From contig NZ_JAGSYI010000002.1 in the NCBI RefSeq assembly GCF_025685625.1, forward strand, positions 1,364,001-1,428,000: a stretch of 64,000 bases of DNA. The letters run 5' to 3'. The stretch's first letter is position 1. Each line of letters begins with the position of its first letter. The stretch comes from Acidicapsa acidisoli (GTDB taxonomy: Bacteria; Acidobacteriota; Terriglobia; Terriglobales; Acidobacteriaceae). The notes below the pieces were generated by a model. That model was not told where the DNA came from and searched no databases. It worked only from the letters and a program-made list of their open reading frames with translations. Made by a program: the position numbers and the translations under genes. This document shows, piece by piece, positions 1 to 64,000 of the stretch.

Positions 1-1000
1 CCACGCCAAAGAGCCCGATCACCGGCTTCGCGCCCATCGTCGCGCGAAACTCCTTCGCCGTCTTGCCAATCAGCCACGGAGCAGCCAGCCCATGCCGCGA
101 TTGCCTGTCGGCAGCCAGCATCGGCGCTCTCCGGCTCGTCTCAACCGCATCCAGCGGAATGAGCGCTCCGCTCCCGTTATTCGGAATCATCGCCGCCTCG
201 GGATTGATCTTCCGGATCTCTGAGTTCCAAAGATCCAGCAGACTCACCAGCCGCTCCCGGCTCCACGTCAGATACGCCCGCCGCACAGGATCAGTCCCCA
301 GACCACTTGCACCCGCGCCACGCGGAAGATCGAACCCCGTCGCCGCCTTGAAATTCGCAGCGCAGTGCTGGCAGTAACACTGCCCCGACCCATCCCAGCG
401 ATTGAGAAAAATCCCATCCGGGCGATACCGCGTCATGATCTCGCGATGCACCGCCGTCATGAACTCGAAGTTGTACGGCCCCCACGCGCACGTCACCCAC
501 ATCTCGGGCGTTGCCCAGTGCCTGCGCGGCTTGTCCTCCGCATCCACAGCAATCCAGTCCGGATGCGCGGCCTGCAGGTCGTCATACGTTGCATGCGGAT
601 CGGTCCGCACCAGCACCGACATGCCCATCTTGCGGCAACCCGAGATCAACTCTCCAAGCACATCGCGATCGCCAAGCCACTTGCTCCGATGATGAAACGG
701 AATCTCGGTAGGATAATAAGCCACACACCCGCCGCCGCTGAGACAAACCGCATCCGAGCGCGTGCGCTTGAAGTAATCCAGCCAGAATGCAAGATCAAAA
801 TGCGCAGGATCGTCTTCGACCAGCGTCAACTGAAACCAGCGCATCGGCTTCGAGGCCCACGCAGGCACAGTCTCAACCCCGGCCGCCAGAGCAGCCTCAC
901 CCCACAAAGTGCGCGGCGCAACCTGAGTAAACGCAACCCCAGTTCCCGCAACAGCCGAAGATTGCAGAAACTCCCGACGAGTCAGAGCTAGTGACTTCAT
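1..1000 (-). CDS. Tat-exported putative glycoside hydrolase (GHL6-like), C-terminus cut by window edge
   Basis: The reading frame opens at an ATG at 1000 and stays open to the left edge (333 codons), so the C-terminus is missing. The first residues MKSLALTRREFLQSSAVAG form a twin-arginine export signal, so the protein is probably folded before export. The body reads like the alpha-amylase-like barrel proteins grouped as GHL6 or beta-galactosidase-like: MRWFQLTLVEDDPAHFDLAF opens the barrel, then SGGGCVAYYPTEIPFHHRSK, a strand with RTDPHATYDDLQAAHPDWIA and DGIFLNRWDG. The CxCxxC motif in GQCYCQHCAANF may bind metal. The family is inferred from this pattern and the substrate cannot be named. 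No gene lies between it and chrA. Confidence 0.6.
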   Translation of the reverse strand, partial: MKSLALTRREFLQSSAVAGTGVAFTQVAPRTLWGEAALAAGVETVPAWASKPMRWFQLTLVEDDPAHFDLAFWLDYFKRTRSDAVCLSGGGCVAYYPTEIPFHHRSKWLGDRDVLGELISGCRKMGMSVLVRTDPHATYDDLQAAHPDWIAVDAEDKPRRHWATPEMWVTCAWGPYNFEFMTAVHREIMTRYRPDGIFLNRWDGSGQCYCQHCAANFKAATGFDLPRGAGASGLGTDPVRRAYLTWSRERLVSLLDLWNSEIRKINPEAAMIPNNGSGALIPLDAVETSRRAPMLAADRQSRHGLAAPWLIGKTAKEFRATMGAKPVIGLFGV

Positions 1001-1110
1001 GCGTCCAATGTTACCCGATTGCTTTCGGCGAGCGTCAAGAAGTGAGACTCACGTTCCATCGCATCCTGTCTGGCCAAAGGCCCGTTGCATGCTTATCGGT
1101 ACGAATGTAT

Positions 1111-2436
1111 TTACCATGAGCGAATCAGACAGCGTACGATTCCGAATCCGAGACTCAAGCCGATTACTGTACCTAACTTTGTCCTGCGTGTTCCAAGCAG
1201 GAAGATCGACAGGCCGACCACCGCAACGGCGATCCAATCGAGATCCGCAAAGGCGTACGTTTTTGCGTGAAACAGAACGCCACGGGCGAGAAACAAGGCG
1301 AGATCGACCATAGCAGCGAACACAACTGCGATGACGAGATTCAGCACAGCTTTCATACTTCGATTGTGTTGCGTCCATCTGACAAGAGGAGTGCCCGCGA
1401 ATACGAACAGAAAGCATGGCAGAAAGGTGTATAGAGTCGTCAGCAGGAGGGCTAAGGTACCCATAAGGATCGAACCATGGAAATGGTGAAAGCCCGCCAT
1501 GAACCCGACGAAGGCCACCACGATGATGAGCGGGCCTGGTGTGGTCTCCGCGAGCGCAAAACCATCGAGCATCTGTGGCTGGCTAAGCCAGTGATACCTG
1601 GATACCGCCGCGTGGGCCACATAAGGGATAACAGTGTAGGAACCTCCAACCGTGACGAAGGCAGTGCGCGTAAAGAACAGACCAAGTTGAGCCCAAAAGG
1701 GAAAGCCCCGGCCGAACAAGTAGAGAGCCAGGAATGGAGCGAGCCATATTCCCAATCCCACCGCGGTGATCTTTGCAAGCGATAGGAGAGCCTGCTTCCG
1801 CATGGCAGGGTTCGCAATCGATGCTTCGTAGACAGGCATCGACCGTGTCGACGATACAGAGCCGCGACGGAATTTCGCCAGAATGAAACCCATGACAATA
1901 GCCGCACCCATCACGAAGGGTATCGAAGCATGCAGCCAGCTCATTACCGCGAACGCCCCAGATGCAACAACCCATTGCACCGGCTCAACCAGCGAACGCT
2001 TTGCGAGTCGAGTCAATGCGAGCAGGACAAGAGCCAGCGCCGCGGGCCTAAGACCGCTGAACATGGCAGCGATCCAGGGCAGGTTCCCAAACCGGGCATA
2101 CACGATGCTCAGAGCCAGCAGCACAACCATGGACGGCAAAATAAACAGCACGCCGGCGACGACGCCCCCTTTGATTCCATGCAGTCTCCAGCCAAGATAG
2201 ATGGCTAGCTGCTGGGCCTCCGGACCTGGAAGAATCATGCAATGTCCCAGCGCGTGAAGGAAATCCTCGTTATCGATCCACCTTTTACGTTCCACGAGAT
2301 CGTCGTGCATGATGCCGATGTGAGCCGCTGTCCCGCCAAAGCTGATGAGGCCCAACCGAAACCAGAACCGCGCCGCTTCCGAGAAACACGGGGCGGTAGA
2401 TAATTCTTCACATGGATCGATTTTTTCTGTAACCAC
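1111..2436 (-). CDS. chrA: Chromate transporter ChrA, long two-domain form
   Basis: A 441-residue inner-membrane protein of the CHR family, which exports chromate or related oxyanions. It has two homologous halves. The first carries GLISFGGTAAHIGIMHDDLV (about residues 29-48), an RKRW and the PGPEAQQLAIYLGWR block. The second repeats the theme with FVTVGGSYTVIPYVAH and ALAETTPGPLIIVVAFVGF. Hydrophobic stretches fit 10-12 membrane helices. The start is a GTG at 2436. No Shine-Dalgarno precedes it, but a good promoter ends about seven bases upstream, so the mRNA is probably leaderless. It is divergent from doxX, with a palindromic operator between them. Confidence 0.9.
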   Translation of the reverse strand: MVTEKIDPCEELSTAPCFSEAARFWFRLGLISFGGTAAHIGIMHDDLVERKRWIDNEDFLHALGHCMILPGPEAQQLAIYLGWRLHGIKGGVVAGVLFILPSMVVLLALSIVYARFGNLPWIAAMFSGLRPAALALVLLALTRLAKRSLVEPVQWVVASGAFAVMSWLHASIPFVMGAAIVMGFILAKFRRGSVSSTRSMPVYEASIANPAMRKQALLSLAKITAVGLGIWLAPFLALYLFGRGFPFWAQLGLFFTRTAFVTVGGSYTVIPYVAHAAVSRYHWLSQPQMLDGFALAETTPGPLIIVVAFVGFMAGFHHFHGSILMGTLALLLTTLYTFLPCFLFVFAGTPLVRWTQHNRSMKAVLNLVIAVVFAAMVDLALFLARGVLFHAKTYAFADLDWIAVAVVGLSIFLLGTRRTKLGTVIGLSLGFGIVRCLIRSW

Positions 2437-2465
2437 CTAGACATTATAACGTCATATTGTCTAGG
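2436..2465. promoter_or_regulatory. 30-bp palindromic operator between chrA and doxX
   Basis: The sequence runs from CCTAGACA to TGTCTAGG around a TATAACGTCATA centre and matches its own reverse complement at 26 of 30 positions. Its left side, AGACATTATAACGTCA, recurs with one mismatch directly upstream of the nearby gntR gene (3731-3746). This makes the GntR protein the likely ligand-responsive repressor of both chrA and doxX. Confidence 0.7.
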
Positions 2466-2472
2466 TTGTCAT
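2443..2472 (-). promoter_or_regulatory. Promoter of chrA (leaderless transcript)
   Basis: Read on the minus strand, ATGACA (2472-2467) is followed after 18 bases by a perfect TATAAT (2448-2443). Six more bases lead to the GTG at 2436, which puts the predicted transcript start on or next to the start codon. The promoter overlaps the palindrome at 2436-2465, so a bound regulator would block it. Confidence 0.6.
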
Positions 2473-2505
2473 AATGAAATCGAAACCTGCCAAGGGGAAA
2501 TTACG

Positions 2506-2997
2506 ATGAGCCGAGACCTGACATTCTGGGGTAGAAGAACACAGAATAGCCTGAGAAGATATGCCACGGTGCCCCTTCGATTAATTGTGGGATATGGCTT
2601 TTTTGCACATGGAATAGCCAAATGGAATAAAGGCCCCGATGCATTCGCCGCGATCCTGTATGCGGTTCATGTGCCTGCGGCTCACCTCATGGCCTGGCTC
2701 ACGATCCTTACAGAGATCTTCGCCGGACTCGCGATTCTGTGTGGCGCTTTCGTGTTCTGGGTGAGTTTTCCGGCGATCCTGCTGCTTATTGTCGCGATTC
2801 TGACCGTCCATCTGCCCTATGGATTCAGCTCCATCAAGCTGATGAAGATTGTCGATGGACGCGCACAATTTGGACCACCCGGATACGAGTGTGACCTGCT
2901 TTATGTTGCCTGCATTGTGACTCTTGTGCTGTCCGAGCCCGGTCCGTGGTCTGTCGATGCCTACCGCCTTCGCAAGGAGGGCGGTACTTTGGGCTGA
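2506..2997 (+). CDS. DoxX family membrane protein
   Basis: A 163-residue integral membrane protein with the DoxX pattern: VPLRLIVGYGFFAHGIAKW in the first helix, then LMAWLTILTEIFAGLAILCG, a third helix (FPAILLLIVAILTVHLPYGF) and a last one (LLYVACIVTLVLS). DoxX-like proteins are linked to redox and thiol-stress complexes in other bacteria; the exact role here is unknown. The ATG at 2506 has a strong AAGGGG ribosome site nine bases upstream. The gene is divergent from chrA across the shared operator, and its 3' end overlaps the converging gntR by 37 bases. Co-control with a chromate exporter hints at an oxyanion or redox stress role. Confidence 0.8.
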   Translation: MSRDLTFWGRRTQNSLRRYATVPLRLIVGYGFFAHGIAKWNKGPDAFAAILYAVHVPAAHLMAWLTILTEIFAGLAILCGAFVFWVSFPAILLLIVAILTVHLPYGFSSIKLMKIVDGRAQFGPPGYECDLLYVACIVTLVLSEPGPWSVDAYRLRKEGGTLG

Positions 2998-3728
2998 GAA
3001 GCTTCCGTCTTCGAATGGCGAGCCAGGCGGGTGACGAAGCGAATGAGGTCACCACGGTACGAGAGCATCTCGTAGTCGATCGGCTTGCCGTCCGTCGTGA
3101 ACGAGGTTCGCTCGATACGGAAGATTGGAGATCCTTCCGGAACGCTGAGAGCCTCCGCCACGTGTGCCGAAGCCGTTGCAGCCTCCAGACTGTATTCCGC
3201 CTCAATGAGAGGGACTCCATACTTTTCTTCAAGCAACGTGAAGATCGGCATCACTCGGAGGTCGTTGCGAACGATCTCTCTTCCGATTTCGAGAGGAAGA
3301 TAAGTCTCGTCAAAGGACATTGGAATGGAGTCAGCCAGACGCACCCGTTCAATTCGAATCACGCGCGTCCCCCTGCTTATACCAAGATGCCGGGCCACCC
3401 CTACACTTGCGGCAACCTCACTCTGACTTATCACACGGGCTGAAGCCTTGCGTCCCTGGGTATTCATGTCTTCTACAAACCCGGTCAACCTGGTCAACTC
3501 GTGTGAGAACCTTGGCGCAAGCACAAACGTACCGAGTCCCCTCCGAATCTCGACAATGCCTCGTTGGGTGAGGTTTTGCACTGCGCGACGGACTGTAATC
3601 CGACTTACACCAAAGCGGGCCAGCAACTCGTCTTCGGATGGAAGCCGATCGCCAGCCTGATAATCTCCTCGCGCGATCTCGGAAGCAAGAACCTCTTCGA
3701 CCTTTCCATAGAGCGGAGCGTCAGCCAT
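2961..3728 (-). CDS. GntR-family (HutC/UTRA) transcriptional regulator
   Basis: A 255-residue regulator. Residues 1-70 are a GntR winged helix: YGKVEEVLASEIARGDYQAG, LPSEDELLARFGVSRITVRR and a wing at RRGLGTFV. Residues 80-240 are a UTRA effector-binding domain, with the typical PMSFDETYLPLEIG and EGSPIFRIERTSFTTDGKPI segments. The effector cannot be deduced. The gene converges on doxX. Three bases above its ATG lies a 15/16 copy of half of the chrA/doxX palindrome, so it probably represses itself as well as that divergent pair. Confidence 0.88.
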   Translation of the reverse strand: MADAPLYGKVEEVLASEIARGDYQAGDRLPSEDELLARFGVSRITVRRAVQNLTQRGIVEIRRGLGTFVLAPRFSHELTRLTGFVEDMNTQGRKASARVISQSEVAASVGVARHLGISRGTRVIRIERVRLADSIPMSFDETYLPLEIGREIVRNDLRVMPIFTLLEEKYGVPLIEAEYSLEAATASAHVAEALSVPEGSPIFRIERTSFTTDGKPIDYEMLSYRGDLIRFVTRLARHSKTEASQPKVPPSLRRR

Positions 3729-3730
3729 AA

Positions 3731-3746
3731 AGACAATATAACGTCA
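3731..3746. promoter_or_regulatory. Predicted GntR operator in the gntR leader
   Basis: AGACAATATAACGTCA matches AGACATTATAACGTCA in the chrA/doxX palindrome (2439-2454) at 15 of 16 positions and in the same orientation. It sits immediately upstream of the gntR start. The second palindromic half is not conserved here, so binding may be weaker. Confidence 0.55.
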
Positions 3747-4170
3747 CGGCCGTGGGTGAACTTGCCTATGCAGCAGCCGTAACAAGAAACACGCCAAGGT
3801 GCGATAGACAGAGAAGGATACCCAAATCGATTCTCAAGCTCCCGCGCATTGAACAATTCAAATCGGCGGACTGAACAGCCTGACTTCCCGCAGCTCCCAA
3901 CGAACTTACGATCATGCGATCATTCCGAGAGTTTTCCGTAAATCTCAAGAGTTAGCTTGATCGATGAGAGGAATTTGTCGCTATTTCCTATTCTCGGCGT
4001 TGCCAATCGACGCCGAGTGATATACTTCGGCGGTCGTTCCACAAAAGAAAAAAATGCCTGGGATGCTGTGTAACTTGCAGTCATCCGGAATTGCTATATG
4101 CCGCTGTTTATCGATGAAAGATTAAACAGGCCGGCAATCTAGCTTAATCTCATTCAGGAGTTACCTCACC
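3747..4170. other. Intergenic region upstream of the giant secreted protein
   Basis: No convincing gene was seen. The last part holds a weak inverted repeat (AGATTAA at 4119-4125 with TTAATCT at 4144-4150) ending six bases before the AGGAG ribosome site at 4156-4160. It could form a hairpin in the leader of the 4171 gene. Confidence 0.35.
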
Positions 4171-7100
4171 TTGGTTACTGCGCCGCGGCCTGTTCGCCCC
4201 TCAACCCTTGCGATTGCTTCTTGCCATCCCGATTTCCTGAGCACACGCAGGCTGGGCAAGTTCATAGTTCTGTGCCTTGCGCTCGCCGCGGCGGTTTGCG
4301 GGACAGGTAAGGCCGCATCTGCGCTGACGAAGACTGCCACAACTACGACCCTTGCAGTAACTTCGGGGGGTAATGAGGTGACTACAGTTACCTCGGGCAG
4401 CGTGGTGACGTTGACCACATCGGTAAAAGTGGGAGCTACCGCGGTGACAACCGGGCAGGTCGATTTCTGCGACGCTTCGGCGACTTATTGCACGGATATT
4501 CATGTGTTAGGGACGGCGCAGTTGACGAGCGCGGGAACGGCCACGCTGAAGTTCCGTCCGGGCATCGGAAGCCACAGCTACAAGGCGGTATTTGCGGGAA
4601 CGAATACGCAGGCTGCCAGCTCGTCCAGTGACTCCGCGCTCACGGTGACCGGAACGCCGGTTACGTATGCGACGACGACCACGATCGGAAAAAGCGGGAG
4701 CTGGGGTAAGTACACGCTGACGGCCACGGTTACGGAATCGGGCGGAAAACCCGTACCGACCGGGACTGCGAAATTTCTGGATACAAGCAATGGAAATGCA
4801 GTGCTGGGAACGGCGAATCTTGGCCCGGCTACATCGGGGGTGAGCTGGCTCAATCCGCAGACGCCGAGCGTTGGCTTCAAACCATATTCGGTTGCGGCCG
4901 GTGACTTTAACGGCGATGGAATCCTCGATATGGCCGTGGCGAATATTGGCGATGGCACTGTAACCATCCTCATGGGCAAGGGAGACGGCACATTTACCGC
5001 CAAGCCGGGCACCTTGGCGGTTGCGAGCGCAGGGTACGTAACCGCGGCGGATTTCAACGGGGACGGCAACCTCGATCTCGTGGTCACGAGCTTCTCGATT
5101 GCGACGACACTGGCGATCTACCTTGGCAATGGAGATGGCACGTTTACACAGGCGGCCAGTCCGACAGTTGTGCCGTTCGCAACGGATGTGACGGTAGCCG
5201 ATTTCAATGGCGACGGGATTCCCGATATGGCGGTGTCAACTGAGAGCAGCGGAGGGATTTCAATCCTTCTCGGGAACGGCGATGGGACCTTCACTTCAAG
5301 CCAGATCACTGTTTGGGACCAAGGCTGCGTTGCGGACATTGGAAGTGGAGATTTCAATGGAGACGGCAAAACGGACCTTGTTCTTACGAGCAATTGTGAA
5401 TACAACGGCGGCCATCCCATTGCCATTCTTCTAGGGAACGGGGATGGGACTTTTACGACCGGGACGTATCCGCAGACGGGAATTGCGGCAAACGCAGTGG
5501 TGGTTGCGGACTTGAATGGGGATGGCAGGCCGGATCTGGCTGTGCCGTTTGGCGAAGACGGTTCGATGCTAACCGTGTTCCTGAACAACGGAGATGGAAC
5601 GTTCACGTCCAGCGAATATGGCCCTTCGAGTGGCGGCAATGAATCCTCGCTTGCAGCAGGGGACTTCAACGGAGACGGAATCGTCGATTTGGCCGTGCCG
5701 GGCTTAAACAATACGGTTTCGATCTTTCAGGGAAAGGGAGACGGAACTTTTACTCTGCTGCCGACGACGCCGGCGACAGGCGGTTCTCCGGTTTCCATTG
5801 CTGTCGGTGATTTCAATGGGGATGGCAGCGCCGACCTGGTAACAACCAACGAAGACGACAGGACGGTGACGGTATTGCTCTCGCAGCCGTCACAGACAGC
5901 GATCGCAACCGCGACCAATGTTGTGGTGGCTGTCCCTGGCCAGCATCTGGTCGATGCCAGCTACCCCGGAGATATGAACTACAACGCAAGCGTATCGGGC
6001 ACAACGGAACTCTGGGGAGAACCGCCTGCGACGACGACAACGATGTCGATTACGACGGGCCGCTCCCCTGTTACAACGGTCTCTTCTGGCAGTATCGTGA
6101 CGCTTACGGCGACCGTCAGCGTGGGCGCGACTCCTCTGACGACGGGGCAAGTAGACTTCTGCGACGCATCCGCACCGTACTGCACCGACATTCATGTGAT
6201 TGGCACGGCACAACTCAAGAGCAATGGGACTGCGGCGTTTGCGTTTGTTCCCGGCGCCGGACAACACAGCTATAAGGCATTGCTTCTGCAAAACGGCTGG
6301 GGCGGGATCAGTTCCTCCAGCGCCATGTCTCTGACGGTCAATCCCGAGACAGGTGTTACCTATCCAACCACGACTACGATCGCGCAGAGCGGCACGGTAG
6401 GCAACTACACTCTGACAGCGACAGTGATAGAAGCCGGTGGCGTGACAGCGCCAACAGGAAGCGTGTCGTTCCTCGACACCAGTTATGCAAACGCAGTGCT
6501 CGGCAAGGCGGCTTTGGGGGCTGCTACGCCGGGGCTGGCGTGGCTGAACTCTCAAACGCCGGCGACAGGCACAGAACCAGAGGTTGCGGTGGCTGCGGAT
6601 TTCAATCTGGACGGCAAGGCGGACCTGGCGGTAGTGAATCTATCGAGCAGCACGGTCACGATTCTGCTGGGCAACGGCGATGGGACGTTCACGGAAGCAG
6701 CGAACAGTCCCACGGTGGGCACGCAACCTAGCGCCATTGCCACCGGTGACTTCAACGGTGATGGAGTACCGGACCTTGCAATCGCCAATCAAGACCCGAC
6801 CAACGCAATCACCATCCTGCTTGGCAAGGGCGATGGATCGTTTACCGCGGCAGCAAGTCCCGCTCTGGGCCAGTATCCAATGTCGATGATAGTTGGCGAT
6901 TTCAACGGGGACGGAATTCTGGATATTGCTGTTTCCAACTTCGCGAATTACTACGGTCAGAACACTCTTACGATCCTTGAGGGCAAGGGCGACGGTACCT
7001 TTACGCCGGTGGTCTCCGCCGGGATTCCGGGCTCGCCTACTGCATACCTTATTGCTGGTGACATCAACGGGGACGGAATTCTGGATCTGGTTGGCCTTAC

Positions 7101-10100
7101 AACAGACGGCTTCTCAATCGACGCCTATCTGGGCAATGGAGATGGGAGCTTCCGGAACGGAGGATCGATTCCTGTCCAACCCGTTGTAGACGATATGGCC
7201 CTGGCCGATGTAAACCGCGATGGCAGGCTGGACATTATCGCGGCGAATTCCATCCAGGGAGCCATCACTGTCTTCCTGGGTAATGGCAACGGCACGTTCT
7301 CGCAAACCGGAATTACTACGTATCCGACGCAAGGTACTCCCCTGCACATCCGGGTGGCCGATTTCAACGAAGACGGCCTGCCGGATGTGGTTGGTGCATT
7401 CGAGAACTCCGACATACCCATTCTGCTCGGCAATGGCGATGGTACCTTCACGTCGATCAGCCCGGTTCCCAACAGTGGAAATATCTATACCTACATCACG
7501 AACATTGCGCTGGGGGACTTCAACGGCGACGGCAGACCTGACGTGGCTGGCGTGGAAGCCTACAACAATGCGCTGACGATCCAATTGAGTCAACCCGCAC
7601 AGACGGCCTCTGCAACCGCCAACGGAATTTCGCCCGCTGGCCCGGCTCCGCACCTGGTCGATGCACGCTATTCCGGCGACAGCAACTACACAACGAGCAC
7701 TTCGGGGACAACCTCGCTCAACGTTCAAGCGCCGATGCCTGTAATCTCGCCCGCATCCGGAACCTATACGTCGATCCAGTCGGTGACAATCACCGACACG
7801 GTTCCGGGAGCGACGATCTACTACACGATCAATGGAAATCAGCCGAGCACCGCTTCGACCGTCTATACGGGATCGATCACCGTCTCGGCGCAGTATGAAA
7901 CCATCCAGGCGATTGCGGTTGCTACGGGCTATGAGACGAGCGCGATAGCGACAGCAAACTACACATTGAATCTGCGCGCTCCCGCCGCGCCGGTGCTGTC
8001 ACTTCCCGCGGGAAACTACCCTGGCGCTCAGACTGTGACGATTTCAGACGTGACACCCGGTGCTGTCATCTACTACACGACAAACGGATCGTGGCCGACG
8101 ACAAGTTCCGCGCAATATGCTGGCCCCATCACCGTTTCCTCGTCAGAGACACTGGCGGCAGTCGCAGCCAATGGATACGCTTTAAGTCCGCCAGTCAGTG
8201 CGCAGTACCTCATAGACTCGTCTTCGAGTTCTTTTATCTACACTGTCGCCGGGAGCGGGATCTTCGGGTATAGCGGCGATGGAGGTCCGGCAACCGCCGC
8301 TGACTTGAATGATCCCGTTGGAACCGCCCTGGATACCGCGGGCAATCTCTACATTGCAGACGCAGACAACAACGTGATCCGCAAGGTCAGTGCCGGCACC
8401 GGTGTTATCAGCACAGTGGCCGGCACTGGAGTCGCTGGATACAGCGGCGACAGTGGAGCGGCAACGTCGGCAGCGCTCTCTTCGCCGTCGAATGTGGCGC
8501 TCGACAGCGCGGGCAACCTGTACATCGCGGACTCCGGTAACAACGTAATTCGCAAAGTAATGGCAACGACAGGAGTCATCACCACTGTTGCAGGCAACGG
8601 AACGTCCGGGTATAGCGGCGACAATGGTGCTGCGGCAAGCGCGGAATTGAACTATCCCACAGGAATCGCTTTGGATGGCTCCGGCAATCTTTATATTGCC
8701 GATTCGTACAACAATCGCATCCGCGAAGTTACCGCGAAGACCGGGACGATTACGACCGTCGCCGGGAACGGACAATTTGGCTCAACTGGAGATGGCGGTC
8801 CTGCAACGAGCGCGACGTTTGAATTTCCAAAGGGGGTTGCCACCGACAGCGCTGGCAATCTCTATATTGCCGGCTACTATGACAATGTCATCCGCAAGGT
8901 AAATGCCAGCAACGGAGTAATTTCGACTGTGGCTGGCAACGGCTTCGGAGCTGGCCGTGATGAAGGCGGCTACACCGGAGATGGCGGCCCCGCAACCAAC
9001 GCGGAGCTGTACTGGCCAGAATCCGTGGCTGTGGACGGAGTTGGCAACCTCTACATAGCCGATAGCTATAACCAGGTCATCCGGAAGGTGACAGCAAGCA
9101 GCGGCATCATTACGACTATCGTTGGAAACGGATACTCTTGTCGCTCGCTTGGAGGGGATGGCGGACCGGCGACCGATGCAGCGCTCTGCTATCCAATGGG
9201 CGTTTCGCTCGATAGCGCCGGAAATCTGTATATTGCCGACAGCTCCGTAAGCCAAATCCGGAAAGCGACGGTTTCCAGCATTCCTCCGACCGCGTCAACG
9301 GCCTCGCCTGTGTTCTCCGTAGCGGCAGGAACCTATGCCACCCCTCAGACGTTGACGATCACCGATTCCACGCCTGGAGCCGCCATCTATGTAACGACGG
9401 ACGGAACATCGCCCACTACCTTCGGGGCTGAATACAACGGACCCATCAGCGTATCCGGGACAGTGACGGTGCAGGCGCTGGCACTGGCGCCGGGAAATCT
9501 TTCGAGCACTCCCGTCAAGGCGAAGTATACGATCACATCTCCGCCCGCCGCGGTGATCTCTACCGTGACAGGAAACGGCGTGTTCGGCTCCTCCGGGGTT
9601 GGAGGTCCAGCAACCAGTGCGCAGATAGGCCTTCCTCAGGGGCTCGCGTTCGATGGCGCCGGAAACCTTTATATCGCGGACGCCGGGAACAGCGTTGTCT
9701 GGATGGTGTCAGCGAAGACCGGCGTCCTCTCAATTGCCGCAGGGAATGGAACATTTGGCTACAGCGGGGATGGCGGTCCGGCAACCAATGCTCAGTTTGA
9801 TTCGCCCCAGGCCGTGGCAATTGACAGCGACGGCAACCTTTATATCGCCGACTCCTTTAACCAGGTAGTCCGAAAGGTGACAGCCAGCACAGGAGTGATC
9901 TCAACTATTGCGGGAATCCATTACCAAATCGGCACTCCGGGGCAGATTGGCGATGGCGGCCCGGCAACAGCCGCGTTTCTAAATAGTCCCAACGGTCTGG
10001 CGCTGGATAGCGCCGGCAATCTGTATATTTCGGACGCCGGCCACAATGCGGTTCGCATGGTCTCCGCGAGCAGCGGCATTATCACCTCGGTCGCGGGAAA

Positions 10101-11976
10101 TGGAAATGACGGCTTTAGCGGCGATGGCGGCCCGGCCACGAGCGCAAGCGTTGAGAATCCCAATGCGCTTGCGATCGACAGTACCGGCAACCTGTACATT
10201 GCAACTTCTTACGTCGGGAGGATTCGCAAGGTTGCGGCGGGAACTGGAATCATCACAACGGTGGCCGGAAATGGCGATGTAAATGGCAGCAGCGGCGATG
10301 GCGGCCCGGCGACCAGAGCGGAGGTATATCCGCAGGGTCTGGCGGTCGACTCATCGGGCAATCTCTACTTGTCAAATTGGGCTGCCACGGTCCGAGCGGT
10401 AGCAACGAGTACGGATGTCATTGCGAGAGTAGCCGGAAACGGATACCCAGGCTACAGCGGCGACGGCGGCTCGGCAACTATCGCCCAAATCGTAAACCCT
10501 CAAGGACTTGCATTCGATGCGGCAGGCAACCTCTATTTTGCAGATACCGGCAATTTCCGAGTCCGGAAAGTTACCTTCTCCGGTGCGACAGCTACCCCTG
10601 TCTTCAGTGTCCCGGCGGGCACCTACACAAGCATCCAGAATGTGACTATCACGGATAATACACCTGGCGCGACCATCTACTACACCACGGACGGGACGAC
10701 ACCAACAACAGGCTCCAGCGTGTATAGCGGCCCGATTACTGTCTCGCAGACAGAGACCCTGGAAGCTCTTGCCGTAGCTACGGGTGACGCTCAAAGCGCG
10801 GTGGCCACGGCGGCTTACACCATCCATCTCCCGGTCGCCCCCACCGTGACGGTCACTCCATCGTCGGCGAGCATCACAACCGCTCAGGCGTTGACGATCA
10901 CGATTGCGGTCAGCGGGGGAAGCGGCAATCCCGCTGCTACCGGCGCAGTGACGCTGACCAGCGGAAGCTATAGCGCGCAGCAGATACTCGCCAACGGTTC
11001 GGCCACCTTCACCTTGGCCGCGGGAACGCTTCCGGTGGGCAGCGACACGCTTACGGCTGCTTATACTCCGGATGCCTCCAGCGCCAGCGTATACACGACC
11101 GCAACGCAATCGGCAACTGTGACCGTTACGACTCCAATCGGCACGGCAATCCCAACTGTCACAGTGACTCCATCAGCCACAGCCATTACCGACGAACAGG
11201 CTGTCAACGTAACAGTCAGCGTCACGGGCGGCAGCGGACAAGCGACGCCATCCGGAACCATTATCCTCGCAAGTGGTCCATATAGGACAATATGGACGCT
11301 GGCAAACGGTTCGGCCACCTTTCACATTTCTGCCGGGACATTGAGCGGTGCCACCAACACGTTGACAGCTACCTACTCAGGCGACGCAACGTATGACAGC
11401 GCCAACGGGACAGCCACCATCACGGTTTCCCAGGTAGTGGTTGCGATACCCGCTCCATCTCCGGTATCTCCCGGAAACGCCGCAACGGCGACAGCGACGT
11501 TTTCGGCAGGAAGCGCATACTCAGGAACAATGAATTTGGCCTGTTCCCTGACCGGTTCTCCCGCAGGCGCGCAGAATGCGCCTACCTGCAGCCTGAGTCC
11601 TGCAAGTGTAACGATTGCATCCGGTGGCACCGGAACCACAGTGTTGACTGTGCATACAACGGCAACGACAAGCAGCGCTCTGGCGCGACCATCACGGCCG
11701 AACTCCTGGGGGCTTGGCGGCGGTGCAGTAATGGCCATTGCGCTCATCTTTGGCGTTCCATCAAGGCGGCGTCGCTGGAGTGCGCTGATGGTTCTGTTGT
11801 CTGTAGTGGTGACTGCAGGGGTTGTCGGCTGCGGCGGCGGCCAGAGTTCCACGCCACCTACGAGTCCCGTTACTCCCACTACAACCGCCGGCAGCTACAC
11901 CTTTAACGTGACGGGCACAGACACAGTCAACGCAAAGATTACCGCCTCGGCAAGTGTCACTATTCTTGTTCAGTAA
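4171..11976 (+). CDS. Giant secreted multi-propeller protein (FG-GAP, NHL, chitobiase-C-like and Ig-like domains)
   Basis: 2601 residues. The TTG start has AGGAG ten bases upstream. An export signal with a hydrophobic core (FIVLCLALAAAVCG) lies near residues 32-50. Then come an Ig-like domain (52-160), seven FG-GAP blades with GDFNGDG and GNGDGTF calcium loops (239-570), another Ig-like domain (about 620-715) and seven more FG-GAP blades (804-1140). Two chitobiase-C-terminal-like modules (GATIYYT type, 1190-1350) follow, then six NHL blades with GNLYIADS (1356-1702), a third module, six NHL blades (1794-2136), a fourth module and two Ig-like repeats (2224-2422). The tail has two hydrophobic segments around SRRRRW (2531-2536) and a VVGCGGG motif (C2554). 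Both FG-GAP sets match closed seven-bladed propellers. A role in adhesion or polymer binding at the cell surface is inferred. Confidence 0.85.
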   Translation: MVTAPRPVRPSTLAIASCHPDFLSTRRLGKFIVLCLALAAAVCGTGKAASALTKTATTTTLAVTSGGNEVTTVTSGSVVTLTTSVKVGATAVTTGQVDFCDASATYCTDIHVLGTAQLTSAGTATLKFRPGIGSHSYKAVFAGTNTQAASSSSDSALTVTGTPVTYATTTTIGKSGSWGKYTLTATVTESGGKPVPTGTAKFLDTSNGNAVLGTANLGPATSGVSWLNPQTPSVGFKPYSVAAGDFNGDGILDMAVANIGDGTVTILMGKGDGTFTAKPGTLAVASAGYVTAADFNGDGNLDLVVTSFSIATTLAIYLGNGDGTFTQAASPTVVPFATDVTVADFNGDGIPDMAVSTESSGGISILLGNGDGTFTSSQITVWDQGCVADIGSGDFNGDGKTDLVLTSNCEYNGGHPIAILLGNGDGTFTTGTYPQTGIAANAVVVADLNGDGRPDLAVPFGEDGSMLTVFLNNGDGTFTSSEYGPSSGGNESSLAAGDFNGDGIVDLAVPGLNNTVSIFQGKGDGTFTLLPTTPATGGSPVSIAVGDFNGDGSADLVTTNEDDRTVTVLLSQPSQTAIATATNVVVAVPGQHLVDASYPGDMNYNASVSGTTELWGEPPATTTTMSITTGRSPVTTVSSGSIVTLTATVSVGATPLTTGQVDFCDASAPYCTDIHVIGTAQLKSNGTAAFAFVPGAGQHSYKALLLQNGWGGISSSSAMSLTVNPETGVTYPTTTTIAQSGTVGNYTLTATVIEAGGVTAPTGSVSFLDTSYANAVLGKAALGAATPGLAWLNSQTPATGTEPEVAVAADFNLDGKADLAVVNLSSSTVTILLGNGDGTFTEAANSPTVGTQPSAIATGDFNGDGVPDLAIANQDPTNAITILLGKGDGSFTAAASPALGQYPMSMIVGDFNGDGILDIAVSNFANYYGQNTLTILEGKGDGTFTPVVSAGIPGSPTAYLIAGDINGDGILDLVGLTTDGFSIDAYLGNGDGSFRNGGSIPVQPVVDDMALADVNRDGRLDIIAANSIQGAITVFLGNGNGTFSQTGITTYPTQGTPLHIRVADFNEDGLPDVVGAFENSDIPILLGNGDGTFTSISPVPNSGNIYTYITNIALGDFNGDGRPDVAGVEAYNNALTIQLSQPAQTASATANGISPAGPAPHLVDARYSGDSNYTTSTSGTTSLNVQAPMPVISPASGTYTSIQSVTITDTVPGATIYYTINGNQPSTASTVYTGSITVSAQYETIQAIAVATGYETSAIATANYTLNLRAPAAPVLSLPAGNYPGAQTVTISDVTPGAVIYYTTNGSWPTTSSAQYAGPITVSSSETLAAVAANGYALSPPVSAQYLIDSSSSSFIYTVAGSGIFGYSGDGGPATAADLNDPVGTALDTAGNLYIADADNNVIRKVSAGTGVISTVAGTGVAGYSGDSGAATSAALSSPSNVALDSAGNLYIADSGNNVIRKVMATTGVITTVAGNGTSGYSGDNGAAASAELNYPTGIALDGSGNLYIADSYNNRIREVTAKTGTITTVAGNGQFGSTGDGGPATSATFEFPKGVATDSAGNLYIAGYYDNVIRKVNASNGVISTVAGNGFGAGRDEGGYTGDGGPATNAELYWPESVAVDGVGNLYIADSYNQVIRKVTASSGIITTIVGNGYSCRSLGGDGGPATDAALCYPMGVSLDSAGNLYIADSSVSQIRKATVSSIPPTASTASPVFSVAAGTYATPQTLTITDSTPGAAIYVTTDGTSPTTFGAEYNGPISVSGTVTVQALALAPGNLSSTPVKAKYTITSPPAAVISTVTGNGVFGSSGVGGPATSAQIGLPQGLAFDGAGNLYIADAGNSVVWMVSAKTGVLSIAAGNGTFGYSGDGGPATNAQFDSPQAVAIDSDGNLYIADSFNQVVRKVTASTGVISTIAGIHYQIGTPGQIGDGGPATAAFLNSPNGLALDSAGNLYISDAGHNAVRMVSASSGIITSVAGNGNDGFSGDGGPATSASVENPNALAIDSTGNLYIATSYVGRIRKVAAGTGIITTVAGNGDVNGSSGDGGPATRAEVYPQGLAVDSSGNLYLSNWAATVRAVATSTDVIARVAGNGYPGYSGDGGSATIAQIVNPQGLAFDAAGNLYFADTGNFRVRKVTFSGATATPVFSVPAGTYTSIQNVTITDNTPGATIYYTTDGTTPTTGSSVYSGPITVSQTETLEALAVATGDAQSAVATAAYTIHLPVAPTVTVTPSSASITTAQALTITIAVSGGSGNPAATGAVTLTSGSYSAQQILANGSATFTLAAGTLPVGSDTLTAAYTPDASSASVYTTATQSATVTVTTPIGTAIPTVTVTPSATAITDEQAVNVTVSVTGGSGQATPSGTIILASGPYRTIWTLANGSATFHISAGTLSGATNTLTATYSGDATYDSANGTATITVSQVVVAIPAPSPVSPGNAATATATFSAGSAYSGTMNLACSLTGSPAGAQNAPTCSLSPASVTIASGGTGTTVLTVHTTATTSSALARPSRPNSWGLGGGAVMAIALIFGVPSRRRRWSALMVLLSVVVTAGVVGCGGGQSSTPPTSPVTPTTTAGSYTFNVTGTDTVNAKITASASVTILVQ

Positions 11977-12041
11977 TGTATGAGACGATTCAAAACCGGA
12001 ACAGGGTGTTTCACCTCCCACATTTGGCGATGGAACACCCT

Positions 12042-12998
12042 TCAGGACCGCGCTCCGCGATAATGCCGCCAAAGCGCCGAAAAGCTTCTCAACCGCACCA
12101 CATGGAAGAAGTCGTTGCCGATGAGAAATCCGACAAAGACCAGCACATACACCACGTGCAGCGCATCCGGCCCAAATTCATCTGCGAACGGCAGCGGCGC
12201 AGCCGAAAAGACCATATCCAGCACAATCAGCATGATCTTCACAATCGCCAGCACCAGGTTCACCTCCAGCAATTTGCCCGAAAGCTCGCTGCCCAGACTG
12301 AAACCCCGCGCCAAAGCCCGAAAAGCCGCCCCCGGCCGCAAGTCGCCCTCCAGAAACAGCAGCAGCGGAGCCACAGTCAGCGTCCAGCTCACCAGCGCCC
12401 AGAGAATGAATATCCCCAGCGAAAGAAAGATCAGCCAGCACAGATAGCCCACCAGATCCGGCTGCGCGCCAATCGTAATGTGCGTCGCAGAAGCCCACCC
12501 CACTCCGCGATACCAGAGCCAAAGGCAGCCAATCAGAACGACCATCCAGAGCCCTTGCAACCCAATCAACCCCGGCAACGCCCAAAATACGGACATCCTG
12601 GGTCGACCCGCCGCAGCCTCCAGAGCCTGCATCCGCGCCAGCACCAGCATGCGCCCCAGCCCCGAAACAACCGCCCAGCCAACCACCCCCGCCGGCAGCA
12701 GCCATCGCAACTCCGACGCCACAGCAGGCTCATACCGCGCCACAGCATCCGCCAGAATCACCGAAGACAGCCAAGGATTCTGCCAATCCAGCCGGTCCAG
12801 ACCTACCGACGCCGGCGGAATCTCCACCAGAATCCGTTGCACCTGCACCCACACCACCGCCAGAAATGGCACGCCGAACAGCCATCGCCACGCCACCTCG
12901 ATCACGGTCAGCGACGGATGCGCCCACACAAACCCCATGTGGCTCACCAGCGACTGCGTTGCGCGAAGTTTCCCCGTTTCCTGCGGAACCGAAGGCAC
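12042..12998 (-). CDS. Multi-pass membrane protein of unknown function
   Basis: About 318 residues with roughly six membrane helices, for example VAWRWLFGVPFLAVVWVQVQ, GLQGLWMVVLIGCLWLWYRG and LLEVNLVLAIVKIMLIVLDM. The frame is open further upstream into leuS, but the best start is a GTG at 12998 whose G is also the last base of the leuS stop TAG, a classic stop-start overlap. It is therefore probably translated by coupling after leuS. No catalytic motif was recognised. The overall plan (long N-terminal loop and a LFLEGDLRPGAAFRALARGF stretch between helices) resembles uncharacterised acidobacterial membrane proteins, but no function can be given. Confidence 0.65.
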   Translation of the reverse strand: MPSVPQETGKLRATQSLVSHMGFVWAHPSLTVIEVAWRWLFGVPFLAVVWVQVQRILVEIPPASVGLDRLDWQNPWLSSVILADAVARYEPAVASELRWLLPAGVVGWAVVSGLGRMLVLARMQALEAAAGRPRMSVFWALPGLIGLQGLWMVVLIGCLWLWYRGVGWASATHITIGAQPDLVGYLCWLIFLSLGIFILWALVSWTLTVAPLLLFLEGDLRPGAAFRALARGFSLGSELSGKLLEVNLVLAIVKIMLIVLDMVFSAAPLPFADEFGPDALHVVYVLVFVGFLIGNDFFHVVRLRSFSALWRHYRGARS

Positions 12999-15496
12999 TA
13001 CTTCACCACCAGATTCACCAGCTTGCCGGGCACAATGATGATCTTCACCGGCGTCTTGCCCGCCAGCCATTCGATGATCTTCTCGTGCGCCAGCGCCGCA
13101 GCCTCAATCGTCGGATTGTCCGCGTCCGCCGCCACGCGAATCACCGCGCGAAGCTTCCCGTTGATCTGCACAGGAATCTCGATCTCATCCTCTTTGGCCA
13201 ACGCCGCGTCGGAAACCGGCCAGGGCTTGCGCAATATCTCACCCTCGCCGCCAAGTTCAACCCACAACTCCGCCGCAAGAAACGGCGCAAACGGCGCAAG
13301 CATCAGCACCAGCGACCTCAACAGCTCCGCCACCACCGCGGGCGGAACCTCACCCGACGCCATCGCGCCCTCCGCGGCAACCAGCTCATTCACCAGCGAC
13401 ATGATCGCTGCGATGCTGGTGTTGAAATGCCACCGTCCTGCAAAATCGAGCGTGACCTTGGCAATCGTCTGATGCAGCTTCCGCAAAAGCGCCAGCGAAA
13501 CACCCTCGGGCGCAGCAACCGAATCCGAATTCGCCTTCGAAGCAACGGGCGCAAAGCGCGTGACAATGCGGAAGACGCGGCCCAGAAAGCGGCTGATCCC
13601 CGCAACCCCATCCTCCTGCCAATCCAGGTCGCGATCCGGCGGAGCAGCAAAGAGCGCGTACATGCGCGCAGCGTCCGCCCCATACCGCGCCACCATCTCG
13701 TCCGGAGAAACCACATTCCCCCGCGACTTCGACATCTTCGCGCCGTCCTTGATCACCATCCCCTGCGAAAACTGCCGCGTAGTCGGTTCATCGTTGACGA
13801 TCAGTCCCAGATCCCGCATCACTTTCGTCCAGAATCGCGAGTAGATCAGATGCAGAATCGCGTGCTCCACCCCGCCGATATACTGATCGATCGGAAACCA
13901 GTAATTCGCAATCTCAGACGAAAACGGCGCGCTGGAATTCTTCGCGTCCGTGTAGCGATAGAAGTACCAGCTCGAATCGACAAAGGTATCCATCGTGTCT
14001 GTCTCGCGCGTCGCAGGGCCGCCGCACTTCGGACAAGTCGTATTCAGAAACTCCGGCACCCGCGAGAGCGGCGAACCGCCCTGCTGCGTAATCTCGATCT
14101 GCTCCGGCAACAGCACCGGCAACTGATCGTCCGGCACCGGAACCAGCCCATGCTCCGGGCAGTTCACCATCGGAATCGGCGTACCCCAATACCTCTGGCG
14201 GCTCACGCCCCAGTCCCGCAGCCGGAATGTTACCTTCGCCTCGCCAAAACCACCCTTCACCGCAGCCTGCTGCAGCTTCTTCTGCGCCTCACCGCAAATC
14301 AGGCCGTCGTACTGGCCTGAATTCACGAGAACGCCCACCTCCGAAACGAAAGGCAGCTCTGACTCGTCCTCCGACTCGCCAACCGGGCGAATCACCCGTC
14401 GAATCTCCACGCCATACTTCGTAGCAAACTCAAAGTCCCGCTCATCATGCCCCGGCACGCTCATAATCGCGCCCGTCCCGTACTCCATCAGGACATAATT
14501 CGCCACCCAGATCGGCACCCGCTCGCCGTTATAAGGATTAATCGCATAGTGCCCGAGAAACACGCCATGCTTCTCGACTGCACCCAGATCGCCTGCTTCG
14601 CGAGCCGTCTTCTGCTTGTCGATCATCGCGCTGATCTCGCGCTCCAACGCGACATTGCCGGCCGTCAGCGCCGGAACTAGCGGATGCTCCGGCGCAAGCT
14701 GCACGCTGGTCGCGCCAAAGATCGTGTCCACCCGCGTCGTGAACACGCGAATCTTCTCGCCGCCGCCTTCTACAGTGAAATCAACCTCAGTGCCCTCGCT
14801 GCGCCCGATCCAGTTGCGCTGCATCGTGCGCACCTTCTCCGGCCAGCCCGGCAACTTGTCCAGACCGTCCAGCAACTCTTGCGCATACTCCGTAATCCGG
14901 TAAAACCACTGCTCCAGATTGCGCTGCTCGACAATGTTGTCCTCATGCCGCCAGCAGCAGCCGTCGATCACCTGCTCATTGGCCAGCACCGTCGCGCACA
15001 GCGAGCACCAGTTCACCTTGGACTGCTTCCGGTACGCCAGCCCGCGCTCGTACATCCGCAAAAAGAACCACTGATTCCAGCGGTAATAATCCGGCAGACA
15101 AGTCGTGATTTCGTTGGCCCAGTCGTATCCCAGGCCAAGCCGCAGCATCTGCCGCTTCATTGCGGCAATGTTCTGCAGCGTCCATTCGCGCGGAGGCGTG
15201 TTGTTCTTGAGCGCGGCGTTCTCCGCCGGCAGGCCAAAGGCATCCCAGCCCATGGGATGCAGCACGTTATACCCCTGCATCCACATGTACCGGGCCAGCG
15301 CATCGCCGATCGAATAGTTGCGCACGTGCCCCATATGCAGTTGCCCGCTGGGGTAGGGCAGCATCTCGAGAACGTAGTATTTCGGCTTGCTCGTGTCCGT
15401 TTCAGCCGCGTACAGAGCAGGATTCGCCGCCCACTTCGCCTGCCATTTTGGTTCAATCGTCGCCGGGTCGTACCGAAGTTCTTTTTCTTCCGCCAT
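12998..15496 (-). CDS. leuS: Leucine--tRNA ligase
   Basis: 832 residues, the normal bacterial length. This class I enzyme charges tRNA-Leu with leucine. The HIGH-type motif is in QLHMGHVRNYSIGDALARY, followed by GWDAFGLPAENAA. The CP1 editing domain occupies the middle (FTTRVDTIFGATSVQLAPEH, MSVPGHDERDFEFA), and KMSKSRGNVVSPDEM is the KMSKS loop. The Zn-type knuckle CPKCGG and GDMDTF-like DTMDTFVDSSWYF segments are present, and the C-terminal anticodon-binding and tRNA-contact domains are complete. It is followed by an overlapping membrane-protein gene. Confidence 0.98.
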   Translation of the reverse strand: MAEEKELRYDPATIEPKWQAKWAANPALYAAETDTSKPKYYVLEMLPYPSGQLHMGHVRNYSIGDALARYMWMQGYNVLHPMGWDAFGLPAENAALKNNTPPREWTLQNIAAMKRQMLRLGLGYDWANEITTCLPDYYRWNQWFFLRMYERGLAYRKQSKVNWCSLCATVLANEQVIDGCCWRHEDNIVEQRNLEQWFYRITEYAQELLDGLDKLPGWPEKVRTMQRNWIGRSEGTEVDFTVEGGGEKIRVFTTRVDTIFGATSVQLAPEHPLVPALTAGNVALEREISAMIDKQKTAREAGDLGAVEKHGVFLGHYAINPYNGERVPIWVANYVLMEYGTGAIMSVPGHDERDFEFATKYGVEIRRVIRPVGESEDESELPFVSEVGVLVNSGQYDGLICGEAQKKLQQAAVKGGFGEAKVTFRLRDWGVSRQRYWGTPIPMVNCPEHGLVPVPDDQLPVLLPEQIEITQQGGSPLSRVPEFLNTTCPKCGGPATRETDTMDTFVDSSWYFYRYTDAKNSSAPFSSEIANYWFPIDQYIGGVEHAILHLIYSRFWTKVMRDLGLIVNDEPTTRQFSQGMVIKDGAKMSKSRGNVVSPDEMVARYGADAARMYALFAAPPDRDLDWQEDGVAGISRFLGRVFRIVTRFAPVASKANSDSVAAPEGVSLALLRKLHQTIAKVTLDFAGRWHFNTSIAAIMSLVNELVAAEGAMASGEVPPAVVAELLRSLVLMLAPFAPFLAAELWVELGGEGEILRKPWPVSDAALAKEDEIEIPVQINGKLRAVIRVAADADNPTIEAAALAHEKIIEWLAGKTPVKIIIVPGKLVNLVVK

Positions 15497-15562
15497 AAGG
15501 CTTTAGTTTATATGGAACCCCGCGCCGATCAACCAACCCCTTAATCCAATCAATGCGATCCA

Positions 15563-16453
15563 TCACTGAGCGCAAGGCACCTCATGCAACTCCTCGGTCA
15601 CAATCTCATAGCCTTCAGGCGGTTGAAATGTCGCGGCATCCGGCTCACTCTGACTCAGCTCCGTCAGCTCCCTCGTCCTCTTGCCCATGCGCGGGTCATC
15701 CGTTACCTGCCGGACAGCCAATCCGAGGGGCTGTGCCGTCCACACTTCCATGGTTCGCACCAGCGGAGCGTCGTTCCCGATAGCGCCAACCGGTATCGTG
15801 TGCGTAGTCCGGGTTCCCTTGGCCGCTACACCTTGAATCGTCTGCGTGCCCAGATCTTCCTGTAAGGTTTCATCGGCAGAAGCTCCTGGCCGTGCCGGCA
15901 AGGACTCGCCAATCCTGCTACCTCCGATTTCAATAAGCGTTGTTGCCGTCCCGGTTGGCCGCTCCGATGGCGCGATTCCAGCCGTCCCCTGCGGCAGCCC
16001 CGAGGTCCAGCATGTCGAACCTGTCTGTCCCGTCTGGCGCGGAGGCATTGGCTGCACTGTGGCGCTTTTGCCGGGAACCGTCCAGCTGATATTCGTCCGT
16101 GCTACCGGATCGAAGACATGAAATGAGGTGTGTTCCGGCGCCTGTCCCGTAGCCGGAGTAAAGGTCGCGTTCAAGCGCCGCCGCTCCGAATCTACCGCAA
16201 TCGTCTCCATGGACTCGCGTGTAATCGTCGTCCCATTGGCCAGGGTCTGCACCGACGTTGTCTTGAACTTAGCCGTGTAAGGCTGACGCACATGCTGCAC
16301 CGCGCCTATCCCAAGACCGGTTCCCAGACCAATCCCGGTCCCACTCTGGCCGAAAACCGGCATCCCTAGACACACGACCGCACAAACTCCCAGCATTCCC
16401 ACCCTGGCGATTCGCATAACTCCAACCCCCAGCCGACAAATGGAAGAACGCAA
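15563..16453 (-). CDS. Secreted hypothetical protein
   Basis: 296 residues from the ATG at 16453; an internal ATG giving MRIARVGMLGVCAVVCLGMP is equally plausible. The N-terminus is a Sec signal ending near VFGQ, followed by a short Gly-rich stretch (GTGIGLGTGLGIG). The C-terminal part has the pattern VRTMEVWTAQPLGLAVRQV and then RELTELSQSEPDAATFQPPE, seen in many acidobacterial periplasmic proteins of unknown role that look like beta-rich lipoprotein-type carriers. The 4.5-kb transposon is inserted 43 bases upstream of this start and may have cut off its native promoter. Confidence 0.65.
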   Translation of the reverse strand: MRSSICRLGVGVMRIARVGMLGVCAVVCLGMPVFGQSGTGIGLGTGLGIGAVQHVRQPYTAKFKTTSVQTLANGTTITRESMETIAVDSERRRLNATFTPATGQAPEHTSFHVFDPVARTNISWTVPGKSATVQPMPPRQTGQTGSTCWTSGLPQGTAGIAPSERPTGTATTLIEIGGSRIGESLPARPGASADETLQEDLGTQTIQGVAAKGTRTTHTIPVGAIGNDAPLVRTMEVWTAQPLGLAVRQVTDDPRMGKRTRELTELSQSEPDAATFQPPEGYEIVTEELHEVPCAQ

Positions 16454-16495
16454 TCAGTCTGTCACCAGATAACTCGCGATGCAAGTTAGTTATCT

Positions 16496-16503
16496 AAAAT
16501 TTT
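16496..16503. repeat. Left 8-bp target-site duplication
   Basis: AAAATTTT directly outside the left terminal inverted repeat. The same octamer borders the right end at 21051-21058. Eight-base duplications of AT-rich targets are typical of IS1595-family elements. The octamer is palindromic, so it also extends the apparent inverted repeat. Confidence 0.8.
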
Positions 16504-16534
16504 GGCAATAATTACGCTGACTAACCCACGTCCC
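16504..16534 (+). repeat. Left terminal inverted repeat (31 bp)
   Basis: Identical to the reverse complement of 21020-21050. It contains TGACTAACCCA at 16518-16528, a motif repeated in the transposase promoter hairpin, and is therefore the probable transposase recognition core. Confidence 0.92.
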
Positions 16535-16553
16535 AACCCCGCGCGGCAAAGAA

Positions 16554-16584
16554 AACCGGAAAAGCAAACTGCCCCTCTCCGGTT
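16554..16584 (-). terminator. Rho-independent terminator of the 16614 gene
   Basis: On the minus strand AACCGGA and TCCGGTT (16578-16584 and 16554-16560) form a stem with a 17-base loop, followed by TTTTCTTTG. It lies 30 bases beyond the stop of the 65-residue gene. Confidence 0.5.
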
Positions 16585-16613
16585 CTTGTTCAATGCTACC
16601 GAATAGATTGGCG

Positions 16614-16811
16614 CTATTGAGACGGATTCAACCAGCGCCACTCCTCTTCGGAAATTGTGAATACAGCTTGTCCGCATTCGGCGCAGACTTCTATTTTGTG
16701 GAATGTTAAAGGTGGCGCGGCACCAATGGCGCGACCTTCATATTGATCCGAGAATAATTGGAGTTCTGTATATCGGATGCGCTGCTTAGGTGAAGAACAA
16801 GAACATGCCAT
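16614..16811 (-). CDS. Small CxxC-containing hypothetical protein (transposon cargo)
   Basis: 65 residues from the ATG at 16811, with an AGGAAG ribosome site eight bases upstream. It begins MACSCSSPKQRIRYTELQ and has a VCAECGQAVFTI knuckle near residue 43. Two CxC/CxxC pairs could form a small zinc ribbon. A terminator follows. It belongs to the leftmost cargo of the IS1595-type transposon. No function is assigned. Confidence 0.6.
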   Translation of the reverse strand: MACSCSSPKQRIRYTELQLFSDQYEGRAIGAAPPLTFHKIEVCAECGQAVFTISEEEWRWLNPSQ

Positions 16812-16868
16812 TTTGCGATCTTCCTTTCTAAATTAGGTTTAGGCTAAACTGAGAGCATAAAGTAGAAA

Positions 16869-16888
16869 ACCGCCCCTGCCAGGGCGGT
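16869..16888 (-). terminator. Rho-independent terminator of the 16969 gene
   Basis: ACCGCCC and GGGCGGT arms around a short loop, followed on the minus strand by TTTCTACTTTAT. It lies 80 bases after the stop of the 97-residue cargo gene and isolates it from the next one. Confidence 0.65.
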
Positions 16889-16968
16889 CCTCGGGTTCGA
16901 TACTCACACGCGAATCATCGCATGGAGTGTTCCCGAAATGCAAGATAATTGCGAATCTGAGTCAATGC

Positions 16969-17262
16969 TTAGTTTGGTCTATCAGTTTTTGGTAAGTCTC
17001 GAAGAAGCGCTTCAAAATAAGCCTGTTCTCCGATTGTCTCCAATGCCTTCCATAGCCCCGAATGCCCCTCTCGCGCCGCCGGTTCAAGAAGAGCCGTTGC
17101 AACCTTCCCCTTCAACTGTTCTGCGCTAATCATTCCGTTCTGCTCGATTACTAAAGCGTAGACAGAGTTCTCTATTGTTTGATCTTCGATTTTTGTGATG
17201 ATGCGCCGGATTACTTCCCTAAGCTGCTCGTACAGCGCGGCCTTTTGCTGTTCGTCGGTCAT
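16969..17262 (-). CDS. Hypothetical helical protein (transposon cargo)
   Basis: 97 residues starting MTDEQQKAALYEQLREVIRR. The frame is open nine codons further to a TTG, but the ATG at 17262 has AGAGGAAA eight bases upstream and is preferred. The protein is predicted mainly helical, rich in Glu and Gln, with no cysteine in the mature frame and no membrane segment, so it should be cytoplasmic. It is divergent from the transposase with about 100 bases between the starts. No family was recognised. Confidence 0.6.
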   Translation of the reverse strand: MTDEQQKAALYEQLREVIRRIITKIEDQTIENSVYALVIEQNGMISAEQLKGKVATALLEPAAREGHSGLWKALETIGEQAYFEALLRDLPKTDRPN

Positions 17263-17315
17263 TCCGCATATTTCCTCTGAATTCCACAATTATAGTCTGC
17301 ACAAATCGCATGTGA

Positions 17316-17363
17316 CACCTTGACTAACCCAATCACTTCGGCTATTCTGGGTTAGTCAAGGTG
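17316..17363 (+). promoter_or_regulatory. Transposase promoter nested in a perfect inverted repeat that can hide the ribosome site
   Basis: The 16-bp arms CACCTTGACTAACCCA (17316-17331) and its reverse complement (17348-17363) are separated by 16 bases. A promoter TTGACT (17320-17325), 17 bases, TATTCT (17343-17348) predicts a start near 17355, inside the right arm. The ribosome site AAGGTGA (17358-17364) is almost wholly in the right arm. Own-promoter transcripts lack the left arm and leave the site free, while read-through RNA would fold and hide it. Both arms carry the TGACTAACCCA core of the terminal repeats. Confidence 0.7.
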
Positions 17364-17368
17364 ACGAA

Positions 17369-18334
17369 ATGTACATGCCCCAAACATTGACGGAAGCGGT
17401 TCGCTACTACCAAGACGAGCAAACCTGCATTGACACCGTGGCCGCTTTGCGCTGGCCAGACGGGAAACCTGTGTGCCCGAAGTGTGGCGTTGCCGAAGGG
17501 GAGCGAAAGCACTATTGGCTGGATACTCAGAAACGCTGGAAATGCTATTTCTGCCGCAAACAGTTCTCCGTCAAGGTGGACAGTGTTTTTGAGGATTCCC
17601 CTCTTGGACTCGACATTTGGCTAGTTGCGCTATGGATGCTATGCAACTGTAAGAACGGAGTAAGCAGCTACGAGATTGCGAGAGAGACAGGCATAGCGCA
17701 GAAATCCGCTTGGCATCTCCTGCACCGGCTTCGCTATGGACTCCAGTCCGAAGACGGCGGCAAGCTCGGATCGGGCGGAAAGATTGTCGAAGTAGACGAG
17801 TCTTTCATAGGCGGTAAAGCCCGCAACATGCACCCTACCAAGCGCAAAAAGGCGATGGAGTACCGTCACAAGGGTAAGACGGTCGTGATGGGGTTCCTAG
17901 AGCGCGGCGGCAAGGTTCGTACCGAAGTCATCGAAGATCGGGATAAGAAGACGCTGCACGGAAAAATTAAACAACATATAGAACCCGGCGCAAGGATCAT
18001 GACTGATGAGTTAGTAGCCTATTTCGGCTTGGATGAAGACTACGCGCACAAGGTCATCAACCACGCAGAGGAATACGTTCGGGGCCATATCCACACGAAT
18101 TCGATGGAGAATTACTGGAGCCTAGTCAAACGCCAGCTAAACGGCACATACATTTCCGTCGAACCGTTTCATTTGTTCCGCTATCTCGACGAACAGACTT
18201 TCCGGTACAACCATCGCTCCACAAAAGAACACCCCGTCAGCAATGCCGATAGATTCGCTCTTGCCTTATCGCAGATCGCGGGAAAGCGGCTACAGTTCAA
18301 AGAATTGACCGGCAAGGTGGATGGGTCATTCTGA
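17369..18334 (+). CDS. tnp: IS1595-family (ISXO2-like) transposase
   Basis: 321 residues. It catalyses cut-and-insert of the surrounding element. A zinc ribbon spans C36, C39, C59 and C62 (CPKC ... WKCYFCRKQF), followed by a helix-turn-helix-like region (SYEIARETGIAQKSAWHLLH). The DDE catalytic core shows VEVDESFIGGK, IMTDELVAYFG and NSMENYWSLVKRQLNGTY. The length matches the family and the frame is intact. Its start overlaps the end of an inverted repeat that probably keeps expression low. A strong terminator follows directly, separating it from the cargo genes. Confidence 0.95.
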   Translation: MYMPQTLTEAVRYYQDEQTCIDTVAALRWPDGKPVCPKCGVAEGERKHYWLDTQKRWKCYFCRKQFSVKVDSVFEDSPLGLDIWLVALWMLCNCKNGVSSYEIARETGIAQKSAWHLLHRLRYGLQSEDGGKLGSGGKIVEVDESFIGGKARNMHPTKRKKAMEYRHKGKTVVMGFLERGGKVRTEVIEDRDKKTLHGKIKQHIEPGARIMTDELVAYFGLDEDYAHKVINHAEEYVRGHIHTNSMENYWSLVKRQLNGTYISVEPFHLFRYLDEQTFRYNHRSTKEHPVSNADRFALALSQIAGKRLQFKELTGKVDGSF

Positions 18335-18359
18335 GGGCGCAAGGAAGCAGAATCGCGGC

Positions 18360-18388
18360 AAGCGGAAGCGTTAGGCTTCCGCTTTTTT
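18360..18388 (+). terminator. Transposase terminator
   Basis: Perfect 10-bp stem AAGCGGAAGC / GCTTCCGCTT with a GTTAG loop and a run of six T, starting 26 bases after the transposase stop. Confidence 0.9.
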
Positions 18389-18394
18389 GCGCTC

Positions 18395-18400
18395 TATAAT
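18395..18400 (+). promoter_or_regulatory. -10 box for the 18433 gene
   Basis: A perfect TATAAT preceded by CTC, with no convincing -35 partner. It predicts a transcript start about 26 bases before the ATG at 18433 and so excludes the upstream in-frame TTG at 18400. Confidence 0.45.
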
Positions 18401-18432
18401 TGCGCGAAATTCATTTCAGATCGGAGAACATA

Positions 18433-18687
18433 ATGGATGATTCAAAGCTAGAAGAGTTACGAACCATTCACAGGGAACTAGCGCGATTGATCGGCAATCA
18501 CCAAGAAGCAATCGAAGGATTTGCTATCGTGATTGCCGCTCTTCGGAAGACATTGCAGGGTGATCCAACTCTTTCAGAAAAATATGAGGCGAATTTTCAA
18601 GTCCTACAAGCCGACGAATCCTCTCGACCCACGCCTCAACAGGCTGGGATGGTTCAGGGGATACTAAGAAACTTGTCTGAGTGGTAG
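18433..18687 (+). CDS. Hypothetical helical protein (transposon cargo)
   Basis: 84 residues starting MDDSKLEELRTIHRELARLI, with GGAGA seven bases before the ATG. It is predicted as two or three amphipathic helices and no membrane segment, and is acidic at the N-terminus. The gene has its own -10 box behind the transposase terminator and a good terminator about 75 bases downstream, so it is a separate transcription unit. No family was recognised. Confidence 0.6.
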   Translation: MDDSKLEELRTIHRELARLIGNHQEAIEGFAIVIAALRKTLQGDPTLSEKYEANFQVLQADESSRPTPQQAGMVQGILRNLSEW

Positions 18688-18761
18688 GAGATTCGAAGTC
18701 CGTTTGCATTTTGGCAAAACTCCGTGCGATGATGTCGCTACAGAGATATGCCACACCGGAA

Positions 18762-18785
18762 ACCCGCCCTGGCAGGCGGGTTTTC
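18762..18785 (+). terminator. Terminator of the 18433 gene
   Basis: ACCCGCC / GGCGGGT stem with a CTGGCA loop followed by TTTTCTATTT. Confidence 0.8.
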
Positions 18786-18805
18786 TATTTGTCGCTAGTA
18801 TATCG

Positions 18806-19006
18806 TTACTCGCGATGTAGCAGGCGATTCCGTTTACAGACTCCGCACGTCCCGCCTTCCTTGGCGCAGTGTTTGCAATATTTGCAATTCTTACAAGCGT
18901 TGCAGGGATCGTTCCCATAACAAGTTGCAAAGTAGGCATCCGCTGAAAGAGTCACGCAAAGAGCCAACATGACCACAAGGGGCCACACCCGGAGAGTTCG
19001 TCGCAT
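18806..19006 (-). CDS. Secreted cysteine-rich small protein (transposon cargo)
   Basis: 66 residues from the ATG at 19006, which has a GAGGTGAGAT ribosome region directly upstream. Residues 1-24 are a clear Sec signal (VWPLVVMLALCVTLSADA). The mature part of about 42 residues holds eight cysteines spaced as C-x5-C-x2-C-x2-C-x2-C-x2-C-x6-C-x2-C, rich in Lys and Asn. The spacing suits metal binding or a disulfide knot outside the cytoplasm. It could be a small toxin, bacteriocin-like peptide or metal-binding peptide, but nothing in the sequence decides. It is on the opposite strand to the preceding gene. Confidence 0.65.
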   Translation of the reverse strand: MRRTLRVWPLVVMLALCVTLSADAYFATCYGNDPCNACKNCKYCKHCAKEGGTCGVCKRNRLLHRE

Positions 19007-19112
19007 ATCTCACCTCGGAAGGTAGGGTGCGAGAATACTACTCCCGATTCAGGAAATGCATGAGAGGAATTATCTGGCCAGAATTATGCGCCGTGGATGC
19101 GCTTTTCTGGTC

Positions 19113-19328
19113 TTAGAAACCCCGAAACATCTCTTCCAACTTCATTTCTAGAGCTTGGGCAATCGCATACAACGTATCGATCCGAGCGGCTACCGCTCCA
19201 TTTTCAATCTGACTCAAGTGTGCTCGTCCAATCTCCGCCATGTCGGCAAGCTGTGTCTGAGACAGGCCGCGCTTTTCCCGCAGGTCACTGAGGCGACGAC
19301 CAAGCCGGACGGGGAAAGAGATTGCCAT
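19113..19328 (-). CDS. XRE-family repressor (transposon cargo)
   Basis: 71 residues, a single helix-turn-helix domain: LGRRLSDLREKRGLSQTQLA, then DMAEIGRAHLSQIENGAVAA and a final helix. The length is that of minimal Cro/C-type regulators, including controller proteins of selfish cassettes. It is transcribed away from the secreted-protein gene at 19405, and a perfect palindrome lies in the 76-base gap between them. It therefore probably controls itself and that gene. Confidence 0.88.
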   Translation of the reverse strand: MAISFPVRLGRRLSDLREKRGLSQTQLADMAEIGRAHLSQIENGAVAARIDTLYAIAQALEMKLEEMFRGF

Positions 19329-19359
19329 TCCCCATGTTTTCTGGTAAGTTCGCCCATAC

Positions 19360-19377
19360 TGTTCGGTTTACCGAACA
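19360..19377. promoter_or_regulatory. Palindromic operator between xre and the 19405 gene
   Basis: TGTTCGGT-TT-ACCGAACA, perfect 8-bp arms with a two-base centre. Its position between two divergent starts and its symmetry fit an operator for the adjacent XRE protein. Confidence 0.7.
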
Positions 19378-19404
19378 ATGAAATTCCCAAAAAAGGTCGC
19401 ACTT

Positions 19405-19917
19405 ATGAATCGCGTCGCGGTCATTGCGCTGCTCGCCCTATGCCCTTTTGCGGTTGCTCAAGCTCCGCAACTCCATAGCGGCTCTACCGTCTTCATCGAA
19501 CCGATGGATGGATACGAAACCTACCTCGCCGCAGCAATCATGAAAAAGCATGTGCCAGTGATTGTGGTGACAGACAAAGAAAAGGCGGATTTCGTGATTA
19601 CCAGCACCGTCTCACACAAAGAGAATTCGCAGCCGGGAGTTGTGATTAACAACCGCGTATCCGCTAACACTGGGAGCAACAACGGCAATAATGACGCTTG
19701 GAACAAGGGATGGGATTCCGGTAGCGGTTACGCTGCGCAGCGCGCTGCATTGGGACATACTATTGCTAGCATCTCAGTGGTAGACGCCAAAACATCTCAG
19801 ATCGTATTTGCCCACTCAGCCGGAAGTTTCCACGCTAATCAGGTACAGAAGACGGCTGAGGATTGCGCCAAGCGCCTGAAGGACTTTATCGACAAATCCG
19901 AAAAGCCCAAGAAATAG
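19405..19917 (+). CDS. Secreted hypothetical protein (transposon cargo)
   Basis: 170 residues starting MNRVAVIALLALCPFAVAQA, a Sec signal with cleavage near AVAQA. The ATG at 19405 has AAGG eight bases upstream, and an in-frame ATG nine codons earlier lacks a ribosome site. The mature part contains strands such as STVFIEPMDGYETYLAAAIM, VPVIVVTDKEKADFVITSTV and SISVVDAKTSQIVFAHSAGS, with a glycine/asparagine-rich loop in the middle. This alternating pattern resembles periplasmic CsgG/LpoB-like nucleotide-fold proteins, but the match is loose. The divergent XRE gene likely controls it. Confidence 0.65.
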   Translation: MNRVAVIALLALCPFAVAQAPQLHSGSTVFIEPMDGYETYLAAAIMKKHVPVIVVTDKEKADFVITSTVSHKENSQPGVVINNRVSANTGSNNGNNDAWNKGWDSGSGYAAQRAALGHTIASISVVDAKTSQIVFAHSAGSFHANQVQKTAEDCAKRLKDFIDKSEKPKK

Positions 19918-19930
19918 ACGTAATGATCCG

Positions 19931-20104
19931 TTACGCTGGCTTGGCTGGGCTATCAGCCGGAACGTATTTGAATTTCCTATGCTTAGAGACTCTTTCCGGC
20001 GCGGCGTTCGCTAGACGATGTTGCATCTCCGCGCGGGGTACGGATACCAACTTGGAGAGCGCTTCGGAGAATCCTTTAGGCGTGGTCGCGGGCTTTTCTG
20101 CCAT
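19931..20104 (-). CDS. 57-residue hypothetical protein (transposon cargo)
   Basis: An open frame starting MAEKPATTPKGFSEALSKLV and ending in PADSPAKPA. It is basic, helical in the middle (AEMQHRLANAAPERVSKHRK) and has proline-rich ends. The codon use looks like coding sequence, but the ribosome site is weak (AGG close to the ATG). Such small basic proteins are common next to mobile-element regulators, sometimes as antitoxins. No partner toxin was identified. Confidence 0.45.
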   Translation of the reverse strand: MAEKPATTPKGFSEALSKLVSVPRAEMQHRLANAAPERVSKHRKFKYVPADSPAKPA

Positions 20105-20157
20105 GCCTAATACTTTACCACTTGCAAAATTTTCTGGAAATGGGGCATACTGCTGGA

Positions 20158-20340
20158 AGTGCCTATGACGGCACCCCGTTCTGAATCGAACAGAGTACCG
20201 TCAGGCCACAGTAGAGGAAAAGGGGCATCACTAGCGCCTCCTTTCTATTGGGTTCACCTCCGTCACTTTTCAGGGCGATTCGGTAGGCCGGTCCCAACCC
20301 CGTTGCGTAGAACCCCGCCGAATGCGGGGTTTTGCTTTTT
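20158..20340 (+). ncRNA. Candidate small RNA ending at a strong terminator
   Basis: A possible promoter TTGCAA (20122-20127), 18 bases, CATACT (20146-20151) points to a start near 20158. No plus-strand gene follows before a strong terminator at 20311-20340. The early part can fold (GTGCC ... GGCAC at 20159-20174). This would be an RNA of about 180 nt partly antisense to the 3' end of the gene at 20270. The evidence is only this arrangement. Confidence 0.3.
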
Positions 20341-20743
20341 GCAACTCTATATCCGATAAATAAGCCTTCCAGTAATGCCTTCCGTCAATCTCTACGGTGT
20401 AGTCCCGCAGTTTCCATCTCGACAGCGCATTGGTGACAACCTGGGAACCAGTTACCACCCCTGCCTTCTGAAGCTCCGCTCTGACCTCTCGTGGCAGCAT
20501 CCCGGCGTTGCCGCTGGCCATCACGATTTCCTTCACCACCTCTATGATCTTCGCCCGCTCCTCGCGCTCCATTCTCACTCGCACTGGCTGCGATGTAGAA
20601 TTGCTTTCCTCAGCTTCCAGAACACCGTGCAAAGATCTTAGGAGCCGATCAATATGCTCCAGTTTTGTCCTCAACGCTTGCCGCTCAGTATGAAGGGTCT
20701 TCAGCCTTTCCTGCACTGCGCTTTTGAACTCTTGCCCTTCCAT
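20270..20743 (-). CDS. Coiled-coil plus winged-helix-like protein (transposon cargo)
   Basis: 157 residues, ATG at 20743 with GGAG five bases upstream. Residues 1-45 are a likely coiled coil (FKSAVQERLKTLHTERQALR...LEHIDRLL). Residues 60-125 look like a winged helix of the type used by restriction-modification or replication accessory proteins: AKIIEVVKEIVMASGNAGML, PREVRAELQKAG, TNALSRWKLRDYTVEIDGRH. This suggests DNA or RNA binding. It is divergent from the second XRE gene across a small palindrome. The last residues are basic and overlap a plus-strand terminator, so the true C-terminus is uncertain. Confidence 0.6.
   Translation of the reverse strand: MEGQEFKSAVQERLKTLHTERQALRTKLEHIDRLLRSLHGVLEAEESNSTSQPVRVRMEREERAKIIEVVKEIVMASGNAGMLPREVRAELQKAGVVTGSQVVTNALSRWKLRDYTVEIDGRHYWKAYLSDIELQKAKPRIRRGSTQRGWDRPTESP
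20311..20340 (+). terminator. Strong plus-strand terminator inside the 3' end of the 20270 gene
   Basis: AACCCCGC / GCGGGGTT stem with a CGAAT loop followed by TTGCTTTTT. It works on the plus strand, although the only confident gene here is on the minus strand, where the same bases encode part of its C-terminus. Confidence 0.75.
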
Positions 20744-20751
20744 GTCTCCAA

Positions 20752-20766
20752 TATAACCACGTTATA
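20752..20766. promoter_or_regulatory. Palindromic operator/-10 region between 20270 and 20776 genes
   Basis: TATAAC-CAC-GTTATA, perfect 6-bp arms. The TATAAC half on the plus strand (20762-20767) lies eight bases before the ATG at 20776 and may serve as -10 box for a leaderless XRE mRNA, so binding would give autoregulation. Confidence 0.5.
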
Positions 20767-20775
20767 ACTACGCTA

Positions 20776-21033
20776 ATGCGCATATCGTCCTCCGTGTCGG
20801 CAATGGCAGACCGAAAGCGCAGTCTTTCGATCCAAGAGCAGATCGGCAAAGCTGTTCGCAAAGCGCGGGGGTTGAATAGAAAGCAATCAGACGTCGCCCG
20901 CAAGGCTGGCATCACACGCTCTTATTTAAGCGATATTGAGAATGGGAAAGTTGATGTATCTGTATTTGTTCTCTATCTGATAGCTAAAGCTATTGGGACC
21001 ACGCTCTCGGAGCTTTTGAGGGACGTGGGTTAG
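20776..21033 (+). CDS. Second XRE-family regulator (transposon cargo)
   Basis: 85 residues with one helix-turn-helix: IQEQIGKAVRKARGLNRKQS, DVARKAGITRSYLSDIENGK and a third helix FVLYLIAKAIGTTLSELL. There is no ribosome site before the ATG at 20776, and an in-frame ATG ten codons later (MADRKRS) is an alternative. The last four codons and the stop lie within the right terminal inverted repeat, so the transposase-binding end doubles as coding sequence. This tight fit shows the gene evolved as part of the element. Confidence 0.82.
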   Translation: MRISSSVSAMADRKRSLSIQEQIGKAVRKARGLNRKQSDVARKAGITRSYLSDIENGKVDVSVFVLYLIAKAIGTTLSELLRDVG

Positions 21034-21050
21034 TCAGCGTAATTATTGCC
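21020..21050 (-). repeat. Right terminal inverted repeat (31 bp)
   Basis: Exact reverse complement of 16504-16534. It contains the stop codon of the XRE gene and the TGACTAACCCA core (21026-21036, minus strand). Confidence 0.92.
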
Positions 21051-21058
21051 AAAATTTT
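21051..21058. repeat. Right 8-bp target-site duplication
   Basis: AAAATTTT, same as at 16496-16503, directly outside the right inverted repeat. Confidence 0.8.
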
Positions 21059-21405
21059 CCTGGGGTTTCAGATCTAAGCCAGCAATTCCGGCGGGCATGT
21101 AAGAAGCATTCAGCACGCATCCATAACCAACGCGTAGGTAGACGCATCGGTATGCGTGGGCCAACCAACCCAGGCCGGAACGGCCACATAAAGAACCACA
21201 CCAGACGCGAGCGTATCGCGATTGGACGGAGAACAGCAGCTCAAAAATCTATCTTTGCGCTAATTTGTGTCAGTCTTGTGTCGAATGAATTCAGAGTTCT
21301 TGCAGGTCGCAGTCACAACAAGTTAGGTAAATTCAAATGCCCCAACTGCGCACCCTATATTTTGGATTTGAAACGGAAAGGAGAATCTTCGATCCCGGTG
21401 CGGAC
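21059..21405. other. Non-coding stretch right of the transposon
   Basis: No gene recognised. A small hairpin ACGCAT-CGGT-ATGCGT sits at 21142-21157 and could end a minus-strand transcript from the 21406 gene, although it lacks a T run. Confidence 0.3.
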
Positions 21406-21672
21406 TTACCGATGTCGAACATCTCCAGGACGAATCGCGGTATTGGCGGCAACCACGGCCATCGGATGCACTGTATGGATTTCCCTGGGCCGGGCAAATA
21501 CCGGCGGCGCCGGATAGCACTGCGCGCAGAAGACCCCATATCTGCTGCGGTGCGCGTGGTTCTCACAAATGTAGTTCTCGCAGGCAAATGAGCATTCAAA
21601 GTACCCCGAGCACTTGTGGAGTGGGGTACCCGGAGGGCTGCAACCTTGTCCGTGGTGCATGCAGGAAGCCAT
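21406..21672 (-). CDS. Small Cys/His-rich protein, possible zinc finger
   Basis: 88 residues from the ATG at 21672, which has GAGG seven bases upstream; an in-frame GTG four codons earlier is possible. The first 50 residues hold a cluster of Cys and His: MHHGQGC, HKCSGYFECSFACENYICEN, HAHRSRYGVFCAQCYP. The spacing C-x5-C-x3-C-x4-C-x2-H-x-H-x7-C-x2-C recalls the AN1-type or other treble-clef zinc fingers. The tail is basic and proline-rich. The frame could be fortuitous, but so many regularly spaced cysteines argue for a real gene. Confidence 0.45.
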   Translation of the reverse strand: MASCMHHGQGCSPPGTPLHKCSGYFECSFACENYICENHAHRSRYGVFCAQCYPAPPVFARPREIHTVHPMAVVAANTAIRPGDVRHR

Positions 21673-22003
21673 TTCACGCCTCACTTTCCACTACGCAGTC
21701 AGCGTATCACTCTTTTGGGGTATTCGGCTAACTTAGGTCACAGATTTTTTATTACCAATCGAGTATACGTATTCATCCCGCAGAACAGGTGCCCGTAGCT
21801 GTCCGCTATGTTCGAGACATGGCATATGGCCCCATGAACAAAGGGTCCCGGCGCGGTCTCGCTACCTGGACTACCCTTCAAAAACGATCCGTGCCAGCCG
21901 GGTTCAGAGGCCCATCCCTTCCAATAACTTGCGGCGTAGACCGGCCCTGCGCCTGTAACTTAAGACTCTCAGTAACCACAATATAGTTACCTAAGTGCAG
22001 GAT
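21673..22003. other. Intergenic stretch before endonuclease IV
   Basis: About 330 bases without a supported gene. Nothing beyond a weak GTAAC/GTTAC repeat near 21972-21990 was seen. Confidence 0.3.
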
Positions 22004-22882
22004 TTATTCCACTAGGCTTTTGAGTACACGAACATTACGCTCATCATCGCCCGGCTCATCCACCGGAGTCTCGGCAATAAAAGCGCAGTGACCAAAGCGT
22101 TCGTCGTTCAGCAGCCTGCGAAACGGCTCGACCCCAATCGTTCCCTGTCCAATATTCTCGTGCCTATCCAGCTTTGACCCGCGCGCAGCCTTGGCGTCAT
22201 TGCAATGCCAGACGCGCACCGATGCAAGTCCCATCGTCGCTTCGATCTGGGCGACCGTCGCCTCGTATCCTTCCGGCGAAACAATGTCATAACCAGCCAC
22301 GTGCGTATGGCAGGTGTCGAGGCAAACGCCAACCGGCGCCGTCGCCCGCAGCCGTTCCACCAGTTCTGCCACCTGCTCAAAACTGCCGCCAAGCGAGAAC
22401 TCCGCTCCTGCTGTGTTCTCAATCAGTATGTGGAAGCCCGTTCCCTGCCACGCCAGCCCGTCAATAGCCCTGGTGATCGACTCTGCGGCAAGCACCAGCC
22501 CCTCTTCGCGCGTCATTCCCTTCCACGAGCCGGGATGCAGCACCAGGTACTCGGCGCCAAGTTGCAGCGCGCGTTCAATCTCCCCGCGAAATGCCGCGAT
22601 GCTCTTCTGTCGCACCTCTTCATTCTGGCTGCACACGTTGACCAGATAGCTGGTATGAATCACCAGCGGTCCAACGTCGTATTTGGCGCGCAGTTCCCGC
22701 ATGCGCTCGCACTGCTCCGGTGCAACCTTGGGAGCCCTCCACATGCGCGGGCTGGAAGAAAAAATCTGGAATGTGTTGGCCCCAATCTCGCGGGCGCGTT
22801 CCACCGCTGTTGAGGCTCCGCCGCCCGTTCCAAGGTGAATCCCAATTCGTCGAATACCGATGTTTTTGTCCGTAGAATGCAT
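22004..22882 (-). CDS. nfo: Deoxyribonuclease IV (AP endonuclease)
   Basis: 292 residues from the ATG at 22882 (MHSTDKNIGIRRIGIHLGTG). The open frame runs 64 codons further up but without similarity. It is a zinc-dependent TIM-barrel enzyme that cuts the backbone 5' of abasic sites in base-excision repair. The conserved ligand segments are present: GIHLG at strand one, IHTSYLVNVCS, EYLVLHPGSWKG, LIENTAGAEFSLGG, GVCLDTCHTHVAGYD, VWHCNDAKAARGSKLDRHEN and FIAETP. The length is typical (about 280-300). It is divergent from nagA, with 97 bases between the two starts. Confidence 0.95.
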   Translation of the reverse strand: MHSTDKNIGIRRIGIHLGTGGGASTAVERAREIGANTFQIFSSSPRMWRAPKVAPEQCERMRELRAKYDVGPLVIHTSYLVNVCSQNEEVRQKSIAAFRGEIERALQLGAEYLVLHPGSWKGMTREEGLVLAAESITRAIDGLAWQGTGFHILIENTAGAEFSLGGSFEQVAELVERLRATAPVGVCLDTCHTHVAGYDIVSPEGYEATVAQIEATMGLASVRVWHCNDAKAARGSKLDRHENIGQGTIGVEPFRRLLNDERFGHCAFIAETPVDEPGDDERNVRVLKSLVE

Positions 22883-22979
22883 AAAGGTTAGTCTAAACCG
22901 GCACAATCCCGTGCGGAACCCGCGCGAAATCAGACCGCCGCAGTGGACTGAGCAGCAGCCCGCCTGCGATGATTTCGCC

Positions 22980-24170
22980 ATGCGAACTGTAATCACCGCT
23001 GCCCGCCTCTGGGATGGCTCCGCCCTGATTCTCAACCCCATTCTGGAGATCGCCGACGGTCGAATCGAGTCCATCCGGTCTCAATCCGAAGGCGAAATTC
23101 CCGCCGGAGCATCCCATAAGGATTTCCCCGGCACAACGCTGGCTCCGGCATTTCTCGATGTGCATATCCACGGCGCAGCCGGCCACGACGTGATGGAAGC
23201 TACGCCCGAAGCGCTGGCGAAGGTCAGCGGATTCCTGGCCTCGCGCGGTACGGGCAATTTCCTCGCCACCACCGTGACCGCTCCGATTGACACGACACTG
23301 CGTTCGCTCGAAGGGCTGTCCAAACGGATCGACGATGCCAAAGGCGCGGATTGGGCTGGCGCACGGCCCTTGGGTATCCATCTCGAAGGACCATTCCTGT
23401 CCCATGCCAAGCGTGGCGTGCATCCGCCGGCGCATTTGCTTGCGCCGGATATTGCGATCTTCGACCGATTCTACGAGGCTGCGGAAGGCAAGATCCGGCT
23501 GATGACGCTGGCTCCCGAACTGCCCGGAGCAGCCGAATTGGCGGCTCATGCGACGGCACGCGGCGTGCGCATCTCCATGGGTCACTCGAATGCGACCGCT
23601 GCGGAGACGAGGACAACGATTGCCGCCGGAGCCTGCTCGGCCACGCATACTTTCAACGCGATGCGGCAGCTCGATCATCGCGAGCCAGGCATTCTCGGCG
23701 CTGTGCTGACGACCGATTCGCTCTATGCCGAACTGATCTGCGACGGCATCCATGTCGATCCGTCGCTGGTGCCGCTTTGGTGGCGGGCGAAGGGCGGAAG
23801 CCGCGCGATTCTGGTAACCGACGCAATGTCTGCCACGGGCATGCCGGAAGGCGAGTACATGCTTGGTGGATTCGCCGTCCAGGTGGCTGACGGTCGCGCA
23901 ACCTCAAAGGATTCTCCTGGCGTGCTGGCTGGAAGCGTGCTGACGCTGGACCGGGCGCTGAAAAACTTTGTCGCCTTCACCGACGCTTCTGTCGAAGAGG
24001 TGCTGCCGCTGCTCACGCGCAATCCGGCGGCGATGACAGGATTTGGCGAGGCTGCCGGGACGCTGCGCGTTGGTGGTGCGGCGGATTTGGTGGCGCTTGG
24101 TGCGGATGGCGCGCTGGTTGCTTCCATAATTGGAGGCCGGATTCAGAGTGCGTTTTCGGCTGGGAATTGA
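22980..24170 (+). CDS. nagA: N-acetylglucosamine-6-phosphate deacetylase
   Basis: 396 residues from the ATG at 22980 (MRTVITAARLWDGSALILNP). It deacetylates GlcNAc-6-P in the cytoplasm during amino-sugar use and cell-wall recycling. Family signs in order: FLDVHIHGAAGHDVMEATPE, LGIHLEGPFLSHAKRGVHPP with the metal-binding Glu, ISMGHSNATAAET, SATHTFNAMRQLDHREPGIL, LVTDAMSATGMPEGEYMLGG with the catalytic Asp, and the C-terminal RVGGAADLVAL. An N-acetylglucosamine kinase homologue occurs 8 kb downstream (32187), which would supply its substrate. Confidence 0.94.
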   Translation: MRTVITAARLWDGSALILNPILEIADGRIESIRSQSEGEIPAGASHKDFPGTTLAPAFLDVHIHGAAGHDVMEATPEALAKVSGFLASRGTGNFLATTVTAPIDTTLRSLEGLSKRIDDAKGADWAGARPLGIHLEGPFLSHAKRGVHPPAHLLAPDIAIFDRFYEAAEGKIRLMTLAPELPGAAELAAHATARGVRISMGHSNATAAETRTTIAAGACSATHTFNAMRQLDHREPGILGAVLTTDSLYAELICDGIHVDPSLVPLWWRAKGGSRAILVTDAMSATGMPEGEYMLGGFAVQVADGRATSKDSPGVLAGSVLTLDRALKNFVAFTDASVEEVLPLLTRNPAAMTGFGEAAGTLRVGGAADLVALGADGALVASIIGGRIQSAFSAGN

Positions 24171-24334
24171 GTGTGGAACAGGTGTAGAACAAATTGTTCC
24201 ACGAGGAACAATTTTGGGGCGGTTCCGGGGTCGAAAGCTGTCAAGCGGGAGTTATTGAAACTCATTTGGTTTCTGCGAGATAAGTTTGCGTTGAATTTGA
24301 GGCTTTTGTGCCTCTGATTTGAGCCTGATTTTCG

Positions 24335-24356
24335 CATATAGCGCTGGCGCTATATG
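24335..24356. repeat. Perfect palindrome after nagA
   Basis: CATATAGCGC-TG-GCGCTATATG, 10-bp arms, ten bases before a second hairpin. No T run follows, so it looks more like a REP-type element than a simple terminator. Confidence 0.55.
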
Positions 24357-24366
24357 GACCGCCAGC

Positions 24367-24390
24367 CCAGGTCTCAGAAACGAGACCTGG
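24367..24390. repeat. REP-like hairpin, copy 1
   Basis: CCAGGTCTC-AGAAAC-GAGACCTGG followed by GGCACC. A close copy lies at 25342-25362, flanking the PagL-like gene on the other side. Confidence 0.65.
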
Positions 24391-24516
24391 GGCACCCGAA
24401 TTCGCAACCGGCACCCGCACCCGTCCAGACGATTCTCGCGAATCAGATAGCCTCATCAGGACATCAGAACTCGTACCGACGGATTGGTCGGTCGATTCAC
24501 GCGATATAGGTCCGCG

Positions 24517-25248
24517 ATGCTGATTCCTGATACGCCTCTTCCCTGCCCCCGGAGAGAGATATCGATAGGCCGGTCGATCCAACGATCCGTTCGCCTACTG
24601 GTAACGTTCGCACTGTTGATCGTCCGGCTCAGCGCCCGTGCGGCCGGACCCGAAACGCCTAACAGAGATGAAGTCGCATGGCAAGCACCAAAAAGTGAAC
24701 TCATCTACGAAGGGATGGTTTCATACGGGAATTACCGTCTATTCGGCGCGGCGGAGAATGCAAAGCTCTACGCAGCTGGAGTGGAATATGACCGTGAGAT
24801 CCGGCCCAATTTCCTTGGGGCGCGTCTTGACTACGTCGTGGAGTTTTTGCCGGTTCTGCTGCTATCTCAATCGGCTAAGACTGACTTCTGGGGCAACCCA
24901 TTGAGCAGGGAACGAATGATCGTACCGGGCACCGGGATCACCCCGTTCGGGTTTCGACTGCTCTGGAGAGACGGAAGGCGCGTGATGCCTTACTTCGAGA
25001 CAAAGGGAAGTGTGTTGGGATTCACCCAAAAGGCACTATCGTCCGACGCTACCTATGAAAACTGGAGCTTTCATCTCACAGGAGGACTCAAGCTCAAATT
25101 GCGCGGCCGCTACGATTTGCGCCTGGGAATGCTTAGCGACCTTCACTTCTCGAATGCATTTGTGGTTCGATCCAATCCGGCGCTGGATGTAATGAACGTC
25201 AACATAGGGGTCGTTTATCACCTCGGTAACTCAAGCGCAGCTCGCTAA
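24517..25248 (+). CDS. Acyloxyacyl hydrolase / PagL-like lipid A deacylase
   Basis: 243 residues from the ATG at 24517 (AGGT six bases upstream); the frame opens 11 codons earlier. An N-terminal signal (SVRLLVTFALLIVRLSARAA) is followed by alternating hydrophobic strands of a small outer-membrane barrel: MVSYGNYRLFG, KLYAAGVEYDREI, RLDYVVEFLPVLLL, PFGFRLLWR, RVMPYFETKGSVLGFTQ. Near the C-terminus DLHFSNAFVVRSNPALDVMN has the His-x-Ser-Asn signature of PagL, whose His and Ser are catalytic, and the last strand ends NIGVVYHLG. PagL removes the 3-O acyl chain of lipid A in the outer membrane. Family assignment is good; the substrate here is inferred. Confidence 0.72.
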   Translation: MLIPDTPLPCPRREISIGRSIQRSVRLLVTFALLIVRLSARAAGPETPNRDEVAWQAPKSELIYEGMVSYGNYRLFGAAENAKLYAAGVEYDREIRPNFLGARLDYVVEFLPVLLLSQSAKTDFWGNPLSRERMIVPGTGITPFGFRLLWRDGRRVMPYFETKGSVLGFTQKALSSDATYENWSFHLTGGLKLKLRGRYDLRLGMLSDLHFSNAFVVRSNPALDVMNVNIGVVYHLGNSSAAR

Positions 25249-25341
25249 TGCGCATAACTTGGATTGTTTTCCTTGAAACCGAATCTAAAAGCATTGCTAC
25301 GGTTGTCAGTACCTCAAACTGCTCTAAGTCCGCCGCCTCTG

Positions 25342-25362
25342 CAGGTCTCAAAACGAGACCTG
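25342..25362. repeat. REP-like hairpin, copy 2
   Basis: CAGGTCTC-AAAAC-GAGACCTG followed by GGGCAACC. It matches the repeat at 24367-24390, including the flanking GGGGCA. Confidence 0.65.
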
Positions 25363-25763
25363 GGGCAACCTCATTGCCTCTTGTCCAGACCTGCGCCACC
25401 CGCCATAATCTCAAGTGTCCATTTGAGAATCTTAGTTGCCTACTGTATTTTAGGAGCCTCCTTGGAGGATTCAAATATTCAGATCGACAATGCCAAGAGT
25501 GGAGAATATGTGACAAGAAGAAGAAACTCTGGTGACAATTCTCCTCAGCGAAATCACAAAAATCGCATATATGATGACGACGACAATCAGCGCTAAATGT
25601 GAACAGGTTAGCGCATTCGTGCGAGGCTCGTCGCGACGTAAGAAGCTCTTTCCCTAAGACGGAACTGTCTTCGGAGATGCTGGAGTGGGCTCAGGAATTG
25701 TGAGACCGATCGATTTACACGACCACCAGAACCAACCAACCTTACATGATTCTGGAGCCAAGC
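25363..25763. other. Intergenic stretch before the nucleoside-permease-type gene
   Basis: No supported gene. Only scattered open frames without ribosome sites or recognisable proteins were seen. Confidence 0.3.
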
Positions 25764-27533
25764 ATGGTCAGGCCAAGCCGCAGTTCTTTCATAACTGTGC
25801 TCATTGCACTCTTTTTCGTTGCCGCCTCGGCAAAAGTACAGCCCCAACCCACGCTGCAACCGCTGCCAAAACCGTGGCCGATTCGGGTGGTCATTGTGGT
25901 TACCTCTCCCGAAGAGTTCGAGCTTTGGGGCGCCCGTGAACATCTGAGTGAGGCGTTCGATGTGCCGGGCGTTCCGCAACCCGTCCACGCCAATGCCGAA
26001 CATACTGTGCTTGGTATCGTCAGCGGTGCCACGCTTATCAATGCCTCGGCGTCGATGATGGCCCTCGGGCTAGATCCGCGGTTCGACCTCACACACGCAT
26101 ACTTCATCGTCAATGGCATCGCGGGCGTCGATCCGGAAGATGCCTCCATCGGTTCGGCAGCCTGGGCCAATTTTGTGGTCGGCGACGTCATGAGCGAGAT
26201 CGACATACGCGAAGCTCCAACCGGCTGGCCCTATGGTCTCTTCCCCGCCGGCTCTACTCGTCCTAGTCCAACGACGGTCGGCCCCGGATTCAACCTGTTC
26301 GCGCTCAATCCAAAGCTGGTGGCCTGGGCATTTGAGCAAACCCGGGGTCTCAAGTTACCGGACGACTCGGCCTTGGCCGCTTTTCGCGCGGCGTATAGCG
26401 GCTACCCGAACGCGCAGCGCCCGCCATTTGTGCTTCTCGGAGATGACTTTGCGTCCGACCATTACTGGCACGGTAAGATCCTGACTCAGTTCGCCAATGA
26501 TTTTGTGAGGCTTTATACCGGCGGCAAGGGGAACTTTGTGATGGCGGAGATGGAGGATTCCGGTATAGTAAACGCCCTCGCGCGGCTAGACAGCATTCAT
26601 CGCGTCGATATCAATCGAGTCCTGGTCCTCCGCACGGCCAGCAACTACTCGATGCAAGCTCCTGGCAGCACCGCGCTTGACTCTATCGCATCTCCGTATC
26701 CAGACGGCGGTAAATTCGCCTACCAATCCGCGTGGCTCTGCGGTAGCACCGTCCTCCACTCCATTCTCAGTCACTGGGATATAGCGTTCGAACGTAATCC
26801 CGTACTTGATGTACAAATAACTTCAGCGCAGCAGCGTGAGATGCCTGATAACGCTAAGGGGTTCAAGCATCTCCTGTTTGGAATCCTGCAAACCCCAGTG
26901 TGGCGCGGCTTCAGGCAAGTCGTACGCCATCAATCCGTAGATCGCTGGAATCTATTGGTGTTGGGTTGTATTGCTGCGATATCCATGTGGCTCATCTTCA
27001 AGAGACGCACAAATGCCGCTTCCCGAAGCGCCGATGAAAACGAAAGATCTTTGTTGGCCTCTGTCTCTGGACATCACTCAGCACATGCTGTGAATAAGAT
27101 CGATGGACTTTTCTCGGAGCTTCAAATCGATACGATGAGACTCGCCAGCGATCTTCGGAAGTTTTTCAATGAACTCGCCCCAAAACCAGACACAGACTGG
27201 AACTCCGGCGATAAAACAGATCCTGATTGGCTGGCAGGTAAGATTGCGGCGCGAAGGGATCTGGTTTCACCGTGGTCTGCCAAACTGCAACAAGATTATT
27301 CAAAAGAATTTGCGCCAAGAGTAATTGATCTAATGCATCGCCTCGTTGAAGCGGATCTGGACGTCTCGGCGATTCAACCCTACGCCGCATACGTAGAAAG
27401 TGAACAGAAGATGTTGATTGTTGCCCGCGCTCTTGATGACCTAGCGGTTGAATTGAACTATCACGGAATCAACCTTCCAGACGATGACTCAGATAGCATT
27501 TCCAAATACGGAAACATGAACCTCTCTCAATAG
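25764..27533 (+). CDS. Purine nucleoside permease (NUP) family protein fused to a membrane-anchored helical tail
   Basis: 589 residues; the ATG at 25764 has GGAG eight bases upstream. A signal sequence (FITVLIALFFVAASAK) leads to a NUP domain, residues about 40-370: IRVVIVVTSPEEFELWGARE, LGIVSGATLINASASMMALG, YFIVNGIAGVDPEDASIGSA, FVMAEMEDSGIVNALARL, VLVLRTASNYSMQAPGSTAL. The domain has the nucleoside-phosphorylase fold and is exported. It is followed by one membrane helix (LLVLGCIAAISMWLIF, near 394-410) and a 180-residue helical region (KIDGLFSELQIDTMRLASDL ... KMLIVARALDDLAVELN). That tail occurs by itself in other bacteria as a protein of unknown function. Fusion to NUP is unusual: it would hold the enzyme on the outside and the tail inside. 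Confidence 0.75.
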   Translation: MVRPSRSSFITVLIALFFVAASAKVQPQPTLQPLPKPWPIRVVIVVTSPEEFELWGAREHLSEAFDVPGVPQPVHANAEHTVLGIVSGATLINASASMMALGLDPRFDLTHAYFIVNGIAGVDPEDASIGSAAWANFVVGDVMSEIDIREAPTGWPYGLFPAGSTRPSPTTVGPGFNLFALNPKLVAWAFEQTRGLKLPDDSALAAFRAAYSGYPNAQRPPFVLLGDDFASDHYWHGKILTQFANDFVRLYTGGKGNFVMAEMEDSGIVNALARLDSIHRVDINRVLVLRTASNYSMQAPGSTALDSIASPYPDGGKFAYQSAWLCGSTVLHSILSHWDIAFERNPVLDVQITSAQQREMPDNAKGFKHLLFGILQTPVWRGFRQVVRHQSVDRWNLLVLGCIAAISMWLIFKRRTNAASRSADENERSLLASVSGHHSAHAVNKIDGLFSELQIDTMRLASDLRKFFNELAPKPDTDWNSGDKTDPDWLAGKIAARRDLVSPWSAKLQQDYSKEFAPRVIDLMHRLVEADLDVSAIQPYAAYVESEQKMLIVARALDDLAVELNYHGINLPDDDSDSISKYGNMNLSQ

Positions 27534-27630
27534 CGGCGGACTTTTAGCACGGCGCGAACCGGTTACGCGTCAACTTGCTCTCGATATGAATCGAAGTGGA
27601 ACTATATATTTAATTGCCTTGATCCGTTGG

Positions 27631-27653
27631 GACGCTCGTCGGGTACGAGCGTC
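27631..27653. terminator. Hairpin after the 25764 gene
   Basis: GACGCTCGT-CGGGT-ACGAGCGTC, perfect 9-bp arms, about 100 bases after the stop. Only ACTTTCGT follows, so termination is uncertain. The remainder of 27534-27849 shows no gene. Confidence 0.45.
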
Positions 27654-27849
27654 ACTTTCGTGCAATGGTCGCTGTCTTTGCAACCGTCCAACGGTCATTA
27701 TGCTCATGCCAAGTAAATCCTCCTTGAGCTTTGCACATTCATCGGGTTGAAGCGGAGACCCTTGGCGGCTACCGCAACGGTGAGAAGCGGACGCTTACCT
27801 TCTATGGTTAGGCAGGAGAAAACAAAAGCAAGGGTAGACTGTTGGCCAC

Positions 27850-28422
27850 TTATTCCGGCTTAGCGGGCAGGATGTTATTGTCCTTGGCGAACTGATACCA
27901 GTCATCGGCGAGACCTTGTTGGCCTTGCTGCAGTGTGATTTTTCCGGCGCATATCAGCTCATGGGTGCGGTTTTCAACGATGTCTTTTGTGTGGAACCCG
28001 ACGACTCCGGTCTTATCGACGGGCTGGGGCCATAGGTTCGCTATGCAGTCTTTGCATCCGCCGTTTTCGAGCGAGATGAGATGGTCGCCCTCCACGGTGT
28101 CATCGCACTCTGTAACGCTGTATTCCGTACATACTTCCTTCTTCAGCTTTTCGAAGTCTTTGATGCTCGACCGGATTGGCTCGGTGCGGAAGTCCGCGGC
28201 GCAGAGGTTGCGCTCCACGCCGTCAACCATGTGCGGTGTCTTGGTCAAGTCGGCTACCGCGGCGGGGTCGGCTACGCCCGGAGTTACTTTGGGGTCTGGG
28301 AGCGGGGCAGACAGCGTCACCGAAATCTCGTGGGAACGATAGCTAGCCACTTGTGTGGAATCTGTCTGGGCGAAGCTGAAGGGCAGCAGGGCCAGGATAA
28401 CCAGCGCGGATCGAAGAATCAT
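27850..28422 (-). CDS. Secreted HNH-nuclease-like protein
   Basis: 190 residues from the ATG at 28422 (GGGGAAA upstream; an 11-codon longer form is possible). A Sec signal MILRSALVILALLPFSFAQ is followed by a linker. A core near residues 95-175 holds paired cysteines and an HNH-like signature: EVCTEYSVTECDDTVEGDHL, ISLENGGCKDCIANLWPQPV, then KDIVENRTHELICAG. DHxxxLxxGG...NLWPQ...E..H...C is the arrangement of many exported HNH-fold nucleases and their relatives, with the DH pair as catalytic His and metal ligand. The Cys pairs would be disulfides outside the cell. Activity is inferred. Confidence 0.6.
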   Translation of the reverse strand: MILRSALVILALLPFSFAQTDSTQVASYRSHEISVTLSAPLPDPKVTPGVADPAAVADLTKTPHMVDGVERNLCAADFRTEPIRSSIKDFEKLKKEVCTEYSVTECDDTVEGDHLISLENGGCKDCIANLWPQPVDKTGVVGFHTKDIVENRTHELICAGKITLQQGQQGLADDWYQFAKDNNILPAKPE

Positions 28423-28590
28423 TGTGATTTCCCCGTGAGTGTAAGTGTGCGGCAATACTACACCTTACATACATCCCGCGCAGCAGTTAGTTTTCAGGTT
28501 TTATGACTGGAGATCGCGTTGGACGAAAGATTCCCTAGCCGGTATTACAGACTGCGGAATAACTTCGAAATCTAGATGAAATCATCTCTC

Positions 28591-28606
28591 CGAGGCTAAA
28601 GCCTCG
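28591..28606. repeat. REP-like palindrome
   Basis: CGAGGCT-AA-AGCCTCG, one of three different palindromes within 135 bases (28591-28724). Confidence 0.55.
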
Positions 28607-28626
28607 ACTGACTCTGTTGGCTTTAT

Positions 28627-28646
28627 GCTGGGGTTAAAATCCCAGC
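28627..28646. repeat. REP-like palindrome
   Basis: GCTGGG-GTTAAAAT-CCCAGC, the second of the three clustered palindromes. Confidence 0.5.
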
Positions 28647-28704
28647 CTCCCTCCGAGCCAGTTTTTCTGCAGCCTGTAAAGCCGGATGATTGGCTTGACT
28701 TTAT

Positions 28705-28724
28705 GGCGTGGCTGAAGCCACGCC
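28705..28724. repeat. REP-like palindrome
   Basis: GGCGTGGCT-GA-AGCCACGCC, perfect 9-bp arms, the third of the cluster. The 28456-28812 gap holds no gene besides these. Confidence 0.6.
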
Positions 28725-28812
28725 CATTCAAGGCAACCACCCTATTCCGCGTTCTTTCAAGATAAACGTATTCCGCGGTCTTTTGAGACAGTCCGACTCC
28801 AGTTCAGCCGGT

Positions 28813-29358
28813 TTACCACGCGGTGTTCAGGTTGAGGATGAACTTCTGTCCCATCCTTGTTTCTCCGTTGGTAACACTTCTTATGGTTTGCATTTCGTCT
28901 TCTAACTCAGTGACGAAGTAGGCGCGCTTGGCCCAGGGATCGCAGACGACCGCATCTTCGTTCCATGCTCTGAAGTTGCATTGCTGGCCGAGCGCACCCT
29001 GGAGCCGTCCGGCTACCACCAGTACATGGTCTTGTTGGTAGACGCCCATCAGTTCTACCGGACGGATTCCGAGACGGGCGAGTTTGTCAAAGGCCAGGGC
29101 CGCCTGTTCCTGGCAGTTTCCTGCGAGATGTTGTGCGACCAGCAGCGCTGCGGCTTTGATGGAGGCCGCGTCGTTTAACCCATAGGTATTCAGGCCACCT
29201 TCGTTTGCCTGCATCAGGCCGGTGTCGAGCCCCTGGAAGCGTGTTTCTGTTACCTGTTCGCCGTGGATCAGGTTGCTGTAGTTCCGGTTCGAGGCGGCGA
29301 TCCCGAGAGCGGTGATCTGTTGGACGACTACTTTTGCGGCGAGCAAGTTCGGGTGCAT
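28813..29358 (-). CDS. YopT-like papain-fold protein
   Basis: 181 residues from the ATG at 29358, AGGAGA nine bases upstream. The frame is open 90 codons higher but that part is low-complexity antisense of other features. Sequence order Cys-His-Asp fits a C58/YopT-type papain-like peptidase: HLAGNCQEQAALAFDKLARL (Cys near residue 83), YQQDHVLVVAGR (His) and EDAVVCDPWAKRAYFVTELE (Asp). No signal peptide is evident, and the C-terminus is beta-rich. Members act as type III effectors or polymorphic toxins, but others are of unknown role. No secretion or immunity gene is next to it. It is divergent from the ADO-like gene. Confidence 0.55.
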   Translation of the reverse strand: MHPNLLAAKVVVQQITALGIAASNRNYSNLIHGEQVTETRFQGLDTGLMQANEGGLNTYGLNDAASIKAAALLVAQHLAGNCQEQAALAFDKLARLGIRPVELMGVYQQDHVLVVAGRLQGALGQQCNFRAWNEDAVVCDPWAKRAYFVTELEDEMQTIRSVTNGETRMGQKFILNLNTAW

Positions 29359-29548
29359 GGCAGGGCGTCTCCTGCGGAGAAGTTTACACCGGAGTTGACG
29401 TCGCACAGTCGCATTGCCGGATTGCAAGAACGCATTCCGGCGATCGAGCATCAGTCCCAGGAACCTGGTGGACGAGAAAGATGGAACCAATTCGCGGGAT
29501 TTGCGTAGTGATGTGCAACAAGGGTTTATCGAGTGTTCAGGAGGACGC

Positions 29549-30310
29549 ATGGAACCTGTCATCGGTTTGGACTGCCCGCCTGCGATGGAACGCGCTTCCC
29601 TTTCGCCAACTGCCCTTATCTGGCAAGACATTCTCGCCCAGGCTATGACCGGCGAACTGATTGCCGCGATGAATTACACCTCGTTGTCGGAGATATGTGA
29701 CGATCCTGAAGAGATAGCCGAGGCGCTGGAACACGCGCAAGGGGAGCGTGGTCATGCTGCCGCCTTTGCCGCCGCGGGCCGCGGGATCGGAGTCGACGTA
29801 CCGAACAATGTCGACGCGAAGCACTGGAAGCGGCTGCGCGAAGCTTTTCTGCGCTGCATTGCAGATCGCGATTTTATCGGCTGCCTGATCGTGCAGGAGA
29901 TCATGCTGGAGTCCTTTGCTGTGGCAAGCTATGCGCGCGTGGGCCGAGTAGCGATGGGAAGTCTGGGCAAGACCTTTGCCGCGATTGCGGCCGAGGAAGA
30001 AGAGCACATCGACCATGCCCTGGAGATTCTCAGGCTGGAGCGGGCGCTGGACAGGAAGGGATTCGACGACAAGGTGCACCAGCTGCATCTGGAAGTGATG
30101 ACTACACTTGCGGAGATGATGGCGAGGGATTGCAGGACCGGGCACTGCGAAGTGTGTCATGGAAGCTGCGTGAAGCCATCGCTCTTTGAGGTGAGTCTAA
30201 GCGCGGTTGAGCTGCGCGGAGCGTCGCTGCAGCAGTATCTGAAGACGCTCGACATGCTGGGGCTGCCCGGGGAGGTGACGCTTCGATGGGTTGCTCAGTT
30301 GCCGGTGTAG
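29549..30310 (+). CDS. Aldehyde-deformylating oxygenase-like di-iron protein with extra Cys motif
   Basis: 253 residues; the ATG at 29549 has AGGAGG six bases upstream. It matches the ferritin-like fold of cyanobacterial aldehyde-deformylating oxygenase (ADO), which turns fatty aldehydes into alkanes plus formate. All six di-iron ligands align: E36 (TGELIAAMNY), E66 and H69 (QGERGHAAAF), E121 (VQEIMLESFAVASY), E150 and H153 (IAAEEEEHIDH). The C-terminus adds about 60 residues with C195-x4-C200-x2-C203-x3-C207, absent from standard ADO, which may bind metal or an Fe-S cluster. The next gene, overlapping by 25 bases, encodes an acyl-ACP reductase homologue, the pathway partner. Alkane synthesis is inferred from the pair; another oxidation is possible. 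Confidence 0.75.
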   Translation: MEPVIGLDCPPAMERASLSPTALIWQDILAQAMTGELIAAMNYTSLSEICDDPEEIAEALEHAQGERGHAAAFAAAGRGIGVDVPNNVDAKHWKRLREAFLRCIADRDFIGCLIVQEIMLESFAVASYARVGRVAMGSLGKTFAAIAAEEEEHIDHALEILRLERALDRKGFDDKVHQLHLEVMTTLAEMMARDCRTGHCEVCHGSCVKPSLFEVSLSAVELRGASLQQYLKTLDMLGLPGEVTLRWVAQLPV

Positions 30311-31428
30311 TCGCTCGCGAACGGGCTATCTCTGATGATCCTGAGGCCGTCGATTTTGCGCTGATTGGGCATCAGGAGAGTTGGAGAGCAGCCTCGGATG
30401 TGCTGGCCTTTTTGCGCGGCCCCGAGCGCACACCGCTGCCGGACGATGAGATTCGCGAGATTCTGCCGTGGATTCCGCCGCGGGCTGTTTGCCATGTCGA
30501 AGTCGGCTCTACCTGCTGCCTGGGCAACGGGATTATGCCGAAGGCTCATGTGCGCGGGCTCTATATCGACACTTTCATTCCTCCGGATCGTCTGGGCGCC
30601 GCGTACGTGCATGAGAATATTGCCCGTGTTCGAGGAGCGGCAGCGTATGCGATCCGGTCTGGTGCGAAGATCGTGAGTCTTGGTGGGTTCAGCTCCATTT
30701 TGATTGAGGGTAACTTCGACCGGCTTCCGGAATTGCGTGGGACGGTATTTACAACAGGCAATTCGCTGACGGTGGGCTTCATCGTTCAGGGCGTACGGAA
30801 GATGTGCGCACTGGAGGGCCGCGATCTTAGCGGGTCGACGCTGCTGATTGTGGGCGCGACGGGAGATGTTGGTTCAGGATGCGCGCGATGCCTGGCTCCG
30901 CTGGTGCGGCGAGTGCTGCTAAACGCACGGAACGCGGAGCGGCTGCGCAGGCTTGCTGCCGAGCTGGAGGCTGATGGCGTCGAGGTGGAATACGCAACAG
31001 ATCTGCAGTTGTTCTCACGAGAGGCGGACGTCGTGGTCTGCGCGGCTAGTCTGGCGTCTCCGTCACTGCTGCTGGACCGGATAGCACCTGGGGCGATTGT
31101 TTGCGATGCCGGGTATCCGAAGAATCTGGCCGCGAGCGCGCAGATGCCGGGGGTCAAGGTTTTCTTTGGGGGTTTGGGGCAGATTTCAGGGGGGATGAAC
31201 TTCGAGCCGGATTTTCGCGGGATTCTGAATCGGCATCCCTTTCCCGACGTGGTTCACGGATGCCTGCTCGAAGGGATGGCTCTGGCGCTGGAGGGCCGGT
31301 TTGAGCCCTTTTCGCAGGGTAGAGGGTTCATCACTCCGGAGCGGGTGACGGAGATTGAGATGATTTCTGCGCGGCACGGAATCCATCTTGCGCCGCTCTA
31401 CAATGCCGATGGTCCATTGGGTCGATAA
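30286..31428 (+). CDS. Long-chain acyl-[acyl-carrier-protein] reductase homologue (AAR)
   Basis: 380 residues. The ATG at 30286 lies inside the previous gene, with GGAGGTG nine bases upstream, so the two are translationally coupled. It aligns along its length with cyanobacterial AAR, which reduces fatty acyl-ACP to aldehyde with NADPH: VDFALIGHQESWRAASDVLA, VSLGGFSSILIEGNFDRLPE, VFTTGNSLTVGF, the Rossmann motif IVGATGDVGSGCARCLAP, IVCDAGYPKNLAASAQ and the C-terminal HGCLLEGMALALEGRFEPFS. C326 in that last segment corresponds to the catalytic Cys of the cyanobacterial enzyme, and the ending ISARHGIHLAPL also matches. It probably feeds the ADO-like protein. Such pairs are best known from cyanobacteria. 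Confidence 0.8.
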   Translation: MGCSVAGVVARERAISDDPEAVDFALIGHQESWRAASDVLAFLRGPERTPLPDDEIREILPWIPPRAVCHVEVGSTCCLGNGIMPKAHVRGLYIDTFIPPDRLGAAYVHENIARVRGAAAYAIRSGAKIVSLGGFSSILIEGNFDRLPELRGTVFTTGNSLTVGFIVQGVRKMCALEGRDLSGSTLLIVGATGDVGSGCARCLAPLVRRVLLNARNAERLRRLAAELEADGVEVEYATDLQLFSREADVVVCAASLASPSLLLDRIAPGAIVCDAGYPKNLAASAQMPGVKVFFGGLGQISGGMNFEPDFRGILNRHPFPDVVHGCLLEGMALALEGRFEPFSQGRGFITPERVTEIEMISARHGIHLAPLYNADGPLGR

Positions 31429-31444
31429 CTTCAAGAGAGCCGGG

Positions 31445-32176
31445 ATGCGCATTGCAATCGTCTCTGACATTCACGGCAACTCGACTGCTCTTGAGGCGGT
31501 GCTGGCGGATCTGAAGCTGACCGCGCCGGACGTGGTCTTTCACGGCGGCGATCTGGCCGATGCGGGATCAAGCCCTGCGGAGGTGGTGGATCGCGTTCGC
31601 GAGCTTGGCTGGCCGGGGGTTGTTGGCAATACCGACGAAATGCTCTTCCGGCCGGAGGCGCTGCGCGAGTTTGCGCGGAACTCTCCGGGGCTGCAAGGGA
31701 TGTGGGCTGTGATTGAGGAGATGGAGGCGGCAACCCGGGAACTGCTGGGAGAAGACAGAGTCGCCTGGCTCGCCAGCCTGCCGCGCAGCCAGTTCTATGG
31801 TCCGATGGCGCTGGTCCACGCCAGTCCGGAGAGTCTTTGGCGCGCGCCTTCGCCGGAAGCCAGCGACGCGGAGCTGGAGTCAGTTTACGGGGCGCTGGGC
31901 AAACCGGTCGCCGTCTACGGGCATATTCATCAGCCATATATTCGCGGGGTTTCCGGAAGGATAATTGCGAATACGGGCAGCGTGAGTCTGTCATACGACG
32001 GGGATTGCCGCGCTGCGTATCTTTTGCTGGATGAAAATGATTCAGTCGTCAATCCGACTATCCGGCGTGTGGAGTACGACCTTGAGACAGAGCTTCGGAG
32101 ACTGGCCGCGTGCGGGCTGCCGCATGTCGATTGGATTGCGAGGACGCTGAAGAGCGCTCGTCCGCAGATGCCATGA
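31445..32176 (+). CDS. YfcE-type metallophosphoesterase
   Basis: 243 residues from the ATG at 31445, with GAGAG seven bases upstream and 17 bases after the AAR stop, so it is the third gene of the same operon. Calcineurin-like motifs: RIAIVSDIHGNSTALEAVLA (DxH), VVFHGGDLADAG (GD), VVGNTDEML (GN-D), ALVHASP (H) and VAVYGHIHQPYIRGVSGRII (GHxH), followed by NTGSVSLSYDGD. These bind two metal ions. Substrates of this subfamily are small phosphodiesters or unknown. Its link to the reductase/oxygenase pair is positional only. It converges on the GlcNAc-kinase gene with a 10-base gap. Confidence 0.85.
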   Translation: MRIAIVSDIHGNSTALEAVLADLKLTAPDVVFHGGDLADAGSSPAEVVDRVRELGWPGVVGNTDEMLFRPEALREFARNSPGLQGMWAVIEEMEAATRELLGEDRVAWLASLPRSQFYGPMALVHASPESLWRAPSPEASDAELESVYGALGKPVAVYGHIHQPYIRGVSGRIIANTGSVSLSYDGDCRAAYLLLDENDSVVNPTIRRVEYDLETELRRLAACGLPHVDWIARTLKSARPQMP

Positions 32177-32186
32177 AATCTGTTAC

Positions 32187-33155
32187 TTATGGCGTTCGTG
32201 CCACGCCCGCAGTGAGACGTTGCGCGCGCCAGATTGCGCCTTCGACCGCGACTACGCCTTGTTGCGAAAAGGGCATGTCGGGGGCCGCTTGCTTGAGGAG
32301 GTGGGTGAGGCGGGCACGCACTATCTCCATTTTCTCGAGAACGCTGCCGGTGAAGGCTACGGGGATCTCCTCGCTGAGACCGTGGCGCTGGCGGAGTTTG
32401 TGCCGGACGAGCAGGATGAACTGGGCGAGGTCTGCGGCGGCCTGAAGCAGCACGCGGGTAGCGACCTCGTCGCCCTCTTCGGCTGCGGTGGAGATGAGAG
32501 GAGCGAGGGCTGAGAAATCCGGGCCGGGGATGGCGTTGCCGAGGTTGACGAGCTCTTCGAGAGTGTGTGTGCCCCACGCGGCGCCAACGCGATCGAGAAT
32601 TGTGGTGGGCTCGCCGCGGTCGTAGGCGTGCAGAGCCTGGCGGATGCCATGCAGGCCGATCCAGTAGCCGGAGCCTTCGTCACCGAGGACGGAGCTGTAG
32701 CCGCCTGCACTTTCACGCTCGCCGGAAGCGGTGCGGCCGATGCAGTTGGAGCCGGTTCCGGCGATTTGCAGGATGCCGGGGCCTCCGCGAAAGGCTGCGT
32801 CGAGCGCGATGATCTCGTCGCCCACGACCTCGGAATTCTGGATGCCGAAGTCGCGGAAGACCTGCGTGATCCATTCGCAGACGCCGGGCATGATGGCGCT
32901 GGCTACCCCGGCGGAAGCTGCGTCGACACGGCTAACTCCGGCGGCATCAAAGACATCACGCAGCAGGGCGCGGAGATTGGCTTCGGCGGCTTCCGCTCCG
33001 ACGCGCAGGCGCTTGATGGAGCCTCCTCTGGCCCGGCCCAGCACGGCGTCGCCGCGTGCGATGACGGCGCGGGTGTTGGTGCCGCCGCCGTCGATTGCCA
33101 GCACGAGCGCTGCAGAATTCACACCTACGGAATCATGGGAAGCGACGAGGCTCAA
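32187..33155 (-). CDS. N-acetylglucosamine kinase / BadF-BadG-type ATPase
   Basis: 322 residues. The start is a TTG at 33155 with AAGGAG ten bases upstream. ASKHA-fold kinase: phosphate-1 loop VLAIDGGGTNTRAVIARGDA, GVASAIMPGVCEW, EVVGDEIIALDAAF, and GILQIAGTGSNCIGRTASGE with the adenosine-site glycine motif, then YSSVLGDEGSGYWIGLHGIR. The Gly-Ser-Gly block is typical of GlcNAc/GlcN kinases in the BadF/BadG/BcrA/BcrD family. It would make GlcNAc-6-P, the substrate of NagA encoded at 22980. Sugar specificity is inferred. Confidence 0.82.
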   Translation of the reverse strand: MSLVASHDSVGVNSAALVLAIDGGGTNTRAVIARGDAVLGRARGGSIKRLRVGAEAAEANLRALLRDVFDAAGVSRVDAASAGVASAIMPGVCEWITQVFRDFGIQNSEVVGDEIIALDAAFRGGPGILQIAGTGSNCIGRTASGERESAGGYSSVLGDEGSGYWIGLHGIRQALHAYDRGEPTTILDRVGAAWGTHTLEELVNLGNAIPGPDFSALAPLISTAAEEGDEVATRVLLQAAADLAQFILLVRHKLRQRHGLSEEIPVAFTGSVLEKMEIVRARLTHLLKQAAPDMPFSQQGVVAVEGAIWRAQRLTAGVARTP

Positions 33156-33210
33156 GCTTGGATACTCCTTTGAGAATCGGACGGCGAGACGGATCGATTA
33201 TTGCACTGGA

Positions 33211-34554
33211 TTATTGGACCGGGTTATTGCCGTTATCGCGCAGCGTTCCTGCGAGAATGTTGAGGTCGCCGTCGGACTTGGGCGGGTTGAGGCCGAGAAT
33301 GTGCGCGATCCAGGGATAAAGATTCACGTTTTCGAAGGGTGCGACGGTCTTGCCGTGGACGATATCGGGACCAACAGCGAAGAAGCTAGCCTTCATCTCA
33401 GGCATGGTGTGGGGATCGTAGCCGTGCTGGCCTGCGATGGGCGGCGAGTCCGGTTTACCCGCATCTGGCGCGTGGGCGCGGATGGCGTACGGGCCGGTAG
33501 GAACGATGACCGGGTCGCCTTCGCGAGGATTATTGCGGTAATGCAGACCTGCGGGCACGTCCTTCAGGCGGTAGACCTGGAACTTATCCGATGCCTTCTT
33601 GAGCTGGTTGTAGACTCGGACGCGATCGGCTTCGGTCTTGCCGTAGAGCAGCGGGCCGACGGTTTCAAAGCCTGTGAGGTCGGCGAACTGGTCGAGCGTG
33701 ATCCACGGCCCCTCGGTTTTGGCCATTCCGTGATCGCTGACGACGGCCAGGTCAATGGGCAGCCCGGTTGCGTCCAGCGCGGCGTGCAATTTGCCGATGA
33801 GGCTGTCGACTTTGGCGACCGCCGCTTTGGTTTCGGGAGAGTCGGGGCCGTATTGATGGCCGGCGTGGTCTACATCCGAATAGTAAAGCGTGATGAAATG
33901 CGGCCGCGTTTCCTCGGGCTGTTTGAGCCACGCGAGTACCTGATCGATACGGGCGGACTCGTCAACTTTGTCGTCGAAGTGGAGGTAATCGGTGGGGAGT
34001 TCGCCGGCGATTTTGGCTTCGGAGCCGGGCCAGAAGAGGCAGGCGGAACGCATGCCCTGCTGCTCGGCGAGCGACCAGAGCGGCACGCCGCTGTACCAGG
34101 TGCCGTCCGTGACGGCCTTCGGGTCGTTGATGGCGTAGCGGGCCAGCTTGCCGTCCGTGGCTCTGGATTCGTCGTAGAAGCTGTTGGCTACGAGGCCGTT
34201 GTGTTCCGGGTAGAGGCCGGTAACGATGGCGTAGTGGTTGGGAAAAGTCAGCGACGGATAGCTGGGAATCATGCCCTGTGGCGCCCAGACGCCCTGTTTG
34301 CCGATCGCCAGCAGATGAGGTGCGCCGTATTTCTTTGCGTAATCCCAGCGGAAGGCGTCGAGCGAGACCAGGACAACGTAATGCTGTTTGATCGCCTGCG
34401 CGGAGTTTGGGCCGTGATCGGTATGAACGACGACCGGCGCGTGCGTCTCCGGTGGCATGGAAACGGCCAGCTGCTGGGCAACTGTCGCGAGCGCCAGAGC
34501 AAGCGAGGAGATCGAAACCGCAACGACATTTCTAAAACGAATCAGCAAACTCAA
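33211..34554 (-). CDS. Exported ENPP-type phosphodiesterase/nucleotide pyrophosphatase
   Basis: 447 residues. The N-terminal signal NVVAVSISSLALALATVAQQ directs it to the periplasm. Alkaline-phosphatase superfamily signs: YVVLVSLDAFRWDYAKKYGA (first metal Asp), PSYPSLTFPNHYAIVTGLYP with the nucleophile Thr in TFPNH, NSFYDESR, ITLYYSDVDHAGHQYGPDSP (two metal ligands) and DLAVVSDHGMAKTEG (Asp-His), and a late AGQHGYDPHTMPEMKASFFA. This is the eukaryote-like ENPP subfamily that splits nucleotide or lipid phosphodiesters. The C-terminus is short and Asn-rich. It is encoded 55 bases upstream of the GlcNAc kinase on the same strand, so the two may be co-transcribed. Confidence 0.88.
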   Translation of the reverse strand: MSLLIRFRNVVAVSISSLALALATVAQQLAVSMPPETHAPVVVHTDHGPNSAQAIKQHYVVLVSLDAFRWDYAKKYGAPHLLAIGKQGVWAPQGMIPSYPSLTFPNHYAIVTGLYPEHNGLVANSFYDESRATDGKLARYAINDPKAVTDGTWYSGVPLWSLAEQQGMRSACLFWPGSEAKIAGELPTDYLHFDDKVDESARIDQVLAWLKQPEETRPHFITLYYSDVDHAGHQYGPDSPETKAAVAKVDSLIGKLHAALDATGLPIDLAVVSDHGMAKTEGPWITLDQFADLTGFETVGPLLYGKTEADRVRVYNQLKKASDKFQVYRLKDVPAGLHYRNNPREGDPVIVPTGPYAIRAHAPDAGKPDSPPIAGQHGYDPHTMPEMKASFFAVGPDIVHGKTVAPFENVNLYPWIAHILGLNPPKSDGDLNILAGTLRDNGNNPVQ

Positions 34555-34636
34555 CCCTCAATTCAAGCTTATCGCATGGCTAGCTTAATCGCATGAATTG
34601 ACCTGCCGGTTGGGCGCAATGAAGTCGTGGCCGGAT

Positions 34637-34987
34637 TCAATCCGGCTCGACGAGCGATTTCAGTCTCAAGAGTGCGTGATCCCACTCCTGGGACACGTGG
34701 TCGAGGTATTGCCGGACTTCTGCGATTGGCTCGGGATCGAGTTCGAATAGGTTTTCGCGGCCAGTGCGGACGGCATTTACGATGCCTGCGTTCTCCAGAA
34801 CCCGCAGATGCTTGGTGATCGCCTGCCGCGTGATTCGGGAGCCTTCGGTGAGCTGCGAAATCGACGATCGGCGGCCGTCGCTGAGCTTTGCCAGCAGAGC
34901 CAGCCGCGTCTCATCTCCCAGCGCGGCAAAGACCGAGGCGTGCGCCTGCCGCCGGGCCGCGATGCTGCTACGACGCCTTGGCGACAT
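34637..34987 (-). CDS. ArsR-family transcriptional regulator
   Basis: 116 residues with the winged helix of ArsR/SmtB: HASVFAALGDETRLALLAKL, SISQLTEGSRITRQAITKHL, RVLENAGIVNAVRTGRENLF. There is no CxC metal site in helix 3, so it is not an ordinary metal sensor. It resembles the subgroup paired with SRPBCC proteins. Its start overlaps the end of the SRPBCC gene by 20 bases, and the operator with TTGCAT/ATGCAA repeats lies before that gene, so autoregulation is likely. Its C-terminus ends SQEWDHALLRLKSLVEPD. Confidence 0.9.
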   Translation of the reverse strand: MSPRRRSSIAARRQAHASVFAALGDETRLALLAKLSDGRRSSISQLTEGSRITRQAITKHLRVLENAGIVNAVRTGRENLFELDPEPIAEVRQYLDHVSQEWDHALLRLKSLVEPD

Positions 34988-35420
34988 GGTCCTCGATGTT
35001 CTTCATCTGCTGCTTCCAGCCGCCTTCATTTCTTTGGAAGGCTTCGAAGCGCCGATTTTCCGGGATCTTGTCGAAGCCTGATTCTGTCAGAAGCAGCAGC
35101 GTGCCGGTGGCTGTCTCTTCCAATCGGAACTCAACCAGCGTGGGTGTCTCGGTTGAGTAGTCGATATTCGGATCGACGGCGTAGGGATGCCAGGTGAAGG
35201 AAAAGAGACGTTCCGGCTCCATGGTTTGCACGGTCGCTTTCCAGGTGATGTGTTCATAGCCGGGCCAGGTGATCTTGCCGACCGCGACCTGGCCGGGGAT
35301 GAATGGCCCTTCCAGCCGGACACGAAACCACTCGCCAAATTCACGGTAGTCGGTCAGCGCCCGCCAGACACGCGCAATCGGGGCTTTGAGTTCAATTCGC
35401 TTCTCGATGCGATCGCTCAT
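34968..35420 (-). CDS. SRPBCC/AHSA1-family protein
   Basis: 150 residues from the ATG at 35420, with GAGAGG nine bases upstream; a TTG nine bases further up is weaker. START-like fold, with IEKRIELKAPIARVWRALTD, EFGEWFRVRLEGPFIPGQVA, FSFTWHPYAVDPNIDYSTET, PTLVEFRLEETATGTLLLLT and EGGWKQQMKNIEDHVAK. This is the AHSA1 (activator of Hsp90 ATPase-like) subfamily, which forms a hydrophobic pocket for small lipids or polyketides. It is co-transcribed with the ArsR regulator, an arrangement seen in many bacteria. The ligand is unknown. Confidence 0.88.
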   Translation of the reverse strand: MSDRIEKRIELKAPIARVWRALTDYREFGEWFRVRLEGPFIPGQVAVGKITWPGYEHITWKATVQTMEPERLFSFTWHPYAVDPNIDYSTETPTLVEFRLEETATGTLLLLTESGFDKIPENRRFEAFQRNEGGWKQQMKNIEDHVAKAS

Positions 35421-35421
35421 G

Positions 35422-35445
35422 ATATGCAACCTCTCAGTTGCATAT
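35422..35445. promoter_or_regulatory. Palindromic ArsR operator
   Basis: ATATGCAAC-CTCTCA-GTTGCATAT, perfect 9-bp arms directly before the SRPBCC start, containing its ribosome region on the minus strand. A related TTGCAT-TTT-ATGCAA lies 34 bases further on. Confidence 0.72.
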
Positions 35446-35478
35446 TAAACAGACGCCCGCACTTGCGCAACCATTTTG

Positions 35479-35493
35479 TTGCATTTTATGCAA
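35479..35493. promoter_or_regulatory. Second copy of the ArsR-type site
   Basis: TTGCAT-TTT-ATGCAA repeats the half-sites of 35422-35445, and a TTGCGCAA palindrome at 35463-35470 sits between the two. The cluster occupies the gap to the divergent FkbH-like gene. Confidence 0.55.
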
Positions 35494-35664
35494 TTGTAAT
35501 AGGCGCTCTCATCCGATGAAGTGCGCACCCAAAATGCCCTTACATCTGGCCGCAGCCGAGTCGTGGCAATCGCGGCGGCGGAAAACGGGTATGCTATCGT
35601 TTCTGTAGAGCGGGCCATTGCAATGTTGGTCAGACGCTGGGGCCCCCGTGTTACCTCCCCAACT

Positions 35665-37476
35665 ATGAATCTTCATTCTTATTCTCTGGACGAACTTTTG
35701 TTGAAGCGGCGCGGCCTGCGTCGCAAACTTTCTGCGCTTGACGGCTTGAAAGAGATTCGCATTGCGGTTCTGGGTGGCACAACCACCAATGAACTTGTGG
35801 ATCTGCTTGAGATTCTGCTGTTAAGCAGTGGCTTTCGGCCAACCTTCCACCAATCGGAGTATGGCCGGTACTACGAAGATGCGGTGCTCGAACCTGAGTC
35901 GATTGCCGAGTTCAAGCCGGAAATTGTATATGTGCACACCTGCTCTTTGAATATTCAGAGCTTTCCTCCGGTGTCGTGCAGCGAAGAGGCTCTTCCTGGA
36001 TTTGTTGACGCGGAGATGAATCGCTTTCGCGCCATCTGGCGCTCGCTGGAGGCGAATGTCGGTTGCCAGATCATCCAGAATAATTTCGAACTGCCCGCCT
36101 CGGCGCTCCTTGGCAATCTTGATGCGGTCAGTCCAGGCGGAGCTTCGCGCTTTATCACAGAATTGAATCGCGCCATTGCAGCGGAAGCCGCTGCGAATCC
36201 GAGACTGTTGATGCAGGACCTGAACGCGATTGCAGCACGTGTCGGCATGAATCAATGGTTCGATCCGGAGCGCTGGTTCAGTTATAAGGTTGCGAATTCC
36301 GTGGAAGGCTCGTTTGCGATTGCGACTTCGCTGAATTCAATGATTCAGGCCATCTATGGGCGCAGCCGTAAAGTGCTGGTGCTGGATCTCGATAACACGC
36401 TGTGGGGCGGTGTGATTGGCGACGATGGAGCGGACAAGATTGTCCTTGGGCGCGAGACACCAGTTGCCGAAGCTTACACGGCATTTCAGGAATACTGCCT
36501 GCGCCTGCGCGAGCGCGGCATATTACTTGCTGTGTGCTCCAAGAACAATGACGATATTGCGCGATCGGGCTTTGCGCATCCGGATTCGGTGCTTAAGCTC
36601 GAACATTTCTCGGCGTTCAAGGCCAACTGGGAGCCGAAGCACGAGAACATCCTTGAGATAGCGCGCGAGTTGAATCTCGGCGTGGATAGCTTTGTCTTTG
36701 TGGACGATAACCCTGCCGAGCGGGCGATTGTTGAGGCACAGATTCCGGGCATTGCGGTGCCCGAGGTTGGCAGTGATGTGGCAAAATATGCCGCGATTCT
36801 CGATGCCGGCCGCTACTTCGAACCTGTTTCGCTGGGCAAGGAAGATCTTGTTCGCGCGAAGTTATACGAAGAAAACGCGCAGCGCGCGCAGCTGGAGCAG
36901 AAGTTTGCCAATTACGGTGAGTATCTGGATTCGCTGGAGATGACGGCCGAGATCGACGTCTTCAATGCGACTTACATGGAGCGCATCGCGCAACTTACCA
37001 ATAAGACCAATCAGTTCAACCTCACAACTCGCCGCTACACGCTGGCTGAGATCGAGTCCACTGTGCCGGATGGCCACCATATCGGCATCTACGGCAAGCT
37101 GACGGATCGCTTCGGAGATAACGGGCTGATTTCGATTGTACTGGGCCGTATCGATGCGGACGATGCTTCGACTCTGCATCTCGATCTTTGGCTGATGAGC
37201 TGCCGCGTTCTCAAGCGAGAGATGGAGATCGCGATGCTCGACGGCATCGCGGAGCGCGCTCGCGATCAAGGCATCGTCCGCCTGCTTGGAACTTATATTC
37301 CGACTGCGAAAAACGGTATGGTCAAGGACCACTATGAGAAGCTGGGCTTCTCGCCCGTTGCATCGAATGATACGGCGCAGGACGGGCACAACGATTCGAC
37401 GACATGGTCGCTCGATATAACAAACTACCAACCACGCAGCCGCCATATCCGAATTGTGGAGAGAGTCAATGCCTGA
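35665..37476 (+). CDS. FkbH-like HAD-superfamily protein
   Basis: 603 residues if translation starts at 35665 (MNLHSYSLDELLLKRRGLRR); the frame is open 48 codons further and no ribosome site settles the start. Residues 1-270 contain an SGNH-like region (IRIAVLGGTTTNELVDLLEI ... FWFDPERWF-type end). Residues about 285-430 are the HAD core: VLVLDLDNTLWGGVIGDDGA with the Asp nucleophile, LLAVCSKNN and FVFVDDNPAERAIVEAQ. The C-terminal third looks like a GNAT fold (FGDNGLISIVLGRIDA, LMSCRVLKREMEIAMLDGIA). FkbH proteins load a glyceryl unit, from 1,3-bisphosphoglycerate, onto an acyl carrier protein. The next gene, overlapping by eight bases, encodes such a carrier. Confidence 0.85.
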   Translation: MNLHSYSLDELLLKRRGLRRKLSALDGLKEIRIAVLGGTTTNELVDLLEILLLSSGFRPTFHQSEYGRYYEDAVLEPESIAEFKPEIVYVHTCSLNIQSFPPVSCSEEALPGFVDAEMNRFRAIWRSLEANVGCQIIQNNFELPASALLGNLDAVSPGGASRFITELNRAIAAEAAANPRLLMQDLNAIAARVGMNQWFDPERWFSYKVANSVEGSFAIATSLNSMIQAIYGRSRKVLVLDLDNTLWGGVIGDDGADKIVLGRETPVAEAYTAFQEYCLRLRERGILLAVCSKNNDDIARSGFAHPDSVLKLEHFSAFKANWEPKHENILEIARELNLGVDSFVFVDDNPAERAIVEAQIPGIAVPEVGSDVAKYAAILDAGRYFEPVSLGKEDLVRAKLYEENAQRAQLEQKFANYGEYLDSLEMTAEIDVFNATYMERIAQLTNKTNQFNLTTRRYTLAEIESTVPDGHHIGIYGKLTDRFGDNGLISIVLGRIDADDASTLHLDLWLMSCRVLKREMEIAMLDGIAERARDQGIVRLLGTYIPTAKNGMVKDHYEKLGFSPVASNDTAQDGHNDSTTWSLDITNYQPRSRHIRIVERVNA

Positions 37477-37711
37477 TATTTTGCCGGATATTCAAGAGAC
37501 ATTCCGCGACATTTTTGACGATGAGAGCCTCATCATTACACGGGAATCCAATGCTTCCACGGTCGAGGACTGGGATTCCCTGGCGCACGTCAACCTGGTT
37601 ACAGCTATCGAGAAGAAGTACAAGATCAAGTTTGCGTTGGCTGAGTTGCAGTCGCTCAAGAATGTCGGCGACATGATCGACTTGATTGAGAAGAAACTCG
37701 CCGCAAAGTGA
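37469..37711 (+). CDS. Acyl carrier protein
   Basis: 80 residues, ATG at 37469 inside the end of the FkbH-like gene (eight-base overlap). The phosphopantetheine attachment Ser is in VEDWDSLAHVNLVTAIEKKY (motif DSL), flanked by the usual helices DILPDIQETFRDIFDDESLI and LAELQSLKNVGDMIDLIEKK. The DSL context and acidity are typical of dedicated carriers used by FkbH systems. It probably carries glycerate or a derived three-carbon unit for transfer by the acyltransferase encoded next. Confidence 0.93.
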   Translation: MPDILPDIQETFRDIFDDESLIITRESNASTVEDWDSLAHVNLVTAIEKKYKIKFALAELQSLKNVGDMIDLIEKKLAAK

Positions 37712-37804
37712 GGCTAACTTAAAAGAGACGACTTTCCTTAAGACTCCATCAGTTGTGAAAGTGCGGACAGAGTGCTGCTCAGATGACTCACGTCCTACAT
37801 ATCG

Positions 37805-39028
37805 ATGATAGTTCAATTCCAATTAGCCGGGGTCAGGTTGAAGAGGTTTTCGCAATTAGATGGAATCCGCGGACTCGCTGTGGCATCAGTTGTTGCCTGC
37901 CACCTTGTTCAGCTCCTCCCCATCGGGATCGGCAGGAATCTGCTCGTAAGCGCAGTGTATCGCCTCTTGATCCCGGGTTGGCTGGGCGTCGATGTCTTCT
38001 TCGTATTGTCGGGCTTTCTAATCACAGGCATCATCCTCAAGGAGCGCGCTCAGCCTGATTTCTGGAGCAGTTTTTATCTCCGCCGAGGATTTCGGATTCT
38101 TCCGGCATTTTTTGTTGTCTTCACTTTGACACTAGTTGCAGCTCACTTCTTCCTTTCCGCGATTCATTTATCGACAATCTATGTGCTGATGGCTACATTC
38201 TTTCTTGCCAATTGGGCACCCAATCAGATGCCATTTCTGATCCATATCTGGTCGCTGGCGGTTGAAGAACAGTTCTATTTTTTGTGGCCACAGGCTTGCA
38301 CGCGTTTGAACAACGGCAAGATCTTCAAGCTTGCCCTGGCGTTGGCTTCATGCAGTTTATTGCTTCGCATCTGCTTGGCTTTTGCCCACGTCAATTCATA
38401 CACTCTTTACGAAATCACGCCCACTCGGATCGATGGAATCTCGCTTGGTTCGGCGCTTGCTGCTGGAATTACGTTACCGCGCGTTCACCTCTTCCTCACG
38501 CGCTGGTGGCGTCGCATTGCGGTGATTGCAGCGGTTGCACTCCCGGTAGTCTTCGCCCTCCTCGGTGGAAGGCTGAACGGATTTGAAGCAAAGAGCCAAA
38601 TGCTCGCAATTCCGCCGATGATCATTCTCACTGCGATGCTCGTCTTCGGGGCAGTGGAATCGGCGCTTCCCCCAGCGATTGGGAGACTCTTCGATAACCG
38701 AGTGATTACTTACCTGGGGAGGCGGAGTTATGGACTCTATCTCATTCATGAGGCGATTAGAGGGGGCATCGATGAGAGCCGCAGCCATGGCATGCTTGCT
38801 GCGCTGCCGTCTGGCGTAGGCGTCAACGCAATGCTGGTTCTTTTTGTTCTCGTGGCATCGCTGATCTTGACGGAAATCTCGTGGCGCCTGATTGAATCTC
38901 CGGCGCAGACTTTGAGGCTCAGGCTTATGCGCAACAAAGAAGACAGCACTCGAGTCCTCCGTCCTTCAGAAGAATTGGAGATCGCCCAGTTAGTGGAAGA
39001 GAACCGTTTGCGCACCCCGACCCAATAG
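37805..39028 (+). CDS. Acyltransferase-3 (OafA-type) membrane protein
   Basis: 407 residues. The acyltransferase-3 signature RFSQLDGIRGLAVASVVACH contains the helix-1 motif; the catalytic-type His and Arg residues follow in FLITGIILKER and FWSSFYLRRGFRILPAFFVV. Ten hydrophobic segments run through to residue 380 (VEEQFYFLWPQACTRLN is the usual loop, AYLGRRSYGLYLIHEAIRG-like helix near 300). The family acetylates or acylates cell-surface polysaccharide or lipid. No clear ribosome site precedes the ATG at 37805, so the start could be a few codons later. It lies 93 bases after the ACP gene and probably uses its acyl-ACP. Confidence 0.85.
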   Translation: MIVQFQLAGVRLKRFSQLDGIRGLAVASVVACHLVQLLPIGIGRNLLVSAVYRLLIPGWLGVDVFFVLSGFLITGIILKERAQPDFWSSFYLRRGFRILPAFFVVFTLTLVAAHFFLSAIHLSTIYVLMATFFLANWAPNQMPFLIHIWSLAVEEQFYFLWPQACTRLNNGKIFKLALALASCSLLLRICLAFAHVNSYTLYEITPTRIDGISLGSALAAGITLPRVHLFLTRWWRRIAVIAAVALPVVFALLGGRLNGFEAKSQMLAIPPMIILTAMLVFGAVESALPPAIGRLFDNRVITYLGRRSYGLYLIHEAIRGGIDESRSHGMLAALPSGVGVNAMLVLFVLVASLILTEISWRLIESPAQTLRLRLMRNKEDSTRVLRPSEELEIAQLVEENRLRTPTQ

Positions 39029-39059
39029 CCTTCCGGCTCTCATGCGAGCCGGAAGGCTA
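39026..39059. terminator. Strong hairpin overlapping the acyltransferase stop codon
   Basis: TAGCCTTCCGGCTC-TCATGC-GAGCCGGAAGGCTA, perfect 14-bp arms whose first three bases are the stop codon. No T run follows. It probably ends the FkbH-ACP-acyltransferase transcript or protects its 3' end. The rest of 39060-39222 shows nothing clear. Confidence 0.6.
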
Positions 39060-39222
39060 AAGACGAGCAAGTGAAGTCCGCACAGTTCGCGTATGGATGA
39101 TTTATTGGACTAGAGCGCATACGCGGGTGCTGAGATAAGCGCAATCGAAGACCCTTCGTTGGCGACATTCACGGTCATCTCTGCTGTAAATGCGCGTTTC
39201 TGTCTGCCAGTATGACTTCTCC

Positions 39223-40785
39223 TCAGAACTGGAAATACAGGAACGAGGCGCTTGCGTCGAGCATAAGAATCGCAAAGGCAAACAAGCCTGTTAACGCTAT
39301 GCACCAAACAGCGGTGGGCCGCCAGGCGAGCTTTGGCAGCAGGCTTGGCAGTCGAACCGTCTCGGGGCCGACCTGACCGAGAATCTCCTGCGTATTCGGA
39401 AGAGCCCACACGGCAAAGAGACAGAATGCAACGGTAATCAATGCTCCCGCGGGCGTTCGCAGCATTGGAGAAGAGCTTGGGATTTCGTGATTCCAGGCGC
39501 TGCCCAGGTAGGCTGGACCGGCTCCGTGAAGACCGACCATGGTGCTGAGCACATACATCGCATCATGGACGTTGTTCGCCCGGAAGAACACCTGCCCGAC
39601 CAGGACCGCGAGGAATGTGATCACGACCGCAACTGGCACGGGCAGTTTGCCGTGAAGACGGCTGCCCTTTGGCGTAAACAGGCGCCATGCGTGGTTGATG
39701 ACCAGATATAGCCCATGCAACAGGCCGAAGATCAGGAACTGCAATCCCGCTCCATGCCATACTCCGGCGATAAACATGGTCGCCATCAAGGGGTAGAAGA
39801 CCATCGGAATGAAGCCTTCCAGAGTGGCTTGCGCCTTGCGCGAGACTTTCTTTCCCTTGTCCATGCGGCGGCTGTTTACGCTGCGGAGAATGGGTGTATA
39901 GAGGTACTCGGCCAGATAGCGCGACAGCGTCATATGCCAGCGCGTCCAGAAGACGATGACGCTGGAAGACTTGTAAGGCGAGTCGAAGTTGAGCGGGAAC
40001 TCGATTGAGAACATGCGCGCCAGGCCCAGCGCCATATCGGAGTAGCCTGAGAAATCGAAATAGAGCTGCATCGCATAGCAAAGCAAGGCGAGCCATGTGG
40101 AAGCGAGCCCGAAGCTTGCTGGATGGGCATACAAGGCGTTGGCCAGCGGTGCAACGCGGTCGGCCACCAGTACTTTCTTGATCAGACCCATGACGAACCA
40201 CGAGAGACCCAGCGCAACGTCGTCCAGCCGCAGTCCCTTCATCCTGCCTTCTTCCAACTGCGGCATGATCTCGCGCGGATGAATGATCGGGCCAGCGATC
40301 AGATGCGGAAAGAAGGTTACGAAGACCGAATAAGTCAGTGGTCCTTGTTGCTTTGCCGCTCCCTGGCGCAGGTCGATGAGGTAGGCGATCTGCGTGAAGG
40401 TAAAGAAGGAGATGCCCAACGGCAGGATGACCTGTCCGAAGTCATGCTGAATCAGACCATATTGACGGAAGAAGCCCAGCAACGGAAAGAGATACTTGAA
40501 CCAGCCAAGGAGCACCAGATTGGCAGTGATGGCCGCGAAGAGCCATCGGCTACGCGCAGGCTCGCTTTTCTTCTCATCCCCGACGGCGAGTGAGAACAGG
40601 AAGTTGAGTGCGATGGACGCTGTCAGCAACAGCAGGAACTTGGGATTCCAATAGCCGTAAAAGAATAGCGATGTGAGCGCGAGCCAGACCAGCAGAGCAC
40701 GCCGGCCAACATAACTCAACAACTGATATCCAATCAGGCTGATGGGCAGGAAGAGAAAGATGAAGGGACCGGAGGAAAACAGCAT
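39223..40785 (-). CDS. MBOAT-family O-acyltransferase (AlgI/DltB type)
   Basis: 520 residues from the ATG at 40785 (MLFSSGPFIFLFLPISLIGY); a 20-codon longer frame overlaps the preceding gene and is unlikely. Multiple membrane helices, with the family signs FFTFTQIAYLIDLRQGAA, FPHLIAGPIIHPREIMPQLE, FSGYSDMALGLARMFSIEFP, FWTRWHMTLSRYLAEYLYTP and the catalytic His block MFIAGVWHGAGLQFLIFGLL. AlgI/DltB-type proteins bring acyl groups across the inner membrane for O-acylation of exported polysaccharide. It lies four bases downstream of an SGNH protein gene, the usual partner. Confidence 0.93.
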   Translation of the reverse strand: MLFSSGPFIFLFLPISLIGYQLLSYVGRRALLVWLALTSLFFYGYWNPKFLLLLTASIALNFLFSLAVGDEKKSEPARSRWLFAAITANLVLLGWFKYLFPLLGFFRQYGLIQHDFGQVILPLGISFFTFTQIAYLIDLRQGAAKQQGPLTYSVFVTFFPHLIAGPIIHPREIMPQLEEGRMKGLRLDDVALGLSWFVMGLIKKVLVADRVAPLANALYAHPASFGLASTWLALLCYAMQLYFDFSGYSDMALGLARMFSIEFPLNFDSPYKSSSVIVFWTRWHMTLSRYLAEYLYTPILRSVNSRRMDKGKKVSRKAQATLEGFIPMVFYPLMATMFIAGVWHGAGLQFLIFGLLHGLYLVINHAWRLFTPKGSRLHGKLPVPVAVVITFLAVLVGQVFFRANNVHDAMYVLSTMVGLHGAGPAYLGSAWNHEIPSSSPMLRTPAGALITVAFCLFAVWALPNTQEILGQVGPETVRLPSLLPKLAWRPTAVWCIALTGLFAFAILMLDASASFLYFQF

Positions 40786-40789
40786 CGTT

Positions 40790-41785
40790 TCAGCGGACTC
40801 CTCTGGTCTGTGCGGCTTGCAGACGTTCGTTGATCTGGTCCGCAATCATGGTTGAAAGTGGCACGGAGCCTATTGGATTCACATGGCGACCGCCGCTGTA
40901 GAAGTCGGGCACAGGGAGCGCGCTGATCTGATTGTCGATGACGCCTGAGAGTTCGCGCGGATAATACTTCAGGCCGGGATCGCATTCGGAGAGGAGCATC
41001 GAGTCGACCAGCACAGTGGTGCCGTTGACGGCATACTTCGAGCGGAGACCGCTCACCCATGCCCGATTTGGCGGGCTCAAACGCGGCAGATTCGCGCAGG
41101 ATTCCGGTGTCATCGTGTGATCCTTCAATGCGGATTGGCCGTGCGTCTTGAATCGCAGAAGTTTTGTCTCCGGGGGAAGAGGCTTGGCGACGACACTGTC
41201 CATTGCCCAGCGCGCGCCATGAATAGCCCAGGAAAAGAAGTCTTCGGGATGACGCATCAGCGCAACCATGCTCAACAATTTGTTTGGTTGGCGAAAGCGA
41301 TACGTCACCGCTTCAAAGGTGGAGACCTGGGTGTTGCTGCGCTGACTTTGCGGATCGAGGTCTTCCGGCGCGTACAGGAAGACGAGAAACTGAGGCGCGG
41401 GATTGTGTTCGAGGAATTGGTCCAGGACCATGGTGCCATTGATCATGGTCATGCCCTCGGTCTCGCCGATGTTGCAGGTGCTCAGCCCGGTGCGCTGTTG
41501 TATCAACTCCGGATTGACGCCGATCATGGCCGTGGAATCGCCGTAAATCGTGATGCGGCAATCGGCATTGCGAAGTTGTGCGCCATAGCCGAGGGTCATC
41601 AGAAACGGATCGCCCGAATGCGCGGCAAACCTCTCGCTCGGCACAACGAGGATTGCGAACACAATAATCAGGATCGGAATCAGAACCAGTGGTGCGAGAT
41701 AGAACAAGAGGCGAAAGCGGCTGTGGACCGGTGCGGGGGCAGGGATTTCCCCGCCTGTATCGTGCTTGATGTCAGATGCGACCAT
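40790..41785 (-). CDS. Membrane-anchored SGNH-type protein (AlgX/AlgJ-DltD-like partner)
   Basis: 331 residues from the ATG at 41785; a GTG three codons earlier is an alternative. One N-terminal membrane helix (LLFYLAPLVLIPILIIVFAI) leaves the rest periplasmic. The fold has the Gly-Asp-Ser signature in CRITIYGDSTAMIGVNPELI and a late GGRHVNPIGSVPLSTMIAD that supplies the His of the SGNH triad. Such proteins receive acyl groups from the neighbouring MBOAT protein and pass them to polysaccharide. The stop lies four bases before the MBOAT start, so the two genes form one unit. The recipient glycan is not identified. Confidence 0.75.
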   Translation of the reverse strand: MVASDIKHDTGGEIPAPAPVHSRFRLLFYLAPLVLIPILIIVFAILVVPSERFAAHSGDPFLMTLGYGAQLRNADCRITIYGDSTAMIGVNPELIQQRTGLSTCNIGETEGMTMINGTMVLDQFLEHNPAPQFLVFLYAPEDLDPQSQRSNTQVSTFEAVTYRFRQPNKLLSMVALMRHPEDFFSWAIHGARWAMDSVVAKPLPPETKLLRFKTHGQSALKDHTMTPESCANLPRLSPPNRAWVSGLRSKYAVNGTTVLVDSMLLSECDPGLKYYPRELSGVIDNQISALPVPDFYSGGRHVNPIGSVPLSTMIADQINERLQAAQTRGVR

Positions 41786-42016
41786 CGTCTCCACTCTGGC
41801 ATTTAAGGTTGAAATGGCGGGCTCGTTGGTGGTGCCAATGCCCTAATTATAAAGGAAAGGCCAATCCGGCTGAAGCTTTCCAGGCAGTATGGCGGGCCGA
41901 ACGATTTCTGCGTCCAGTTGCGTCGGGCATTATTAGCAGCCGGGCCGGGTTCGTTCCCAAACGCGATCAGATGCTTTCAGTGTCCGAACCGCGCCGGCTG
42001 TGGTATACGTTTTCAC

Positions 42017-43423
42017 ATGCCGCGCTCTGTTCAAAAACCTGCCTTGAAACTTGACCTGAAATTCCTGCTGAATCTGCCTCGAATCGCCTTGCTTGTTTCC
42101 GCCGCTTTCACCGCGTTGCCGATGGCGCATGGCCAGGCCCTGGCGCCTACGCCGCCGATGGGCTGGAACAGCTGGGATGCCTATGGGCTGACGATCGATG
42201 AGACCGACTTTAAGGCCAATGTCTCCGTGCTCGCGGGAATCCGGCAGTTTGGCTGGCAATATGCAGTGATCGACGAGGGGTGGTACATGGCGGACCCCTT
42301 TGGCGGCACGCCCGAAAAGGAGAAGTTTCAACTCGACGCCGACGGGCGGCTGATTCCGGCTCTCAATCGCTTTCCCGACGCGGCGAACGGGGCCGGGTTG
42401 AAGCCTCTGGCCGACTGGGTGCATGCGCAAGGACTCAAGTTCGGCATTCACCTGATTCGCGGAGTGCCTCGGCAAAGTGTGCGCGAAAAGCTGCCCATCG
42501 CCAACTCGCAGTTCACCGCCGCAGATGCGGCCGACACTGGCGATGTCTGTCCCTGGAATGAGGATAACTACGGCATTCGCGACAATGCCGCCGGGCAGGC
42601 CTGGTATGACTCGATGATTGCGCTGTACGCGAGCTGGGGTGTGGATTTCCTCAAGGTCGACTGCATCTCCGACCACCCGTACAAGCCAACGGAGATTCGC
42701 CAGATCGCCGAGGCTATCAAGAAGACGGGCAGGCCGATTGTGCTGAGTCTTTCGCCGGGACCGACGCAGCTCGAACATGCAGCCGAGGTCGGTCAATACG
42801 CGCAGATGTGGCGCACCTCCGACGATCACTGGGATGTCTGGTCCCATGTACGGAAGACAGGCGAGAGCGAGTTTCCCATGGGCACACTACAGGCCTTCGA
42901 CCGCCTGGCGGCTTGGCAACCGTACATTAAGCCAGGAAACTGGCCGGACGACGACATGCTTCCCTTTGGCTCACTGACGCCGCATCCTGGTTGGGGCGAG
43001 CCGCGCGAGTCGCGGCTGACGCATGATGAGGAACGAACCGAATTTACGCTATGGGCGATTTCGCGTTCGCCATTGATTCTAGGCGCAAACCTGACCAAAC
43101 TCGACGATTTCACCCGCTCGCTGATTACGAACAAGGACGTGACCGAGATGAACCAGGCGATTGCAGGAAGCAGCGACTCGCCCGCGCATGGACCCGGCGT
43201 GCGCATCTGGACTGCGACTACGAGCGGCGGCCATCCAAAGGCGTATGTCGCGGTCTTCAACGTTAGCGATGCCGCTACGCAGTTTGATCTGGCTTGGCCG
43301 ACGTCTTCTGTCCAACAGCCGAAACACGTCTACGATGTCTGGAATAAGAAAGAGTTGCCCGCGACGAGCCGTGTGCTGGTGAAGCTGGCTCCGCATGCGT
43401 GTTCCCTCTTCCGCCTCGACTGA
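42017..43423 (+). CDS. Exported alpha-galactosidase, GH27
   Basis: 468 residues. The ATG at 42017 is chosen because a signal peptide (LPRIALLVSAAFTALPMAHG) begins soon after it; upstream codons lack similarity. The enzyme frees terminal alpha-galactose by a retaining mechanism. Motifs in order: TPPMGWNSWDAYGLTIDE, FGWQYAVIDEGWYMADPFGG, GLKFGIHLIRGVPRQ, YASWGVDFLKVDCISDHPYK with the nucleophile Asp of KVDC, MWRTSDDHWDVWSHV with the probable acid/base Asp, then TLWAISRSPLILGANLTKL. The C-terminal beta-domain ends ATSRVLVKLAPHACSLFRLD. It converges on the following gene with ten bases between stops. Confidence 0.93.
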   Translation: MPRSVQKPALKLDLKFLLNLPRIALLVSAAFTALPMAHGQALAPTPPMGWNSWDAYGLTIDETDFKANVSVLAGIRQFGWQYAVIDEGWYMADPFGGTPEKEKFQLDADGRLIPALNRFPDAANGAGLKPLADWVHAQGLKFGIHLIRGVPRQSVREKLPIANSQFTAADAADTGDVCPWNEDNYGIRDNAAGQAWYDSMIALYASWGVDFLKVDCISDHPYKPTEIRQIAEAIKKTGRPIVLSLSPGPTQLEHAAEVGQYAQMWRTSDDHWDVWSHVRKTGESEFPMGTLQAFDRLAAWQPYIKPGNWPDDDMLPFGSLTPHPGWGEPRESRLTHDEERTEFTLWAISRSPLILGANLTKLDDFTRSLITNKDVTEMNQAIAGSSDSPAHGPGVRIWTATTSGGHPKAYVAVFNVSDAATQFDLAWPTSSVQQPKHVYDVWNKKELPATSRVLVKLAPHACSLFRLD

Positions 43424-43433
43424 TGCCGATTTT

Positions 43434-43970
43434 TCACGGCCGCGCGGTACGAAGCAGCGGTTCCAGATCTTTGGCGGCACCATGGCCATGCCAGCAGATT
43501 TGTCCCGATGCATTCAGCAGAACGACGTATGGATCTTTATCGGCGGTCACGCTGAAGTAGCTGCGCCAGAGCTTGTCGTCCTGCGTAAGCACGAGGAAGT
43601 TGTCCTGCTCGGCTGCGGAGATTCCCTTCCGCATGCCGCTCTTGATCATGCCGCGCATAAAGCCTGGAGCCCGCTCCAGCATGGCCACTTGATAGACCGC
43701 GATTCCCGCAAGCGCCGGATCGCTGCGAACGGCCTTAGCCCATGCGCCGCATCCATCGCCCGCTTCCCTGCTGAAGCAGGCAATCAGGACAACCGCGTGG
43801 CCACGTATGGCGTCAGACAGCTCGATGCGCTTGCCGCTCAGGGTCTCACCGGCAGTGGACGGCAGCCCCTGCGCTTGGCCGGACAGAGCGGCCAGCAGTA
43901 TCAAACCGGCGACGAAGAGATTCGACCACTTCTGACCGAGATTGACGGCGATGGGGGTGCGGCCTCGCAT
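43434..43970 (-). CDS. Exported thioredoxin-fold protein, resembles the ATP10 family
   Basis: 178 residues if started at the ATG at 43970; the frame continues 57 codons further without coding look. A signal NLFVAGLILLAALSGQAQG precedes a core with the pattern GETLSGKRIELSDAIRGHAV, VLIACFSREAGDGCGAWAKA, VAMLERAPGFMRGMIKSG and DPYVVLLNASGQICWHGHGA. The order of elements (sheet, short alpha segment, then a final strand with xWxGxG) follows ATP10, a mitochondrial F1F0-ATPase assembly factor with thioredoxin fold. The thioredoxin CxxC motif is missing. Role unknown here. Confidence 0.55.
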   Translation of the reverse strand: MRGRTPIAVNLGQKWSNLFVAGLILLAALSGQAQGLPSTAGETLSGKRIELSDAIRGHAVVLIACFSREAGDGCGAWAKAVRSDPALAGIAVYQVAMLERAPGFMRGMIKSGMRKGISAAEQDNFLVLTQDDKLWRSYFSVTADKDPYVVLLNASGQICWHGHGAAKDLEPLLRTARP

Positions 43971-44166
43971 GGATCTCAAATTTGGGTGGGTGGGGTGCTC
44001 AGTCCAGGCTTTCAACCGTACGGGCTGCTTCTGCGGAGTGAGGGGAGGACGACACTCCCGGCACAAGACATTTCGGCAAGCCGTGAAATGCACCTTACCG
44101 TATGCGTACCGTATTGAAGGAATGTGAAATTTGATCGTCAAGCTAAGCCTTTTTTTGTTTGATTTA

Positions 44167-44211
44167 TGGTGGGCGCTGCAGGATTCGAACCTGCAACTTC
44201 CACGGTGTGAA
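44167..44211 (-). other. 3' fragment (45 nt) of a tRNA-Val(CAC) gene, probable attachment-site remnant
   Basis: On the minus strand the sequence reads TTCACAC (anticodon loop), CGTGG (3' anticodon stem), a five-base variable loop, a T-arm with GGTTCGAATCC, AGCGCCC (acceptor 3' strand), discriminator A and CCA. The 5' half of a tRNA (GGGCGCT..., D-arm, CCACG) is missing: the sequence before the loop reads GGGGGCCA. A break at the anticodon loop is where tyrosine integrases recombine, so this is probably an att half-site left by an integrated element. No integrase gene was found beside it. Confidence 0.65.
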
Positions 44212-44411
44212 TGGCCCCCTAAGTCCTTGTAAGATCACGCAAGCATCAGAACCAGCGTATCGCATAACGTATCGCGTTTGGCAGATGCATTCGTACCCAA
44301 AAACGCAATCAGGGCCACCCTCACTGCAAAAGGCTTAGAAGCCATGTCTTCGGTCCAAAATGTAAAGTATCTATTGATCGTCTCAGGCGTTCCGTGCCGT
44401 TGAACGCAAAG

Positions 44412-44447
44412 CAAAATGCCAGAGACACGATGCTCTCTGGCATTTTG
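44412..44447 (-). terminator. Terminator of the TonB receptor gene
   Basis: Minus strand: CAAAATGCCAGAGA-GCATCGTG-TCTCTGGCATTTTG, perfect 14-bp stem, followed by CTTTGCG. It starts about 35 bases after the stop. Confidence 0.75.
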
Positions 44448-44480
44448 GGCTGCTGGGAAATTTCGGTTCTGCTATCGGAG

Positions 44481-47400
44481 CTAAAAGACGTATTTTGCTG
44501 AGAACTGCATTTGACGCGGTTGCAAGAGTAACGCGCTTCCGCCGCCGATGTAGACGCCAAAGTTGGCGCTGGTGCCATCTGTTTGCAGGGGATTTGAGGA
44601 GTTGCCGGACGCCTCGGAATTGAAGCGGTTGGTGTTCAGAACATTGAAGACTTCCACAGACAGACGCAGTTGCTGTTCGCGGAAGACATGGAAGTTCTTA
44701 GCCAGGCCGTCGTCGAGAGAAAAATACCCGTCAGCGCGATAGTTGTTACGCTGTCCACTCTCGCCAACGTAGGCGAAGCGTAGATTTGCATGCGCCTGTG
44801 AGGAACTGATGCCGTTGAGCGCGGTTTCGACCTGGTTGAGAGGATCGTAGTGGTGTCCGCCGGTGGGGATTTTGCCGATGGCGACCATATTGCTGGAGAA
44901 GGCGAAGTTGGTTCCCCAGTTGCTTGCGGCAACGGCGCTGAAGGGGAAGCCAGTGCTGTAGTGTACAAGGCCATTCAATTGGAAGCCCCCGATGATTGAG
45001 CCGAGCAGCCTGCTCTTATTGAAGAACTGAGCGCCGTGGCCGAATGGAAGTGGGGCGGTGTAGTTGGCGGTGATGTTGTGGCGGACATCGAAGTCGGACG
45101 GGGCGTACCACTGGTGAGGCGAAAAGGTGTTGATGACCGGACTTCCAGAGGAGCCGTTGCGCTCGGGATCGGAGCCCTCGTCCATGGATTTGGCGTATGT
45201 GTAATTCACGTCATATTCGAAGCCGGACTTGAGGGCTTGGCGGATGGATAGCTGGAGAGCGTTGTAATTGCTGGTCCCGGTGCTGGACTGAGCGTAAATG
45301 GAGGATGTCTGGGGATAGAAGAAGCGGAAGCTCTGTCCACCGGGCGAGGCGGTCGAATCTGTGTCTGCGGCAAAGAGCGCATTGGTTTCGTTGCCACGGT
45401 TGTTGGCGAAATAGGCGTAGTAGGCCTGGGCACCCTTGTAGCCATTGAAGGTGAAATTGGGGAAGACATTGTGGAAGTAACCCGTATCTGGAACAGTGGA
45501 AGGATCGACACCAGCGTCCACCATCTTGTCGTACGCAGTTGCAGCCTGGAAGTAATACTGGCTGCTTCCGGGATCGTAGAGATTAGTGGGCATGGCGACG
45601 TCAAGGTTCTGGATCAGGTGACGACCGAGGCGTCCAACGTAGGACGCGGTGACTGTCATATTGCGTGGGAATTCATGTTGAACGGACAGATTGAAGGCTT
45701 CCGCGTAGGGAGTTTTCTGCTTTTCGTTGATGCTGTAGTCGAAGGTAAACGGGCTTTCAGCGGGCGTAAATGGAAGCTGCAGCGAAGTGGTGGCTCCGGC
45801 GACCAATGGAACGCTGTTAAAGCCGGTGAAGCGGGGATTTGAGTTGATGTCGGTAAAGGTCTTGAGGTTGGTCTGCGAGAGCGACAGCAGCGACTGTGGA
45901 TTGGACTGGTAAGAGTCGATCACGCCTTCGCCGAAATGATCATAGGCAAGCGAGAAGCCACCGTGGGTAGCTGTTTTGTTGTCTTTGGTGGACCAGGCAA
46001 AGGCGAAGCGTGGAGCGAAGTTTAGCTTCTGTGCGGTCCAGAAGTTGGGCTGGCCGTTGGGAGAGCCAGAGGCACGGAAGGAAATATCGGTGTCGTATCC
46101 GGTGCCCTCATTGGCAGCTGTGACGCGATTGGCGAGGAAGGTATTGAGCGGGATGGTTGGCGCGATCTGCTGGCCATCCTTTTCATAGGGAACCCCAAGA
46201 TAAACGTAACGCAGGCCGAATGTTAGAGTGAGCTGAGAGGTAGCTTTCCATTGGTCCTGGAAGTAATATTCCTGCTCGACGTTGCGGAATGTGTGAGACG
46301 GGACCACACCGGCCGCTTGAGGCACAAGCTTGTTGCCCTGTACGCGGAACTCTGTTCCAGACTGGGATGTCTCGATCGCTCCGACGTTGGCGATGATGGC
46401 CTGATTATAGAAGTTAGAGAAAGATGCGGAGACTGTACTGCAATCAACGCAATTGAATGCTCCCGGATCGAGGCTACCGCCCTGGTTGGCAATTGCAGCA
46501 GTGGCGAGAAGGTTTGGACTTACATTGGCATAGGAGAGCAGTGGCGCATCGAAGTACTGGCCGTTGGAGATTAAGTAGATGTTGGTGCCGAACTGGAGGG
46601 TGTGTCTTCCCTTGACGGCGGTGAAGTCATCTGAGAAGTTGTTGGTGGTAATGGCAAAAGTCTTTGTTGTAGTTTCGGCCGTCAAGGTTGTGAACGCGCC
46701 GAAAGAAACATACGGCTGGTTGAATGCCGCGGTTCCGCGCGAGGCATTGCCGAGACGAGTGAATCCATAGCGCGCATTGTTGGTCATGTGGTCGTTAATG
46801 GACCAGACGTGACCTGCGGCGATGCCTTTGTTGTTCCCGTAGACCTTGGAGGGTGCGGGCAATCCGGGAAACTGGAGCGGGGTTGCCTGGTTATCGTTTT
46901 GAAGATTCCCGCGTGCGAAGAATGTCTGGCGCGAGTTGATGTTGTAGTCGAGGCGACCGATGTTGGTGATCTGAACGAGCGGCGCGGGTGACGTGAAGTT
47001 ATAAGTTCCAGTGTTATATCCGTCTCCGGTAGCGTTGGAGTTTGCCTTGGGAAATGTATTGAAGTAGACGACAGCTGCGGCATTGGTTGCCGGGGCATAG
47101 CAGTACGTGGAAGCGCAGGCGGAGTCTGATGCACGGCCATCCAACGTTGCAATTTCGGCTGGAGTAATGGTCTTGTATGTAGTTCCATTCTGACAAGTGG
47201 CTGAAGTCGGGCAAGCCTGATAGGTAACATTGCCGGTAATCAGGCCGATATCATTTCCGCCTGCGACGAAGACGGAGGGGACGGTCTGGGAGACGAGAAT
47301 ATCGCTGGCCTGGCGGAATCCCTCGTATGCGCCAAAGAAGAAGAGCTTATCTTTCTTGATGGGAAGACCGAAGGACGCACCGTAGGTGTGTTCAAGTACC

Positions 47401-48278
47401 TTAGCGGCGATGTTGGGCTCACCCGAGTTGAGTTCGGCTTGCTTGTTGAACCAGTTGTTGGATGTGGTGCCGGGATCGCGGTAATACTCATAGGCGCTGC
47501 CATGGTAGGCGTTGGTGCCGCTCTTGGTGACAAGTGAAACCTGTGCTCCGGAAGAATGGCCGGCATCCGCGTTGGCGTTGGTGGTCGTGACGCGGAACTC
47601 TTCGACGGAATCGCGCGTCGAGCGTAGTGCGCCGTTGAAGGCGTAGCCGAATACCTGATCGTTGTTGTCCACGCCATCGAGGGTGATGTTGGTTTGGTCC
47701 TGGCGGGCTCCGTTTACGATGCCGGTGCGAGGGTCCTCGTTCAATCCGCCAGTTTGCGCCCCGCTGTCGAGCGCGAGCACTCCAGGCTGCAGTGAGAGCA
47801 GGTACGTAACGTTATTTGCGAGGTATGGGAGGTTCTCTACCTGGGCGCTGTTGAAGGCCTTTCCGAGCGTGGCGTCGCTGGTGTTGACTTCAGCCAGGTT
47901 GGTTTCGACCGTGACCGTTTGTTCGGTGGCACCGATGGCTAGCTTGACGGGCAGTCTAACAGGAGTGGATACGAGCAGTTCCACCTTTTCATCCTGCTCG
48001 GCGAAACCAGCGGCAACGATCTGGACTTCATATGTACCCGGTTGTACTTGTTCGAAGGAGAACTCGCCTTTGGATGACGACTGCTTAGTTTGTTTACTGC
48101 CGGAAGCCAGATTGGAGATCGTAACAAGGGCTTCGGAAATCACCGCACCCGTGGCGTCAGTCACAGTACCCGACAAAGAGGTGGTGTTGGTCTGTGGATA
48201 GATCCTCGAAGGACACAAAATGGCCAACAACGAGATTGCGATTAGTGCGGTGCCATATCTGACGAGGCGAGTCTGCAT
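44481..48278 (-). CDS. Oar-like TonB-dependent outer-membrane receptor
   Basis: 1265 residues. A signal (GTALIAISLLAILCPSRIYP) is followed by a carboxypeptidase-regulatory-like domain (TTSLSGTVTDATGAVISEAL ... YEVQIVAAGFAEQDEKVELL, residues 32-115), a plug (NTSDATLGKAFNSAQVENLP, TNITLDGVDNNDQVFGY, VEEFRVTTTNANADAGHSSG) and a long 22-strand-type barrel ending in QMQFSAKYVF. This acidobacterial type imports or recruits polysaccharides and oligomers with TonB energy. The substrate is not evident. A leader of about 260 nt precedes the ATG at 48278. It is the last gene of a same-strand run that includes an ABC transporter, so it may supply the outer-membrane step for it. Confidence 0.92.
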   Translation of the reverse strand: MQTRLVRYGTALIAISLLAILCPSRIYPQTNTTSLSGTVTDATGAVISEALVTISNLASGSKQTKQSSSKGEFSFEQVQPGTYEVQIVAAGFAEQDEKVELLVSTPVRLPVKLAIGATEQTVTVETNLAEVNTSDATLGKAFNSAQVENLPYLANNVTYLLSLQPGVLALDSGAQTGGLNEDPRTGIVNGARQDQTNITLDGVDNNDQVFGYAFNGALRSTRDSVEEFRVTTTNANADAGHSSGAQVSLVTKSGTNAYHGSAYEYYRDPGTTSNNWFNKQAELNSGEPNIAAKVLEHTYGASFGLPIKKDKLFFFGAYEGFRQASDILVSQTVPSVFVAGGNDIGLITGNVTYQACPTSATCQNGTTYKTITPAEIATLDGRASDSACASTYCYAPATNAAAVVYFNTFPKANSNATGDGYNTGTYNFTSPAPLVQITNIGRLDYNINSRQTFFARGNLQNDNQATPLQFPGLPAPSKVYGNNKGIAAGHVWSINDHMTNNARYGFTRLGNASRGTAAFNQPYVSFGAFTTLTAETTTKTFAITTNNFSDDFTAVKGRHTLQFGTNIYLISNGQYFDAPLLSYANVSPNLLATAAIANQGGSLDPGAFNCVDCSTVSASFSNFYNQAIIANVGAIETSQSGTEFRVQGNKLVPQAAGVVPSHTFRNVEQEYYFQDQWKATSQLTLTFGLRYVYLGVPYEKDGQQIAPTIPLNTFLANRVTAANEGTGYDTDISFRASGSPNGQPNFWTAQKLNFAPRFAFAWSTKDNKTATHGGFSLAYDHFGEGVIDSYQSNPQSLLSLSQTNLKTFTDINSNPRFTGFNSVPLVAGATTSLQLPFTPAESPFTFDYSINEKQKTPYAEAFNLSVQHEFPRNMTVTASYVGRLGRHLIQNLDVAMPTNLYDPGSSQYYFQAATAYDKMVDAGVDPSTVPDTGYFHNVFPNFTFNGYKGAQAYYAYFANNRGNETNALFAADTDSTASPGGQSFRFFYPQTSSIYAQSSTGTSNYNALQLSIRQALKSGFEYDVNYTYAKSMDEGSDPERNGSSGSPVINTFSPHQWYAPSDFDVRHNITANYTAPLPFGHGAQFFNKSRLLGSIIGGFQLNGLVHYSTGFPFSAVAASNWGTNFAFSSNMVAIGKIPTGGHHYDPLNQVETALNGISSSQAHANLRFAYVGESGQRNNYRADGYFSLDDGLAKNFHVFREQQLRLSVEVFNVLNTNRFNSEASGNSSNPLQTDGTSANFGVYIGGGSALLLQPRQMQFSAKYVF

Positions 48279-48628
48279 TCACATTCTCCGGGAAAAAGGT
48301 TAGAAAGACGGGGTGCGCTGTAAGAGCGAATGAGTTCGCACCATTGATCTCGAAAGCTGAGAAGCCGCGTGGCTTATTGTCCTGTAACTTCAGCAGGCTG
48401 TCTTCACGTACACCACGGGCCGGTCCTCGGATGAGGACTGCCGTCAGGAGTAAGTTAGTGCTCCGCTTATTGCGATAGTCCTAAGACGGTCAAGGGTTAC
48501 GGGGAATAGATGGAATGAACCTATGATGAGGTTTACATATTATCGTCGTGAAATCCATAGAGATAAAGAATTACGATCTTCAGGACAAGATCGCTTTATA
48601 TAGACGCAATGTGTCCGCACACAATGAA
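48279..48628. other. Leader of the TonB receptor
   Basis: Non-coding. A hairpin GTCCTC-GGAT-GAGGAC lies at 48423-48438, about 145 bases above the ATG. No known riboswitch pattern was recognised. A weak promoter TTGACC occurs near 48489-48494 on the minus strand without a good -10. Confidence 0.35.
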
Positions 48629-48658
48629 TCTCTCGCATCCCGAGCGGGATGCGAGAGA
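48629..48658. terminator. Terminator-like hairpin after the metallo-beta-lactamase-fold gene
   Basis: TCTCTCGCATCCCG-AG-CGGGATGCGAGAGA, perfect 14-bp arms, 25 bases beyond the stop at 48683. The plus side ends TACTAATTTT; the minus side is not T-rich. It may be bidirectional or serve as a boundary. Confidence 0.55.
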
Positions 48659-48682
48659 GATACTAATTTTGTGGATGCCAGA

Positions 48683-49690
48683 TTACTTAGGCTGATTCCA
48701 CTTATCGCGCTGTTGCTCTTCCTGGGTATGCTTGTAGACTTCTTCCATCGTTGTGCCGAGTCCGTGATCTTTCGGCGAGAGTGGCCAGATGGTGAAGTCG
48801 CGCGTGGCTAATCGATGGGGAGCGATGCTCATTGATTTAAGTCCATCTTCGAGTTCGAGCAATGTGCCGAAGGTGAGATCGAGAGGATGCTCGTCGGGGT
48901 GGTAGATGGAGCCAATCGGAAAGTCGAGAAAGGGCGTGCGGGACTGCTCGATATGGTTGCCAAGGATATGCGCTATGGGTTTGCCTTCACTGAATTTGAT
49001 GAGGCGCTCGGTGCTGGCCTTGAACGCGGCGAAGTCGCGGATGTAAAGGCGGCCGGGATAAAGGCTGTCGCCGGTGAGCAGGATGCCGGTGCGGCGATCG
49101 TAGAGTGCAATGCTCACGATGTCATGCCCGGGAATCGGAATGATGGTGAGCACGCGGTTGCCGAGGTCTACTTCGCCAAGATCGTTGGGCCAGGAGGCGA
49201 TGTGAAAGAATGCCTGCGTCTCGGCAATCTTTGCAGGGATAAAGGTGATCGGGATGGCGGGATCGTTGAGGGCCTGGATGGCCGAGTCACCCCAGGTGTG
49301 GTCGTCGTGCGAATGTGAATGCGTCACAATGACGGGGATGCTGGCGCGATGATTGCGCTCGAGCCAGTTATGCACGACTCGCTGAAAGGCGGGCGCAAGA
49401 TTGCCATTGCGTGAGCCCGTATCCCAAAGCAGGCCACGGTCCTTGCCGAAAAAAAGAAAGAGGAACGGCATCTCCGCATCGGTGCAGCCGGATTGGCGAA
49501 GGATGTAGAGATCGGGATTATATTCGTGGACTTGCCACTCGGGTATCTCCATGCATTTGGGGCCGCCTGTCATCCACTTCTCTGGCAGTACTCCACGCTC
49601 AAGATCGCCGCCGTTGGGTTCGGGGAATTGCGCCTTGGCGCTGAAGGCGACAATGGACATGAGTGCCAGGATGATGAGCCGAAACTTCAT
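48683..49690 (-). CDS. Exported metallo-beta-lactamase-fold hydrolase
   Basis: 335 residues. Signal MKFRLIILALMSIVAFSAKA. The zinc-binding core has the HxHxDH motif in VIVTHSHSHDDHTWGDSAIQ, a later His in ITIIPIPGHDIVSIALYDRR, TGILLTGDSLYPG with the bridging Asp, and IAHILGNHIE. The N-terminal domain is of the LFLFFGKDRGLLWDTGS type. These proteins split esters, lactones, phosphodiesters or amides; the substrate is unknown here. It is separated from the DUF1501 gene by a 107-base gap holding a terminator-like hairpin, so it may be partly transcribed on its own. Confidence 0.85.
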   Translation of the reverse strand: MKFRLIILALMSIVAFSAKAQFPEPNGGDLERGVLPEKWMTGGPKCMEIPEWQVHEYNPDLYILRQSGCTDAEMPFLFLFFGKDRGLLWDTGSRNGNLAPAFQRVVHNWLERNHRASIPVIVTHSHSHDDHTWGDSAIQALNDPAIPITFIPAKIAETQAFFHIASWPNDLGEVDLGNRVLTIIPIPGHDIVSIALYDRRTGILLTGDSLYPGRLYIRDFAAFKASTERLIKFSEGKPIAHILGNHIEQSRTPFLDFPIGSIYHPDEHPLDLTFGTLLELEDGLKSMSIAPHRLATRDFTIWPLSPKDHGLGTTMEEVYKHTQEEQQRDKWNQPK

Positions 49691-49746
49691 GTGTTCCTTT
49701 CTGGATTGTGGGTGCTGAGATATTAAAGAGGTGTGGTGATGAAACG

Positions 49747-49773
49747 CGCTGCTCTCTTCGATGGAGAGCAGCG
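49747..49773. terminator. Hairpin between DUF1501 and metallo-hydrolase genes
   Basis: CGCTGCTCTC-TTCGATG-GAGAGCAGCG, 10-bp arms, 25 bases beyond the DUF1501 stop. On the minus strand a GCGTTTCATC tail follows, so termination may be partial. Confidence 0.5.
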
Positions 49774-49797
49774 TCTCTGGTCGTGCTTTGGAATAAA

Positions 49798-51252
49798 TCA
49801 GGCGATGATGTCGTGGATGACGTTGCCTGAGACGTCGGTCAGGCGATAGTCGCGGCCGCTGTAGCGATAAGTGAGCTTGGTGTGGTCGATACCGAGAAGA
49901 TAAAGGATGGTAGCGTGGATGTCGTGAACGTGCACAGGCTTATCGATGGCTTTCCAGCCGAATTCATCGGTAGCTCCGTAGGTAAAGCCTTTCTTGATGC
50001 CGCCGCCGGCGAGCCACATGGTGAATCCGTGTGGGTTGTGATCGCGGCCATTGTGGGTTTGGCCGCCCATGAACCCGCTGCCCATTTCGACGACCGGAGT
50101 GCGGCCAAATTCGGAGCCGGCAACAATGATCGTATCGTCGAATAGGCCGCGGGCCTTGAGGTCCTTGATTAATGCGGCGAAGGGCTGGTCGGAGTCCTTG
50201 GCGGTCTTGCGATGCATTTCGATGTCGAAGTGATGATCCCAGGGATCGCCTTTTGCGTAATAGATCTGGACAACGCGGACACCTTTTTCGATCAAGCGGG
50301 CTGCGGTGAGACATCCGCGTGCGGTGCTTCCTTCACCGTACATCTTGAGGACAGCGTCGCTTTCCTTGCGGACATCGAAGACATTGGGAGCTTCGGTCTG
50401 CATGCGGTATGCGGTTTCCATGGCGCCAATGGTGGCTTCGAGCTGGCCATCGTGCGCTGCGCCTGGAGCGGTCCTCATGTTGAGCTGATCGAGTTGTTCG
50501 AGGAGGTCGAGTTCCTTGCGCTGCTGCTTGAGATCGAAGCCTTCGTTGTGGATGTTGGCGATAAGCTTTTGGGGATCAAATTCGGTCTTCTCGACCTTGT
50601 CGGAGACGTATGTGCCCTGATGGACGGCGGATAGGAATGCGGAACCCCAGAGCGGCGGACCGACGGTGGTTGGAACTTCGGGGCAGAGGACGACGAAGCC
50701 GGGAAGGTTCTTGTTTTCCGTGCCGAGACCGTAGGTCATCCACGAGCCCATCGAGGGGCGGCCGGCAAAGTTTGCGCCGGTATTCATCATAAGCAGGGCC
50801 GGCTCGTGATTGGGAATCTCAGTAAACACGGAGTTAACGAAGCACATATCATCGACGCATTCGCCGAGATGGGGGAAAATCTCGCTGACTTCCTTGCCCG
50901 ATTGCCCGTACCGCTTGAAGGTGAAAGGCGACTTCATGATGGAACCGGTCTTACGTTCGTGGGCAAGATCGCCACCGGGCATGGGCTGACCGTGATACTT
51001 TTCGAGAGCAGGCTTGTGATCGAAGCTGTCAATCTGCGAGAGACCACCATTCATGAAGAGGAAGATGACGTGCTTGGCGCGAGGCTTGAAGCCGGGCTCA
51101 TCAATCATCCAGGAGGCCTTGTTTGTTGGCGCATCGGCACGGGCAATAGTGTCGCCGAGCAAGCTAGCGAGTGAGAGCATACCGAAGCCCGCGCCCATCT
51201 TGCAGAGAGCTTCACGGCGGGTGATCGGCTGAGAGGCGGGCTTATGGAACAT
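49798..51252 (-). CDS. DUF1501 (sulfatase-like) exported protein
   Basis: 484 residues. The start MFHKPASQPITRREALCKMG has a Tat signal (RR in TRREALCK, then GFGMLSLASLL). The DUF1501 fold is of the alkaline-phosphatase/sulfatase superfamily: HVIFLFMNGGLSQIDSFDHK near the N-terminus, VNSVFTEIPNHEPALLMM, DTIIVAGSEFGRTPVVEM and GGQTHNGRDHNPHGFTMWLA, with Asp/His metal ligands. In Planctomycetes and Acidobacteria it is usually encoded next to a PSCyt1/DUF1549/DUF1553 protein, as here (46 bases downstream). The joint role of such pairs, probably degradation of sulfated or other complex matter, is not established. Confidence 0.9.
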   Translation of the reverse strand: MFHKPASQPITRREALCKMGAGFGMLSLASLLGDTIARADAPTNKASWMIDEPGFKPRAKHVIFLFMNGGLSQIDSFDHKPALEKYHGQPMPGGDLAHERKTGSIMKSPFTFKRYGQSGKEVSEIFPHLGECVDDMCFVNSVFTEIPNHEPALLMMNTGANFAGRPSMGSWMTYGLGTENKNLPGFVVLCPEVPTTVGPPLWGSAFLSAVHQGTYVSDKVEKTEFDPQKLIANIHNEGFDLKQQRKELDLLEQLDQLNMRTAPGAAHDGQLEATIGAMETAYRMQTEAPNVFDVRKESDAVLKMYGEGSTARGCLTAARLIEKGVRVVQIYYAKGDPWDHHFDIEMHRKTAKDSDQPFAALIKDLKARGLFDDTIIVAGSEFGRTPVVEMGSGFMGGQTHNGRDHNPHGFTMWLAGGGIKKGFTYGATDEFGWKAIDKPVHVHDIHATILYLLGIDHTKLTYRYSGRDYRLTDVSGNVIHDIIA

Positions 51253-51298
51253 TCAATTCTCCATCCGGCGGTAGGTTGTGACTTCGCTAATGTTCGAA

Positions 51299-54618
<3,320 letters not shown>

Positions 54619-54622
<4 letters not shown>

Positions 54623-55509
54623 AGCGAATCTCCGCGTAGCAAAGCTTCGTGGAGAGGTTGCAATTCGTCTTGCCGGGAGGAGGAACCATAGGCCTGAGCC
54701 TTGACGAATTCGCGTAGATCCTGGAATTCGGAGCTCTGCTTCCTGATCGCGATTGGATCACTGGATTGGGGCAATGGCATATCAAGAATCACGTTGCCTT
54801 CCTGACAATTGTCGCGATGAGCTCCGAGGACAACCAGACGCGTACCAAGAAGTAGTGCTTCCGAGGTATTGTGCGTTACAAAGAGTACGGTAGGCCGGGT
54901 TTCCTGCCAGATCTCGCGCAGTTGTTGCTGAAGACTGGCACGAGTTGAGGGATCAAGAGCGCTGAAGGCTTCATCCATAAGCAGGACCGGTGGCTTCATC
55001 ATGAGGGCTTGAGCGATGGCCACGCGCTGCTGCATACCTCCCGATAGCTGATGGGGGTACTTATTGAAGTCGGCTGCGTGCAGGCCCATGCGCAGGAGTT
55101 GGGCTTCGGCCTCCAGGCGCAGGTTTCGGCGAAATTTCCAGAAGGACGGGAGCAAGCGACCTAACCAGCCGCAGAAGGCGTTCTCAGGACCATACATGAC
55201 GTTTTGCATCATGGTGCGATCGGGGAAAAGCGAGTATTTCTGGGGGACGTAGCCGCAGCGGGAATCGATCCGCGTGACCTGCTTGCCATCGACAACGATG
55301 GAGCCGCTGGTGGGAAATTCCTGGCCGAGGACAAGGCGAAGCAGTGTGCTTTTGCCGCAGCCGGTTTCACCAAGGACGGCGACGAATTCGCCGGCGAAGA
55401 TGTCGAGATTCAGTTTGGAGAGGACAGTCTTGCGGCCGCTGGAGGCGACCGGGTATGAGACTGAGACATCGCGAAGGGCAATCTCGACCGGCGCCGACTG
55501 CTTCTCCAT
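54619..55509 (-). CDS. ABC transporter ATP-binding protein (NitT/TauT/urea-type)
   Basis: 296 residues from the ATG at 55509 (GGAG eight bases upstream); the longer frame runs 13 codons into the permease. Walker A in FVAVLGETGCGKSTLLRLVL, Q-loop at YVPQKYSLFP, ABC signature YPHQLSGGMQQRVAIAQALM, Walker B PVLLMDEAFSALDP and the switch His in VLFVTHNTSEAL. A C-terminal extension of about 80 residues (DMPLPQSSDPIAIRKQSSEF...) is longer than SsuB/TauB. It powers uptake with the permease encoded 29 bases upstream. Its own stop overlaps the start of the PSCyt1 protein gene, forming one unit. Confidence 0.94.
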
Positions 55510-55538
55510 GCGTATCTCCTTCACCAGGACTTTGGCGG

Positions 55539-56402
55539 CTAGCACCATGGATGTAGCCTCCGATTGGCGACGCGGAGCAAGACATCCATGCCGAAGAGGA
55601 GGACTGCGACCCAGAGCAGATAGGGGATGATGATATCCATGCCCATGTGACGACGCATGATAGCGATGCGATAGGCGAGGCCGTCGGTGGAGGCAATCAT
55701 CTCGCCTGCAAAGAGAAAGAGCGCGAGGGGCTTGAGGTTCAAACGAACGCTGTTGATGACCTGCGGCAGGATCTGCTTGAGGATGACACGATAGGCGACG
55801 TCGAGATTGGAGGACTTGAGGGTGAATGCTTTGACTGCCTGCTCACGCGGAACGGATTTGGCGATGTTGTAGGTGTCGAGCATGAGCGTAGGTCCTACGC
55901 CGATGACCATGAGCATGATCTTGGACCACTCGTCGATGCCGAAAACGATGAAAAGAATGGGCAGCAACGAGAGTGCGACTATCTTGTCGAAAAAGAGGAC
56001 GAAGCGCAGAAAGAAGGCTTCAGCGTAGGGAAAAACAGCCATATGGAGGCCGATGAGGATTGCCGGGACCAGCAAAGCGATGGCGATGAAGAAGCGGCGG
56101 GAACTGGAGATAGTATCTTTCCACAGCATGCTGTGGGTGATGCGTTGATACGTGGTTGCGCTGGGGTCGAGGGCGTCATCTTCTTCAGCAGGTTCGAGGA
56201 CGGAGGCCTGGATTCCCTGCCAAAGCTGTGCGCCGGAGGGAATGACGCGATCTTCTGGGTTTTCCTTGTGGCGGATGACTGAGAAGTGTGTGTAAGTGAA
56301 GATGCCGACAAGGAACAAGACCCAGGAGAGCGATTGCGTCCACAATCTGCGTGGGCGGCCCTGGATGTCCACGATGTGGCCGATGACAGGGATGGTCGAC
56401 AT
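55539..56402 (-). CDS. ABC transporter permease (NitT/TauT/urea-type)
   Basis: 287 residues with about six membrane helices. The EAA-type loop reads NIAKSVPREQAVKAFTLKSS, then DVAYRVILKQILPQVINSVR; other helices include RFFIAIALLVPAILIGLHMA and MDIIIPYLLWVAVLLFGMDV. A periplasmic stretch of 70 residues follows the first helix, long for this group and also seen in permeases next to urea/guanidine carboxylase genes. The start lies three bases after the stop of the substrate-binding protein gene. Confidence 0.92.
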   Translation of the reverse strand: MSTIPVIGHIVDIQGRPRRLWTQSLSWVLFLVGIFTYTHFSVIRHKENPEDRVIPSGAQLWQGIQASVLEPAEEDDALDPSATTYQRITHSMLWKDTISSSRRFFIAIALLVPAILIGLHMAVFPYAEAFFLRFVLFFDKIVALSLLPILFIVFGIDEWSKIMLMVIGVGPTLMLDTYNIAKSVPREQAVKAFTLKSSNLDVAYRVILKQILPQVINSVRLNLKPLALFLFAGEMIASTDGLAYRIAIMRRHMGMDIIIPYLLWVAVLLFGMDVLLRVANRRLHPWC

Positions 56403-56405
56403 AGC

Positions 56406-57629
56406 TTACAGCTTCCCCTGTTCTGCCATGCGCATGTATGTCGAATCCATGCGGAGGCGGACGCGGTCGCTCTTGCCTTGCACGGAGCCGTCTGGATAGC
56501 GAATGGCTACATCATTGACGGAGGCGATGTTTTGGCCGAGCAACTGGTGACGAAAGCAGAACTGGCGAACGAGATCCATCTTCTGCTTGAGCGTAGGGCT
56601 TTCCGAAAAATCGACCGCGGACTTGGGGGTAGAGAAAAGGTAGGTGGTTCGCAACTGTTCTTTATAGGACGCTACGCTGTCTCCGGAGGCTGCGGCGCTA
56701 CCGGAAATGGCTGCTTGCGAAGCGGCACCGTCGGCGGCGAGCTGTGCCAAGGTTTCATACCATGCTCCGGTGATGGCCTTGGCGAAACGCGCGCCTGACC
56801 CATCGGGACGACTGAGAATGTCGGTTCGGACGACAAGGAGATCGAGGATTTCGCCTGGGATCCTTGAAGAATCAAAGAGAGGCTTAACGTTGCCTCCCTG
56901 GGCGAGGATCTGTGAAACAAGGGGCTTCCATGTAACGGCGACTTGATTTCCCTGATTGCCGAGAAAGGCGCCAACGAGGTCGGAGTCGCTGGTGTTCATG
57001 AGGCGCAACTGCGGAATCTGGGAGCTGAGGCCATTGAGGTCCATGGCGCGCTCGAGCAGGTATTCTGATACGGTCTTTTGCACGAGCATGATTCGCTTGC
57101 CGGGAAGTTGCGCAAGGGTGAGGTTGTTGCGGGCGAGGACGGCATCGTTGCCGTTGGAGTAATCGCCGACGATGAGCGCGGTGGAGTCGACGCCAGCGGC
57201 TGCGGGCATGTCGAGCGCTTCCATGTTGGTCATGGTGCAGGCGTCGATGTTCTTGCCTACGAATGCATCGAGAGATGCGGCATAATCGAAGCGCTGTACC
57301 TTAATGACAACGCCATATTTATCTGCCCAACGCTTGAGGATGCCCGACTTAGCCATGTAGAAGTAGGGGTTCCAACCGGCATAAACCGACCAGCCAACGG
57401 TGAATGTGGGAGCGGCAGCGTGGGCGGGAGTGGCGGAGAAGAAACCCACCGAGAGAAGCAACGCGAGAATCGGGGCCAGAGCTGGGGCAGTTGGCCTCGT
57501 CAGGATTGCATCGGGCAATATTCGAAAGGCTCTGATGGCCTTCGCAATCCAAAGATTTTGAAAATAATCGAGGATACTAGAAATAGTTCTCTCATGATTG
57601 CGATTATGCATACGAGTAAGGTATCGCAA
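56406..57629 (-). CDS. ABC transporter substrate-binding protein, urea/guanidine-carboxylase-region type
   Basis: 407 residues; the ATG is at 57629, with an alternative Met at position 7. A signal sequence LAPILALLLSVGFFSATPAH precedes AAPTFTVGWSVYAGWNPYFY, MAKSGILKRWADKYGVVIKV, DACTMTNMEALDMPAAAGVD, STALIVGDYSNGNDAVLARN and GKRIMLVQKTVSEYLLERA. This is the NMT1-like group usually found beside urea carboxylase genes (the TIGR03427 type), whose substrate may be urea, guanidine or a relative. An allophanate hydrolase/carboxylase pair lies 3 kb upstream on the same strand, which supports that reading. The C-terminal region ends SDRVRLRMDSTYMRMAEQG. Confidence 0.85.
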   Translation of the reverse strand: MRYLTRMHNRNHERTISSILDYFQNLWIAKAIRAFRILPDAILTRPTAPALAPILALLLSVGFFSATPAHAAAPTFTVGWSVYAGWNPYFYMAKSGILKRWADKYGVVIKVQRFDYAASLDAFVGKNIDACTMTNMEALDMPAAAGVDSTALIVGDYSNGNDAVLARNNLTLAQLPGKRIMLVQKTVSEYLLERAMDLNGLSSQIPQLRLMNTSDSDLVGAFLGNQGNQVAVTWKPLVSQILAQGGNVKPLFDSSRIPGEILDLLVVRTDILSRPDGSGARFAKAITGAWYETLAQLAADGAASQAAISGSAAASGDSVASYKEQLRTTYLFSTPKSAVDFSESPTLKQKMDLVRQFCFRHQLLGQNIASVNDVAIRYPDGSVQGKSDRVRLRMDSTYMRMAEQGKL

Positions 57630-57849
57630 CCTCTTATGAAAAGAGGATATATATAGATTTCATTTATGATGGCCATAAAAGCAAATCGAATTGATAGGCT
57701 GTCGCCACGTTTAATGCTGATTTCGTGCGCGCCGCAATAGGAATTGGCGGGTATGAATGCCATTGCAAGAGCGTGCGCGCATATAGCTATGTCGTGTGTT
57801 TCGTACTAAGGACGAGGGCTGTGCCTGGGGCAGGAATCGGAGCACTACC

Positions 57850-58881
57850 TCAGGCTGCAGGCACTCGCAGTCGCCAAACCTTGGCTCCGGTCAGGAAGGT
57901 AAGCCAGACCGAACCGTGAGCGTAGCGGATGCTGTCACCCCCTCGCCCTACCCACTGTTGGACGACCTTATTTTTCGCGGGATCGATGCGGGTGATGGGA
58001 TAACCGAAGACGGTGGCCCACACTGATCCACCACCGTAGGCAATTTCTCCCCCGAGGCCGGGAATGCCGACGGGGATGGTTGCAAGCAGCTTGCCGGTCG
58101 CCTCATCGACGCGGGAGACGGTGCCGTCGCCTTGATTAAGAACCCAAACTGATCCTTCACCTACAGTGAGAAAACGAGGCTTCGGGCCGATCGGTGTGAT
58201 GCCAATGACCTTGTTGGTTGCTGGGTCAACACGCACAAGCGAATTACCTTCATTGCTTGCGATCCATACGGAATCGCCTGCAAAAATAGGGTTAAATGAG
58301 CCTTTGGGGATGGTGATTCGTGCCACAACTGCATTGGTTGCCGGGTCAACCCGGTCCAGTTCGCCAGCAGCCGAAGTTACGAGCCACACGCTTCCGGCGC
58401 CGGTGGTGATGCCGCCCTCCGAGTCCGCAGGGGCGGCTGGAATAGTGGCTTGAATCGCGCCTGTTTTGGGTTCGGCACGGACGAGGTTGTGCGAGCCGCA
58501 ACTCGGGATCCAGAGACTGCCAAAGCCAATGGCGAGGCCCGAACACGGCTTTTGCAGCGTGATCATGGCGTCAGGCTTGTTGGTGGTGGCGTTGAGCCGG
58601 ACGACGTGGTTGACGCTTGAACTGGTGACCCACAGGGCATCGTCGGTGACGGCGAGCCAGTCCGGGTGACCACTGACCAGAAAGACCGCGTCAGGGACGA
58701 TTTCGCTCATCGGGTGCTGCACGCCAGGCTCGAGCGCGCCGGTCTTCTTGGGAAAGCCGTCATTGTCTTGCGCTACGCAAGACAATGACGGGAAGACAAA
58801 TATCGCGAAGGCAAGAGTGCACCGGCTGATAGATCTGAGTTGCTGAGACACAGCGAAGACGAGGTGAGATAGATTTCGCAT
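57850..58881 (-). CDS. Exported virginiamycin-B-lyase-like beta-propeller
   Basis: 343 residues. Signal SRCTLAFAIFVFPSLSCVAQ. The remainder has six or seven four-stranded repeats of the type WVTSSSVNHVVRLNATTNKP, SLWIPSCGSHNLVRAEPKTG, VWLVTSAAGELDRVDPATNA, VWIASNEGNSLVRVDPATNK, VWVLNQGDGTVSRVDEATGK, like Vgb and streptogramin lyase propellers. Vgb opens cyclic depsipeptides, but the family also includes binding proteins without known activity, and the catalytic His/Glu cannot be placed here. It lies between the ABC operon and the LysR gene on the same strand. Confidence 0.75.
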   Translation of the reverse strand: MRNLSHLVFAVSQQLRSISRCTLAFAIFVFPSLSCVAQDNDGFPKKTGALEPGVQHPMSEIVPDAVFLVSGHPDWLAVTDDALWVTSSSVNHVVRLNATTNKPDAMITLQKPCSGLAIGFGSLWIPSCGSHNLVRAEPKTGAIQATIPAAPADSEGGITTGAGSVWLVTSAAGELDRVDPATNAVVARITIPKGSFNPIFAGDSVWIASNEGNSLVRVDPATNKVIGITPIGPKPRFLTVGEGSVWVLNQGDGTVSRVDEATGKLLATIPVGIPGLGGEIAYGGGSVWATVFGYPITRIDPAKNKVVQQWVGRGGDSIRYAHGSVWLTFLTGAKVWRLRVPAA

Positions 58882-58980
58882 GATTGAGAATTACTCTACG
58901 GGCGAAATGCATTTCGACGCAAATTGGTTCTGAACCTATACGATGAAGCATCTCAGACCGCAATCGCTCCGCCAAGGGAT

Positions 58981-59901
58981 CTATGCGAACCGGCTCTTCA
59001 TCTTTGTTACCGGGGGAACCGATCGCACACCATTGGTCGCGACCTCAAGAAACGTGTGGGCCGCTCGGGTAAGCATCTTGTCCTTGCGAAAAACAAGCGC
59101 GAGTTCGCGTTGAATCCTCATGCCTTCCACTCTCATCGTCTTCAATAGGCCTGCTGCCTCGTCGGCACACACGTTGGTGTGGGGTAGAAATCCGATGCCG
59201 ATCCCTGCCCCAATCAAGCGCTTCTGCAGCTCGCTTGATTCCAGCTCCATTGCGATGCGCGGCTGTACGTCACGACTTTGAAAAAAATGGTTGATCCTTT
59301 CCCGCTGCCTGCCGTGCTTCATCATCAGCAACGGATACTGGAGGATTTCATCCAGCTTGACCGTGTCTCTTTCCGCCAGAGGATGGGTCAATGCAGTTAC
59401 GAGAACCACCTCATCCTTGTGGATGCTGTGGATCAACAGGCGGCTATCCTTGACCGGCATAGAAACGATGCCGAAGTCAACCTCGCGGCTGAACACAGAC
59501 TCCAATGTGCGGGAGCGCTCGGAACGGACAATGCTGAGATGAACCCGGCTATACAGCTTCTTAAACTGCGCAAAGACCGAGGGGAGAACATACAAACTGA
59601 TTGCTTCGCTAGTGCTGACGGAAATTTCACCTCGGGGAGAATGGTAAAGCTCGCTGATCCCGGCGAGAATGTGGCTGTGGCACTGTAAGCAGTGTTCGGC
59701 AAAAGGCTCAAACAGCCGACCGGCCGCGGTAAAGGTAACTTTGCCTCCCTCCCGATCGAATAATCGTGCACCTACTTCATTTTCCAGTGAGCGGATCTGA
59801 GCGGAGATGGCCGGCTGCGTAACTCCGAGGTTGTCGGCAGCTCTCGAGAAACTCTTCAAACGGCTCACAAATTGGAAGGTCTTGAGTTGCTCAAAGTCCA
59901 T
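58981..59901 (-). CDS. LysR-family transcriptional regulator
   Basis: 306 residues. The N-terminal winged helix MDFEQLKTFQFVSRLKSFSR, AADNLGVTQPAISAQIRSLE, NEVGARLFDREGGKVTFTAA and the effector domain beginning GEISVSTSEAISLYVLPSVF are classical for LysR activators. It may control the downstream propeller gene or the ABC/PSCyt1 operon, or the carboxylase cluster on its other side. The effector is unknown. It is divergent from the 60273 gene; the 371 bases between them show no clear site. Confidence 0.93.
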   Translation of the reverse strand: MDFEQLKTFQFVSRLKSFSRAADNLGVTQPAISAQIRSLENEVGARLFDREGGKVTFTAAGRLFEPFAEHCLQCHSHILAGISELYHSPRGEISVSTSEAISLYVLPSVFAQFKKLYSRVHLSIVRSERSRTLESVFSREVDFGIVSMPVKDSRLLIHSIHKDEVVLVTALTHPLAERDTVKLDEILQYPLLMMKHGRQRERINHFFQSRDVQPRIAMELESSELQKRLIGAGIGIGFLPHTNVCADEAAGLLKTMRVEGMRIQRELALVFRKDKMLTRAAHTFLEVATNGVRSVPPVTKMKSRFA

Positions 59902-60272
59902 ATTAGAGATACCCCGCAGCGTATTGCACCTAAGAATCAGAAATGAAGGATTGTAGGGAACGGGCTTTGGATCAGCATAAACTATTCCTATTCACCGTAC
60001 AATGCAAACCGATACTGTTGTCCGGCAGTCATGGCAGAGATCCAGGATGAAAGCAGGTGAAAGAATGCTCGTTTGGGCCCGCTTCACAGCATCAAGTTGC
60101 AGTGAAACTGCTTGCCGTGTTTGGCCCGCCGTCCCGCGTTTGAATAGGCTGCCATTGTCCTTATTTATGCGCCGTAGAAATATGGGCAATACCGCCGTTA
60201 TTGCCACATATTCAGCAAGATTTCCCTTACATGTTGCTCTTTTCGAGTGCAAGAATACGATTAGAGGAATTC

Positions 60273-60914
60273 ATGAGAATCAGGCATTGCACCATGCTTG
60301 GGGTTCTGTTTTGTCTTCAATGGACATTGTTATGGAGCAGCACCCCGCCTGCGCACAAGACTGTTTACGATTACTCCCTGGTAGGTTTGGACGGCAAGGA
60401 AGTGCCTCTATCCGCATATAAGGGGAAGGTTCTGCTGATTGTGAATATCGCGAGCAAGTCTATTTACAAAAATCAAATCAGCGCGCTCGGAGAGATTCAG
60501 AAGGCTTACTCGGACAAAGGTCTGATTGTCGTCGGCATTCCTTCCAGCGATTTCGGAGCCCAGGAATTGGTGGACAACACAGCCATTCAGCACTATTACA
60601 TCGATGATCAACATGTTGTTTTCCAGATTTTTTCGAAGGCCTCACTGCGCGGCAAGGACTGCATTCCTCTGATCCATTTTCTGACGGACGCTAAGGAAGG
60701 CACAGGTGGCGGAGAAGTCCATTGGAACTTTACGAAGTTTCTTGTGGATAGACAGGGACAACCGGTTCTTCGCTTTGAAACTGATAGTGATCCCGCTGAT
60801 CCGGAGTTTCGCGTCAAGTTGGAGCAGGTGCTGGACGGTACTTTTAAGAAGAAGGACTCGGCGCCCAAGGAGAGCAAGCAGGCATCGGATGACAACGATG
60901 ATGACGGCGAATGA
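60273..60914 (+). CDS. Glutathione-peroxidase-like protein without peroxidatic Cys
   Basis: 213 residues from the ATG at 60273, with AGAGGAA upstream; the frame is open 24 codons more. The N-terminus (MLGVLFCLQWTLLWSSTPPA) looks like a signal, so it is exported. The GPx fold is evident: TVYDYSLVGLDGKEVPLSAY, KGKVLLIVNIASKSIYKNQI, GLIVVGIPSSDFGAQEL, VHWNFTKFLVDRQGQPVLRF (the WNF motif). The first motif is normally NVASKCG with the catalytic Cys or Sec, but here it is S (TCT codon), and the resolving region also lacks Cys. The Asp/Lys-rich tail (KDSAPKESKQASDDNDDDGE) is unusual. It is probably a non-peroxidase relative, so its role is open. Confidence 0.78.
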   Translation: MRIRHCTMLGVLFCLQWTLLWSSTPPAHKTVYDYSLVGLDGKEVPLSAYKGKVLLIVNIASKSIYKNQISALGEIQKAYSDKGLIVVGIPSSDFGAQELVDNTAIQHYYIDDQHVVFQIFSKASLRGKDCIPLIHFLTDAKEGTGGGEVHWNFTKFLVDRQGQPVLRFETDSDPADPEFRVKLEQVLDGTFKKKDSAPKESKQASDDNDDDGE

Positions 60915-60963
60915 TTGCCACTCTTGTGCATCCATGCTTACATGATTGAGACGAAGCTGGCCG

Positions 60964-62763
60964 CTACCTTTTGCCTTCAAGATAGGCGCGCCAGCCACCG
61001 AGATGTGTAATCTCCTCGGCGCCTACGATTCCGGATGGTTCGCAGAGGAAGCCTTTCACGCTCGTGTCATCTTCGAGATGAACGGTGCCTAGAGACAAAG
61101 GTGCAGGAATCCCATTGAGGAATGTGCCGACTGTATCTTCGGGCATTGCCCATACTTCGAGTTCGATGCCGAAACCGGCGAAACCGGGCGCATAAACGAG
61201 CCCTGGTTTTGCAGGCGTGGAGTTTGGCAGCACATAGAGTTGATAGCTGGGAAGTGTGCGGACGGTGCGAACGAAGCGCGCTTTGCGGGTTGTAAGTTGC
61301 CAGTTTAATGGCTGACCTGAGAGATGCGCTCCCACAACTGCCAAGAGGATGCAGGCATTCGGCGCAGGGCTGGCTGATATGGCGGGCGTCTGGGCAAGAA
61401 GACGTTCCGAGCCACCGATAGTCAGGACTTGTTCGCGATGCAGTTTATCGGCAATAGCGAGCAATCCGTTGTCGGTGAATGCGCGACCGATCAGCGATAC
61501 TCCGAAGGGCAGACCGTCTTCTCGTAAGCTTGAAGGAATTGCTACGGCGGCCAGGTCGAGCAGATTGACGAAGTTGGTATAGTAGCCGAGGTTGGTGTTC
61601 AATTCGATCGGAGCCGCCTGAACTTCCGCGATCGTATAAATCGTTGGAGTCGTGGGCAAGAGCAGTATATCTACCGAGTCGAAGATGGCTTCGGTGCTTC
61701 TGCGCAGTTCACGCAATCTGTATTCCGCGAGGAAGGCATCGACCGCGCTGAATCGTTGCGCTCCGCTAACAATCTTTGCGACCGTGGGGTCCATTGCATC
61801 GGCGTGCTCGAACGCGAAATCGTGAAGCGCGGCAAGTCGTTCGGCGACCCATGGCCCACTGTAGAGAAGATTGGCGGCGGAGCGGAATGGCTCGTAGTTG
61901 AAGCGCACCAATTCGCCACCCAGGCGCGTCATCGCTTCGATTGCCTTGTCATAACTTGCCCGCGCTTGTTGATCCCCGAAGAACTCCAATGTGTCTTCCG
62001 TCGGAACGCCGAATCTGAATCTGGAAGCGACCCAGGGAGTGGCGCCTTCGCCGGGGTTCGCTTTGCGGGAATATGGATCGCTGGCGTCGAAGTTGGCGAT
62101 GATACTCAGAACGCGAGCGGCATCGGCACAAGTCTCCGCGAAGACGGAGACGCAATCCAGAGTGCGACAAGCGGGCAGAAGACCTGTGGTGCTGACGAGT
62201 CCTCGTGTGGGCTTCATGCCGACCAACTGATTGAATGCTGCCGGCACACGGCCAGAGCCTGCAGTATCCGTGCCTAAAGAAAAGCTGACAAGACCTTTGG
62301 CAACAGCTACCGCTGAGCCGGAGCTCGAGCCTCCGGAGATAAACTGTTCGTCAAAGACGCTGGAGCAGATGCCGCAGGGAGTTCGGGTTCCGACGAGGCC
62401 GGTGGCAAATTGGTCCATGTTGGTCTTTCCGATCAGGATGGCACCGGCATCGAGAAGTCGCTGCACGGCCGCGGCCATTTCGTTAGCGATTCGCGAGTAG
62501 GCGGGGCATGCGGCCGTGGTGGGAAGGCCCGCGACATCAAAGTTATCTTTGACTGCGAATGGAATACCGAAGAGCGGGAGTTTGGCTAAATCACTTTGAT
62601 TTTCGAGTTCTCTTGCTCGCGCCAGGTTGTGCTCTTCATCGACGAGTGTAATCCAAATGGGACTTTTTCCCTCGGCGCGTATCTGCGAGTAAATCTCGCG
62701 AACGACTCTGGTAGGTGAAGTAATCTTATTCTTATAAGAAAGATCAAGTGAAGTAATGTCCAC
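60964..62763 (-). CDS. atzF: Allophanate hydrolase
   Basis: 599 residues. The GTG at 62763 has AGGAGG nine bases upstream; the longer frame begins inside the carboxylase gene. Amidase-signature Ser-Ser-Lys triad: FGIPFAVKDNFDVAGLPTTA (Lys), ISGGSSSGSAVAVAKG and FSLGTDTAGSGRVPAAF (cis-Ser and Ser nucleophile), then GMKPTRGLVSTTGLLPACRT. Residues about 470-599 form the second domain (PGLVYAPGFAGFGIELEVWA...TFLNGIPAPLSLG) found in AtzF/DUR1-type enzymes. It splits allophanate to ammonia and CO2, the second step after urea/guanidine carboxylation. It lies 19 bases after the carboxylase stop, in one operon. Confidence 0.93.
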   Translation of the reverse strand: MDITSLDLSYKNKITSPTRVVREIYSQIRAEGKSPIWITLVDEEHNLARARELENQSDLAKLPLFGIPFAVKDNFDVAGLPTTAACPAYSRIANEMAAAVQRLLDAGAILIGKTNMDQFATGLVGTRTPCGICSSVFDEQFISGGSSSGSAVAVAKGLVSFSLGTDTAGSGRVPAAFNQLVGMKPTRGLVSTTGLLPACRTLDCVSVFAETCADAARVLSIIANFDASDPYSRKANPGEGATPWVASRFRFGVPTEDTLEFFGDQQARASYDKAIEAMTRLGGELVRFNYEPFRSAANLLYSGPWVAERLAALHDFAFEHADAMDPTVAKIVSGAQRFSAVDAFLAEYRLRELRRSTEAIFDSVDILLLPTTPTIYTIAEVQAAPIELNTNLGYYTNFVNLLDLAAVAIPSSLREDGLPFGVSLIGRAFTDNGLLAIADKLHREQVLTIGGSERLLAQTPAISASPAPNACILLAVVGAHLSGQPLNWQLTTRKARFVRTVRTLPSYQLYVLPNSTPAKPGLVYAPGFAGFGIELEVWAMPEDTVGTFLNGIPAPLSLGTVHLEDDTSVKGFLCEPSGIVGAEEITHLGGWRAYLEGKR

Positions 62764-62782
62764 AGCGACTGGCCTCCTGCGA

Positions 62783-64000
62783 TTAATCGGGTCGCACAAC
62801 GACTAACGTTTGTCCAGCATTGACAAGCTTTCCGGGCGCGCAACGAATTTCTTCCACAACTCCGGTCGATGAGGACGGGATGACGATTTCTGCCTTCATA
62901 GCTTCGAGGACGACAAGCTTAGCTCCCGCGACAACGTGCTGACCGAGCTCGACTGCTATCTGGAAAACGCTGGCTGTCATAGGCGAGTTAATTGCTTCGG
63001 CGCCATCTGGCACGTGGCCATTTGAAGCAGCAAGATCCGGCGTCTCGGGAGGAGTGTTGACTTCAAGTAGGCCATTGACTCTCCAACGTTCTCTCTCTGC
63101 GTGAAAGGCTTCGCGCTGGGTGGATCGGAAAGCGTCAGCTTCCTCTGCGATGGAATGCAGGAAAGCTTGATACCTGTGCAAATTGAAGCTATTCTCTTCG
63201 GTCCTGAGGTCGAATCCGCCGTGGAGAATGCGGCTGCGCAGGTCGAGAAGTTCCTCGCCGGAGACAGGATAAAAGCGAATCTGATCGAAGAATCGCAGTG
63301 CCCACGGAGTGCCAGGCGGGAATGTCTTTGTAGTGCGATAAGTATTCCACACCTGCACGGTGCGGCCCACGAGTTGATAGCCGCCGGGACCTTCCATGCC
63401 ATAAACACACATATAGGCGCCACCGATGCCGACGGCGTTTTCCGGGGTCCAAGTTCGAGCAGGATTGTACTTGGTGGTGATAAGGCGATGCCGGGGATCG
63501 GTGGGTGTGGCGACAGGAGCGCCGAGATAAACGTCGCCGAGGCCGAGAACAAGATAGCTGGCTGCATGCACGATGTTGTACACATCATCGACAGAGTTCA
63601 GCCCATTGATACGGCGAATGAATTCGATGTTATCGGGGCACCATGGAGCATCGGGACGGACCGAATTCATGTACTTCGATTGAGCCAATTGTGTCGCGGG
63701 ATCATTCCACGAGAGTGGCATGTAGACGGTACGAGAAGGCACGGTTACATTGGGGTCCTCGGGCAGCTCTCTGTCGATGGAATCGATCGCTTCGAGAAGC
63801 GCGACGCGCGGCAGTTTGCGATTGTCGTAGTGAACCTGCAGGGAACGCACGCCGGGGGTAATGTCGATGATTCCGTTGAGTTGGAGTGCGCGAAGCTTCT
63901 GTTCAAGAAGATGCACGCGGAATCTCAAGGCCAGGTCGAGAACCTTATCGCCGTATTCGATGAGAAGATACTTGTCCCCATCGGCACGATAGGCGGTTGA
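62783..64000 (-). CDS. Urea (guanidine) carboxylase, C-terminal part only
   Basis: 406 residues of the C-terminal third; the N-terminal part lies beyond the right edge. Present are the KipI/KipA-like (allophanate-hydrolase subunit-like) carboxyltransferase domain, including [60 protein letters not shown] and [20 protein letters not shown], and [20 protein letters not shown]. The C-terminal biotinyl domain follows, with the attachment Lys in [20 protein letters not shown] (EAMK). The enzyme carboxylates urea, or in many bacteria guanidine, with ATP and bicarbonate. The order carboxylase-allophanate hydrolase is the usual one. Confidence 0.93.

Follow-up and report, generated by a model that had tools for sequence, protein, structure and literature searches.

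Some soil Acidobacteria carry what sequence comparison identifies as a distant, always-paired version of the cyanobacterial aldehyde-deformylating oxygenase (ADO) and acyl-ACP reductase (AAR), altered in ways that make its exact product uncertain. In the 64,000-nucleotide stretch of DNA that was analyzed (the window), the ADO-like gene starts at the ATG at 29549, the last nucleotide of its stop codon is 30310, and it overlaps the AAR-like gene by 25 nt. The two overlapping genes of the original prediction were found at the coordinates given for them (Table 1). The RNA structure at the overlap showed nothing out of the ordinary (z −0.66). A scan for promoters and terminators returned a single match of each kind; the two lie on the minus strand and stay within the range of the shuffles.

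Table 1. Features of the ADO-like/AAR-like locus (positions in the window)
Feature	Position	Strand	Basis
ADO-like ferritin-fold di-iron protein gene, 253 aa	29549..30310	+	PF11266, TIGR04059, PDB matches, predicted fold
AAR-like NADPH-dependent acyl-thioester reductase gene, 380 aa	30286..31428	+	
GGAGG, likely ribosome-binding site of the ADO-like gene	29540..29544	+	read from sequence
First iron motif, E36-x29-E66-x2-H69	29654..29755	+	34/34 rows; equals SeADO E32, E60, H63
Second iron motif, E121-x28-E150-x2-H153	29909..30007	+	34/34 rows; equals SeADO E115, E144, H147
Cys loop, residues 195-207: C195, C200-x2-C203-x3-C207	30131..30169	+	row conservation, predicted fold
Dinucleotide-binding loop GATGDVGSG (190-198) of the AAR-like protein	30853..30879	+	aligned with SeAAR GATGDIG 162-168
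Catalytic Cys codon, C326 of the AAR-like protein (equals SeAAR C294)	31261..31263	+	29/29 rows

Judged from profiles and predicted folds, both proteins are genuine, though remote, homologues of cyanobacterial ADO and AAR. The ADO-like protein passed the PF11266 (Ald_deCOase) gathering score of 28 with 47.9 bits (E 1.9e-12), but its 51 bits against TIGR04059 fell far below the equivalog cut-off of 222.65, and that match spanned only positions 16-148 of 220. A weak TIGR04059 match, with E up to 0.01 and below the cut-off, was also obtained from the control genome of Caulobacter vibrioides. When the PDB was searched by sequence, the best 20 of 22 matches were all ADO, and the best match of the predicted fold was a solved ADO. 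Searched on its own, the C-terminal third matched no PDB sequence at an E-value below 0.24. Identity to cyanobacterial ADO (PF11266, TIGR04059) was 29% across the 137 residues of the fragment used for comparison. In the profile check proposed for it, the first protein groups with ADO and not with another ferritin-like family.

The residues were compared with one S. elongatus sequence each for ADO and AAR and with published work. The six predicted di-iron ligands (E36, E66, H69, E121, E150, and H153) do align with those of SeADO, forming two ExnExxH motifs, the iron-ligand motif of ADO (PMC9743570), and all six are invariant in the 34 aligned ADO-like sequences. The equivalents of Gln110 and Tyr122 were likewise kept in all 34, and that of Tyr39 in 33. 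Compared with cyanobacterial ADO, the acidobacterial form differs at the Np Cys71 position (Glu in 31 of 34 sequences, Ala in three), at Se Arg62 (Gly in 32 of 34), at Asp143 (Glu in 31, Asp in three), and at Gln49 and Phe150 (Glu and His, respectively). According to papers on residue roles (PMC7089970, PMC9743570, PMC5356278, and PMC4383598), mutation of Np Cys71 leaves about a tenth of ADO activity, and Se Arg62 is likewise important for activity (PMC5356278). A further difference from the cyanobacterial enzyme is an inserted loop in which C200, C203, and C207 occur in all 34 sequences (CxxCx3-4C being invariant) and C195 in 29. In the predicted fold, this loop is a low-confidence stretch between helices 169-192 and 209-215, which by their order are the counterparts of H6 and H7; in cyanobacterial ADO, these two helices flank the entrance for the substrate and bear the residues that bind AAR.

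In the case of the AAR-like protein, the score against TIGR04058 was 137.2 bits (E 8.1e-40), which does not reach the equivalog cut-off of 449.7, yet it was the best match by far. Compared with PigE- and TAD-type AAR-like domains, which are parts of large multidomain natural-product proteins, the acidobacterial protein stands alone and scores higher against AAR. Its identity to cyanobacterial AAR was 34.6%, a solved AAR was the best match of its predicted fold, and it groups with AAR and not with general short-chain reductases. The GATGDVGSG (190-198), FTTGN (155-159), and C326 motifs that had been read from it are all present. The equivalents of SeAAR C294, R189, R193, R314, and Y247 (C326, R215, R219, R346, and Y277) and the glycines of the GATGDVG loop were found in all 29 AAR-like sequences; the roles of the catalytic Cys, the dinucleotide loop, the NADPH arginines, and Tyr247 are described in PMC7089970. 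Most of the residues with which cyanobacterial AAR docks to ADO are gone: R73 and R79 are lost, R118 is variable (Arg in six of 29), and K80, replaced by Arg in 28 of 29, is the sole position kept. In a nine-sequence AAR tree, SeAAR grouped with the six acidobacterial sequences (93/97) and two aminotransferase-fusion domains stood outside that group; the tree was not relied upon because its branches were very long and its bootstrap was not settled.

The pair is conserved within Acidobacteriota. Both genes were present in the same six of 100 genomes and in the same three of 396 (AAR-like at E below 1e-200), a co-occurrence per genome shared with the cyanobacterial AAR-ADO alkane pathway. In all 30 named loci, some of them cut or interrupted, the AAR-like gene lay directly downstream of the ADO-like gene. 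Moreover, the ADO and AAR distances were correlated (r 0.90), and the highest value among the permutations was 0.54. The pair is under purifying selection, with dN/dS of 0.09-0.12 in the six of nine comparisons in which dS was computable. It is scattered patchily among genomes in a way that disagrees with RecA, and it is apparently mobile.

With these results, we lean modestly towards a two-enzyme, two-step fatty-chain pathway that is a divergent acidobacterial homologue of the cyanobacterial one. The AAR-like protein would very probably convert an acyl thioester to a fatty aldehyde: the acyl group of acyl-ACP or acyl-CoA would be transferred to C326 as a thioester, which NADPH, held by the GATGDVG loop with R215, R219, and R346, would reduce, releasing the aldehyde. 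Less surely, the aldehyde would then pass to the ADO-like protein, whose di-iron centre would activate O2 and cleave off the aldehyde carbon as formate to give a hydrocarbon with one carbon fewer. The Cys loop may bind a metal (Fe-S or Zn), either for electron delivery or for partner docking. We infer the substrate of the pathway as well as the roles of the loop and of the transporter described below. Hydrocarbon production by the acidobacterium is plausible at most, because the equivalog cut-offs were missed widely and both Cys71 and Arg62 are replaced.

The neighboring genes were compared across 34 other loci. A complete GntR-ABC cassette stood beside the pair in 20 of them, and a desaturase gene, a DUF3419 gene, or both in four. 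With a GntR-type regulator and an ABC transporter next to the pair in most loci, the neighborhood suggests a product that is exported or has its effect at the membrane. The cassette is absent from the window itself, and with a strict limit of E 1e-40 the rest of the genome to which the window belongs yielded no homologue of the ABC ATPase. A PDB search with a DUF3419 protein and with a desaturase, one of each from the second operon type, gave no match at E 0.01. A bolder picture, in which soil Acidobacteria are an overlooked source of long-chain hydrocarbons, the ADO-like enzyme has its own Fe-S electron relay in the Cys loop next to the substrate entrance, the GntR-ABC cassette serves export or sensing of the product, and the second operon type channels that product into a modified lipid, is speculative and, taken together, unlikely.

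A serious, though less likely, alternative is that the AAR-like protein makes an aldehyde and that this aldehyde, or a compound derived from it, undergoes some other di-iron oxidation by the ADO-like protein, in a lipid-like natural-product pathway. The candidate chemistries are hydroxylation, oxidation to the acid, and N-oxygenation as in the azoxy synthase VlmB. VlmB, R2-like oxidases, and other ferritin-like families rank below ADO in every list; a related chemistry is still compatible with that ranking. It is very improbable that the ADO-like protein is instead a ferritin-like protein that handles iron or redox equivalents (rubrerythrin-, DPS-, or encapsulin-cargo-like), with the AAR-like protein alone making aldehydes or alcohols. 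In favor of this, the protein weakly resembles Rubrerythrin (28.6 bits, against a cut-off of 22.8), EncB-type cargo proteins (E 0.0012, below the cut-off), and DPS-like or bacterioferritin-related chains (E 0.0017-0.0026), and its Cys loop might hold a metal. However, the same profile matched all 20 ADO chains at E 1.3e-10 or better, the whole ADO fold is predicted with the border of the substrate entrance included, and the strict pairing with the AAR-like gene would be left without explanation. That the pathway has a third, coupled enzyme in the adjacent metallophosphoesterase is hardly credible, and this reading was rejected: its gene follows on the same strand in the window, but it adjoins the pair in none of the 34 other loci, and homologues occurred in four of the 41 genomes searched, namely the window's own and three relatives without the pair, while the same-genus genome G010 has the pair and no homologue. 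Its described coupling to the second gene needs a correction as well: the ATG at 31445, 17 nt past the AAR-like stop, offers a start (MRIAIVSDIHGN) with which the third gene need not overlap the AAR-like one.

Returning to the homologous two-step pathway, the ADO step has been described as unique to cyanobacteria (PMC3903477). If a soil phylum has a paired, selected, and apparently mobile homologue, biological hydrocarbons or aldehydes would gain a source that is not photosynthetic, and nature would have provided an experiment on the ADO features that are required. Cyanobacterial ADO is very slow, with a kcat below 1 per minute (PMC5356278), and ferredoxin is its electron source (PMC9743570); a related protein that has gained a conserved Cys site and has an altered pocket may offer a handle on both the slowness and the electron supply. 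Outside cyanobacteria, "Protein 60" of Kitasatospora setae (PDB 6d9f) is ferritin-like, and its depositors claim ADO activity in the entry's title. Among the titles and abstracts listed by searches of open-access papers, none deals with an acidobacterial ADO or AAR. The available portion of PMC13170169 names ADO among the genes sought in deep-sea MAGs and reports only ole genes.

Contigs were scanned for further pairs using two short peptide patterns taken from close relatives, and more distant non-cyanobacterial pairs may therefore exist. Among viral contigs, 37 pattern matches included no relative. In a 398-genome sample of the phylum of the MAG that carries locus L026, the pair occurred only in that MAG itself; thus, the L026 contig is likely mis-binned. 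On plasmids, the ADO-like protein had no match, and the AAR-type search gave three records with weak matches. Two of these are annotated as aminotransferase proteins, and the third, which is unannotated, reads as an ACP-aminotransferase-AAR fusion.

The aldehyde-deformylating oxygenase (ADO) step has so far been described as confined to cyanobacteria (PMC3903477), which is why a homologous pair in Acidobacteriota matters; a literature search of titles and abstracts found no acidobacterial case of ADO or acyl-ACP reductase (AAR). The ADO-like and AAR-like genes were originally noted as overlapping, and the frames indeed share 25 nt on the plus strand. Their predicted homology was confirmed by profile searches. 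The ADO-like protein scored 47.9 bits against PF11266 (cut-off 28), followed by Rubrerythrin at 28.6 bits, and its top NCBIfam match was TIGR04059 (51 bits), far from the equivalog cut-off of 222.65. As a control, Synechococcus elongatus scored above this cut-off, and Caulobacter vibrioides also matched weakly below it (E up to 0.01). For the AAR-like protein, TIGR04058 came first at 137.2 bits (cut-off 449.7) and PigE second at 82.8. Because both equivalog cut-offs were checked and missed, the pair was not assigned as ADO/AAR equivalogs.

Features of the pair and its surroundings in window coordinates
Feature	Position	Strand	Remarks
ADO-like gene	29549-30310	+	253 aa; GGAGG upstream; ORF read from sequence
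Glu55 codon	29711-29713		Gln49 in S. elongatus ADO (SeADO)
Glu117 codon	29897-29899		Ser111 in SeADO
His156 codon	30014-30016		Phe150 in SeADO
AAR-like gene	30286-31428	+	380 aa; ORF read from sequence
Metallophosphoesterase gene	31445		probable ATG start
651-aa ORF	35521-37476		FkbH-type HAD protein likeness by eye
Acyltransferase-like ORF	37805-39028		follows the 651-aa ORF

The best 20 of 22 PDB matches of the ADO-like protein were ADO, and a 34-row ADO-like profile retrieved 20 ADO chains at E 4.8e-14 to 1.3e-10 before the first other chain, a DPS-like protein (E 0.0017). The AAR-like protein matched AAR at E 1.1e-30. Identity to the S. elongatus proteins was 40/137 aligned residues (29%) for ADO and 112/324 (34.6%) for AAR. 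On these searches, the two proteins are real, though distant, homologues of ADO and AAR, and they probably work like them.

Residues with functional roles described in PMC7089970, PMC5356278, PMC9743570 and PMC4383598 were then compared in alignments of 34 ADO-like rows including the window (A3; L042 and L045 N-terminally incomplete) and 29 AAR-like rows (A4). All six di-iron ligands, as originally predicted, were invariant in the 34 ADO-like rows, as were the equivalents of Gln110, Tyr122 and Cys107 (the last in N. punctiforme, Np, numbering), while that of Tyr39 was present in 33. Every AAR-like row retained the predicted catalytic Cys (C294 equivalent), the GATGDxG loop glycines, and the equivalents of R189, R193, R314 and Y247. 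Since all checked catalytic and cofactor residues were retained, the AAR-like reductase very probably converts an acyl thioester to an aldehyde. The ADO-like di-iron protein probably acts on this aldehyde because the two genes were not found separately. The acidobacterial pair is confirmed as a homologous variant of the known cyanobacterial enzymes.

Other positions departed from the cyanobacterial proteins. Np Cys71, which is conserved across 133 AD sequences and on which most of the activity depends according to PMC4383598, was replaced by Glu in 31 of the 34 rows and by Ala in the other 3, among them the window (Ala76). At Se Arg62, 32 rows had Gly, and at Asp143, 31 had Glu; SeADO Gln49 and Phe150 were Glu and His throughout. 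Glu55, Glu117 and His156 were invariant (34/34) and possibly form a remodelled polar network close to the irons. As the pocket is altered where cyanobacterial ADO is sensitive, the product may differ from that of cyanobacterial ADO. Among the AAR docking residues, R73 and R79 were lost, K80 was Arg in 28 of 29 rows, and R118 was retained as Arg in six. Separately, the AAR-like protein of L013 (9917-11095, contig shared with L028) carried an extra stretch of about 30 residues, with recurring Leu/Lys/Asp words, inserted directly before the FTTGN block.

The ADO-like proteins also contained a Cys loop, C200-x2-C203-x3-C207, whose three Cys were invariant in all 34 rows (x4 spacing in L052 only); C195 was present in 29 rows and replaced by Asp in the remaining 5. 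N. punctiforme ADO is described as having only Cys71, 107 and 117 (PMC4383598), and thus the motif is absent there. In the predicted structure, the loop was a low-confidence stretch between helices 169-192 and 209-215. From the last iron ligand to the end of the structural alignment, the protein was about 18 residues longer than SeADO (99 vs 81), from which we infer an insertion between the helices corresponding by order to H6 and H7. In cyanobacterial ADO, the substrate entrance is built from H6-H8, with the AAR-binding residues on H7, as described in PMC9743570. We hypothesize that the loop is a putative metal-binding site.

Among relatives, ADO-like proteins occurred in 6 of 100 genomes (own genome included), and AAR-like proteins in exactly those six. 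In a phylum-wide sample, ADO-like proteins were found in 3 of 396 genomes, and AAR-like proteins at E <1e-200 in the same three; 11 further genomes gave AAR-type matches of lower significance, with best E values of 4.8e-35 to 3.7e-14 and open frames 397-1507 aa long, and no ADO-like match. In the one such protein read (L079, 499-2736, minus strand; 745 aa), the AAR-type domain was C-terminal and contained TSGN, GATGSIG and, at the catalytic position, a Cys. On Paraburkholderia phymatum plasmid pBPHY01 (L056, 3499-6441), a 980-aa chain joined ACP, aminotransferase and AAR-type domains, assigned by eye, and was followed by an AMP-ligase-like gene.

In a scan of named genomes, the AAR-like gene lay directly downstream of the ADO-like gene in all 30 loci, some cut by contig ends or interrupted; 29 came from records naming acidobacterial groups and one from a 4.3-kb contig whose record title reads Gammaproteobacteria (L026). 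In L023 (980-4675), the AAR-like frame stopped after query residue 263 and continued into an open frame of >1200 aa; this contig is perhaps chimeric. ADO and AAR distances were correlated across 28 loci including the window (r 0.90; highest of 2000 permutations 0.54), and dS could be computed for 6 of 9 comparisons, in which dN/dS was 0.09-0.12. At an E threshold of 0.001, the 7.1-Mb own genome gave a single ADO-like match, and the same-genus genome G010 carried the pair on a 5490-base contig. For RecA, identity to the own genome was 93.7% in G010 against 69-72% in five less closely related genomes; for the ADO-like protein, the corresponding values were 71.8% and 72-80%. G050, with no RecA match, stood outside this comparison. 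This reversal suggests horizontal transfer, or ancient duplication with loss.

Neighbours were surveyed in 34 other loci, not all from independent genomes. A complete colinear set of GntR regulator, ABC ATPase and permease adjoined the pair in 20 (downstream in L048 and L051), and the permease alone was visible in four (L025, L032, L037, L040). Assignment of the permease family is weak (ABC-2 type, E 0.0069). GntR-ABC cassettes of this sort are frequently tied to envelope stress. The adjoining transporter suggests a secreted or membrane-active product. Four loci had a second type of neighbourhood: L014, L044 and L046 combined a desaturase with a DUF3419 protein and a GNAT-like match, and L047 had the desaturase only, on a contig that ends shortly after the AAR-like gene. 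Members of the DUF3419 family are similar to the aminocarboxypropyl transferases that act in betaine-lipid synthesis. MAG G485 held two copies of the pair, one beside an ABC-type permease (L025) and one beside the desaturase and DUF3419 genes (L046). Neither type was seen in six loci. L023, L042 and L049 start with the ADO-like gene or very shortly before it, and L050 probably represents the second half of a split locus in the genome of L014; only L024 and L043 had flanks present yet lacked both sets. The window likewise had neither set beside the pair, and its genome gave no ABC ATPase homologue at E 1e-40.

The metallophosphoesterase, originally proposed as a coupled third member, did not hold up: no copy adjoined the pair at any of the 34 other loci, and among 41 genomes searched, homologues occurred in three without the pair and not in pair-bearing G010. 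With its probable start, overlap with the AAR-like gene is not required. When 36 loci including the window were clustered, DUF4386 (13) and DUF2306 (7) membrane proteins recurred near the pair, as in L010 and L013; these genes are perhaps pieces of a mobile island.
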